The notes under the pieces were generated by a model. The model was given only the letters and a program-made list of their open reading frames with translations. It was not told where the DNA came from and did not search any database. DNA of 33,898 nt. It comes from a virus. The position numbers were made by a program, and so were the translations under genes. The stretch is from positions 1-33,898 of IMG/VR virus record IMGVR_UViG_3300044699_000107; one strand, 5' to 3'. Within the stretch, counting starts at the first letter, position 1. Each line of letters begins with the position of its first letter. This document shows, piece by piece, positions 1 through 33,898 of this stretch.

Positions 1-942
1 GGAGGTGGATCTATAACGGACAACCGGATGATGCGGTTGTGGACGACAGGTTCTCCGAGCAGTTCCCCTGGAAGTCGATCCCCAGAAGCTGGCGCCGGAC
101 GTGAAGTTCAGGTTGACGGTGTCGGCGACGCGGACACTGCCAGGCGTTGCACGAGGTAGATCGCGCGCAAGTCGCAGGCGAAGTCCGCCGCCCTCGAATC
201 GTGAAGGCACTCACGAGCCCCGCGTCTCCCAGGTGTTCGTCGCGCAGAGCACCGCCGACGCGACACGCGGCCCGCCGAGCTGCCGCGCCACTGGAAGGCC
301 TCCGTCCGAGCCTGCAGGTTCGCCGCTGGTGTCGAGCCAGGGTGAGCTGGCACGTATCGAGGCGGATACCCAAACCGTCCCGGCCCCATTCAGGACGCGG
401 CCACACGTGCCGAGGACGGGCCCGCGAATGACCGTTCACGATCGGCCCGACGGCGCTGTTGCCTTGATGACGTGGTTCGCGCCGGCTGGCATTGCCGATC
501 CCGTGCACCCAGCCGTCCAATGCAGATGCCGTCGGGAATTAGACGCCGGCCGCCAAACCCTGACACGCGGATCGCCAGGTCGGCAAGCTTCAGCTGGTTG
601 CCGATCGTGTTGGCGCCGCCGTCGGTCGACGTGACCGTGATCGCCGGCGCCGGATTCCCTTCGAGCGTGGTCGTGAGCGAGAGTCCGTGCATTTGAACCG
701 GTGCGCGTAATCCCCGCTGAAGCGGAGCCCGCCGGATCCCCATTGCAGGATCGTGCCCTCGACGCCGGCGCCGTCGAGGCGGAGCGAGCGATTCACGCTC
801 CGCACGTCCCCGTGAAACTGGAAGACGCCCGGCGGGAAGGTGAGATGGAGCGGGGACGAGCCGTTCGCCAGACCTGGTTCAAGAGGGCGGTGTTGTCAAA
901 GGCGCCGTCGCCGCGGAGGCCGCACGCCGTGAGATCGATCAT
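1..942 (-). CDS. Tailspike, pectate-lyase-like beta-helix (C-terminus off window)
   Basis: The product starts at an ATG at 942 (MIDLTACGLRGDGAFDNTAL). The segments LHLTFPPGVFQFHGDV, RSLRLDGAGVEGTILQWG and LSLTTTLEGNPAPAITV can be read after it. The opening Leu-x-Gly-DG-x-x-DNT and the 'GxxxxxTIL' rungs are typical of the pectate-lyase superfamily right-handed beta-helix found in phage tailspikes, which bind or cleave host surface polysaccharide. At least three indels break the frame (near 880, 700 and 590), and the last 400 bases are hard to follow. No catalytic residues can be placed. The gene is the most distal of the tail operon visible here and runs off the left edge. The fold assignment is fairly secure; enzymatic activity is inference. 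Confidence 0.7.
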
Positions 943-967
943 GCGGCCCAGCTTCGGCGGATCGTGG

Positions 968-1555
968 TCACGGCAGCCCCAAGATCGCGCGCCACTCCGA
1001 CCGATGTTTGAGCAGCGTGGCCTCCGGCGTGAGGTATGGGAGATTGGCCATATCCCAGGCACACCGCAGAAACCAGGTCCCCATCCCCGGTCCGGCCCTG
1101 CCCCGCCGCGGCATAGTCGCTAAAGAGTGCGTCGCCGATCGCTTCCCCGAAGGCATCGCCCGGATACGGCACGGGCACGACCGTCGGCGGGTCTGGGACA
1201 TCGGGCGGCGCCGGGGGCAGGTCGAGGCCCGTGCGAACCGGGGCGACCCAGCGCGTCAGATCCTGTAGCGGTTTCTTCGTCAACCAGATCGGCTCGCCCG
1301 CGCCTTCCGCATCGCGCAGCGCATCGAACAGCAGCAGATCGCGGCCGTCGACACTGATGCGCAGAGAATGTCGCGCGAGATCCAGGTGCCGGTCTGCGGT
1401 TGCGGGCAGCGGGAGCCCGTCGGCTTCTTGAGCACGCCGTAGCCCTCCGCGCGATGGATCCAGGCCACGGCATTCAGCAAGTCGCCGAGTTGGTCGGTGC
1501 GCATCGGCGTCGGATAGGCCAGGCGCAGCGTGCGGAGTGTGTCGAGAGGGGTCAT
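968..1555 (-). CDS. Unknown protein upstream of the tailspike
   Basis: The start is the ATG at 1555 (MTPLDTLRTLRLAYPTP). Two or three indels (near 1350 and 1100) split it, but the pieces join into about 195 residues. The N-terminal part (about 1-65) is predicted helical and ends QPQTGTWISRDI. A middle part (ISVDGRDLLLFDALRDAEG, then LTKKPLQDLTRWVAPV) leads to a Pro-rich linker (PPAPPDVPDPPTVVPVPYP). The C-terminal part is DMANLPYLTPEATLLKHRSE, then the stop. It overlaps the preceding small ORF by an ATGA and lies 25 bases before the tailspike start. Similar linker-containing proteins are often found next to phage tailspikes, but I cannot assign a function. A spike-associated or lysis-related role would be a guess. 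Confidence 0.6.
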
Positions 1556-1671
1556 CTGATCCTTTCGTCGATCGCCATCCACGCCGTCTGCGATCGGCCG
1601 CACCGGTGGCGGATCGAAGCGCCGATCGTCAATGTCGCGCGCCGGTCGCCCACGATCCACCGGAGGCCCAT
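1552..1671 (-). CDS. Possible small ORF, 39 aa
   Basis: An uninterrupted 39-codon frame begins at the ATG at 1671 (MGLRWIVGDRRATLTIG) and stops in an ATGA overlap with the next gene. Such overlaps are the norm in this operon. However, in a neighbouring frame the same DNA reads DIDDRRFDPPPVRPIADG, which looks more protein-like and runs straight into the next gene. A single missing base near 1640 may therefore hide the true reading. No family is recognised and the product may not be made as drawn. Confidence 0.3.
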   Translation of the reverse strand: MGLRWIVGDRRATLTIGASIRHRCGRSQTAWMAIDERIR

Positions 1672-1672
1672 G

Positions 1673-2033
1673 TCACCGTAGACCCTTTTTCCGCAACCAC
1701 ACTTTCATGCGCTGAAGCATCGTGGCGTTGACGGCACGATCGTGCGCACGGTCGCGGGCGCCTTGCTCGACTCGATCCAGCACCGACCGATGACGGAGTT
1801 CCACCGCGTGCGACTCCGGTTCGCGATCGTGAACAGGTAGTCGATCTGTCCCTGTGACGACTGCGCCACGCGTCCGGCCGTCCCGATAGCGGCCGGGTCA
1901 GCTTCATCAAACGCAGATGGGCGGGCAAGCCCGGACTCGGCACTCCGATCAGACACGCCGAGTGCCCGCCGTGGCGCTGACTGATCGCGCTCCGCAATAC
2001 CTGGAGACAGACGACACAAATCAAGGCATACAT
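1673..2033 (-). CDS. Unknown protein in the lysis-gene cluster (frameshifted)
   Basis: The gene starts at the ATG at 2033, shortly after the preceding stop, and ends with a Lys/Arg-rich tail (MLQRMKVWLRKKGLR). No single frame covers it. The most protein-like path uses SPGIAERDQSAPRRALGVSD and QSSQGQIDYLFTI, then switches to PESHAVELRHRSVLDRVEQ. That implies one indel near 1990 and another near 1820. The predicted product is about 115 residues, mostly helical and hydrophilic. Its position after several small membrane proteins would suit an endolysin or lysis accessory gene, but I find no catalytic motif to support that. Confidence 0.35.
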
Positions 2034-2043
2034 GGCTCAGCCG

Positions 2044-2186
2044 TCACAGGCGGCCCGCAAGGATCAGGATCACCAGGAGCAACAGCACGAGGCCCACCCC
2101 ACTCCCGCATACGCCGGCCCGCCGCATAGAAGCCGCCGCCGCCGAACACGAGTCACCAGGACGATGAGCAGGACGATCAGATTCAT
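2044..2186 (-). CDS. Small hydrophobic Gly-rich membrane protein (DUF3309-like)
   Basis: The start at 2186 is preceded by a strong ribosome-binding site (AAAGGAGTGACGCC). The peptide of about 46 residues has a first hydrophobic stretch (MNLIVLLIVLV), a glycine-rich middle (FGGGGFY, then GGPAYAGVG) and a second hydrophobic stretch (LVLLLLVILILAGRL, then stop). This resembles the small DUF3309-type membrane peptides of proteobacteria and their phages, whose function is unknown. Two indels (near 2150 and 2085) must be allowed for. The surrounding hydrophobic proteins suggest a lysis or membrane role, which is inference. Confidence 0.55.
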
Positions 2187-2270
2187 GGCGTCACTCCTTT
2201 AACCGGTCAGCGCGGCGCTGGTTGCGGCGGCGTGGACGGCAGTAAGGTGCCGGGCGACTCGGCACATAGA

Positions 2271-2872
2271 TCACTGGGGCGGCGCGGGCGCGGGTGCGAC
2301 CGTCTCCGCTGAGCGCAGCGCGAAGCCGGCGAGGGCGACCAGGAACAGAATCGTGGAGATCCCAGCGGCCAGCCAGGCCGGTTGTCGGCCTGCTGCCGTG
2401 GGCCCCGAGCGTCCCGGCCCGCGACTCTTTCAATCCGACGAGATCGGCACGAATGTTCTTGAACTCCGCGTCCACTTCGGTGCGGGCGACGAACCGTGTC
2501 TCCGATCCATCATCGCGGCCCGCCATTCATTCGCGTTCTCGCGCCACTTCTCGGCGTTGACGTCCGACTTGACGATGGCTTTCTCGAGGCGGCAAAGGCG
2601 GCATTCGTCAAGGTCTCGGCGGACTTGAGCGCCGCGTCCACCTGGGTTTTGTTCGTCGTGGCGCGCTCGGTGTACAGCTTGTCGCGCTCGTCGAATCACT
2701 TTCGTATTGGCCGTGAGTTCCGACAGGAGCAGATCCTTCAGCCCATCGAGCTTCTGTTGAAACAATTCCCGCAGGTCCGCGACGTCGGCCTTGCGCGCCT
2801 CCACGCTCGCGGTGACGCGCGTATCCACGTATTCCCGCAGGGAGATCAGATCGGCGTCGTGCGGCGGGCCAT
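2271..2872 (-). CDS. Coiled-coil protein with C-terminal membrane anchor
   Basis: The start is at 2872, in a TGATG overlap with the previous gene (MARRTTPISLREYVDTRV). A long charged coiled coil follows: ADVADLRELFQQKLDGLKDL, then ELTANTKVI, then LEKAIVKSDVNAEKWRENAN, then RTEVDAEFKNIRADLVGLKE. It ends with one membrane segment (ISTILFLVALAGFAL) and a short Pro/Ala tail. Length is about 200 residues after correcting four or so indels (near 2850, 2690, 2515 and 2390). A coiled coil plus C-terminal transmembrane helix resembles XhlA-type and spanin-like lysis accessory proteins of phages. Its place next to a holin-like gene supports a lysis role, but this is not proven. Confidence 0.55.
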
Positions 2873-3166
2873 CAGTCCGTCACCACCGGCGGATCCGGGG
2901 GGCCAATCTTCGGCACTTCCACGGGGGTGCTCGTGCCCGGGACACTCAACACCACGGGCCGTACCGTCAACTTCCGCACACCATGTTCACGAGGCCGACG
3001 GCGATGAGGACACGCGGGAGCCAGGCGAGCGGATGAGGGCGACGATTTCAGGCTCGGCGGAGAGGCCGATCACGGCGGTGATCACGGCCACCCAGAACGT
3101 GCGGGAGGAGAAGAGCGAGATCGCCCAGTACTCAACCGTCGGCGGCGGACGGGGATCGGCACTCAT
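2872..3166 (-). CDS. Holin-like membrane protein
   Basis: The start at 3166 is in an ATGA overlap with the upstream gene (MSADPRPPPTVEYWAISLFS). A short proline-rich N-terminus is followed by two hydrophobic stretches: FWVAVITAVIGL and, after an indel near 3030, LPRVLIAVGLVNMV. The C-terminus is a hydrophilic tail (PVVLSVPGTSTPVEVPKIG, ending PPVVTD). Total is about 97 residues. Small size, two membrane helices and position after the tail genes fit a holin or a small tail-associated membrane protein. Neither can be confirmed from sequence alone. Confidence 0.5.
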
Positions 3167-3394
3167 GGGGTGTCCTTCTTCGCTGGATCGGTTTCAGCTC
3201 GAGCGTGTCGGTGATCTGATAGCCGGCCGGCGTCATCGACGCGATCAACGCCTGGAGCCGGAGCTGCGCGAGCTCCACCGCCTGCACGGCGTTTGGATCT
3301 GGAGCTTCTGGATCGCGCTCAGCGTTGGGGCGGTGGCCTCCTGCGCGGTCACGGGCAGCGCGCAGAGGAGCAGGACGGCGAGGAGCAGTCTCAT
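3163..3394 (-). CDS. Small exported protein with signal peptide
   Basis: The N-terminus is a classical signal peptide (MRLLLAVLLLCALPVTAQE) with a likely cleavage after TA. The mature part is a helix (PTLSAIQKLQIQNAVQAVEL, then AQLRLQALIASMTPAGY), ending KPDPAKKDTP. Two indels (near 3295 and 3185) are needed to join it, giving about 77 residues. It overlaps the fibre gene (stop at 3391) and the next gene (start at 3166), so it is translationally coupled to both. A periplasmic helical protein between a fibre and a holin-like gene could be an o-spanin-like or lysis factor, but there is no lipobox. The function is unknown. Confidence 0.55.
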
Positions 3395-6050
3395 GGCACC
3401 CTCAGCTTTAACGCCTCGAGATCGGCACTCAGCTCTTGAACGTCCGCACGAGGATGGGAATCAGGCCGATGTAATCCACCTGCAGCATGCCGTCGGCGTT
3501 TCCGGCGTCACCATGCCGTTGTTCCGCACGAGGATCGGAAGACCTTCGCGACGTCTTGCGCGCGTAGGCCGGCTGCCGCGTCGTGCGGTCGTCGCCGACT
3601 TGCCAGCGAAAGGTGCCCGGCGAGAGCTTGTTCACCGACGACAGCGCGGAGCCGGCGAACGGTTGAAAGTCTTGTTTTAGACGCCCATCGGACGCGATGG
3701 CGATGCAGCCGAGGTCGGTCGTGTCGATCCAGATCCGCGCACACGAGGCGTTCACTGATGTTGAAGGGATTCGCCACCGCGCCCCGCCGTCCCCGCCCGT
3801 CCCGTAAGCCGGTGCCGGATGTGATGGCGTTAGTCGTCACGAAGGTCTGGAGGCGCCAAACGTCGCCGCGAGCACCCCACGGGAGTAGACGCGGACGTTA
3901 CCGGAAGCATGCTGCGCCGCGAGTGACAGCCCCCGCCCCTTGAGCATCCAACGTCAGGACACTCGCCCCATAGGGCGCACCGAATACGCTTGTGCTGGAG
4001 AAGGCGACGAGCTGACCGATATTCGCGGTGGCGTCGTTCCCGAATTGCAGCCCCACATAATCGCCGGTACCCGCCGCCGAATTCCGGATGGTGACCACTT
4101 GCTCCCTGTTCCACTCGCGTTGAAGCTGTGCGTTCCGAAGCCGGTGGCGGTGAGCAGCGCCCGCGATATTCACCGCCGTGAGCGCGCCGAGCACGGGTTG
4201 GATATTCACGTTCTCGCATTGAGGTCAATCGTGCCGACCGTGCTCGTGGCTGAGAACCTGAAGCTGGCTTCCCGTTGACCGACGACCGCGCAAACAGGAG
4301 ATGTCGGCGGTAATGCCTGTCTCGTCGAGGATGTTATAAATCGCCATGCCTCGTGTCGTTGACGCGGCGCCGGCATACATCCCAAACAAGGCCCTTGATA
4401 GCCGACGGATCGGTGAAGCGATACGACGCCGTTGACGCAAACGCCGTGGGTGTCGTCAACACCACACCCGCGGCGCCAATCGCCAGATTATTGGACACTA
4501 ACGTCAAGTCGGTGCCGTCCCAGGCCAACCGATTGCCGGCCGTCGTGCCCACCGGAACCGGGGTGTGCCGGCGTTATAGTCCAGCCAGTAGCCCGTGCCC
4601 GTGGCGAACGCCGTCGCATTGGACCGAATCACCCCCGCCGTCCCGATGCTCAGGTCGCCGACGATGCTCAGGTTCCCGCTCGTATCGGCCACGAACTTAT
4701 TCGTCGTGCTGTTCCGAATCCGGAAGCCGTTCGTCGCATCGACCGTCACATTCGTCGCTGCCGCATCGCCGAACGCGCGCCGTAGGTCGTCGCGCCGTAG
4801 CCGTAGAGCCCGTTCAGGTTGCCGATGGCCCAGCGCGGCGCGATGTTGTTGTAGGTCGTGCCAGTGCGCACGTTGCCGACAATGGTCGGGCCGCTCCCCG
4901 AGAGCACCCCCGCTGTCGAATAGAGGTCGATAAAGCCGTTCCCCGTGTCCCGTGTCAGCGCCGCATCCCCGCGAACCATCATTCGCGCCCGAGCCATCCA
5001 GGTTCCGCGTGACCGTATAGGTGTAGGCACCCGCACTGCCGCCCCGCCACTCGTCACGGCCATGAATTTCGAGCTTGCTGTCGGCCTCTAGATAGATCCG
5101 GTCACATTGACGAAGTTGTTGTACTTCACCGTGATCGTCGTTGTCGCCGCCAGCAGGTCCGTGGCCAGAATGTTCGTCGGTGCCACAAGCACGCGCCCGC
5201 CAATCGTAGCCATCGTGTTCTGGGCCACCAGCGTCTCGACCCACAGCTCCGCCGCATGCAGCGTCAGATACTTCTTACTGAGCGTGCCAGGTTGCTGAAA
5301 TAGTTCGTCAACGGGTGCACGTTCGCAGTGAATGTCGCCGTTTGCCCGGCGCCGAATGTCGCTGCCAGCGTGTTGCGGGACCAAATAGTAACGTCCCAGC
5401 AGCATCAGCAGCCCTAAGTTGTAGCCGCCTGTTCCACTTCCATACAACATCACTCCTGCTGGTCCATCGTGCCGTCATTGGCGTAACCTTGCGAAGTGAC
5501 CTGTAAGTAGCCGTCGTGGTCCCAGCACTTACTCTGTGATAGGCCCGTGTGTTGTCCCCGATGTAGTGTTCTCTAGAACAAGATGTTAGCGGTTGCGCCA
5601 CCTGCACTGAAGGTGTGTGTCCCGAAGCCGTTGACGGTGAGAAGGCCGCAACGGTGAGCGCCCTGCGAAACTGTTCGTGCCGACATTGGAGAACGCGTTC
5701 GCCGCATTCAACAACGGCACGTTGGCCTCGACTGGACCGTTCCCGAGGGTATCGGTGCCCGTCCATTTCGTCAGGGTGCCCGACGTACCGGTCCCGAGAG
5801 CAGGCTACTGAGCCGTTCGTGACCTTCACCCAGAGCGTCGTGCGGTGCCGCTCACCTTCCGCCAGATGTCGTAGGGCGAGTTGGTCTGATGCCAGGTGTC
5901 GCAGACGTTGCCCGTCACCAAGCCTTCGGGTGAGCCGCTACCGCTCATCTCGACACATGGGCCGGTACTCAACCGGAAGCGATCCGCGGTCACCGTCTGC
6001 GCGGACGCCGACGACGCGAGCAACACGAACAGCAGCGACAAATATTTCAT
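3391..6050 (-). CDS. Tail fibre with signal-peptide-like N-terminus and S74 chaperone domain
   Basis: The gene of about 880 codons starts at 6050 with a hydrophobic leader (MKYLSLLFVLLASSASA). It continues with repeated fibre motifs: GTLTKWTGTDTLGNGPVEAN, ALTV...LLTVNGFGTHTFSAG, RNSTTNKFVADTSGNLSIVG, TAGVIRSNATAFATGTGYWL and a second copy (NLAIGAAGVVLTTPTAFAST). The C-terminus (DGRLKQDFQPFAGSALSSV, KLSPGTFRWQVGDD, GLRAQDVAKVFPI, QVDYIGLIPILVRTF) matches the Peptidase_S74 intramolecular chaperone, which trimerises fibres and then cuts itself off. The SDGRLKQD segment holds the usual Ser-Asp-x-Arg-Leu-Lys site. At least eight indels break the frame. It sits directly after the tail hub gene, as fibres do. 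The leader on a virion protein is unusual. Confidence 0.75.
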
Positions 6051-7465
6051 TCGAGGTATCCCGTGCCCTGCACATCTTTGTTCGCGGTGCCTGGAGTAAT
6101 TGCAATTCGTACAGCTTGCTGCCCGCGGTGAGCGTCAGCCAAACGTCACCGTCGTCCCACGAGGTGGACGTGACCACCGAGCTGGTCCCGGTCGCGGCGG
6201 TGCTGTCCGAGACGTTGTAGAGCCGGGCCTGGACGCTGATGCCCGCATCCGCGCCGCAGCCGTGCCACGACCGTGGCCGCCGTGGTGCCCCGGGTGACCG
6301 TGTCGATCTGCACCTGAATCGCGCCCTGGCCAATCACGCCGCCGCCCGAGGCCGGTACCCAGGTGGGCGTGGCGCTGCGGGTCGAGTCGAGGCCGGAGCC
6401 GCGAGAAATAGGCGAACCGGTGGCGCTGGTGCCGCCGGAGCCGCCCCCAACCACGGTCGATCCGCCGCTGCCGCTCCCCCACTGCTTATACGTGTACCCG
6501 CCAGGTGGCCTGGATGGCCGAGCCTTCGATGCGATCACGGCGTATTCCAGAATCCCCCGCGGCGTGGCCCGGGTCGTGATGTCCGTAATTAGGAAGGTGG
6601 TGTTGAGGCCCCGCTGCGAGACCGTAATTGTCTGCATCATCCCGACCGTCAGGCCGTATTCGCGGGTCGTGTAGCTCACCTTGTTCAGAATCGGCAAACT
6701 CTGCGCGAGGATCATGTCGGCCATTGCTTGCTGGCGACTTGACTCGTTGGCGTCCGACAGGTGACGAGCGTTTCCCAATAGCCGTGCGCGGCCTGCTCGG
6801 CCACGTCGTTCGCTTCCGCGGACCGCAGCGCCGACCGCACCAGCACCCGGTTCGCGTAGTTCTCACGCGTGGCTCGACGGTAATGTCCCCGAGGGCTTTA
6901 CACCCACGCCGGCCACGATGTCGAACGGCGCCGTGTTCGTCGTGGGCGCTTCCATGCGCAGCACTTGGTTGTCGTTCACGTTCCAGAGCCAGCCGCCCGA
7001 CTGGATGGACAGGTCGTTCAGGACATCGACGCCCTTCATGTTCACGTAGCTGAGCGCCGGCAACGTCGGCCCGTTGACTTGGGAGACATGCAAGCCCCCG
7101 GCGTGATGTAGCCCACGATGGCCGTCAGCGCCGCCTTGAGGTTTCCGGCCGGAATGTCCATGGTGATAAACCGCCGACTCGCATAGGCATTGAAATCGTT
7201 CGCGGTGAACCGGGTTTGAAAGGCCGTGAGGCCGACGCGACCCGGGCCGTGTTCCACGAACGACGTCACCGGCCCCGAACAGGATCACGCCGTGCGTGGT
7301 GTCGATCACTTCGGTGAGCTGATCGAGGTCCATGTGATACACACCATCGGCCGACAGAATCTCGCCCGTGAACACCCCGATCCCGTTGAGCGTGCGTTGA
7401 ATCGTCCAGCCCAGCGCCAAGTAGGCCGTGAGCGGCGTGGCGTTGATGGTGAGCGTCGTGGCCAT
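6047..7465 (-). CDS. Tail tip hub protein (siphovirus baseplate hub type)
   Basis: The start is at 7465, overlapping the end of the tape measure region (MATTLTINATPLTAYLALGW). The reading continues through GRVGLTAFQTRFTANDFNAY, IPAGNLKAALTAIVGYITPG, NDLSIQSGGWLWNVNDNQVL, ANRVLVRSALRSAEANDVAE, MADMILAQSLPILNKVSYTT and GLNTTFLITDITTRATPRGI. A Gly/Ser linker (KQWGSGSGGSTVVGGGSGGT) and a beta-rich tail (ARLYNVSDSTAATG, DGDVWLTLTAGSKLYELQLL) end in GTGYLE. This order of phospholipase- or gp27-like hub core, linker and small beta domain, directly after the tape measure, is typical of the siphovirus tail hub that closes the tube and carries the fibres. About six indels interrupt it. Reconstructed length is near 470 residues. 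Confidence 0.7.
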
Positions 7466-10063
7466 TTAGCGCAGGCCAAAGCGTTTCACCACGCCGGGGA
7501 TCTGCGGGACGACCACTTCGGCGAGCACCCGCCCGTCCACCTCGAGCACGGCCGTCCCGCCGCCGCTCGTCGCCGCGTCGCCGCCGGTCCCGGCCGCCGG
7601 CCCGGTCGAGGGCATCGACACGCGACCGCCCGGCAGATCCGGCACGTCCCACACAATCGGAATATGAATCGGCGCCGGGTCGATCGCCTCGAGCGCCGCC
7701 TGGAGCGCCTCGGCGGCTTCCTTCGCGTCCGTCTCGAGCTTCCGGGCCTGCGCTTCACTCTGCTTCTGGAGTGCCGCCATCTGGCCGCGGGTCTGTTTCT
7801 CGATCACCCCATCACGCGCTCGGGCGCTTCGTCCGCGACGGAGTCCGACAGCCGTTTGAATTCCTCATCCAGGGCGCTCAGGGCATCGGTCACCCCTTCC
7901 ACGGCGGCGGGGTCGATCTCACCTAAGGCGATCCCCTGCTTGCGCGCGAAGTCCGCCCAGGCCGTCGCCAGTTGCTCGGCCGAGTACGTGCCCGCCCGCT
8001 CCATGTACTCGAAGACGGCCTTCGACTGGTCGGCGATCGCCTGCAGTTCCGCCTCGGTGGAGATGCCCATCGCGTGGATGGCGTCGATGATGGCGGTTCT
8101 GCGCGTCGAGATTCGCATCGATCGTGGCGCGGTCCCTGTCTGAGCGCGAGGCCCAGAACCGCTCGACATCCGCGCGGGCCTGCTCGGCGGACAACCCCAG
8201 GGCGAGATAGGCATCCGCCACCCCAATGAGCACGGCCGCTGAATCGTTGCCGATGGTCCGTCCGAACAGCTCCGCGTGCCCCCTTCAAGTTTCTGCGCCG
8301 CCGTCAGCGTGCCGTAGATCGAGGCGTTGAAGGCATCCAGGGCCGCGTTCGCGCGCTTCACGTCCTCGCTCATGCTCACGAACGCGATCCCGGCTTGGAT
8401 GCCCATCGAGATCAGCGCCGCGTACCCCGTCGCCATCGTCGCGATCGAGCTCGCCGTGTTGGTGGCCATCGTGGCGGCGGCCTTGGTGATGGACTCGAAC
8501 GCCTGGGTGGCGACACTCGCGGCTCCGATGACTTGGCTCATGCCCTTCACGACGCCGCCGAACGAGTCGCCGCTGATTTGCGCCAGCGTGCCCAGGCTGC
8601 TCGCCAGGGCATCGAGCTCCTGGCCGAACGACTGGGCCTTCTCTTTTGCGCCCTCGAGGAGCGCCCCGTGAACGCCCACTCCTGCGCGTAGTCGTGGATC
8701 TTCTGCGCATCGACGTGCTCGCCGAGCTTCTCGAGATCGTCGGCGAAGATGCGCGCCACGTTGTCCGTCGTCCAGCCGTGCCGCTCCAAGTCGGCGAGAT
8801 CCTTCGTGAGCGTGCGAATCTGCCCGCCGAGCTTCAGCACGCTATCATCGACGAACCCGAACTGCCCGCGACGCCGGGGAGGACGTTCTCGAGCTTCCGG
8901 ATCTCGCCGTGCAGCTTCGTGAGTTCGTCTTTGTGTTTCTGCGCGGCGGCCGCGCTCTTGGCGGAGGCCTGCTCTTGCTTCTGCAGCAGATCTTGATAGA
9001 TCCGCATTTCGGTTTCGAGATCCTGGAGCGGGCCGACCATGGCGGCCGGACCGGCCCCCGTCGCCGCGGGCAGTTCACGTCCGACCCGGCCGGTTGCTGT
9101 CAAAGGACGCGCGGCCGAAGGACCGACTGCCGGGAGCTCCGCTAGGAAGACGATCGCCTCGGCCGACATGCCCTTGAAGGTGCGCCACCAGCTCGCGAGT
9201 GTGTCGCCCGCCTTGTCCATCGCGATGACCGTCTCGTCGCTCATCCCCACCGCGGCGTTTTTCACGTCATCGAAGCCGCGCTTCAACGTCGGAGGACCGC
9301 CACGCCGGTTTTCCCAAAGAGGTCCGTCGCGAGCTGCGCCTGGAGGACGGATCTTTGACGGCGCGCACCGCATTCCGCGAGCGCGAGGAACTGGAGCTCT
9401 GGGGCCAGGTTGCGAATGTCGGCGAAGTTGATCTTGAGGATGTCCAGCGCCGACTTGAACGCCGGGTCATCGAACCGCTTCTGCATCATGTTCACAGAGG
9501 CGGCGAGTTCTTCCACCGTGTTCCCGCGTCGTCGCCGGCCACCTGGAATTTCTGCAGCCACTGGATCGACACCGCGGTCTTGTCGTGCATCTTCACGAGC
9601 GCGTCCGCATCGGCGAGCAGCGACCGCCCAAAATTCACCAGGGCCCCGACACTCAGCCCGACGCCAAAGGCCCCGAGGAGGCCCGTGACCTTTCCGAGCG
9701 ACGCCGACCAGCCCGACGTGGCGGCTTCGGCCTGCTTCGCCGCCGCCGCGATCTTCTGGAGGCCTGGCGGCACGTCGATCCCGAGCCGGCGCATCTTCTC
9801 CGGCCGCTTCCGCCGCCTTCGCGCCCGCGGCCTGGAGTTCGCGCCCGGTGCAGCCGAGCGATGCTCCCCGCATCCCCGAGGACGCGCGCCATGAGCGTCG
9901 CTTCCTGGATCAGCTTCCGGCCAGAGAACTGGTCCACCATGCGATTCAGCGCGGGGCCGACCTTGTTCGCGCCAGACTCGAAGTCCTTCAGCTTGATCAG
10001 CGATTGATCAACCGCTGTGCGGAACTGCTCAAAGTCGGCCTTAAAAACCGCTGAGACTGCCAT
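7466..10063 (-). CDS. Tape measure protein (multiply frameshifted)
   Basis: The start is at 10063 (MAVSAVFKADFEQFRTAVDQ). The N-terminal half is helical and Ala-rich (GLQKIAAAAKQAEAATSGW, KVTGLLGAFGVGLSVGALVN). It is followed by a coiled coil (RIYQDLLQKQEQASAKSAAA, KHKDELTKLHGEIRKLENVL). A hydrophobic stretch (SIATMATGYAALISMGIQAG) near 8400-8460 is the usual membrane segment. The C-terminal part contains DAIHAMGISTEAELQAIADQ and ends in a beta-like IHIPIVWDVPDLPGG region typical of siphovirus tape measures. At least six indels (near 9860, 9520, 9340, 8845, 8650, 8280 and 8100) and one near 7805 must be corrected. About 865 residues implies a tail of roughly 130 nm by the usual 1.5 angstrom per residue rule. 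The final 7466-7807 piece could instead be a separate gene with a GTG start. Confidence 0.8.
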
Positions 10064-10702
10064 CTATCCGACCCTTGCGCCTTTGGAGCGGTTGCAGCGT
10101 GCGTGCGTGGCCTGAATGTTGGCGCGGGTATGGGTCCCGCCCTTCGATAGCGGAACAATGTGGTCGAAATCTATCCCGAACAAATCAAGAGGTTTCCGAC
10201 AAATTCCACAAAGCCCCTTAGAGTCCTTCAGGACTTGTTTGAAATCGATGTCTTCAACTCGTGTTTGTTGCTTGAGCGCTCGCCGCTTCGCGTTTCGAGC
10301 GAGAAACTTTTCCCGTTGGCCAGCGTGATAGGACTTGTCGTACCAGGCTTTCTGTTTCGCTCTCTCAACATCAGTGTGGGCCGCATAGAAGGCCCGCCGC
10401 TGCGCGGAGAATGCCGTGGCGTTTCTCGCCCACCATTTCTTCTTGTAAGCTTTCACCGCCGCCGGCTTCGAGGCGTGGAGGGCCTTCTGATACGCAATCT
10501 TCTCTTTGGCGTTGGCTTTGTAGGCCGCCCTCGCTTTCGCATGTAGCCTGTCTTTATTGGTTGCTCGAAAACTCTTGTTCCGCTGACTAATGTCTTCCTT
10601 GTGTTCAGCCGCGTACGCCCGCACCTGCGCCTTGATGGCCTCTCGATGGGCCACGTAATACGCTCTGTTGTACGCCGCCGTCTGTTCCTTCGTGTACGCC
10701 AT
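10064..10702 (-). CDS. HNH endonuclease between chaperone and tape measure
   Basis: This is an intact frame of 212 residues. Residues 1-150 are a Lys/Ala/Arg-rich helical region with repeated Tyr-x-Ala-x-[HN] units (YNRAYYVAHREAIKAQ, YAAEHKEDISQRNKS, FYAAHTDVERAKQKAWY), likely for DNA contact. The C-terminus is a complete HNH nuclease: LCGICRKPLDLFGIDFDHIV, PLSKGG, NIQATHARCNRSKG. It holds two CxxC pairs (CGIC and the terminal C), the catalytic DHIVPLSKGG and the final Asn. Base composition is visibly less GC-rich than the neighbours. Because it separates the tail chaperone from the tape measure, where phages normally have nothing, it looks like an invading homing-type endonuclease. Target site unknown. 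Confidence 0.85.
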   Translation of the reverse strand: MAYTKEQTAAYNRAYYVAHREAIKAQVRAYAAEHKEDISQRNKSFRATNKDRLHAKARAAYKANAKEKIAYQKALHASKPAAVKAYKKKWWARNATAFSAQRRAFYAAHTDVERAKQKAWYDKSYHAGQREKFLARNAKRRALKQQTRVEDIDFKQVLKDSKGLCGICRKPLDLFGIDFDHIVPLSKGGTHTRANIQATHARCNRSKGARVG

Positions 10703-10725
10703 ACCTAGTTAGACACCGCGCCCAT

Positions 10726-11228
10726 TTAGTCCGACTGCTCTTTCATCAGCTCCTCGACCAGAATCGCGTAGTCTTCACGGCTCAGTTCACGGACCCAGTC
10801 GAGTCTCCAGTGGCACCGGAGGGCGATGGCAAGATCGGAGATGATTTGCTCGCGTCGCCCGGGCCGTTTTTTCGGGCCTCGAGCTCCGCCTCGACCTGCG
10901 CGTGGTGCGCATCGACGGCCGTGAGGATGTCCTGCCAGGTGATGTCGAAGTCGCAGCTGTTCAGGGCGCTTTCACTGAACGGCAGCGGCTGGCCCTCGCG
11001 GTCCACGAACGACCAGCCGAGGACATAGGCCAGGACCCGGCTCATGCCGAACCGATTGAGGTCGAGTGTCAACCCGTTCCCCAGCGCGGTCTCTTTGTAT
11101 TGGTCCGTGACCATCTTCCGGTGCTCGCCGGTGTTGAGTTCCTGTCTCACCTCGAGCCACCGACCGTGCGTGAGCGTGAGCCGCTTTGATTCAGGTGTGA
11201 CGATCGGACATTGAAACGACCATGGCAT
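10726..11228 (-). CDS. Tail assembly chaperone, -1 frameshift product (G-T type)
   Basis: Ribosomes slipping -1 on A AAA AAC at 10866-10872 leave the short chaperone frame at codon 120-121. They continue as PGRREQIISDLAIALRCHW, RLDWVRELSREDYAILVEEL and MKEQSD, ending in TAA at 10726. The total is 167 residues. In lambda and many siphoviruses the G and G-T chaperones are made by exactly this mechanism, bind the tape measure and recruit tail tube subunits. The overlap, the gene order (tail tube, chaperone, tape measure) and the clean downstream frame all agree. The order is interrupted only by the HNH gene. Confidence 0.88.
10782..11228 (-). CDS. Tail assembly chaperone, short form (G type)
   Basis: The zero-frame product is 148 residues, starting at 11228 (MPWSFQCPIVTPESKRLTLT). 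It reads through GEHRKMVTDQYKETALGNGL and YVLGWSFVDREGQPLPFSES to VEAELEARKNGPGD, then a low-complexity Ser/Gly tail (PILPSPSGATGDSTGSVN). The tail is what is expected of codons read past the slip site under little constraint. This position, just after the tail tube gene and a small accessory gene and before the tape measure, is that of the gpG-like chaperone. It is the abundant form, while the frameshifted form is the minor product. A start three bases later in the same frame (W onwards) is not possible, so the first ATG is used. Confidence 0.85.
   Translation of the reverse strand: MPWSFQCPIVTPESKRLTLTHGRWLEVRQELNTGEHRKMVTDQYKETALGNGLTLDLNRFGMSRVLAYVLGWSFVDREGQPLPFSESALNSCDFDITWQDILTAVDAHHAQVEAELEARKNGPGDASKSSPILPSPSGATGDSTGSVN
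10866..10872 (-). promoter_or_regulatory. Programmed -1 ribosomal slippery site A AAA AAC
   Basis: On the minus strand the sequence is CGA AAA AAC in the chaperone frame, giving the classic X XXY YYZ heptamer A AAA AAC. The -1 frame is open from here for 46 codons to TAA at 10726 and encodes a convincing chaperone C-domain. The heptamer is one of the most efficient bacterial slip sites known. Because it is a run of six A bases, a sequencing indel has to be considered. The run itself and the conserved phage arrangement argue that the site is real. Confidence 0.85.
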
Positions 11229-11238
11229 CCGTGTGCTC

Positions 11239-11469
11239 CTACGGGCCGAGGCGCGCGGTCAGCGTGCCGCCCGCGATCTGCAGTCCTTCGAGGGGTCGAC
11301 GGATCGATCCGACCACCCACGTCAGGGGCGACTGCGACACCCGAAACGTATCGAGCGTGACGATCGAGGCTTCTACGACGTGGTCGGTGAGCGTCCACGA
11401 TCCGAGCGTCGCAGCGACGTGATACCCCCAGCGGATCTCCGCCGTCGCGCCTCGGATCGTGATGCTCAC
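11239..11469 (-). CDS. Small unknown tail-region protein
   Basis: This is an intact 76-residue frame (MSITIRGATAEIRWGYHVAA) of predicted beta strands: LGSWTLTDHVVEASIVTLDT, FRVSQSPLTWVVGSIRRPLE and LQIAGGTLTARLGP. It lies 6 bases after the tail tube stop and 10 bases before the chaperone start. The pattern of alternating polar and hydrophobic residues suggests a small beta-sandwich. Several siphoviruses carry a small gene at this point, but I cannot match it to a family. Confidence 0.65.
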   Translation of the reverse strand: MSITIRGATAEIRWGYHVAATLGSWTLTDHVVEASIVTLDTFRVSQSPLTWVVGSIRRPLEGLQIAGGTLTARLGP

Positions 11470-11475
11470 GTTCAG

Positions 11476-11874
11476 TTAGGGCTTCCGGCCCCAGCTCCCA
11501 TTGGCGACGAAGTTGCCGCTCAGCGTGTTCGGGCCACTCACCGGCACGGCGATCGAGGCGTCGAGCCACGCGGGCCCGTACCAGTAGACGGTCGGCGCCG
11601 CGGACGACGGATACAGGTACAGCTTCACGCCGTCCGTCGAATCCGCCGCGGTGAACACCGCCAGGCCGGCGTCATCCAGGAACCCCGTCACGGTCCCTTT
11701 GATGTCCTTCAGCCCTTGGACGTAGGTTTTGTTCGCGTCGCCGAACGCCGTGACTTCGGCTTTGTCGGTCGAGAGATCGAGCGTCCACCCCGACAGCGAC
11801 GTGGTCGTCGTCGCGGCGCCGGAGCCGGTCGTGCTCATGTAGATGACCGCTGCTTTTCCGTGGTATCGAGCCAT
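11476..11874 (-). CDS. Major tail (tube) protein
   Basis: The 132-residue protein from the ATG at 11874 starts MARYHGKAAVIYMSTTGSG. It contains SGWTLDLSTDKAEVTAFGDA, NKTYVQGLKDIKGTVTGFLD and DDAGLAVFTAADSTDGVKLY, then APTVYWYGPAWLDASIAVPV and NTLSGNFVANGSWGRKP. The 'STDKAEVTAFGDANKTYVQGL.D..GTVTGFLDD' pattern is characteristic of phage tail tube proteins, which polymerise as stacked hexameric rings. A longer in-frame start at 11931 exists but begins with a poor MICKRACRDG extension and overlaps the upstream glycosyltransferase. The shorter start is preferred. No indels are needed. Confidence 0.85.
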   Translation of the reverse strand: MARYHGKAAVIYMSTTGSGAATTTTSLSGWTLDLSTDKAEVTAFGDANKTYVQGLKDIKGTVTGFLDDAGLAVFTAADSTDGVKLYLYPSSAAPTVYWYGPAWLDASIAVPVSGPNTLSGNFVANGSWGRKP

Positions 11875-11893
11875 GTGTGTGGTCCCTGCGCCG

Positions 11894-13021
11894 TCAGGCC
11901 GCCCGTCGCGGCAGGCGCGTTTGCAAATCACCGATCATCGTGGCTGCCCTATTGCGCCACGACGACTCGGCCACACAGGCCGGTAACTGCGCGGCGATCC
12001 GCGCCCGCCCGTCCGGATCCGCGAGCCACGATCGGACCAAGGCCTGCGCCTCGTCCGGGGTCGTGAACGTCGGCACGAGATCCCCGAAGACTTCCGCGAC
12101 TTCCTGTCGATACGAACTCAGATGAAAGGCGCCACACGCGGCCAGTTCATACGCGCGCGGGTTGAGCGATTCGGCGTGCGCGATCGGCGGCGCCTGCGGG
12201 CCCCACCCCATCGACGTCCGATAGAGATTCAGCCCCACCTTCGCGCGGCGATACAGCGCCGCCGTCGTCGCGTTGTCCGTCTGGGCCCCGCGCACAAAGC
12301 GGCGCAGCGGATGCCGGGATCCGAGCGACTCCCAGGAGCCGTAGAGCCCGAGATCAATCCCGGTCCAGTCAATCGCTGAGAGCCACGCGACCCGTTCCTG
12401 AAACGCGGAGCCGACGAACACGACGTCATGCGCCGCGACGTCGCCGTCGCCCGGTTGGGGGCCGGATCGATGCCGCTCGGGATGCCACGCGTGCGGGAGA
12501 TAGCCGCCGTGGGGATTCACCGCGCGAAAGGCGTCGACGCTCGAGCGTTCGTTCGTCCAGTACCCGTCGACGAGCGCCGCCATCGCGAGCTCTTTCTCGA
12601 GGTCATAGGGCGACTCGGTGAACAGCATGAACACCGGCAGCGACGCGCGCGTCATGACCCGCACGACGTCGGGATGCAGAAACATCCCGCTCACGGCCAG
12701 CACGCCATCGATGCCGCCGCGAAAGACGTCGAGCCACAACGCCACCCAGAGGGCATCCCGGCCCGCCTGGAGGAAGACGTCGGCGACGTTGGGCTTGCCG
12801 ATCGCGGCGTCGCGCTTTTTCGCCTGGCGCCAGTTGTAATAGAGCCAGCTTTGCGAGCGCGCGATCCGGGTGTCGAGGGCGTAGTCCACGATCTCCACGC
12901 CGTGGTGCGTCAGGCCCTCGCGCAGGCCTGCGGCCACATCCGCTGTCGCCCAGGACGCGCCGGGGCCGATGAAGAACAGCTTCAATGAAACACCGTTGGT
13001 GTTACGCTTTGGCCATGCCAC
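11894..13021 (-). CDS. CgeB-type glycosyltransferase
   Basis: The frame is intact, about 363-375 residues. The N-terminal Rossmann core begins KLFFIGPGASW. It is followed by VADVFLQAGRDALWVALWLD and GVLAVSGMFLHPDVVRVMTR, then YLPHAWHPERH. The C-terminal lobe reads DVVFVGSAFQERVAWLSAID, AALYRRAKVGLNLYRTSMGW and LNPRAYELAACGAFHLSSYR, then VPTFTTPDEAQALVRSWLAD. The 'R..E..ACGAF.LSSYR' nucleotide-sugar site and the terminal loop identify the CgeB / glycosyltransferase group 1 family (GT-B fold). The start is uncertain: ATG at 13021 adds about 13 weak residues, and a TTG at 12985 gives a natural L-K-L-F-F-I-G start. It sits between a methyltransferase and the tail tube gene, so a virion component or host surface glycan is a plausible acceptor. 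Confidence 0.8.
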   Translation of the reverse strand: MAWPKRNTNGVSLKLFFIGPGASWATADVAAGLREGLTHHGVEIVDYALDTRIARSQSWLYYNWRQAKKRDAAIGKPNVADVFLQAGRDALWVALWLDVFRGGIDGVLAVSGMFLHPDVVRVMTRASLPVFMLFTESPYDLEKELAMAALVDGYWTNERSSVDAFRAVNPHGGYLPHAWHPERHRSGPQPGDGDVAAHDVVFVGSAFQERVAWLSAIDWTGIDLGLYGSWESLGSRHPLRRFVRGAQTDNATTAALYRRAKVGLNLYRTSMGWGPQAPPIAHAESLNPRAYELAACGAFHLSSYRQEVAEVFGDLVPTFTTPDEAQALVRSWLADPDGRARIAAQLPACVAESSWRNRAATMIGDLQTRLPRRAA

Positions 13022-13512
13022 GGTATGTGTGCCTGACGTGCGGCGTCGCGTTCACCAAGAACGGCGCCAGACTCAGGAAGTACTGCTCCCCGCGCTGCTA
13101 CCACGAGGCCACGGCGATTCCGCTGCGCGATCGGCTCTGGGCCAAGGTCGTCAAGACCGACACGTGCTGGCTGTTCACCGGCAAACACAACGAGCACGGC
13201 TACGGCCGACTGCCGATTTCTCAGGGCGGCGTGGGTAAGTGGATCTACGCGCATCGACTGGCCTGGATGGAGTTGGGGGGCGCAATTCCGCGAGGCAAGC
13301 ACCTGTGCCATCGGTGCGACACACCGAATTGCGTGCGGCCCGATCATCTGTACGTGGGCACGCCATCCGACAACATGAGAGACAAGATGGCTCGCGGACG
13401 TCTCCCTGTCGGCACGGGCCACTGGTATCACCGCAATCCGATCAAGGGTTTTAGACATCCGCAGACCGGCCGGTTCCAGAAGGTGTCCGAGCGGAGCACA
13501 AGTACCCGGTAG
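13015..13512 (+). CDS. HNH endonuclease on the opposite strand
   Basis: This 165-residue plus-strand protein (MPRYVCLTCGVAFTKNG) lies in a minus-strand operon. The N-terminus is a treble-clef zinc motif (CLTC, then KYCSPRC). The middle reads DTCWLFTGKHNEHGYGRLPI and WIYAHRLAWMELGGAIPRGK. The C-terminus (HLCHRCDTPNCVRPDHLYVG, then TPSDNMRDKMARGR) is the HNH_3-type nuclease with C-C-C-H metal ligands and the final Asn. It fills the gap between a methyltransferase stop (13451) and the glycosyltransferase start (13021) and overlaps both antisense. This is a classic picture of a homing endonuclease inserted between phage genes. An upstream ATG at 12985 is possible but less likely. Confidence 0.85.
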   Translation: MPRYVCLTCGVAFTKNGARLRKYCSPRCYHEATAIPLRDRLWAKVVKTDTCWLFTGKHNEHGYGRLPISQGGVGKWIYAHRLAWMELGGAIPRGKHLCHRCDTPNCVRPDHLYVGTPSDNMRDKMARGRLPVGTGHWYHRNPIKGFRHPQTGRFQKVSERSTSTR

Positions 13513-14107
13513 TCATTTCCGTTTGAGAGGCGAACCCCATCGCTTCGAACCGGCGCATCAGGTCGTACGCCGCGGCGCCTTCATCGGTCCATGTGCACGC
13601 GGTGATCGTCACGTCCGTGAAGTCCTTCAGGAGGAACTCCCACCCCTGACGCGCGAACCGCCAGTAGTCCTTGTAGTCCTCGGTCTGATGTGTCGGCCAG
13701 CAGAACGGCGACGTCACCAGCAGCAGGCCGCCCGGCTTCAGCACCCGGAACACCTCCGCTATCGCTGCCTTCGGATCGGTGCAGTGCTCGAGGACCTCGG
13801 TCAGCACGATCCCGTCGAACGAGTTGTCGGAGAACGGCAGCGCCAGCAGCGAGCCCACCTGGTCTTCGCCGTGTTCCCCGAACGTGACGTACCCCTCGCC
13901 GAGATACCGCCGCGGCACGTAGACCCCGACGTCGAGAATCGCCGGGCCCAGCGCCGCGCGATGCGACCACACCCAGTGCTCGAGCTGAAGACGATGGAAG
14001 TCGGGGGCCGGAAAGTCGTGCAGGCCCAGCGTCTGCTGCGACCACGCGAGCAGCTGCGCGGCCGGCACGGAGGCACTGAGCCCGTACAGCAACACGTCGC
14101 GGGTCAT
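13451..14107 (-). CDS. SAM-dependent methyltransferase (type 11)
   Basis: This intact 218-residue protein overlaps the preceding gene by an ATGA. The SAM-binding core is seen as ILDVGVYVPRRYLGEGY (motif I, with a Gly-poor loop), LALPFSDNSFDGIVLTEVLE, HCTDPKAAIAEVFRVLKPGG and LLLVTSPFCWPTHQTED. These match Methyltransf_11. The 'LTEVLEHC.DP..A..E..RVLKPGG' is diagnostic of the family. The N-terminal 35 residues and the C-terminal DVTITACTWTDEGAAAYDLM are likely substrate parts. It lies next to a CgeB glycosyltransferase, so sugar methylation is a reasonable inference. Target unknown. Confidence 0.8.
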   Translation of the reverse strand: MTRDVLLYGLSASVPAAQLLAWSQQTLGLHDFPAPDFHRLQLEHWVWSHRAALGPAILDVGVYVPRRYLGEGYVTFGEHGEDQVGSLLALPFSDNSFDGIVLTEVLEHCTDPKAAIAEVFRVLKPGGLLLVTSPFCWPTHQTEDYKDYWRFARQGWEFLLKDFTDVTITACTWTDEGAAAYDLMRRFEAMGFASQTEMTTGYLCSARTPSGTGRSADV

Positions 14108-14541
14108 GCGGGACTCGCAAATACGGTGTACAGGCCGCCGCGGTGTTGCCAGCGCGCGTCGGCGTTCTCGGGATCCGCTTCGGTGTAGCGCACGTATTCC
14201 TCGAGGCCGGTCTGCGCGGTCCCGTAGCCGGGGACCGTCAACGTGCTGCCGGCGCCGGTCGGGCCATCGAGCAGCACATCAATCCGCGCGGCCGCGGCTT
14301 TCGTATTGACGGTGCCGGTCCCCAGCTCCACGGCCTTGACCAGGTAGAGCGGGCTTTCGAACGCCCGGCCGCCGAACTGGCGCGTCACCGAATGGGCCAT
14401 GAGTTTCACAATCACAAACCGGGTCATCCCGGCGCTCGCGAGCTCGTAGAACACGCCGTCGGGCATCAGCGCCGCGAGCGTCGCGTCCGCCAGGAGCTTC
14501 GCAATCAACGCGCTGTCGATCTCGCCGCTATACGACGCCAT
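14104..14541 (-). CDS. Tail terminator / tail completion protein
   Basis: An intact 145-residue protein (MASYSGEIDSALIAKLLADA). It reads TLAALMPDGVFYELASAGMT, RFVIVKLMAHSVTRQFGGRA, FESPLYLVKAVELGTGTVNT and VRYTEADPENADARWQHRGG, ending LYTVFASPA. The pattern 'L..D..L.A.....Y.....G....FV.....', then 'YLVKAV', then a C-terminal 'W.HRGG.Y.V' is that of the DUF3168-like tail terminator family. It caps the tail tube and joins it to the head. It follows the HK97 gp10-like gene with a 14-base overlap, as expected in siphovirus gene order. No sequence anomalies. Confidence 0.75.
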   Translation of the reverse strand: MASYSGEIDSALIAKLLADATLAALMPDGVFYELASAGMTRFVIVKLMAHSVTRQFGGRAFESPLYLVKAVELGTGTVNTKAAAARIDVLLDGPTGAGSTLTVPGYGTAQTGLEEYVRYTEADPENADARWQHRGGLYTVFASPA

Positions 14542-14953
14542 GGACTTCGAACCCCGCGCGCTGCAGGAGCGCCCCGAGCTGCGCGTACATATGCTTTCGG
14601 TTCCGCATGGCGATCGGGATCAATCCCTCCGCGGCATGCGAGGGGGAGACCCCGCGGTTCCAGCCTTGACGGGTCGATCGCACGGCGGTCCCGAATTCCC
14701 AGATCGACGCGTGCTTCGCCGTGCTCTTCACGATCGCGACGGCGCCGTAGTCGGTGAACGCTTTGACGAGCCGGACGCCCGCGCGCAGCTTGCCCGTATC
14801 GCCGAGCGGATACGCCTGGATCAAACTGGCCTTCGTCAGCTCGGCCGCGTCCCCGACGATCTCGGCGCCCTCGGCTCGGAGTTGCTCGGGCAGCCGGCGC
14901 AGCGCCTCACGAAATTCGGCGAGCCCCTCGAGCACCAACCGGTTCTGACTCAC
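14528..14953 (-). CDS. HK97 gp10-like head-tail connector
   Basis: About 141 residues from a GTG at 14953 in a GTGA overlap. It reads VSQNRLVLEGLAEFREALRR, LPEQLRAEGAEIVGDAAELT, SLIQAYPLGDTGKLRAGVRL, VKSTAKHASIWEFGTAVRST and HAAEGLIPIAMRNRKHMYAQ. The YPLGDTGKLRAGV then ASIWEFGT arrangement is the signature of the HK97 gp10 family of head-to-tail connection proteins. A longer open frame extends upstream, but the GTG start gives the family's usual length and the operon's usual overlap. Confidence 0.85.
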   Translation of the reverse strand: MSQNRLVLEGLAEFREALRRLPEQLRAEGAEIVGDAAELTKASLIQAYPLGDTGKLRAGVRLVKAFTDYGAVAIVKSTAKHASIWEFGTAVRSTRQGWNRGVSPSHAAEGLIPIAMRNRKHMYAQLGALLQRAGFEVHGVV

Positions 14954-15291
14954 GGCACGACCTCCGTGCAGACGAGCACCATCTCGATATTGCGTTCCTC
15001 GCGGTTCGACACGCCCGTCACGCTGAACGTCCGAGTGCCAAACGTCACGCGCGTCTGGGTCGTCACCTGCGGGTGATACGGCCCGGTCAGAATGTGGGAG
15101 GCCGCCGCCAGCACCGTGTCCGCGGTCACCCGTTCGAGGTCCTTCGCTGTCGCCGGCACGATCGCGACCCAGCCCGACGCCGGCACCAGATCGGTCCACG
15201 TCTGCGCGAACCCGCCGTCGCCGTCGGGCACCGCGGGGCCGGGGTTCTGGAACGTGACGAGGTGGCGCCGCTGCCCGATCGGGATCGCCAT
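14950..15291 (-). CDS. Head-tail adaptor (head closure) protein
   Basis: This 113-residue protein starts at an ATG directly upstream of the gp10-like gene. It reads MAIPIGQRRHLVTFQNPGPA, DGDGGFAQTWTDLVPASGWV, ILTGPYHPQVTTQTRVTFGT and RTFSVTGVSNREERNIEMVL. 'G..RH.VTFQNPG....DGDGGF.QTW', 'G.Y.P.VT...RV.FG.R.F.V.GV.N.EERN.E....C' is the family signature of the phage head-tail adaptor (SPP1 gp16-like head closure). It forms the ring that stops DNA leakage after packaging. No indels. Confidence 0.88.
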   Translation of the reverse strand: MAIPIGQRRHLVTFQNPGPAVPDGDGGFAQTWTDLVPASGWVAIVPATAKDLERVTADTVLAAASHILTGPYHPQVTTQTRVTFGTRTFSVTGVSNREERNIEMVLVCTEVVP

Positions 15292-15292
15292 C

Positions 15293-15583
15293 TCAGGCCA
15301 GCGTCGGATCGCGCAGGAGGTCCACGTGCCGCTGCCACGCCCGATCGTCCGGGAGCGGGCCATCGCCGCGCTCCGTCATCAGCTGCGTCAGGAGCGTCAG
15401 CACCGCCGACTGCACGTCGGCCGGGACGGTCGCCGCCGTCCACGTTGGATCGGCCTGCGCCTTCAGGTAGCGGACGACGCGCGTACTCGCCTCATCGACC
15501 TTGCGCTGAATGTCGGCATCCGCGTCCGTCGTGGTTTCGCGCAGATGACCTTTTGCGACCTCCAGGGTCACTAAGGCGCTCAT
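15293..15583 (-). CDS. Head-tail connector (gp6-like adaptor)
   Basis: This 96-residue helical protein reads MSALVTLEVAKGHLRETTTD, ADADIQRKVDEASTRVVRYL and VQSAVLTLLTQLMTERGDGP. The 'LVTLEEAK.HLR...D.D..I......AS..V..YL' pattern is that of the phage gp6-like head-tail connector family (HK97 gp6 / SPP1 gp15). These form the ring under the portal. The gene stops just before the adaptor gene and overlaps the upstream collagen-like gene by an ATGA. Size and position are as expected. Confidence 0.82.
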   Translation of the reverse strand: MSALVTLEVAKGHLRETTTDADADIQRKVDEASTRVVRYLKAQADPTWTAATVPADVQSAVLTLLTQLMTERGDGPLPDDRAWQRHVDLLRDPTLA

Positions 15584-16398
15584 GGGCGTTTCCCGCCAAC
15601 CGAGACCACCGGCAGCGCGCCGGGCGCATCCAGGCCGTCTTTGCCGTCCCGCCCGCGCTTGACCATCAGGGTCCAGGCTTTCGAGCCGTCGCCCGGCTTC
15701 GTGGTCGTGGCTTCGTTGCAGTGCCAGCTCGAGCCGGCCCACGTCACGAGATGGCCGACCGCGTAGCTCTTCCCGTCCTGATACACGCCTTCAAACGACA
15801 ACCCGGCGGCGCCGTGGGTGCCGTCGAGGCCGTTTGTGCCCGCCGGTCCTGGGTCGCCTTTCGGCCCGGGTACGGAGGGGCGGACTTCCACGACGGCCAG
15901 TCGTTCACGCATCGTCCCGACGTCCTTCGTCAGATCGGCGATCGCGCCGAGAATCGGCGAGGTCTCCGCCGCCTTCATCTCGAGGCGGAGCTCGAGCGCA
16001 GCGAGCCGGGCGACCACGGGCCCGAGATCCACCGGCGGCGTCGCGTCAGGCAGCGGCCCCGGCTGCGCGGCCTTCGTCTCCACGCTGACCACACGGTCGC
16101 GCAGATCCCCGAGGGACTGTTCGTGCGCCGGTAACCGCTGCAGCTGGGCGTCGATCGCGGCGAGGCGCTCGCGCAGCGGCGTCAGATCGATCGGCGCCTC
16201 CACCGGAGCCGCCGGCTGCGCGGCTTTGGTCTCGCCCACCAGGACCCGATCCCGGAGCGCGTCGAGGGCCTGCTCCGCCGACCGGGTCCGCGCAAGCCCG
16301 GCTTCCGCCACGGCCAGGCGCTCGAGCACTGGTCCGAGTGCGGCTTTGATCAACAGCACGACTTCGCCGGCGAGCGCCTCGAGGAGCTCAGGCTGCAT
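15580..16398 (-). CDS. Collagen-like fibre protein with carbohydrate-binding-like module
   Basis: This intact protein of about 272 residues starts at the ATG at 16398, overlapping the portal stop by 11 bases (MQPELLEALAGEVVLLIKAA). Residues 1-180 form repeated coiled-coil heptads, with near-repeats RDRVLVGETKAAQPAAP and RDRVVSVETKAAQPGPL. A collagen-like Gly-x-y stretch (GPKGDPGPAGTNGLDG) follows. Then a compact module reads GVYQDGKSYAVGHLVTWAGS, SWHCNEATTTKPGDGSKAWT, followed by a second GRDGKDGLDAPG. 'YxVGDLVTxxGSxWxC...T...PG..S..W' resembles the CBM5/12-type carbohydrate-binding fold. The architecture of trimerising stalk plus sugar-binding tip fits a head-associated or portal-vertex fibre. 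Its placement next to the portal is notable. Confidence 0.75.
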   Translation of the reverse strand: MQPELLEALAGEVVLLIKAALGPVLERLAVAEAGLARTRSAEQALDALRDRVLVGETKAAQPAAPVEAPIDLTPLRERLAAIDAQLQRLPAHEQSLGDLRDRVVSVETKAAQPGPLPDATPPVDLGPVVARLAALELRLEMKAAETSPILGAIADLTKDVGTMRERLAVVEVRPSVPGPKGDPGPAGTNGLDGTHGAAGLSFEGVYQDGKSYAVGHLVTWAGSSWHCNEATTTKPGDGSKAWTLMVKRGRDGKDGLDAPGALPVVSVGGKRP

Positions 16399-17758
16399 GG
16401 GGGAGGTCCGCATGGACGGCCTTCTGGCGGAGCATCGCTTTGAAGCTGGCCGCCGCGTCTGCCGGCGCCACATCTGGACGCGCGGCGAGGCCTGCGGCCG
16501 CCGCGACGGCCGGCTTCGAGAAGGGCTGATCGGCATCGCGCTCGGCGAGGGCGGCCAGGCTGTACATCTGCTGCTGCATGTAGGGCGTGTTGCCGCCCTT
16601 CACCGGGCCTTTGTCGTGATACTTGAAGCGGACTTCGTCCGGCGACAGCCCCGACAGGATCGCGGCCGCGGCCGCCGTCGTGCGCGTCGCCGTGTCCATC
16701 CGGAACAAGTCGTCGAGATCGACCTCGGTGCCGTAGGGTTTCGGGAGCTCGAGGCCTTCATCGAGGCAAAGCTCGAGACATTCGATCAGGATCTGCAGCG
16801 CCTGCGCGTAGTACTGCTGCAAGAGCGGCTCGACGTTGGCGTAGGGCGGCGGCGGGCCGACCCCGATCATGTACGGCTGCACATGGAAGCAGCTGCAGAC
16901 CGTCTCCCCCGTCCACTTCAACTGTTCGATGAGCTGCGCGTCCGTCGCGTTGACGCTCATGGCTTCGTACTTGAGGCCGTCGCCGAGGACTGCGACTTTG
17001 CCGATGTTGTCGCCGCCGAAATTGGTCTCCCAGTACGCCTTGAGCCGATCGGCGGTCGCTTGCCCGATCGCGCCGGGCGCGGTCAGGACGCCGCCGGGCC
17101 GGCTGCCGTTGGTGAAGAAGGACGTCGAGTTCGTCTGAATCGCGAGGCCCTGCATCGCCGCCACGCCGCACGCGTAGATCGGCGACACCCCGATCAAGGG
17201 GTGATAGAGCGCGACCATCGTGTCGTGGATGATCTCGCGCGCCGGCACCGTGATGGTGTCCGTCGGCAGCCCGGAGAGGTCGTCGCGTTTGAGCTCGTAG
17301 TACACCGCGCCGTCGGGCGCCACGAGTGGCGTCACGCGCGTCGGGTCGAGGACGTACAGCGCCTTCACAATCCCGCGCGCGTCGCGCGCCTTCAGGATGT
17401 ACGTGTTGCCGTGAATCAGCTTGCTGACGATCCACTGCTCGATGAACTTGATCCGCGTCTGGTAGCGGTTCGGTTTGCGGAGGACGGGCGAGAACGAGGC
17501 CGACTCGGCGGGGGTCCAGATCCCGTGCACATCTTCGGCGACCAGGCGGAGACAGAGTTTCGCGATATCGGAGGCAATCAGCGTGACGCACGCGAAGATC
17601 GCGCTGAACGTCAGCACGGTGTCCATGTGGACCTCGGCGTTCCGTTGCCAGGCGCCCATGAACGGCTCCCGAATGACGGACCACCAGCCGCCCCGCCCGC
17701 TGAGGGCCTGGAGCTGGAGACCTTTGGTCCGCGCGATCGTGAAGGGCCCGATCTGCAC
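16388..17758 (-). CDS. Portal protein, HK97 family
   Basis: An intact 456-residue protein. It starts MQIGPFTIARTKGLQLQALS and contains NAEVHMDTVLTFSAIFACVT, KPNRYQTRIKFIEQWIVSKL, GNTYILKARDARGIVKALYV, GVSPIYACGVAAMQGLAIQT and TEVDLDDLFRMDTATRTTAA. The 'V.A.......A...P......HP......T...F.E', 'GN.Y....R...G.V..L..LDP..V' and 'G.SP...' motifs identify the HK97-type portal, the 12-subunit ring through which DNA is packaged. The length is typical (400-500). It follows a small conserved gene and precedes the fibre and connector genes. No sequence anomalies. Confidence 0.93.
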   Translation of the reverse strand: MQIGPFTIARTKGLQLQALSGRGGWWSVIREPFMGAWQRNAEVHMDTVLTFSAIFACVTLIASDIAKLCLRLVAEDVHGIWTPAESASFSPVLRKPNRYQTRIKFIEQWIVSKLIHGNTYILKARDARGIVKALYVLDPTRVTPLVAPDGAVYYELKRDDLSGLPTDTITVPAREIIHDTMVALYHPLIGVSPIYACGVAAMQGLAIQTNSTSFFTNGSRPGGVLTAPGAIGQATADRLKAYWETNFGGDNIGKVAVLGDGLKYEAMSVNATDAQLIEQLKWTGETVCSCFHVQPYMIGVGPPPPYANVEPLLQQYYAQALQILIECLELCLDEGLELPKPYGTEVDLDDLFRMDTATRTTAAAAAILSGLSPDEVRFKYHDKGPVKGGNTPYMQQQMYSLAALAERDADQPFSKPAVAAAAGLAARPDVAPADAAASFKAMLRQKAVHADLPHAA

Positions 17759-17760
17759 CG

Positions 17761-17982
17761 CTACTTCTTCGCCTTGCCGCGAAAGTCGGCCGTGGTGATC
17801 GGCGAGACAGGCTGCGAGGGTGTCCGCGGCGCGGGCGGTGGGGGATCGTGGTACGCCGCCATGCCCTGCGCGACGAGGTTGTCCACCTCGGTCGCCGCGA
17901 CCTCGTACACGTCGCCAGCCTCATGGGCCGCGCCGTGATGGGTGTGGAACTTCAGCGCCTTGACCGTGACCTTGTCAGACAT
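17761..17982 (-). CDS. Small unknown protein upstream of the portal
   Basis: This 73-residue protein (MSDKVTVKALKFHTHHGAAH) continues EAGDVYEVAATEVDNLVAQG and ends with a Pro-rich, basic tail (PPPPAPRTPSQPVSPITTAD, FRGKAKK). The first half 'KV..L..H.H.G..Y..GD.Y.V.......L...G.A' is a common small phage domain often found near the portal or capsid. Its role is unknown. It overlaps the methyltransferase stop by 8 bases and ends 3 bases before the portal start. Confidence 0.65.
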   Translation of the reverse strand: MSDKVTVKALKFHTHHGAAHEAGDVYEVAATEVDNLVAQGMAAYHDPPPPAPRTPSQPVSPITTADFRGKAKK

Positions 17983-18568
17983 GGGCCTCCTTGATGCCGT
18001 AGATCAACTGCACACCGTCTGAGTGCGGGGGCGTGGACTGATACCGCGTGCACGTCAGCCCGCCTGTCGCTGCGAAGGCGTCCCAGGCCCGCTGCACGCC
18101 GGGGAACGAGCGGTTCCCGTAATCGTCGCCGCAGATCAGGCCGCCGGGTTTCACATGCGGCACCCACGCCGCGAGGTCCGCGCGCACGGCCGCTTCGCTG
18201 TGGTCCGCGTCGATGTAGAGGTAATCAATCGGTTCGGTCCAGGTCTGCGCCGCCTGGAGCGTGGACGTCGGCATCAGCCGGACGTTCGTGACCCCCGCCG
18301 ACGCGAGGTTGCGCGCACAGGTGACGAGCAGCCAGGGCGAGGTCCGGCCCGCGTGGTAGATGTCGTCCGACCACGTATCGACACACGTCAGCACGCCGCG
18401 CCAGCGGGCAATCGATCGCGCGACCGGAATCGCCGAGGCCCCCAGGAACGTCCCGAGCTCCACGCACACGACGGGCCGGTGCTGCTCGAGCAGCGCCAGG
18501 AGCTGATCGCCGTGATGGAACCAGCCCGGCACCAGCGGCGCCGTCTCGAGCGCGGCCAGGGTGCTCAC
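17975..18568 (-). CDS. SAM-dependent methyltransferase (Methyltransf_24-like)
   Basis: An intact 197-residue protein. The core motifs are VVCVELGTFLGASAIPVARS (motif I with E-x-G-x-x-x-G-x-S), VLTCVDTWSDDIYHAGRTSP, YLYIDADHSEAAVRADLAAW (acidic motif with D-x-D-H) and VPHVKPGGLICGDDYGNRSF. These place it in the class I, Methyltransf_24 / cephalosporin hydroxylase-like group, often sugar O-methyltransferases in glycan clusters. The start at 18568 overlaps the preceding gene. It lies in the head gene block with a glycosyltransferase 120 bases upstream. A sugar or protein target is possible; the substrate is not visible. Confidence 0.85.
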   Translation of the reverse strand: MSTLAALETAPLVPGWFHHGDQLLALLEQHRPVVCVELGTFLGASAIPVARSIARWRGVLTCVDTWSDDIYHAGRTSPWLLVTCARNLASAGVTNVRLMPTSTLQAAQTWTEPIDYLYIDADHSEAAVRADLAAWVPHVKPGGLICGDDYGNRSFPGVQRAWDAFAATGGLTCTRYQSTPPHSDGVQLIYGIKEAHV

Positions 18569-18768
18569 CGATCCACCGTGGTATAGCCGCGCTTCAGGAG
18601 CTCCGCGATCAGCGCCGCTTGGGCGACCGGGTGAAACTTCGCGGTCCCACTGAACCCGCTCCCATCCGGCGGGCGCAGTTCGACGAGCTCATCCACCGGC
18701 GCCGGCTTCGCTTTGGGGGATGCCGTAGGCGTGCTGGCCAATGTGTTCAATCTCCTTCGAGAGGTCAT
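18565..18768 (-). CDS. Small unknown protein in the head gene block
   Basis: The C-terminal part reads VDELVELRPPDGSGFSGTAK, FHPVAQAALIAELLKRGYTT, then VDR. It looks like a small globular domain. Two starts are possible. ATG at 18768 gives 67 residues with a Ser/Thr/Pro-rich N-terminus overlapping the glycosyltransferase. GTG at 18696 gives 44 residues and the usual short overlap with the glycosyltransferase stop (18689). I favour the GTG because the extra segment is read in another frame by the upstream gene. It ends in an ATGA-type overlap with the methyltransferase. No family recognised. Confidence 0.55.
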   Translation of the reverse strand: MTSRRRLNTLASTPTASPKAKPAPVDELVELRPPDGSGFSGTAKFHPVAQAALIAELLKRGYTTVDR

Positions 18769-19305
18769 GGTCGATGTATATCGGGTAGCCGGCCGCCCGG
18801 AGCGCGCGACAGAACCCGACGTCTTCGCCGATGTCGCCGCCCTGCGCGTTGAGGCCGTGCCGGAACCAGGGCCGCGGCAGATCCGCCACGACGTCGGTGC
18901 GCATCAACAGCGCGCCCATGCCGCAATAGTCCACGGCTTCGAGGCCCGTCGACGTCGCGAGCGTCGGAATCCGCTGCTCGTCCCGAAACGCCGTGAACAA
19001 CCCCGACGCCTGCCGCACGACGTAGTTGCACGCCACGATTGGCTGGTCGTGCATCGCCAGCAAGACGGCGGTTTCCCGGGCACGCTCATGTCCGTATCGA
19101 GCCAGAGGAGATGCGTCGCGCCTTGCTTCAGCGCCGATTCCAGAAACCACTCGCGGCCCACGTGGATATACGTGGCCGCGACGAAGTTGAGGGAGACGTC
19201 TTTGCCCACGGGCCCAACTCGCGGTGTACGCGAACAGGTGCGCGGCATCGACGGCGAAGGTGGCCGGCACGGCATCCCGTGTCGGCCCCCAATCGCTAAC
19301 CGCAT
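18689..19305 (-). CDS. Glycosyltransferase, GT-A type with DTD motif (frameshifted)
   Basis: The start is at 19305 (MRLAIG). After an indel in a G run near 19290 the protein reads PTRDAVPATFAVDAAHLFAY. It continues VSLNFVAATYIHVGREWFLE, ALKQGATHLLWLDTDMSVP, ETAVLLAMHDQPIVACNYVV, ATSTGLEAVDYCGMGALLMR and GGDIGEDVGFCRALRAAGYP, then IYIDHDLSKEIEHIGQ. The LLWLDTD metal/nucleotide-sugar motif, the VACNYV segment and the GEDVGFC acceptor motif identify a family 2-like GT-A glycosyltransferase of about 205 residues. Three indels (near 19290, 19210 and 19080) are needed. It lies immediately after the major capsid gene, which suggests glycosylation of a capsid component, as reported for some actinobacterial phages. 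The acceptor is unknown. Confidence 0.75.
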
Positions 19306-19308
19306 CGT

Positions 19309-21222
19309 CTACGTGCCGACGTACGCCGCCGCTGTGATGTACCGGACGGCTGCGGTCCGCGCGCGAATCCAGGTGATCATCCGCTCGGCGCGGAGGCCCA
19401 CCAGGTTGCGCTGCCACAGCGACAGGTACACCGTCGTCGCGTCCACCGTGTCGGTCGGCGCCGAGTCCATCTGGACCGACGCTTCCCGGCTGACATCGAT
19501 CCGGACCCCGCCTTCATCCGCGAAGAGAATCGACGGCGCATGGACGAGGATCACGCGGGTGCTGACGTTGTTGCTGACGATGACCGGCATCCCGAAGAGC
19601 GTCCCGCCCTGGGCGGTGATGCCCGGGAAGAGTGGCTGTCCGAGCGCGTTCAGCGACACGGAGAGTCCGAACGCGTTCGAATCGGACATCAGCCACACGC
19701 TGCCATCGAGCGGGATGTTCGCCGCCGTGAAGACCGCGATCGACGTCGCCAGATCCAGCTTGGCCGCCGCCGCCGTCACGCCCGAGGCCGCCGCGGTGGA
19801 GGCGCCGTTGGTGATCGACGCGGGCGACACGTTGGCCGCCACGGCCACCGCCGGATCGTTGAACTGGACATCGAGGAACGCGCCCATGCCGGCGATCATT
19901 TCCTCGCGCACGAGGGCTTCCGCCGACGGGGTCGAGAGGGTCACGAGCTCTTCCGAGAGCACGATGATCCCGGCCGCTTTCGCGAACGGGACGGTCACCG
20001 TCGCGTAGTCAGCCTTCGTCACCGGCTTGGGCTTGTTCTGGCCCACCCACCCGTAGGTGCCGCCGGTCGTCTGGCTCGGCACGGAGACGTTGAACGGCAC
20101 CTGCCGGAGTCCGGGAATCCGCCCGAGGAGCGTCCGCGGCCGGAGCAGTTCCAGGAAACTCGTTCAGCGGTGGCGTCACGACGAGCGGGCCCGCCCAGGT
20201 CGCATCCGTGGTCGTGCCGGCGGCGACCGCCGCCTTCGTCCGCCACATGTGCTCGACCATCTGCTCGACTTCCGGCGTCGAGTCCTTCCACAGCTTGGTG
20301 TGCTGAAGGTTTTGTACGAGTCGCCGCCGCCGGCCGCCAGCGCCATGCACATGCGGGCGAACGCCGTCCCCTTCGGGACATTCGCTTTCACCGTGATGAT
20401 TGGCGTGGTGGACGTGCCGCCCCGGAGCTCGGCGGCCGCGACACTGCCGGTCGTCGGCGTGATGCGCGTGGCCACCGCGAGGTTCATCTTTTCCATGTCG
20501 CGCAAGTCAGTCAGTTCGGCGTCACAGGCTTTCACTTCGAGGCTGAGCGTGTCGTATTTCTCGCGCTCCGCATCATCTTTTGAGCGCCCTTCCCCAACCA
20601 CCTTCGTTTGAATCTCCTGCATGGCGGCATAGGACGCGGCGCGTTTGTTTTCAAAGGCGACAATTTGTTCTTGGATGGTCATCGGGGGCGCCGCTTTCTG
20701 GAGGCGCACGATCGGCAAGGAGCCCGTAACGCCGGGCGGATGAAGGCCGGACGCGGCCAGATCGAGTTCTTTGATGGTGTGGATCGTGGCGCTCGCATTC
20801 GCGGGCACCGTCACGAGCGAGAGTTCCACGACTTCCGTTTGCAGGAAGTGCATCCCGCCGCTTTCCATGTAGGCGTGTTCAATCGACCGGAAGCCGATCG
20901 AGACCCCGGAGACAAGGCCGGCTTTGACGCTCTGCCACGCTTCGTCGACGCGGTCCTTCAGCGTGCCGGGTTCGTCGATCGTCGGGATCGTCGCTTCGAA
21001 TGCGATGCCCTCTTTCGTGGGCTTGTTGAATTTGGTGAAGCCGACGGGTTTCTTGCTGTCGTGATACAGCAGGAGCGGGAGCGGATTTTTAAAGGAGACT
21101 CCGAGCGGTTCGATAATATCTCCAGCCCGATCAGGCTCTGGCGTGGTCGCAATGCCAGAGATGACACGCTTGTCAGCGTCAACGGCTTTGACGTGGAGGA
21201 CGGCATAGGCGCGGTTCACCAT
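19309..21222 (-). CDS. Prohead protease fused to HK97-type major capsid protein
   Basis: Residues 1-170 are an S78-type prohead protease. They read VISGIATTPEPDRAGDIIEP, LPLLLYHDSKKPVGFTKFNK (catalytic His), LVSGVSIGFRSIEHAYMESG (catalytic Ser) and VVELSLVTVPANASATIH. A helical scaffold-like region follows (MTIQEQIVAFENKRAASYAA). The capsid domain is PLVVTPPLNEFLELLRPRTL, GGTYGWVGQNKPKPVTKADY and AEALVREEMIAGMGAFLDVQ, with LVGLRAERMITWIRARTAAV near the end. Two single-base indels, in an A run near 20312 and a T run near 20161, break the frame. Otherwise protease, delta domain and capsid form one gene of about 637 residues. Fusions of this kind occur in some siphoviruses. The protease is expected to cut itself and the delta domain away during maturation. 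Confidence 0.85.
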
Positions 21223-21304
21223 TTCGAGTGTGGCCGTCCGCGCGCGCCAGATGTTTGTCTAGTTGGAAAAGTCGCCCCAGCGCGGCGCGTCCTACCGTGG
21301 AGGG

Positions 21305-21436
21305 ATGCGCCCCAGGGACTCCAGTCGGCGGGTGCTCACGGTCGATGGCTACCGCCTCAGCGAGCAGTGGATCGAGCCGGATCCGTGGAGTTGGGTCTAC
21401 CGCTGCCCCCCGCGGCCGGGCCTAGCGCAACCGTAA
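21305..21436 (+). CDS. Possible small plus-strand ORF
   Basis: A 43-codon frame reads MRPRDSSRRVLTVDGYRLSE, then QWIEPDPWSWVYRCPPRPG. Its alternating hydrophobic pattern and aromatic content look like a real small protein, and an AGGG lies just upstream. It occupies the gap between the ribbon-helix-helix gene (ends 21422) and the protease-capsid gene (starts 21222), in the direction opposite to the operon, with a 15-base antisense overlap. No family is recognised. It could also be chance, given the high GC content. Confidence 0.35.
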   Translation: MRPRDSSRRVLTVDGYRLSEQWIEPDPWSWVYRCPPRPGLAQP

Positions 21437-21619
21437 CCGCAACAGTCGCCGCACCAACGCCGACACCGACGTCTCCTCTTCATTGGCTAACCGGATCAGC
21501 TTGTCGTGTTCACCGGCCGGTAACCAGGTACTGACCGAGGAGGACGGCTCGACGTTCCGGGGCCGACCCTGGTGGACGGGTTCCTCGAGCGCTGGCCCGA
21601 TCGGGAGCACGCGCTTCAT
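21422..21619 (-). CDS. Ribbon-helix-helix (CopG/Arc-type) DNA-binding protein
   Basis: A 65-residue protein starting in an ATGA overlap with the large terminase stop (MKRVLPIGPALEEPVHQGRP). The C-terminal 40 residues (SSSVSTWLPAGEHDKLIRLA, NEEETSVSALVRRLLRLRLR) follow the ribbon-helix-helix pattern. A beta strand SVSTWLP is followed by helix GEHDKLIRLANEE and helix VSALVRRLLRLRL. Such proteins bind DNA as dimers. In this location it may regulate late transcription or assist packaging, which is inference. No indels. Confidence 0.75.
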   Translation of the reverse strand: MKRVLPIGPALEEPVHQGRPRNVEPSSSVSTWLPAGEHDKLIRLANEEETSVSALVRRLLRLRLR

Positions 21620-23186
21620 GCCGGGGCGGCGCCCCCGACCACCAGGAGTTGAAAGGCCGGCGGCGTGTCCCCGCCGTTCCGGTGCATCCGATCCGTCGCG
21701 TTGACGAGCGCGGAGGCCCCGTCGATGCGTTCGGTCGAGACGGCCTTCGACAGCTTGATATTGCCCGTCGCATCCTGCTCCGCCGCGGCGTTCCCGATGC
21801 ACCAGCGCAGGATCGGGTGCCCGTCGTGCCGGAGGGCCTTCGACAAGATCGCCGCTTCGAGCCCCTTGGTCGGCGCCGAGAGGGACCGGAAGCCCTGTCG
21901 AATCGGGACACAGGTGAAGCCGTCCTGCTCCTGGAGCCGCGTCACGAGGTCGGTCGCGTTCCAGGGATCGAAGGCGATCTCGCGCACCGTAAATTCCAGG
22001 GCCCACTCGTTGAGGTGGCGGCGCACGACTTCGTACTCGACCCGGTTGCCTGGCGTGGCGATCAGGAAGCCGTCGCGCACCCACTGGTCGTAGGGCACAC
22101 GGTCGCGCGTGACGCGTTCGAGGATGTTCTCCTTCGGGACGAAGAACGCGGCCAGCACGTCGAACCCGGGGCCTTCGTCGTCGGGAAACGTCGCGACCGC
22201 GGCGGTCAGGTCCTTCGTCGAGCTCAAGTCGAGCCCGACGTAGCAGCGCCGGCCCTTCAACCGCACGCGATACTCGGTCCGCGTCATGCGGCCACCGCGC
22301 AGCAGGCGTCCCAGGCGGCCAGACTCACCCACCGCTCGGCGCTTTCCGTCCACTGGTTGCAGTACAGCCGGCGAAACACCATCTCTTGCGCCGGGATCTC
22401 CTGGGCGCGCTTGCATAGAATCCGCATGTCCTCGAGGCTGCGGAAGTCCCCGAGCGCCGGGTTGCAGCGATGCCACTCGCGTTCGTCGGTCCAGTCGGCG
22501 TCGGCGGGCATCTCGTAGAGGATCGGGAGGAACGTCGGATCGAGGGACGGGTTCTCTTTGACCTTCTTCGCGTGGCTGTAGAGTTCCCAGAGGATCGAAT
22601 GCTTGTCGTAGCCGGCCGTCGAGATCGCGATCAGCAGCGGCTGCGCGCGCGCCCCCATGGACGTCGTGAGCACGTCGTAGAGATCGCGACTCGGCGCCGC
22701 GTGCATTTCGTCGTAGATGATCCGGGACGCGTTGAACCCGTGCTTGTTGTAGGCCTCCGCCGAGATCGCGCGATAGACCGTCCCGCTCGCGCGGTGGACC
22801 ATGCGCAGCTGCGAGTGGATGATGTCGATCGCGTCCAGCAGTTCCGGATCGGCGCGGACCATCTGCTCCGCCACGTTGAACACGATGGCCGCTTGATCGA
22901 GGTCCGCGGCGCACGAGTACACTTCCCCGCCGATCTCCCCATCGAATGCCAGGCCGTCGATCGCGAAGCCGGCCGCGAGCTCGCTCTTGCCGTTCTTCCG
23001 GGGCATCATCAGCAGACACGTTCGGTATTGGCGGAGCCCGTCCGGGTTCGTGTGAAAGAGCGGGCGCACGATGTCCCGTTCCTGCCAGCGACGCAGATGG
23101 AACGGCTGCCCGCCGAACGGCCCTTTCGTGTGCGTTAAGTTATTGATGACCGCGACCTTGCGATCGGATCCGGGGTTGCGGCTCAT
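21616..23186 (-). CDS. Terminase large subunit
   Basis: The ATP-driven DNA packaging motor. From the ATG at 23186 (MSRNPGSDRKVAVINNLTHT) the ATPase domain shows a P-loop-like CLLMMPRKNGKSELAAG, then YSCAADLDQAAIVFNVAEQM, Walker B RIIYDEMHAAP and coupling motif ISTAGYDKHS. The nuclease domain has YVGLDLSSTKDLTAAVATFP with a catalytic Asp, then FTVREIAFDPWNATDLVTRL, and GNIKLSKAVSTERIDGASAL near the end. The two halves are in different frames and join at an ATGA at about 22285. The first ends WDACCAVAA, the second begins MTRTEYRV. One lost or added base restores the usual single protein of about 520 residues. A natural two-gene split is possible but less likely. Confidence 0.92.
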
Positions 23187-23740
23187 TTCAGGAGGCCCGC
23201 CCACTTGGAGAGACCTGCGCGCCCGGTTTCTCCTCCACGAGGGGCTTCCCGAAGGGCTGCAGGCAGAAGTCCTTCTTCCAGGTCGCGACGCGGTGCATCA
23301 GGCCCCGGTGGTTGGGCCCCCCTGCCGTCGAGGGTGAGGCGCTCAGCGTCCGCTCGAGCACCACGGCCCGACACAGCATTGCGAACGCGGCGGCCGTGGC
23401 CGGCGTCAACGTCCGCACGGCCACCGCATGCGGCGCGAGCTCGTGCCAGATCGCCAGCGCGGCGACCCGGGCCTGCCCCTCGTCGACGCGCGCCTGCACC
23501 TCGGCGATCTGCGGGTTGGGATTGCTGGGATCAGCGCCCTGTTGCAGAAACGCGAGCTCCGCCCGGAGGGTGTCGAGTTCGCCCACCGGTCCCTGGAGCT
23601 CGGCCGGGGCGGGCGACCCCGTCCGTCGGCAGGATCGCGGCCGGCCTCGCGCTCGGATGCCGGACGACGACGGCCCGTGGCCCGTTGCCCTTCTTCCGCC
23701 CTGATCCGACGCGCCGTCCGCCGCTGCCTTTCCCGCCCAT
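23183..23740 (-). CDS. Terminase small subunit
   Basis: The ATG at 23740 is preceded by a GAGGTGG ribosome-binding site and begins MGGKGSGGRRVGSGRKKGNG, the basic N-terminus typical of small terminases. After an indel near 23600 it continues GELDTLRAELAFLQQGADPS, NPQIAEVQARVDEGQARVAA, WHELAPHAVAVRTLTPATAA and AFAMLCRAVVLERTLSAS, then WKKDFCLQPFGKPLVEEKPG. An indel near 23220 restores an end SKWAGLLK with the stop overlapping the large terminase ATG. The helical body and the L-TPATAAAFAMLCR segment match the P27-type small subunit, which recognises phage DNA and loads the large subunit. Confidence 0.8.
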
Positions 23741-23743
23741 CAC

Positions 23744-23875
23744 GCCACCTCAGCAGAACTTTTGAAACTCCAGCGTTTTTGAAACGCCGCGCAGGTGCGT
23801 TCTTTCCGGAGCGGTTTCCCGGCCCCCGGGGGTCGGGAACACTTTCGATCCCCCCCTGCCCGTGCGCGTTGGTGT
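23744..23875. other. Intergenic region, candidate packaging-site or terminator region
   Basis: This 132-bp gap lies between the small terminase and the HNH gene. It holds two TTTTGAAAC copies spaced 17 bases apart (23760-23768 and 23777-23785) and a GC-rich 20-bp inverted repeat at 23818-23837. In many cos-type phages the cohesive end or terminase binding site lies here, next to the terminase genes and an HNH gene. The sequence alone cannot tell a cos site from a transcription terminator, and no cleavage site can be assigned. Confidence 0.35.
23818..23837. repeat. Near-perfect 20-bp palindrome
   Basis: The two halves, CCCGGCCCCC and GGGGGTCGGG, are inverted copies with one mismatch. The stem has no following T-run on the minus strand (CCGGAAAGAACGCACC is upstream on that strand), so a simple intrinsic terminator is not obvious. 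Confidence 0.6.
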
Positions 23876-24214
23876 TCATCGACGTGCGACTCCGCGCGCG
23901 GACTCTTCGCGTGTCTTCGTGCGATCGCAGTCGTGACAGATCACTTGCTCGTTGGTCTCGTCGTCGCGTCCACCTTCGGCGAGCGGAATGGGGTGGTCAC
24001 GGACGATCTCGCGCAGCGTCGGCAGTGGTCGACGACAGCGCGCGCACCAGGGATGCGCAGCATGTAAGGCCGCGCGTCGTCGTTGGAGTGCGCGGCCGCG
24101 CAGGCGCGTGACGATGGGTCGGTCTCTCGTGCGCCAGGCCGCGACCAGGTGCGTCGTACAGTTGAGCGCGCCGCACGTGGGGTGCGGGCAGGGGCGCGGT
24201 GGCGCCATCGCCAT
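23876..24214 (-). CDS. HNH endonuclease next to the terminase
   Basis: An intact 112-residue protein (MAMAPPRPCPHPTCGALNCT). The N-terminus has a cysteine cluster (CPHPTCGALNCT) and a basic LRGRALQRRRAALHAAHPW. The nuclease part is CARCRRPLPTLREIVRDHPI, PLAEGGRDDETNEQVICHDC, DRTKTREESARG. It has two CxxC zinc pairs, D-H catalytic residues and the Asn of the HNH fold. HNH proteins directly upstream of terminases are common in cos phages, where HK97 gp74 is needed for packaging. This one is therefore probably part of the packaging machinery rather than a homing element. Confidence 0.88.
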   Translation of the reverse strand: MAMAPPRPCPHPTCGALNCTTHLVAAWRTRDRPIVTRLRGRALQRRRAALHAAHPWCARCRRPLPTLREIVRDHPIPLAEGGRDDETNEQVICHDCDRTKTREESARGVARR

Positions 24215-24247
24215 CAGGGGCCCCCGATCGAGCGGTCAGTCGCGCAT

Positions 24248-24706
24248 CTAGAGGTTCTCAATCAACACGCGGAAGCTGCGCTCTTTCGTTTGGGCCGGGG
24301 TTTCCGACGTCACGATCTTGTTGGCGATCTCGTAGATCTGGCCGAGCGTGCCCGCGAGGAGCCGCACTTGGGTCTTCCTGGTCCCGGCGAGAATGCTTTC
24401 GGAATCCTTCGTGAGTGGCGCATCCGTGGCGACGACCGCCCAGTACGTCGCATTCGGCGGGGTGACGTTCGTGTGCGCCAAGAGACACGTGTAGATCACG
24501 CCGCCGACCAGGACCACATCCGCGACGGCATACCCGTCGAGCGCATCCCACGCCGCCACAGGATGCACGACGGTGATCGTCCAGGTGCTCGTGCTGATCG
24601 TCACGCCGAGCGCGAGATTGGCGGCGTCCCAATCGACCAGAAAGACCTTGATGTCCGCCGGGTCCTTACGGGCCAGGCCGCCGGCCGGCATCGTCACGGT
24701 ACTCAT
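24248..24706 (-). CDS. Fibre-tail adaptor with inserted carbohydrate-binding-like module
   Basis: A 152-residue protein in an ATGA overlap (MSTVTMPAGGLARKDPADIK). The outer parts are KVFLVDWDAANLALGVTIST, STWTITVVHP, then KTQVRLLAGTLGQIYEIANK and IVTSETPAQTKERSFRVLIE. The 'KDPAD...Y..DW...L....TI..STWT...' with '.....G..G..Y...N...TS......RSF.V.I' is the phage fibre-tail adaptor family. Between them lies a compact DALDGYAVADVVLVGGVIYT, CLLAHTNVTPPNATYWAVVA, which has the 'YxVxDVVxxGGxxYxC..AHT...PP....W' pattern of CBM5/12-like domains. It is a small insert in a family normally lacking one. The gene is the last before HNH and terminase. Confidence 0.7.
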   Translation of the reverse strand: MSTVTMPAGGLARKDPADIKVFLVDWDAANLALGVTISTSTWTITVVHPVAAWDALDGYAVADVVLVGGVIYTCLLAHTNVTPPNATYWAVVATDAPLTKDSESILAGTRKTQVRLLAGTLGQIYEIANKIVTSETPAQTKERSFRVLIENL

Positions 24707-25113
24707 GCGAACGTCACATCCAACGCCCCGATCGCGAAACTCGGCGCCGGATCGCCGTTGTTGATCGTCTTGTTGGGCGTAATCGGGCCCCAGACCAGCA
24801 AGTTGCCGGCGGACGTCGCATCGAAGATCCCGAAGGCGACGACGACGCCCCAATTCGCACTCGGCGTGGGGAAGGTAATCGCCGCCGCGTTGTCCGTGAG
24901 GCCGTCGGTGGCACTCGCCGCCGTCCAGTTCGCATCGAGGGGGGGCACGTTCACGCGCGCATAGCTGCCCCCCGTGACTTCCGTGCCGCCACCGCTATCC
25001 GACGGGGTCACGGTGAAGAGGCCCACGCCAAGTACTGTCGGTTTCGTAAAGCTCGCCGTCCGAAACAGGTGCGCTCTCAGCTGCACCTCGAGGTAATCGC
25101 TCATCTGGCTCAT
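24703..25113 (-). CDS. Phage tail fibre-associated protein
   Basis: An intact 136-residue protein. The first part (MSQMSDYLEVQLRAHLFRTA, SFTKPTVLGVGLFTVTPSDS) is followed by GGGTEVTGGSYARVNVPPLD, TDGLTDNAAAITFPTPSANW and GVVVAFGIFDATSAGNLLVW. The 'Y.E..L..HLFRT.SFTKPTVL.VGLFT', 'GGGTEV.GGSYARV.V', 'NA..I.FP....WG.V..FG..DA..GGNLL.WG' signature is found in phage tail fibre or baseplate proteins of the Gp80-like family. It overlaps the adaptor gene by four bases, and the pair is regularly found together. No indels. Confidence 0.75.
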   Translation of the reverse strand: MSQMSDYLEVQLRAHLFRTASFTKPTVLGVGLFTVTPSDSGGGTEVTGGSYARVNVPPLDANWTAASATDGLTDNAAAITFPTPSANWGVVVAFGIFDATSAGNLLVWGPITPNKTINNGDPAPSFAIGALDVTFA

Positions 25114-25127
25114 GTTGTTCTGTCTCC

Positions 25128-26033
25128 TTAAGCTGCGAGGGCGACGTCGTCACCCCAGACCTGCACCACGCCGTCATCCGCCGCGATCCGCACGATCACG
25201 TCATCGGCGCGCACGCGGACGATCACCTCCGCGGTGGGGAGCATCGCCGGGAGCAGCGAGCTGGTCGCGGTGATCACCAGCGTGCCGGCCCCCAGCAAGC
25301 GAATCGCCGTCGTGAGCCCACTCGTCGTCGTCACGACGGCTGTGGCGGCGCCGGTCAGCGCGATCGCCGTGGTCAGGACACTGGCCGTGCCGACGGTCGC
25401 GGTCGCGGCCCCGACTAGTGCCGCCGCCGGGTTCGAGAGCCCCCCCGTCGTCGTGAGGACGACGGTCGCCGCCCCCACACAGCGGATCGCCGTCGTGAGC
25501 GCACTGGTCGTCGTGATCGCCGCACTCGCCGTGCCGAGCAGCGCAATCGCCGTGGTCAGCGTGCTCGTGGTCGCGATCGTCAGACTTGCCGCGCCGACGA
25601 GCGCGGCGCTGCCCGCGTCCAACGCGCCACTGGCGACGATCACCAGGCTCGCCGTGCCCGTCACGAGAATCTGGGTCGTGAGGCTCGAGCTGCCCGTGAT
25701 CGTGGCGGTGGCGCTCCCCACGAGGGGAATGCCCGTCGTCAGGGCACTCGTCGTCGTGATCACGGCCGTGGCGGCGCCGGCCACGCGAATCGCCGTCGTC
25801 ACCGTGCTGGTCGTCGTCACCGCGAGCGTGGCGGTCCCGCTACACGTGATCGCCGTGGTCAGGACGCTCGCCGCCGTGACGGTGGCGGTCGCGGCGCCGA
25901 GGCAGAGAATCTCCGTAGTCAGCGTCGACGCGCCCAGCACCGTGAGGGTGGCGGCCCCGACTAACGCCGCCGCCGCACCGCCGGCGGGCTGACTGATCAG
26001 CGGATTCGTGAGGCGGATGTCTTCTTGCGCCAT
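25128..26033 (-). CDS. Repeat protein, 12 units of about 20 residues (fibre or surface type)
   Basis: An intact 301-residue protein. After a short N-terminus (MAQEDIRLTNPLISQPAGGA) there are 12 tandem units of 20 (two of 21) residues with consensus LVGAATATVTTTSALTTAI. Ala and Thr dominate. The C-terminal 36 residues are different: PTAEVIVRVRADDVIVRIAA, DDGVVQVWGDDVALAA. The regular spacing suggests a beta-solenoid or beta-roll rather than disorder. Similar Ala/Thr repeats occur in phage tail or capsid decoration proteins. It lies among fibre genes, so a virion surface role is likely, but I cannot name a family. Confidence 0.7.
   Translation of the reverse strand: MAQEDIRLTNPLISQPAGGAAAALVGAATLTVLGASTLTTEILCLGAATATVTAASVLTTAITCSGTATLAVTTTSTVTTAIRVAGAATAVITTTSALTTGIPLVGSATATITGSSSLTTQILVTGTASLVIVASGALDAGSAALVGAASLTIATTSTLTTAIALLGTASAAITTTSALTTAIRCVGAATVVLTTTGGLSNPAAALVGAATATVGTASVLTTAIALTGAATAVVTTTSGLTTAIRLLGAGTLVITATSSLLPAMLPTAEVIVRVRADDVIVRIAADDGVVQVWGDDVALAA
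25239..25964 (-). repeat. Twelve tandem ~60-bp coding repeats
   Basis: The DNA of the repeat protein gene has a period of 60 bases (63 in two units). Unit 6 and unit 9 each carry one extra codon and a degenerate end (GALDAGSAA and GGLSNPAAA), dividing the array into blocks of about 5, 3 and 3 units. Codon-level differences between units show that the array is old rather than freshly amplified. Confidence 0.8.
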
Positions 26034-27485
26034 CTAGGCTTGCCCCGGGTAGTGGAAGATCGCCGCCGTCGTCGGCGCGAGCGGGGCCCGCTTGAAGCAC
26101 GCGGCGTAGGCCGCCCACTCGAACATCGGATCGCCCGAGGGATCCTTCATCGCCCAGGTGAACGTCACCGGGCTCGTGTTGGGGTTGTAGTAGTGCGCCC
26201 AGCCGCCGTTCTGGTCCATGTTCTGCGGCCCGTCGACGTTCATGCCGTCGTACTCGTTGGAGTCGAAGAGCAACCCCGCCGGCGAGACGGCGATCTCGGT
26301 ATTCCATTCCTGCTGAATGAGCGCGATCACGAGACCCGCGTCCGTCACTGGCGTAATACTCGGCCCGTCGATCGTCGCCGCCGCCACCGTCTGCCGGCCG
26401 TCCGCGCCCGCGGTTTGCTCGACGTCGTGCTGATTCGCATCCGCCCCGCAGACGTCATAGAAGAGCACCGTCGCATCGCTCACGTTGATCGCGTTGAAGT
26501 TCATCGTCACGACGTGGAGCGGCGAGGGGATCAACCGGTTCTGCGAATAGAAGATGCGGATCGTTTCGTAGATCAGGTTGTGCGTGCGCCCATTGCCCGC
26601 TTGCTCCCAGGCATACCCGGAGGTATCCGTCAGGCTGGTGAGATCGAAGCCGGTTTCCCCCGTGCTGTACGCCGCCACTAAGAGATTCCCGACCGTCGGC
26701 ACCTGCAGCACCATCGGGTTGTCGATGGCCAGCACCCCCGGCATCGCCGTGCCGACCGAGGGCAAGCTGAAATGATGAATCGCCGCGACCTGGATCCCAG
26801 CGGGCCGAGGGGCGCCGGCGGTGGCGTTCTTCAAGGCGATCGTGACCCCGATCCACGCATGGCTCGGCGTCATCGTCATCGCCGGGTTGATCGCCGACCG
26901 CCGAGTTGTACACGCCCCACTGCGCCGCACAGCCATCCTGCAGGTCGGCGTGGAGGAGCTGCCAGGTGATGTTGGCTTGCGACCCCGCCGTGAACGCCGC
27001 CGTCTTCGCCGCGATGTTGAGCACGAAGGTGAACAGGAGATCGCCCGTCGTGCCCGGCGTGAAAACTGCCCGTCGTGATCGCCGTGCCCGTCGCGTTGTT
27101 GCCGACGGCGGGGCCCATCGTTGGCACTCACCGTGGCGACGTTGTAGAACTCCGACACGCTCCCCGACAGGTAGTTCGCATCCCCGGTGCCGACGTTCTT
27201 GACCTTGATCAGGCGGGTGCCGGCTGCCACGTTCAGGGCGTAGAACGTCGCGACGTTCTGGATGTTCCCGGCATCGTTCTGCTTGGGCCCGGCGACCCAG
27301 GTATTCCCCTTGTCGTCGGAGATCGACATCACGTTCGAGTTGCCGCCGAAGCCAAAGGCACAGATCAGACAGTTGCCCGCCTGGCTCCCATTGGGCAACC
27401 GGAAGCGAAACTCACCATTGATCGCCGTCGCCCCGCCATAGGAGAGCGAGGAAAAGGTGTGCTGCACCATCCCGGGCAGGGCCAT
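26034..27485 (-). CDS. Two-domain beta-rich fibre or adhesin protein (frameshifted)
   Basis: About 485 residues from the ATG at 27485. The first domain (MALPGMVQHTFSSLSYGGAT, CLICAFGFGGNSNVMSISDD, KGNTWVAGPKQNDAGNIQNV) and the second (FSLPSVGTAMPGVLAIDNPM, TVGNLLVAAYSTGETGFDLT, SLTDTSGYAWEQAGNG) repeat the same order. Each has 'G..L......G......SI.D..G..W..', then an aromatic strand, then 'V..F.N......'. It is thus a tandem duplication of a jelly-roll-like domain of about 220 residues. The C-terminus is TFTWAMKDPSGDPMFEWAAY, then FKR and a short tail. Three indels (near 27110, 27060 and 26895) disturb the end of domain 1. The middle can be read as IAAKTAAFTAGSQANITWQL. Function unknown; fibre or adhesin is inferred from neighbours. 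Confidence 0.6.
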   Translation of the reverse strand: MALPGMVQHTFSSLSYGGATAINGEFRFRLPNGSQAGNCLICAFGFGGNSNVMSISDDKGNTWVAGPKQNDAGNIQNVATFYALNVAAGTRLIKVKNVGTGDANYLSGSVSEFYNVATVSANDGPRRRQQRDGHGDHDGQFSRRARRAISCSPSCSTSRRRRRRSRRGRKPTSPGSSSTPTCRMAVRRSGACTTRRSAINPAMTMTPSHAWIGVTIALKNATAGAPRPAGIQVAAIHHFSLPSVGTAMPGVLAIDNPMVLQVPTVGNLLVAAYSTGETGFDLTSLTDTSGYAWEQAGNGRTHNLIYETIRIFYSQNRLIPSPLHVVTMNFNAINVSDATVLFYDVCGADANQHDVEQTAGADGRQTVAAATIDGPSITPVTDAGLVIALIQQEWNTEIAVSPAGLLFDSNEYDGMNVDGPQNMDQNGGWAHYYNPNTSPVTFTWAMKDPSGDPMFEWAAYAACFKRAPLAPTTAAIFHYPGQA

Positions 27486-27488
27486 CGG

Positions 27489-27974
27489 TTACGCTCCGAC
27501 CAGGGTATTCAGAGTCGCGCCGGTCACGTCAGGCGATCCGGCTTTGTACCCGACGAGGTAGTGCGGGTCGTTGTTCGGCAGCGGCATCGCATAGCCGCCC
27601 TCGGCGCCGGAGAGGAGCGTGGGCCCTTCCTGCGTATCCGCCAGCAGGTTGTCCACCGTCGTACTGCGGAAGGCTTTGACCGTGCAGGCCGCGAGCACCG
27701 CGCCGTTCGCATCGTAGGTGATGCCCGAAATGACCTTGCCCGACTGCGTGCCCGACCAGACCACCGCGTCCTCGAACTTCGCACCCGGCTGCAGCACCGT
27801 CTGCGCCTGGCCCGGGAACCCGCGCATCGCCATGACCGGCCACAGCACCGGCGCATCGAGCGCGAGGGCATCGCCATAGACAGACCACCCCATCCGATCC
27901 GCGAACCGCTCGTCCGGGTCGGAGTAGATGTTGTTGTCGACGCCGACGACTGCCACCGAGACCAGGTACGACAT
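27489..27974 (-). CDS. Unknown structural protein with Ig-like C-terminal domain
   Basis: An intact 161-residue protein (MSYLVSVAVVGVDNNIYSDP). The first half, DERFADRMGWSVYGDALALD then PVLWPVMAMRGFPGQAQTVL, looks like a small globular domain. The second half, SGTQSGKVISGITYDANGAV, LAACTVKAFRSTTVDNLLAD, NDPHYLVGYKAGSPDVTG, has the 'G.I...G......V.AF...T......T...G.Y.....P.G.Y....Y' pattern of carboxypeptidase-regulatory or CNA-B-like beta-sandwich domains. These are frequent on phage surface proteins. It lies between two other likely structural genes. Function unknown. Confidence 0.65.
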   Translation of the reverse strand: MSYLVSVAVVGVDNNIYSDPDERFADRMGWSVYGDALALDAPVLWPVMAMRGFPGQAQTVLQPGAKFEDAVVWSGTQSGKVISGITYDANGAVLAACTVKAFRSTTVDNLLADTQEGPTLLSGAEGGYAMPLPNNDPHYLVGYKAGSPDVTGATLNTLVGA

Positions 27975-27977
27975 GCG

Positions 27978-28406
27978 CTATTCGTCGATCACAGCCCAGA
28001 CGTCGGAGCCCACCGACGTCGCGATGTTCCAGAGCACGCACGCCACCGAGACCGCAATCAGCACGCCCCGCGGAAACGTCAGCACGATGCCGGCGCCGAC
28101 GGTGGCCGGCAGGTTGAAGCGCCGGAAATACTGCGCGGGAATCGTCGGCGACGTCGCCCAGGACAGCGAGCCGTTGGTCAAGGACGCCGGATCGCCAGGG
28201 TCCTCAGCCTGGAAGAGCACGTTGACCGGCGTGATGCCGACCGCCGCCGCGCGGCCGAACCCGAGCTGCTGGGCCGTCGCGGTCTGGGAGATGTAGCCGA
28301 TCTCCATAATGCGCGGCCGATTGGTCGCCGACGCCAACCACTGGATGCAGGCCGTCGTCGTGGCGGTGAACGTCGTGGTCCGCTGTGAGAGGGAGTAAAT
28401 GGCCAT
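27978..28406 (-). CDS. Unknown phage structural protein
   Basis: An intact 142-residue protein (MAIYSLSQRTTTFTATTTAC). It reads IQWLASATNRPRIMEIGYIS, QTATAQQLGFGRAAAVGITP, VNVLFQAEDPGDPASLTNGS and LSWATSPTIPAQYFRRFNLP, with a final GIVLTFPRGVLIAVSVACVL. The alternating pattern suggests a beta-sandwich, and the C-terminal 'GIVL.FP.G..I....S..LWNI' strand pair is typical of phage trimer-forming head or fibre proteins. I cannot place it in a named family. A decoration or fibre-base role is a guess based on neighbours. Confidence 0.6.
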   Translation of the reverse strand: MAIYSLSQRTTTFTATTTACIQWLASATNRPRIMEIGYISQTATAQQLGFGRAAAVGITPVNVLFQAEDPGDPASLTNGSLSWATSPTIPAQYFRRFNLPATVGAGIVLTFPRGVLIAVSVACVLWNIATSVGSDVWAVIDE

Positions 28407-28410
28407 CGGC

Positions 28411-28688
28411 TTACGAGTCCTTTGCCTGAGTGCGAATGCAGTCGAACGCGCTCGCCTGCCGCGGATCAATGATCTGTCCCGGTTTGTTGTTGTGTTCGAG
28501 CGTCATCCGCGCCACCCGATCGCAGACCTGCGCCTGCTGCGCCGCCGGGAGCATCCCGAGGAGCGCCGCCACCCAGATCTCGTGCGGGCTTGGATGTAGA
28601 GGCCGTTCGGGGCTTCCACCGTGAGCATGCCGTCGCGCTCGAGCGGCACGATCCGGGATTCGAGGAGCTCGATGACCTCGGTCGCCAT
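28411..28688 (-). CDS. Small unknown protein, first of the minus-strand late genes
   Basis: The start is at 28688 (MATEVIELLESRIVPLERDG). The beta-strand-rich segment MLTVEAPNGLYIQA is followed, after one indel near 28586, by PHEIWVAALLGMLPAAQQAQ and VCDRVARMTLEHNNKPGQII, ending SAFDCIRTQAKDS. Reconstructed length is 92 residues. The first part has the look of a small phage beta domain, the second of a helical one. It is the most upstream clear gene of the long leftward operon, so its promoter is expected between 28690 and 28960. Function unknown. Confidence 0.55.
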
Positions 28689-28793
28689 CTAGCGCGCGCC
28701 CTCCCGGTCCAGGCGGGAGAGGGCGTCGATCGGTCGAACGTCCTCCGCATAGACAGGATTTCCCTCGCGTGCGTCGTGGAAACAGGTGAGGCG
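28689..28793 (-). CDS. Possible very small ORF upstream of the late operon
   Basis: The frame ending at TAG just before the next ATG reads RLTCFHDAREGNPVYAEDVR, then PIDALSRLDREGAR. This looks like a natural small protein with a 'H..G.PV....I.A' pattern often seen in short phage proteins. No start codon is visible in this frame because a TGA precedes it. A frame error near 28795 or a start further upstream must be assumed. Low confidence. Confidence 0.25.
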   Translation of the reverse strand, partial: RLTCFHDAREGNPVYAEDVRPIDALSRLDREGAR

Positions 28794-28872
28794 CGATCAG
28801 AAGGAGCGCGCCGGTCGTTCCAGCCTGGCGGGTACCTGCCGTTGACGGTGTACCGTCGGACACACCGGGTGG

Positions 28873-28912
28873 GTCAAGTAGCGTGGAGTCGTGTCAAGTA
28901 GCGTGCAGTCGT
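28873..28912 (+). repeat. Tandem 20-bp direct repeat, candidate operator
   Basis: Two adjacent 20-bp copies, GTCAAGTAGCGTGGAGTCGT and the same with one base changed (TGCAG for TGGAG), lie in the divergent intergenic region. The rightward HTH-Ku operon begins 46 bases downstream and the leftward late operon 185 bases away. Tandem copies at this spacing (about two helical turns each) are typical of sites for a dimeric regulator. The HTH protein encoded next door is a candidate binder. No match to a known operator is claimed. Confidence 0.55.
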
Positions 28913-28958
28913 CGCGTAAAATGCCGGAGGAGGCCGCATTATTGAGCACCCATCCCTG

Positions 28959-29215
28959 ATGCCGCTTGAGCCCGTCGGACCCCCGTCGAAGCCACCGCCG
29001 CTCCTCGAGGTCTACGAGGTGGCCCACGAATTGAAATGCAGCCATGAAACGGTGCTGCGGCTCATTCGCACCAAACAACTCGTCGCGGTGCATCTCGGGA
29101 CGCGGGCCTGGCGCGTGCGGCGGCTCGACCTGGACGCGTTCATCGAGGCGCGACTCCACGGCCACACGAACGGCAACGGGCATCACCCGCCGGCGCCGAA
29201 CGGAGCCGAGGCTAA
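28959..29215 (+). CDS. Helix-turn-helix (excisionase/HTH_17-like) protein
   Basis: The first gene of the plus-strand operon starts MPLEPVGPPSKPPPLLEVYE. The domain LLEVYEVAHELKCSHETVLR, LIRTKQLVAVHLGTRAWRVR, RLDLDAFIEARL follows the HTH_17 pattern of excisionase-like winged helices. After it comes a His/Asn/Pro-rich tail. The drawn frame stays open into the Ku gene. A single-base error in the tail would make the stop TAA overlap the Ku start ATG (TAATG at 29213), which I take as the real end. The SD-like GGAGGAGG lies 30 bases upstream of this ATG. The short frame starting at 28920 (MPEEAALLSTHP) ends TGATG on it. The true N-terminus may therefore lie there, or this may be a leader peptide. 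Confidence 0.65.
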
Positions 29216-30038
29216 TGGCCCGCGCCACCTGGAAAGGCGTCCTCCAGATCAGTCTCGTTCGCATCCCGATCACGGTCTTCCCTGCCACGAATCGAGCGAG
29301 AGTCTGTCCTTCCATCAGTTACACAGTGCCTGTCAGGGCCGCATGCAGCAGAAGCGCTGGTGCCCGACCTGCGCGGAAGAAGTCGCGTCGAAGGACATCG
29401 TCAAAGGCTTCGAATTCGAGAAAGGGCGCTATGTCCTGCTCCTCGAGGAGGAGCTCGAGGCCGTGCAGCCGCTGTCGACCCGGGTGATCGACCTGGTGCA
29501 GTTCGTCGATCCGACGGAGATCGAACCGCGGGTGCTTGATCGTGCGTACTATCTGGCGCCGGACGGTCCGGCTGACGGGCCCGCCGCGCAGGCGTACGCC
29601 GTCCTCCGCGCGATGATGGCCGCGCGCGGTCGCGTGGGGATCGGGAAGCTGGCGATCTACGGACGGGAATATCTCGTCGCGATCGATGCGCGGGCCTGTC
29701 TGATGCTCTACACGCTGCACCAGGCGACGGAATTGCGCCCGATCGAGGTGGAGCTCCCCGACGTGTCGACGGCCACGCGCGACGAGCGACGCCTGATCGA
29801 TCAGCTCATCGCCGCGCTCACCCACCGGTTGGACCTCGCCACCTTCACCGACGAGTATCGCGACGGGGTGCGCCGGCTGATCGCCGCGAAGATCGCCGGG
29901 GAAGAGATTGTGGAACCGGTGCCGGTTGCCACGCCGCCTGTCGTGAACTTGCGCGAGGCGCTCGAGCAGAGCCTGGCCGCCGTGACGAAGAAGACACCGG
30001 CGAAGGCGGCGATCCCGAGGAAACAGCAACGCGCGTAA
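29215..30038 (+). CDS. ku: Bacterial-type Ku DNA end-binding protein
   Basis: About 274 residues beginning MARATWKGVLQISLVRIPIT. After an indel near 29288 (which restores ATESSESLSFHQLHSACQG) it continues RMQQKRWCPTCAEEV, then KDIVKGFEFEKGRYVLLLEE, STRVIDLVQFVDPTEIEPRV, DRAYYLAPDGPADGPAAQAY, AVLRAMMAARGRVGIGKLAI and IEVELPDVSTATRDERRLID, then TDEYRDGVRRLIAAKI. The 'W.G...L..V..P......', 'SFHQLH......Q..WCP.C', 'KG.E.....YV....E', 'I..FV....I.P', 'YYL.P......AY..L...M......G.....' series is the complete Ku core, and length matches bacterial Ku (250-300). Ku rings bind double-strand ends and recruit ligase D in NHEJ. A basic C-tail (KKTPAKAAIPRKQQRA) is present. No LigD is seen here. Confidence 0.9.
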
Positions 30039-30039
30039 C

Positions 30040-30170
30040 ATGCCGCGTCCCTGGCCGCGCCCCACCGCCTTCCCTTCCCGCTCCGCAGCCGATGGCTCGT
30101 CGTCAAGGCCCGGTTGCGCTACGGCTGGCGTGACTGGTGGGACGATCTGCGCTATCTGATCCGAGGCTGA
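30040..30170 (+). CDS. Small unknown protein downstream of Ku
   Basis: The ATG at 30040 follows the Ku stop by one base. With one indel in a C run near 30060 the peptide reads MPRPWPRPHRLPFPLRSRWL, VVKARLRYGWRDWWDDLRYL, then IRG and TGA. It is a 43-residue basic, Trp-rich protein. The WWDDLRYLIRG end is conserved-looking and not random. Its closeness to ku suggests co-expression. Function not known. Confidence 0.5.
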
Positions 30171-30175
30171 GTCCC

Positions 30176-30376
30176 ATGTCCAAGCGGCCGTACGTCACCA
30201 GAGCCGCTAAGCACAGTCGCCGCATGCGCGCGGCCGCGATCCGCGCCGCCTTCGCCCGTGAGTGTCAAACCGCCCTGCCCTTCGACCGGAATCCCGCCGG
30301 CCAAGTGACCGATCGCCTGCAGACGTCCAAGGCCGGGCAACGGTACCGCCGACCATGGCTGACGTTGGTGTGGTGA
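30176..30376 (+). CDS. Small basic unknown protein
   Basis: A 66-residue protein from the ATG at 30176 (MSKRPYVTRAAKHSRRMRAA). It continues AIRAAFARECQTALPFDRNP and AGQVTDRLQTSKAGQRYRRP, ending LTLVW. It is rich in Arg and Lys and has no recognisable domain. It is probably nucleic-acid-associated given its charge, which is a guess. It ends in a TGATG overlap with the next gene, so the group is translated together. An earlier in-frame ATG at 30137 would overlap the previous gene and is not preferred. Confidence 0.55.
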   Translation: MSKRPYVTRAAKHSRRMRAAAIRAAFARECQTALPFDRNPAGQVTDRLQTSKAGQRYRRPWLTLVW

Positions 30377-30693
30377 TGCGGCGCGAATGGTCGGGGTTTC
30401 GTGGCGTGCGCCCGCCGGTCGACACCACTGACTGTCCGCCGCCGCCCAAGTTGCGCATGGCAAAAGCCACCCTCCGACCGGAGCCCGGGATGGAAGTCGA
30501 TGCCGCCGAGCGCGATCCGGTGTTGCTGGCCGACGTGGCGCGGTTGTATCGGCGGTTGCAGATCGAAGGCCGGAAAGCCCACATCGCCGGGAATAAGCAG
30601 CCCCGCGGTCAGTACGCCGCCGCGTACCTCGCCCTGGAAGCGCAGATCTACGAGGCCTCACGGCGGTACTGGGCGAGTGCGGTCCGAGAATAA
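30376..30693 (+). CDS. Unknown protein ending the Ku operon
   Basis: An intact 105-residue protein (MRREWSGFRGVRPPVDTTDC). A Pro-rich N-terminus (PPPPKLRMAKATLRPEPGM) is followed by a helical part: DVARLYRRLQIEGRKAHIAG, NKQPRGQYAAAYLALEAQIY, EASRRYWASAVRE. No family is recognised. It overlaps the preceding gene by one base and is the last in the rightward operon. A convergent minus-strand gene ends 69 bases downstream. A DNA-associated helper role alongside Ku is possible but is only association. Confidence 0.55.
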   Translation: MRREWSGFRGVRPPVDTTDCPPPPKLRMAKATLRPEPGMEVDAAERDPVLLADVARLYRRLQIEGRKAHIAGNKQPRGQYAAAYLALEAQIYEASRRYWASAVRE

Positions 30694-30761
30694 GCAGAAG
30701 AATCACGACGACGATCAGGGGTCGCGAAGGTGTCAGGGCAGAGTCATGCGCGCGCGTCGAC

Positions 30762-31067
30762 TTACCGCGTCTTCGATCGTGAGCGGATCTGTTTCTTCGG
30801 ATTGAACGCCGCCCGCGTTTCGACGTCCCAGGCTTGTGCGAACGCCCGCAGGTCGGCGCGCGTGGCCACGTACGGTGTGACCTCGCCCCGCCAGATGTTC
30901 GCGGCTCGTTCCGCCAGGATCGCCCCCAGCGCAAACACGGCGCGATTCTTCGAGACCGCGCAGATCCCGGTCGCTGCCTTGACGAGTTCACCAATCGCAA
31001 CTTGATCGTCTCTCGTCATCGGGCGACGCGTCACGCGATACGCCGCGCGCGGGGGTTTCTTGCGCAT
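30762..31067 (-). CDS. Unknown early-type protein, 101 aa
   Basis: An intact frame (MRKKPPRAAYRVTRRPMTRD). The central part, DQVAIGELVKAATGICAVSK, NRAVFALGAILAERAANIWR, is helical with a regular hydrophobic pattern. The C-terminal GEVTPYVATRADLRAFAQAW, DVETRAAFNPKKQIRSRSKT, is basic. Small four-helix proteins of this kind occur among phage early genes, but no family can be named. It starts in a TGATG overlap with the previous gene and is the most distal gene of the minus-strand early set. Confidence 0.5.
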   Translation of the reverse strand: MRKKPPRAAYRVTRRPMTRDDQVAIGELVKAATGICAVSKNRAVFALGAILAERAANIWRGEVTPYVATRADLRAFAQAWDVETRAAFNPKKQIRSRSKTR

Positions 31068-31299
31068 CAGTCGGCTTTCTCCCGCGTGTCGCCCCAGCTG
31101 ACGGTCCCGGGTGAGTCGCGTTCGCGCGTGAGTTCAAAATCGGTGGGCTTGGCCAGAAGGCGTCTAAGGTCTCAAGGTCTTGCAACGCCAACGCGAGATG
31201 CCGGTCGCAGGGCGCACACGTGTCGCGACGACTGCCACACCGCTGAACGAGAACGAGGATCTGCCGAATCCGCTCGACTAACTGGGTGGGATCAGCCAT
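31067..31299 (-). CDS. Small unknown protein with CxxC motif (frameshifted)
   Basis: The start is at 31299 in a TGATG overlap (MADPTQLVERIRQILVLVQR). It reads CGSRRDTCAPCDRHLALALQ, DLET and, after a one-base loss near 31168, LRRLLAKPTDFELTRERDSP, GTVSWGDTREKAD. The product of about 77 residues has a long N-terminal helix and a C-x5-C-x2-C cysteine cluster that could hold zinc. Its stop overlaps the next gene's start. No family recognised. Confidence 0.5.
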
Positions 31300-31531
31300 C
31301 AGAGCGCCTCCAGATCCTTCCGCCGCTTCCATCGGTCGTAGCCCAACCAAAACGGTGAGCGCGGACCGGGCTGTTTCTTGAGAATCTGATCCTGCTGCCC
31401 GAGTACGAGCGGACCAAAGACCGGGTGATCTTCAAAGCGCCAGGTGTGGCCAAGAAACCGGAGCTCGTGAACCGCGCCGCCGTGCGACAAGAAAGAACGG
31501 CCGGCCGTGCATCGTGCCTCGCAGGCAGGGC
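31299..31531 (-). CDS. Small unknown protein ending in DLEAL (frameshifted)
   Basis: The start is at 31531, directly after a short TGA (MPCLRGTMHGRPFFL). After an indel near 31490 it reads SHGGAVHELRFLGHTWRFED, HPVFGPLVLGQQDQILKKQP, GPRSPFWLGYDRWKRRKDLE, AL. The total is about 77 residues. The N-terminal part looks beta-rich. The last 14 residues (YDRWKRRKDLEAL) belong to the set of repeated C-termini found in neighbouring HTH proteins, although no HTH is visible here. Function unknown. Confidence 0.45.
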
Positions 31532-31579
31532 ATCAGAGCGCCTCCCAGATCCGTCCGCCGAATCTTCCAGCCCGCCAAT

Positions 31580-31879
31580 TCACCCCAACGTGATCCGCGT
31601 GCCGCCGCCCAATGCCGCATTCAGCCGCTGCTCGTAGGCCGCGACTTCCGCCCGCAGCCTGTCCAACATCGCCTCGTAGTACTCGTCCTCGGTGATCAGG
31701 CCTTTCGCGATGAGGAGCCGGCCGAGCGATCCGACGTCCGCCATCACGCAGTTGAGGCCGGTCCGCAGATGCTTCGGCTCCGTCGCCTTGATCGCGGGAG
31801 TATTCATTTCGTAGGCAACGCCGGTTTGAATCGCGTGGCCGAGTCGCCTGTACGCCGCGAGAAATTCGTCCGCTGTCAC
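31580..31879 (-). CDS. Unknown helical protein, 99 aa
   Basis: An intact frame from a GTG at 31879, overlapping the previous stop by a GTGA (VTADEFLAAYRRLGHAIQTG). It continues VAYEMNTPAIKATEPKHLRT, GLNCVMADVGSLGRLLIAKG and LITEDEYYEAMLDRLRAEVA, with AYEQRLNAALGGGTRITLG at the end. It is helical with a coiled-coil C-terminus. The 'L..KG.ITE.EY..A........E...YE..L' pattern is seen in phage proteins of unknown function. About 50 bases follow before the next clear gene and contain only a 16-codon remnant ending IWEAL. Confidence 0.6.
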   Translation of the reverse strand: MTADEFLAAYRRLGHAIQTGVAYEMNTPAIKATEPKHLRTGLNCVMADVGSLGRLLIAKGLITEDEYYEAMLDRLRAEVAAYEQRLNAALGGGTRITLG

Positions 31880-32035
31880 AGCGCCTCCAGATCCTGCCGC
31901 CGGTACCGCCGGCCGCGCACCTTCACCTCGCCGGCCTTCACCGCCCGCCGGAGTTCGTCGTTTGAGAGGCCGCCGACTCACGAGGGCCTCGGCCTTCGGC
32001 ACGTAGAAGGTCTTTGGAGCCGCCGGCTCCGGCAT
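31876..32035 (-). CDS. Small HTH_17-like protein ending in DLEAL (frameshifted)
   Basis: The start is at the ATG at 32035 (MPEPAAPKTFYVPKAEALVS). After an indel near 31975 it reads GGLSNDELRRAVKAGEVKVR, GRRYRRQDLEAL and TGA. The 'YVPKAEAL....G....ELRRAVKAGEVKVRGRRYRRQDLEAL' pattern is that of a short excisionase-like winged helix, about 52 residues. Such proteins bind DNA as small transcriptional or recombination regulators. The stop overlaps the next gene's GTG start. Confidence 0.55.
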
Positions 32036-32037
32036 CC

Positions 32038-32397
32038 TCACGACGGTTTCCAACCCGAGCAACACCACAAAGCGACACACCTCGTCGTCGGTCGGGTTCG
32101 GCGGAGTTTGGCCGGCAGCAGCGCCTTGCGATGATGCACGGCATCGTGACAGCGGCGACAGACCCACCGCACATGGTCGGGGCGTCGATAGTTCTCGTGG
32201 TGGGCTTGGACCGGCTCGGCGCCGCAGCCTTCACAGGGTTGTCGCACGAGACGCCGGGAGTTCAGCAGGGCCTTCGTGCGGAGGCGGCAGCGGGCCTTCA
32301 CTTCAAAGGATTCGGACGGCGCCTTCATCAGGTGGTGCGCGCACGCCGCGGCGGCGGTTTTCAGTTCGGTCAGGGGGGAGGGCTTCGGCGCGGTCAT
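32038..32397 (-). CDS. Zinc-binding HNH-like protein
   Basis: The start is at the ATG at 32397 in an ATGA overlap (MTAPKPSPLTELKTAAAACA). The N-terminal part, HHLMKAPSESFEVKARCRLR, TKALLNSRRLVRQP, is followed by a compact CEGCGAEPVQAHHENYRRPD, HVRWVCRRCHDAVHHRKALL. The two CxxC pairs, the AHHENY and the final H-H are those of small HNH-like zinc proteins found in many phages, without a convincing full nuclease site. The end is uncertain. In frame it becomes Cys/Trp-rich after KLRR, while another frame reads NPTDDEVCRFVVLLGLETVV. One indel near 32110 is suspected. About 119 residues as drawn. Confidence 0.65.
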   Translation of the reverse strand: MTAPKPSPLTELKTAAAACAHHLMKAPSESFEVKARCRLRTKALLNSRRLVRQPCEGCGAEPVQAHHENYRRPDHVRWVCRRCHDAVHHRKALLPAKLRRTRPTTRCVALWCCSGWKPS

Positions 32398-32564
32398 AGG
32401 CTCTCCAGGTCGCGCCGACGAATGCGCCAGCCGCGATCGCGCACCGCGGGGAGCGTGCCGGCCGCGATCTGCCGACGGAGGTACGCCTGCGAGAGCCCCT
32501 TCTCGGCCGAGGCGTCCGCGAGCGTCAGATACTGCCCACTGGACACGGTGGACATCGTGGACAT
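32394..32564 (-). CDS. Small excisionase-like HTH protein ending in DLESL
   Basis: A 56-residue intact frame from the ATG at 32564 (MSTMSTVSSGQYLTLADASA). It continues EKGLSQAYLRRQIAAGTLPA, VRDRGWRIRRRDLESL. This is a textbook HTH_17 excisionase-like domain: 'YLTLADAS...GLS..YLRR.I..GTLPA.R....W.IRR.DLE'. It is complete in itself. The second ATG (32555) is an equally possible start. The stop overlaps the start of the zinc protein by four bases. It probably binds DNA as a small regulator or directionality factor. Confidence 0.7.
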   Translation of the reverse strand: MSTMSTVSSGQYLTLADASAEKGLSQAYLRRQIAAGTLPAVRDRGWRIRRRDLESL

Positions 32565-32606
32565 GGACAACGGCGACGCGGGAGGCGATCGCGAGGACCG
32601 CGGCGG

Positions 32607-32960
32607 TCACCGACGCCGGCACGTCCTCCAGGTCCGCGCGCGAGGGGTCGCCACGGCGAGCGCCTGGCTCGTGGGGTGACCGTTGCCGTTCGACGGCTGA
32701 CTAGCCGCCAGAATGACCGGGGAGATGCCTCGCGGCCGCTCCAGCGCAATCCGATCGACGTCCGCGCGGTTGTACTCGATCCCATTCCCGCCCGCCCTCA
32801 CAGGGCCGCGACGAAATCTGATGCGTGTGCGCCAGGCGCTGGACGGTCTTCAGTGACCGGCCGAGGCGCCGGGCGGCCTCCGCCTTCGTCAACCACGCGG
32901 GGCGTCGCTATCCATGTCCAGCGCGTGGCGTCCAGACTGTCCACGTTCCACGTTCAACAT
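32607..32960 (-). CDS. HTH DNA-binding protein (frameshifted)
   Basis: The ATG at 32960 has a strong ribosome-binding site (AGGAGGCAGGC). The N-terminus reads MLNVERGQSGRHALDMDSDA. After a missing base near 32900 it continues WLTKAEAARRLGRSLKTVQR and LAHTHQI, then after another near 32820 RAGGNGIEYNRADVDRIALE, RPRGISPVILAASQPSNGNG. The 'LTKAEAARRLGRSLKTVQRLA....I.........YN.ADVDR.A' pattern is a MerR/excisionase-type HTH. The frame drawn ends CRRR at 32607, but an alternative frame reads ADLEDVPASVTAAVLAIASR, so the C-terminus is not certain. Total about 117 residues. Confidence 0.55.
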
Positions 32961-33062
32961 GCCTGCCTCCTGAATGCAGTGCCCTGATTGAGTGTTCGGC
33001 GGGCAACGGTTCAGGAAAACCGCGCTTCGGGTTGCAATCCCTAGCCCGCGAATTGGTGTCGG

Positions 33063-33341
33063 TCATCGTCGATACTCCGATTCGAAATCCCAACTGACCT
33101 TCGGTGCGACGTCGACGTCGTCTCCGTCCTTCTTCGTCAAAGTCGACAAACCTTTCTTTCCCGCTCCACACGACGTCGAAGGCAACGGCCTCGATCGGCG
33201 GGCCTCGGCGTCAGCTTCGCGATCTTGGCGAGGCGCTGCTGCTTCGAGCACGCAGTCCGGGCAGCGCGCTGTGCCGCCAGGGGGCCGTGGTTTCCCGCAG
33301 CCGGCACAGGTTGAGACGTCAGGGCGCCTCCTTCGCCGCAC
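33063..33341 (-). CDS. Small zinc-ribbon protein
   Basis: A GTG start at 33341 gives 92 residues (VRRRRRPDVSTCAGCGKPRP). The zinc motif is CAGCGKPRPPGGTARCPDC with two CxxC knuckles 12 residues apart, as in small phage zinc-ribbon proteins. The rest (LEAAAPRQDREADAEARRSR, TLTKKDGDDVDVAPKVSWDF) is charged. The start overlaps the preceding winged-helix gene by 23 bases. An indel soon after the zinc motif is possible, because another frame reads KQQRLAKIAKLTPRP. Function unknown. About 100 bases of non-coding sequence (32961-33062) follow. Confidence 0.5.
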   Translation of the reverse strand: MRRRRRPDVSTCAGCGKPRPPGGTARCPDCVLEAAAPRQDREADAEARRSRPLPSTSCGAGKKGLSTLTKKDGDDVDVAPKVSWDFESEYRR

Positions 33342-33756
33342 GCGATCGCGGCGGCAGACTGAACTGCCGATTCATCGTGGCCCGGTCGCGAGGACGGCGC
33401 CGCTTCTCGAGCAGAGGGCTTGATCCCGGTACGCCAGGTTCGGCCGCGGAATCCTCAGCGCCTTCGCGAGCTCGCTCGGACCCTGCGGACTTTTCAGTTT
33501 GAGCGCCGCGAGAATCGCCTCCCCTTTGGTCGTTAGTTCAGGGAGGCTCCGATGCGCCGGTCGACCTGCGCGCCGCTTTGCTCGTTCGTTCGTTCGTTCG
33601 TTCGTTCGTTTTCGAAGCGTCTTGGCGTTCGCGGGTGTCCCGTTGCGGGCCATCGTCGGCAGAAAATGCGTTTCGATCGCCGCGCGATCAGATCGTTGAG
33701 CGCATCGCGTTTCGCAGTCACATCGGCGAGGAGCGCCGCCAGTCGGTCTCGGTCAT
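33319..33756 (-). CDS. Winged-helix protein with tetranucleotide repeat in its linker
   Basis: The start is at 33756 in an ATGA overlap (MTETD). After an early indel it reads LAALLADVTAKRDALNDLIA (coiled coil). After a second indel near 33670 it reads AIETHFLPTMARNGTPANAK, then TLRKRTNERTNERAKRRAG (encoded by CGTT repeats), PAHRSLPELTTKGEAILAAL, KLKSPQGPSELAKALRIPRP, NLAYRIKRLLEKGAVLATGA and TMNRQFSLPPRSRAAKEAP. The 'L..L....P.G.SELAKALRI...NL.YRIKRLLEKGAV..TG' part is a MarR/ArsR-type winged helix. At least four indels are required, and total length is about 145 residues. It is probably a transcriptional regulator. Confidence 0.55.
33583..33610 (+). repeat. Seven CGTT tetranucleotide repeats inside a coding region
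   Basis: Seven exact CGTT units in a row. On the minus strand they encode the NERT linker of the winged-helix protein. The unit is not a multiple of three, so gain or loss of one unit changes the reading frame downstream. Confidence 0.9.
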
Positions 33757-33898
33757 GATCGCTCCCGTTCGTCCTCGACGCCGATGCGCGTAGTCGGTCG
33801 CGGCCGCCTTCCGCAACGACTCCTGCCGTTCCTGGATGTTGGCGCGCAGGTCCTCGATCGCCGTGGGCCCGCGCTCTCGCCGACGGCGCCAGCGATCC
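33753..33898 (-). CDS. Partial small coiled-coil protein (N-terminus off window)
   Basis: The visible C-terminal part reads DRWRRRRERGPTAIEDLRAN, IQERQESLRKAAATDYAH and, after an indel near 33780, GVEDERERS followed by a TGA that overlaps the next ATG. It is charged and helical with no recognised domain. The gene begins to the right of the window. Given the ATGA overlap, it is part of the same operon as the winged-helix gene. Confidence 0.45.
   Translation of the reverse strand, partial: IAGAVGESAGPRRSRTCAPTSRNGRSRCGRRPRPTTRIGVEDERERS

Follow-up and report, generated by a model that had tools for sequence, protein, structure and literature searches.

A minus-strand gene in the tail region of an uncultured phage raises the question of how its protein is made. 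In the window (the whole stretch of DNA analyzed here, which is the entire virus record of 33,898 bases), the string A AAA AAC lies inside an open reading frame, and a second open frame continues past it in the -1 register. A programmed -1 ribosomal frameshift of the gpG/gpGT kind might join the two frames within a tail assembly chaperone gene. They might also come from an error in the record, from slippage of RNA polymerase, or from two ordinary overlapping genes. We regard the programmed frameshift as almost certain, because the -1 relation and the site are conserved in relatives, an HK97-type fold is predicted for the product, and the gene order agrees. The kind of frameshift is already known and ordinary; this member of it is new.

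Slip site and reading frames in the window

The open reading frame at 11228-10782 reads GCC CGA AAA AAC GGC at the site, encoding R119, K120 and N121 in its center. The first A of the heptamer is the third base of codon 119, which sets the register A AAA AAC. The preliminary description had placed the heptamer in the zero frame at codons 119-121 and the end of the -1 frame at a TAA at 10726, and both placements were borne out, the heptamer occupying 10872-10866 on the minus strand, where it covers the last base of codon 119 and all of codons 120 and 121, and the TAA 10728-10726. Without a shift, translation ends at the zero-frame stop at 10784-10782 and yields a product of 148 aa (10782..11228, minus strand, stop included), a putative gpG-like tail assembly chaperone according to its open reading frame and predicted fold. 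After the heptamer, the -1 frame reads CGG CCC GGG and continues to the TAA, comprising 46 codons from the CGG at 10866 and the stop (10726..10866, minus strand). A shift at the heptamer would therefore add a T-domain of 46 residues and give a protein of 167 aa. The zero-frame tail on the 3' side (10782..10865, minus strand) comprises 27 codons and the stop, and had been called low-complexity; its 27 residues past N121 are indeed rich in G, S and P, with a model confidence (pLDDT) of approximately 62, and this frame is not conserved.

The occurrence of the motif is in itself uninformative. As a bare string, AAAAAAC is found once in the window, against 0.81 expected, and at least once in 55 of 100 shuffles; this count is at chance level and proves nothing. 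The only run of six or more A or T in the window is the one within the heptamer. What goes beyond chance is the place and frame of the heptamer, not its occurrence.

The -1 arrangement among relatives

An initial search of IMG/VR with the N-domain of the window found no relatives, and it was the portal and the major tail protein, used as queries, that opened up the chaperone family. The loci kept were the best 80 of 163 relatives for the portal and the best 80 of 88 for the major tail protein. A first screen, by tblastn with the N and T peptides of the window itself, found the N-domain in 93 loci and a T match in 80, all 80 in the -1 frame. The frame of T matches with weak E-values is partly a matter of chance, and reliance was placed on the 62 matches at E<0.01, which were likewise all in the -1 frame. 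The motif A AAA AAN stood in register within the overlap in 80 of 80 first-screen loci (66 distinct). The set was then enlarged by loci obtained via the N-domains of relatives, one MAG contig and four named phages, with profiles of both domains. Among 216 loci examined, 70 had no N-domain at E<1e-4, 12 were cut by the contig end and 134 had both domains. "Distinct" here denotes a different 120-base stretch and not independence, since the set includes pairs that are nearly identical and contigs that are present more than once.

In the enlarged set, the C-domain lay in the -1 frame in all 134 loci with both halves (94 distinct), and in none of them did the two domains share one frame. The T profile derives from 56 sequences translated in the -1 frame; its own members match by construction, and it cannot alone force a -1 placement elsewhere. 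In 17 loci outside the profiles with good E-values for both domains, the relation was -1 in 17 and the A-heptamer was present in 16. An in-register A AAA AAN at the homologous place was observed in 89 of the 94 distinct relatives, with C, A and G as the last base in 39, 37 and 13, respectively, and was missing in five. The preliminary description had proposed looking to related phages for conservation of the heptamer and the downstream frame, and had named relatives lacking the heptamer, or frames that simply fuse, as outcomes that would speak against it; the relatives largely keep the one and always keep the other. Its C-domain encoded in the -1 frame is accordingly a conserved domain. The searches also reached their limits. 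Among 50,697 phage records, megablast with bases 1-25000 found nothing closely related to the record as a whole, and tblastn against them found no match for the window's N-domain, a relative's N-domain, the major tail protein or two heptamer-lacking members. One degenerate DNA pattern spanning the site had no match in IMG/VR.

Several further features of the alignment point in the same direction. First, in 67 sequences (the window and 66 relatives), the -1 frame stays open for 33 codons past the site in every case, with stops over the same distance in 62 of the 67 for the zero frame and in 52 for the +1 frame. Second, mean pairwise amino-acid identity past the site is 0.419 in the -1 frame, against 0.273 and 0.265 in the others. 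Third, an in-register AAAAAA is absent from all 6,432 upstream codon positions of these 67 loci. Fourth, the first Lys codon at A-type sites is AAA in 89 of 89, compared with 27% of upstream Lys codons (131 of 477, all 94 distinct relatives). Fifth, a tree of 95 sequences requires at least 16 changes of the base following the A-run, the states including the C_CCT rows described below, with the A-run kept.

These data bear directly on the possibility that a sequencing or assembly indel has split one continuous gene, in which case gain or loss of a single A would merge the two frames. The record does invite this suspicion. The start of its tape measure gene (9071..10063, minus strand; located by tblastn with the window's own tape-measure start and the relatives' tape measure ORFs) is readable only piecewise in different frames, the tape measures of relatives matching it in frames 0, 2, 1 and 0 successively from 10063 to 9071, that is, three frames within about 1 kb, and 46 relatives have tape-measure ORFs of more than 500 aa where the window has broken pieces. 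The G-T step differs from these indels because it is common to every relative with both domains: the identical -1 relation recurs in 94 distinct sequences from many metagenomes, and no fused gene was found in the 134 loci. We therefore give an indel almost no credence, and as a general account it appears refuted by the relatives. The earlier advice to keep the G-T frameshift apart from accidental indels was sound, as the indels break the tape-measure gene instead. The A count at the window's own site is taken to be correct from its agreement with relatives, in a record with frame breaks elsewhere. Thus, even in a record that does contain such breaks, the -1 relation should be left as it stands and not be repaired.

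According to another explanation, the two frames belong to two ordinary overlapping genes, with separate initiation of the -1 frame and no fusion. Frame conservation taken alone is compatible with this arrangement. However, the conserved part of T starts a few residues at most from the slip site, and separate initiation has no need for an in-register A6, yet the Lys codon is AAA in all A-type sites despite a preference for AAG. We consider separate initiation extremely unlikely. A further explanation is transcriptional slippage on the A-run, in which mRNAs with one base more or less would yield the long protein by ordinary translation. Runs of nine A are long enough for polymerase slippage. 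In the 89 sequences the run measures 6 in 27, 7 in 12, 8 in 9 and 9 in 41, and polymerase slippage may occur in some A9 members. However, the run in the window is only six, as in the 27 relatives of that class, and the register of the tandem-slip heptamer to the zero frame is kept in all 89. As the explanation of this locus, transcriptional slippage is thus very unlikely.

Proposed mechanism of the shift and the C_CCT clade

We infer from this conservation a programmed frameshift in which ribosomes, and not RNA polymerase, would slip, and in which the slip rate and the binding roles would be as follows. Most ribosomes would read straight through A AAA AAC to the zero-frame stop and release the gpG-like chaperone. 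In a minority, tRNA-Lys and tRNA-Asn on AAA AAC would move back by one base onto AAA AAA, and reading would go on with CGG CCC, appending the T-domain to give a gpGT-like protein. By analogy with lambda, the N-domain would bind the tape measure protein and the T-domain would recruit the major tail protein, and the ratio of G to GT would be set by the slip rate. The anatomy of the site fits tandem tRNA slippage. A low rate of shifting would be expected here by analogy with known systems, A_AAA_AAC being described as a weak site in E. coli relative to A_AAA_AAG (PMC5009743).

No stimulator of the shift could be demonstrated. A structure of 80 bases on the 3' side of the heptamer (10786..10865, minus strand; -31 kcal/mol) has a z of -1.83 against shuffles, and the folding model makes it a possible downstream stimulator. 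Across the family, the RNA 5-45 bases downstream of the site folds slightly more stably than other parts of the gene (p 0.0035), with a mean z of -0.76 and 11 of 67 sequences below -2. RNAalifold on the family returned no consensus structure, and Rfam had no match in 10600-11100. A Shine-Dalgarno stimulator was also considered and rejected. The signal was enriched relative to a codon-shuffled control, one value of which was an artefact of the energy function, and was gone with a synonymous control that preserves the amino acids (z no lower than -1.9); as the amino acids explain it, it is not a sign of a stimulator.

The five distinct relatives without the A-heptamer (L144, L149, L150, L176 and L198) still have T in the -1 frame. 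All five have C_CCT in register at the same codon, 117 or 118 codons past the start of the match; this motif is rare, with 6 occurrences in 11,334 codons of 82 A-heptamer loci. Their N-domains are 34-67% identical, and they form one starred clade with support of 97/96, in which L203, a sequence with A AAA AAC, is nested among them; the tree requires two changes of site type. This pattern points to slippage of a single proline tRNA from CCT to CCC. We consider it somewhat more likely than not that this clade swapped A AAA AAN for a four-base, single-tRNA -1 site at the corresponding place, where a rare codon for proline is used, and that L203 reverted to A AAA AAC. C_CCT as a candidate replacement site is a strong lead rather than proof, because the motif was picked with the sequences already in view and the five are relatives of one another. 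In the window itself, the ordinary heptamer is present.

A -1 site of the C_CCT type in tail assembly genes was not found in the literature searched, most subscription papers lying outside its scope. The eight backward motifs given in section 7 of the PRFect paper do not include a plain four-base one (PMC10885494). For other phages, +1 shifts at CCC_U are described in gp17.1 of SPP1 (PMC6316719) and in Listeria phages (PMC5009743), and CCCUUUUUUU with a -2 shift is reported in phage 9g (PMC4276943). If true, the C_CCT case would show that a tail-gene -1 shift can do without a tandem slippery heptamer, and that one shift mechanism has been exchanged for another in nature. The occurrence of A6, A9 and C_CCT within one gene context provides natural variants for studying what a bacterial -1 site needs.

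Product, gene neighbourhood and known systems

The product could not be named from sequence databases. The window's G, T and GT had no matches in Pfam; among 56 members of the family, the one Pfam match at E<=0.01 was a weak one to phiKZ_IP, and none was to a chaperone family. Of these 56 members, 20 matched phrog_9046, which is annotated without function (best E 1.5e-9), and the T-domain had no PHROG match. By these comparisons the family had no name before, lacking a match in Pfam and having only a PHROG of no assigned function, and phrog_9046 is very likely this chaperone. A widespread, unnamed chaperone family of uncultured phages, with phrog_9046, thus gains a reliable annotation.

The AlphaFold2 model of G has a mean pLDDT of 85.6, and its long helix ends at residue 121, precisely at the slip site, past which the pLDDT falls. 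In BFVD, the N-domain model matched the tail assembly chaperones of Bacillus phages 019DV002 (E 2.9e-6) and Gemini (E 7.3e-6). The top PDB row in VIA-align was the HK97 tail assembly chaperone, 2ob9, with a Z of 5.2, middling by the program's own note, over 91 residues at 3.4 A, the next row having 3.1. Foldseek found nothing in the PDB at E<=0.001 for this model, and the N-domain profile against PDB sequences gave only weak matches of unrelated name (best E 0.033). The N-domain is tentatively predicted to have the HK97 tail-assembly-chaperone fold, with 8% identity to 2ob9, its best solved structure. Profile comparison by hhalign yielded no match to the HK97-like chaperone of Salmonella phage SP-016, with probabilities of 0.4 and 1.0 percent for two SP-016 proteins, each entered as a single sequence. 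The T-domain is modeled as three helices with a pLDDT of 88.5, and this model matched nothing in BFVD at E<=0.001.

In phage lambda gpG/gpGT the site is G GGA AAG, as opposed to A AAA AAC in the window. The frameshift is reportedly described as conserved in tail genes by Xu, Hendrix and Duda in 2004. The preliminary description had spoken of a lambda-like G / G-T system; this stands for the principle and the gene order. No Pfam chaperone family is matched, and the best solved structure is that of HK97. Named HK97-like phages have a related portal and a gene order like that of the window. Lambda G-T is described as a low-level -1 shift with a 30:1 product ratio and T binding the major tail subunit (PMC5009743), and in an HK97-like cluster a shift of 6-7% is reported for two of the chaperone genes (PMC3711429). 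The haloarchaeal virus HCTV-2 is reported with A_AAA_AAC as its G-T site (PMC5009743), a heptamer in common with the window in a virus whose host is archaeal.

The chaperone gene lies between the major tail protein upstream (11479..11880, minus strand; phrog_10528, E 1.7e-9) and the N-terminus of the tape measure downstream. An HNH endonuclease gene (10064..10702, minus strand; PF01844 E 3.6e-10, phrog_338 E 1.3e-14) separates GT from the tape measure in the window. In most relatives the T stop and the tape-measure start are close together, the listed gaps being mostly -1 to 6 bases, with 745 in L145. An HNH gene behind GT was also seen in L145 (7180-7905) and in L089/L090 (L089:3901-4680); these and the window stand apart from one another on the tree, and a mobile endonuclease has perhaps inserted behind GT more than once.

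Exchange may also affect the chaperone module itself. The relatives of the major tail protein in L116, L118, L121/L122 and L136/L137 (55-63% identity) have genes behind them without a match to this chaperone family, which looks like a swap of chaperone modules next to related major tail proteins. In 21 major-tail-protein loci without the N-domain that were inspected, some were cut off by the contig end and others had a different gene there. Within the tail region of the window, ORFs of non-structural appearance were noted at 11897-13021 and 13454-14107, by eye glycosyltransferase-like and methyltransferase-like, respectively. Elsewhere in the window, an ORF of 301 aa at 25131-26033 consists of imperfect repeats such as ALVGAATATV.

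Follow-up and report, generated by a model that had tools for sequence, protein, structure and literature searches.

Two reports (PMC12363180 and PMC12619734) describe that mycobacteriophages glycosylate their capsid and tail tube with enzymes of their own, and that glycosyltransferases (GTs) encoded by phages such as Corndog, Che8 and Myrna act on these structures. In this literature virion glycans are demonstrated for a small number of mycobacteriophages. In the Corndog cluster, an O-methyltransferase gene and three glycosyltransferase-type genes are located between the portal and the protease genes, and the authors of that study proposed that the capsid is modified with methyl and glycan groups (PMC4351075). 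The general idea of phage-directed virion glycosylation is therefore already known, both from the capsid and tube of mycobacteriophages and from the gene content of the Corndog cluster. An earlier note on the DNA analysed here had considered a two-step glycan with methyl capping within a head-tail operon to be unusual; the Corndog cluster is a precedent for methyl and glycan enzymes in the head operon. New, as far as we have searched, are the enzymes, the lineage of phages that carries them, the presence of a separate cassette for the tail, and the rule of linkage reported below.

The window, i.e. the whole stretch of DNA analysed, is the 33.9 kb IMG/VR record IMGVR_UViG_3300044699_000107. The order of genes on the minus strand, in the direction of transcription, is terminase (ATPase and nuclease), protease-capsid, GT-A, MT24, DUF7210 protein, portal, fibre-like protein, connectors, MT11, CgeB and tail tube, with the following features:

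19309..21222, minus strand: fusion of prohead protease and major capsid protein (PF04586/PF05065, phrog_617)
19309-20100, minus strand: capsid part of this fusion (PF05065)
18689..19305, minus strand: GT-A glycosyltransferase (tblastn and full-length alignment A3 to intact relatives)
17975..18568, minus strand: SAM-dependent O-methyltransferase of Methyltransf_24/TylF type, MT24 (PF13578, E 7e-19)
17761..17982, minus strand: small DUF7210 protein adjoining MT24 (PF23843, phrog_3357)
16388..17758, minus strand: portal protein (PF04860, E 4.7e-75)
13451..14107, minus strand: SAM-dependent methyltransferase of Methyltransf_11 type, MT11 (PF08241, E 1.7e-14)
11894..13021, minus strand: CgeB-type GT-B glycosyltransferase (PF13524, E 2e-19)
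11476..11874, minus strand: major tail (tube) protein (phrog_10528, E 2.4e-9)

All four enzymes are encoded between the genes for capsid and tail tube, share their strand with the other head and tail genes, and form two pairs of a glycosyltransferase and a methyltransferase (18.0-19.3 kb and 11.9-14.1 kb), as the earlier note had described. The portal, fibre-like and connector genes separate the head pair from the tail pair, and the open reading frame at 12982-13458, between CgeB and MT11, matched no family. The protease-capsid gene encodes a single polyprotein in relatives, and the window version aligns over its full length with a 638-aa ORF of the relative L044. The large terminase subunit (21616-23204) is encoded by two ORFs, an ATPase and a nuclease, which overlap at ATGA; the two overlap at GTGA in L002, are separated by a spacer of about 160 bp in L044 and are fused in L082 and L084. 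A gene for an HNH endonuclease (10064-10702) is present within the tail region.

The earlier assignment of a GT-A enzyme with a DTD motif stands in so far as the region aligns with intact relatives, but the gene is not one open frame in the window. It is split over two frames: one carries the DTD motif, the other most of the rest of the gene. In relatives the enzyme is intact, about 205 aa in length, and is characterised by the DTD motif, an ED and a terminal His. Compensating frameshifts are present in both the GT-A and the capsid genes of the window (18689-20300) and are absent from relatives. Because the frame of the capsid gene is similarly disturbed and the relatives are intact, these frameshifts are probably indel errors of the record.

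For sequence comparisons the Corndog cluster (cluster O) was represented by Firecracker and Catdawg. Common to the mycobacteriophages and our locus is a phage-encoded glycosyltransferase in or near the virion operon. The gp33 methyltransferase of Firecracker has TylF and Methyltransf_24 matches in Pfam, as does MT24 of the window. However, the glycosyltransferases are different enzymes, without detected homology to those of the Corndog cluster: comparison by hhalign of the GT-A alignment (A3) with Firecracker gp36 and gp35, and of the CgeB alignment (A2) with gp34, gave no similarity at the sequence level, where the profiles are shallow. Unlike the Corndog cluster, the window group has two separate cassettes, each located beside the presumed target gene. 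By capsid and portal, the named phages closest to the window are also of another kind, being mostly proteobacterial (Rhizobium, Escherichia, Pseudomonas, Moraxella) and not actinobacterial like the glycosylated phages mentioned in the earlier note. Host assignment through genome contigs gave a single close match, a short MAG contig (L180), which was left unused.

We consider it likely that the locus carries two independent virion-glycosylation cassettes, GT-A with MT24 for the capsid and CgeB with MT11 for the tube. This reading is drawn from the co-inheritance of enzymes and structural proteins, from the optional presence of the methyltransferases, from the swapping of sugar-tailoring enzymes and from nearest structures that belong to protein- or sugar-modifying enzymes. 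Viral contigs were scanned with portal, MT24, CgeB, MT11, capsid and tube, giving some 300 loci, of which those sampled by portal are blind to enzyme content. In these relatives GT-A, with or without MT24, sits between capsid and portal, and CgeB, with or without MT11, immediately before the tube; the random placement that would have counted against the earlier note is not seen. Some loci have GT-A only (L005, L002, L003) and others CgeB and MT11 only (L013, L112), and the head and tail cassettes occur independently of each other. A search of the phage collection for relatives of CgeB or the tube returned none. The co-occurrence of the four genes, which the earlier note had proposed as a check, resolves into GT-A following the capsid type and CgeB following the tube, with both methyltransferases optional.

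Among portal-sampled loci, GT-A is present in all 11 with the window capsid type and in none of the 50 others (Fisher 2e-12, kinship ignored). Capsid sampling gave GT-A in 44/45 loci with the window type and in 0/5 with more distant capsids, counts that ignore phylogeny; the lone exception, L241, has the capsid type without GT-A. Portal identity overlaps between loci with and without the GT-A capsid type (62-75% versus 58-74%, medians 71 and 64%). The Mantel correlation of GT-A with the capsid (r = 0.41) is accompanied by values of 0.37 with the protease half and 0.16 with the portal, and the head linkage from correlation alone is moderate. The case is strengthened by GT-As that follow dissimilar capsids and by the different GT-A that fills the same slot in L243: in MW202496, MW202711 and Microcystis phage Mel-JY34, the capsids of which have no BLAST similarity where tested, a distant GT-A is encoded one or two positions past the capsid gene. 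MT24 accompanies GT-A in 34 of 45 loci. Three loci lacking GT-A (L251:1755-2105, L256:2084-2446, L241:4745-5071) encode small, mutually similar proteins directly 3' of the capsid gene, possibly decoration proteins.

In the tail, all 60 loci sampled by tube (60/60) have CgeB immediately upstream of the tube gene. In sixteen of these 60 (non-redundant), no portal, head-completion or connector gene of the window type can be recognised, some of the contigs being short. The Mantel correlation of CgeB with the tube (r = 0.67) is roughly double that of the tube with its other neighbour, p148 (0.32), or of CgeB with p148 (0.31), and its partial value controlling for p148 is 0.64. MT11 is present in 26 of 91 CgeB loci. 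Linked tubes are marked by four clade-specific tyrosines, which shared ancestry could explain, and have a Ser/Thr fraction of 0.198 against 0.166, for which ancestry could likewise account; in GT-linked capsids the fraction is not enriched (0.167 versus 0.162). A gain of Ser/Thr, weak in the tube and absent in the capsid, was therefore dismissed as acceptor evidence. Tentatively, and with less than even expectation, we suggest that CgeB and tube form a self-contained two-gene module that is swapped across unrelated backbones, the enzyme recognising its own type of tube, while changeable neighbours give each phage a different tube glycan; an unrelated GT-A module would serve the capsid likewise. 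The four tyrosines suggest that tyrosine could be the acceptor.

The strength of this linkage also bears on whether the enzymes are passenger genes (morons) which alter the surface of the host cell, for instance against superinfection, in a slot that merely tolerates insertions. Other carbohydrate genes do occupy the slot between capsid and portal: a SIS domain in L013, two putative glycoside hydrolase-like genes (GH114 and Spherulin4) in L050 (L050:661-2753) and an SGNH hydrolase in Rhizobium phage RHph_X2_26. However, CgeB and tube remain linked on different backbones, more strongly than the tube is linked to its other neighbour, and the genes are tightly spaced on the same strand as the structural genes. 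Gtr-type serotype conversion employs a membrane GT and a GtrA flippase; no GtrA-type flippase is found among the Pfam matches of the window or of the relative cassette proteins examined, and the models of both glycosyltransferases are compact folds. We regard passenger genes as an unlikely explanation.

Methyltransferases are found only beside a glycosyltransferase, the exception being a weak MT24 match in L069 (28% identity). They are optional, which makes methyl capping one form of a tailoring step that varies between phages. Fusions in the tail cassette combine GT2 with MT24 (L146), GT2 with CgeB (L133, L147) and a methyltransferase with CgeB (L150), and the same slot holds a TylF enzyme in L135 and a cytidylyltransferase with a methyltransferase in L166. 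Further genes beside CgeB and tube encode a hexapeptide acyltransferase and two GT2s (L310), a DegT-type aminotransferase (L284), or a GT4, a nucleotide-sugar epimerase and further GTs (L319). Radical SAM proteins excepted, the enzymes of the slot are those expected if a glycan is first assembled and then variously finished. Radical SAM-SPASM proteins are encoded upstream of CgeB and tube in L138 (1382-2497), L148 (3881-4963) and L149 (1344-2426).

The window GT-A ORF has no Pfam match, and the intact GT-A of L044 misses the Anp1/GT62 cut-off (18.0 bits, 28.8 required). The AlphaFold model of the latter (pLDDT 87.6) has a predicted GT-A fold, with LH3 (Z 18.4), STIV A197 (18.3), Mimivirus R699 (16.7), Mnn9 (16.5) and ColGalT1 (16.3) as best matches; the closest solved chain by sequence is Mnn9 (3zf8, E 4.7e-4). 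A197 (2c0n), a protein of known structure from an archaeal virus, is the closest small-chain fold (rmsd 3.1, 168 residues aligned), though its identity to GT-A is only 19%. CgeB passes the curated cut-off of PF13524 (70.4 bits against 25). The model of its counterpart in L082 (pLDDT 93.1) has a GT-B fold with GT4 matches near MshA and BshA, and the methylmannose polysaccharide mannosyltransferase 7qsg stands at rank 23 of the fold matches. The best solved relatives of the methyltransferases (alignments A4 for MT24 and A5 for MT11) are the methyltransferase 6g7d for MT24 (E 1.7e-10) and the D-glucose O-methyltransferase 6uv6 for MT11 (E 1.2e-7). The identity of 6g7d, 7qsg and 3zf8 to the window enzymes is low, and homology does not carry the substrate over.

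The solved relatives and folds are those of protein- or sugar-modifying enzymes and none indicates a DNA substrate, so that the likeness to nucleotide- or DNA-modifying families which the earlier note had named as contrary evidence is not found. It has been reported that DNA-modifying phage glycosyltransferases exist (reference cited in PMC12619734), and MT24 matches a PHROG named DNA methyltransferase. However, this match spans only part of the 599-position profile, and by Pfam and solved relatives the methyltransferases are O-methyltransferases. The thymidylate-synthase family (PF00303) is absent from 15 records, which may be fragments, with a positive control; in the search for TET/JBP (PF12851) the control itself was unmatched. 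Synthesis or decoration of modified bases in phage DNA would also not predict linkage to capsid and tube, and we consider it very improbable.

Under the two-cassette reading, the major capsid protein would receive from GT-A a sugar that the TylF/MT24-type enzyme may then O-methylate. In the tail, the CgeB-type GT-B enzyme would either place a sugar on the tube protein or extend one there, and O-methylation of this sugar by the MT11-type enzyme may follow. Each glycosyltransferase would be matched to the structural protein encoded beside it, the pair travelling between phage backbones, and the methyl step would be an exchangeable finish for which relatives substitute other sugar-tailoring enzymes. 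The benefit could be surface shielding, stability or altered adhesion. Gene content and order, the fold classes of the glycosyltransferases, co-inheritance and the swaps of tailoring enzymes are observed; from these we infer a protein acceptor and its identity, the sugar, the methyl on it and the benefit. The cassettes probably build methylated sugars on capsid and tube. Of the methylated glycans proposed earlier for capsid, tail or fibres, co-inheritance points to those on capsid and tube, whereas fibres gain no support and the methyl step is optional. Against the two-cassette reading, neighbouring genes may be co-inherited by hitchhiking, and the capsid of L241 without a GT, the frameshifted GT-A of the window and the lack of Ser/Thr enrichment in the capsid also speak against it.

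The locus probably represents a second, convergent form of virion glycosylation, belonging to a lineage of phages that are uncultured and come mostly from soil. Its arrangement allows a target protein to be predicted for each enzyme, and it suggests that phages exchange the finishing steps of the glycan no less freely than their other traits. The testable rule it offers is that a glycosyltransferase moves in company with its structural protein.

It is improbable, in our estimate, that the acceptor is another virion protein instead of capsid and tube, the candidate being the protein at 15580-16536. It lies between both pairs and combines a coiled-coil-like part, a collagen-like repeat and a CBM5/12-like C-terminus; however, it is also found in loci without both glycosyltransferases. 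The end of this protein matches PHROGs named portal protein and tail fibre.
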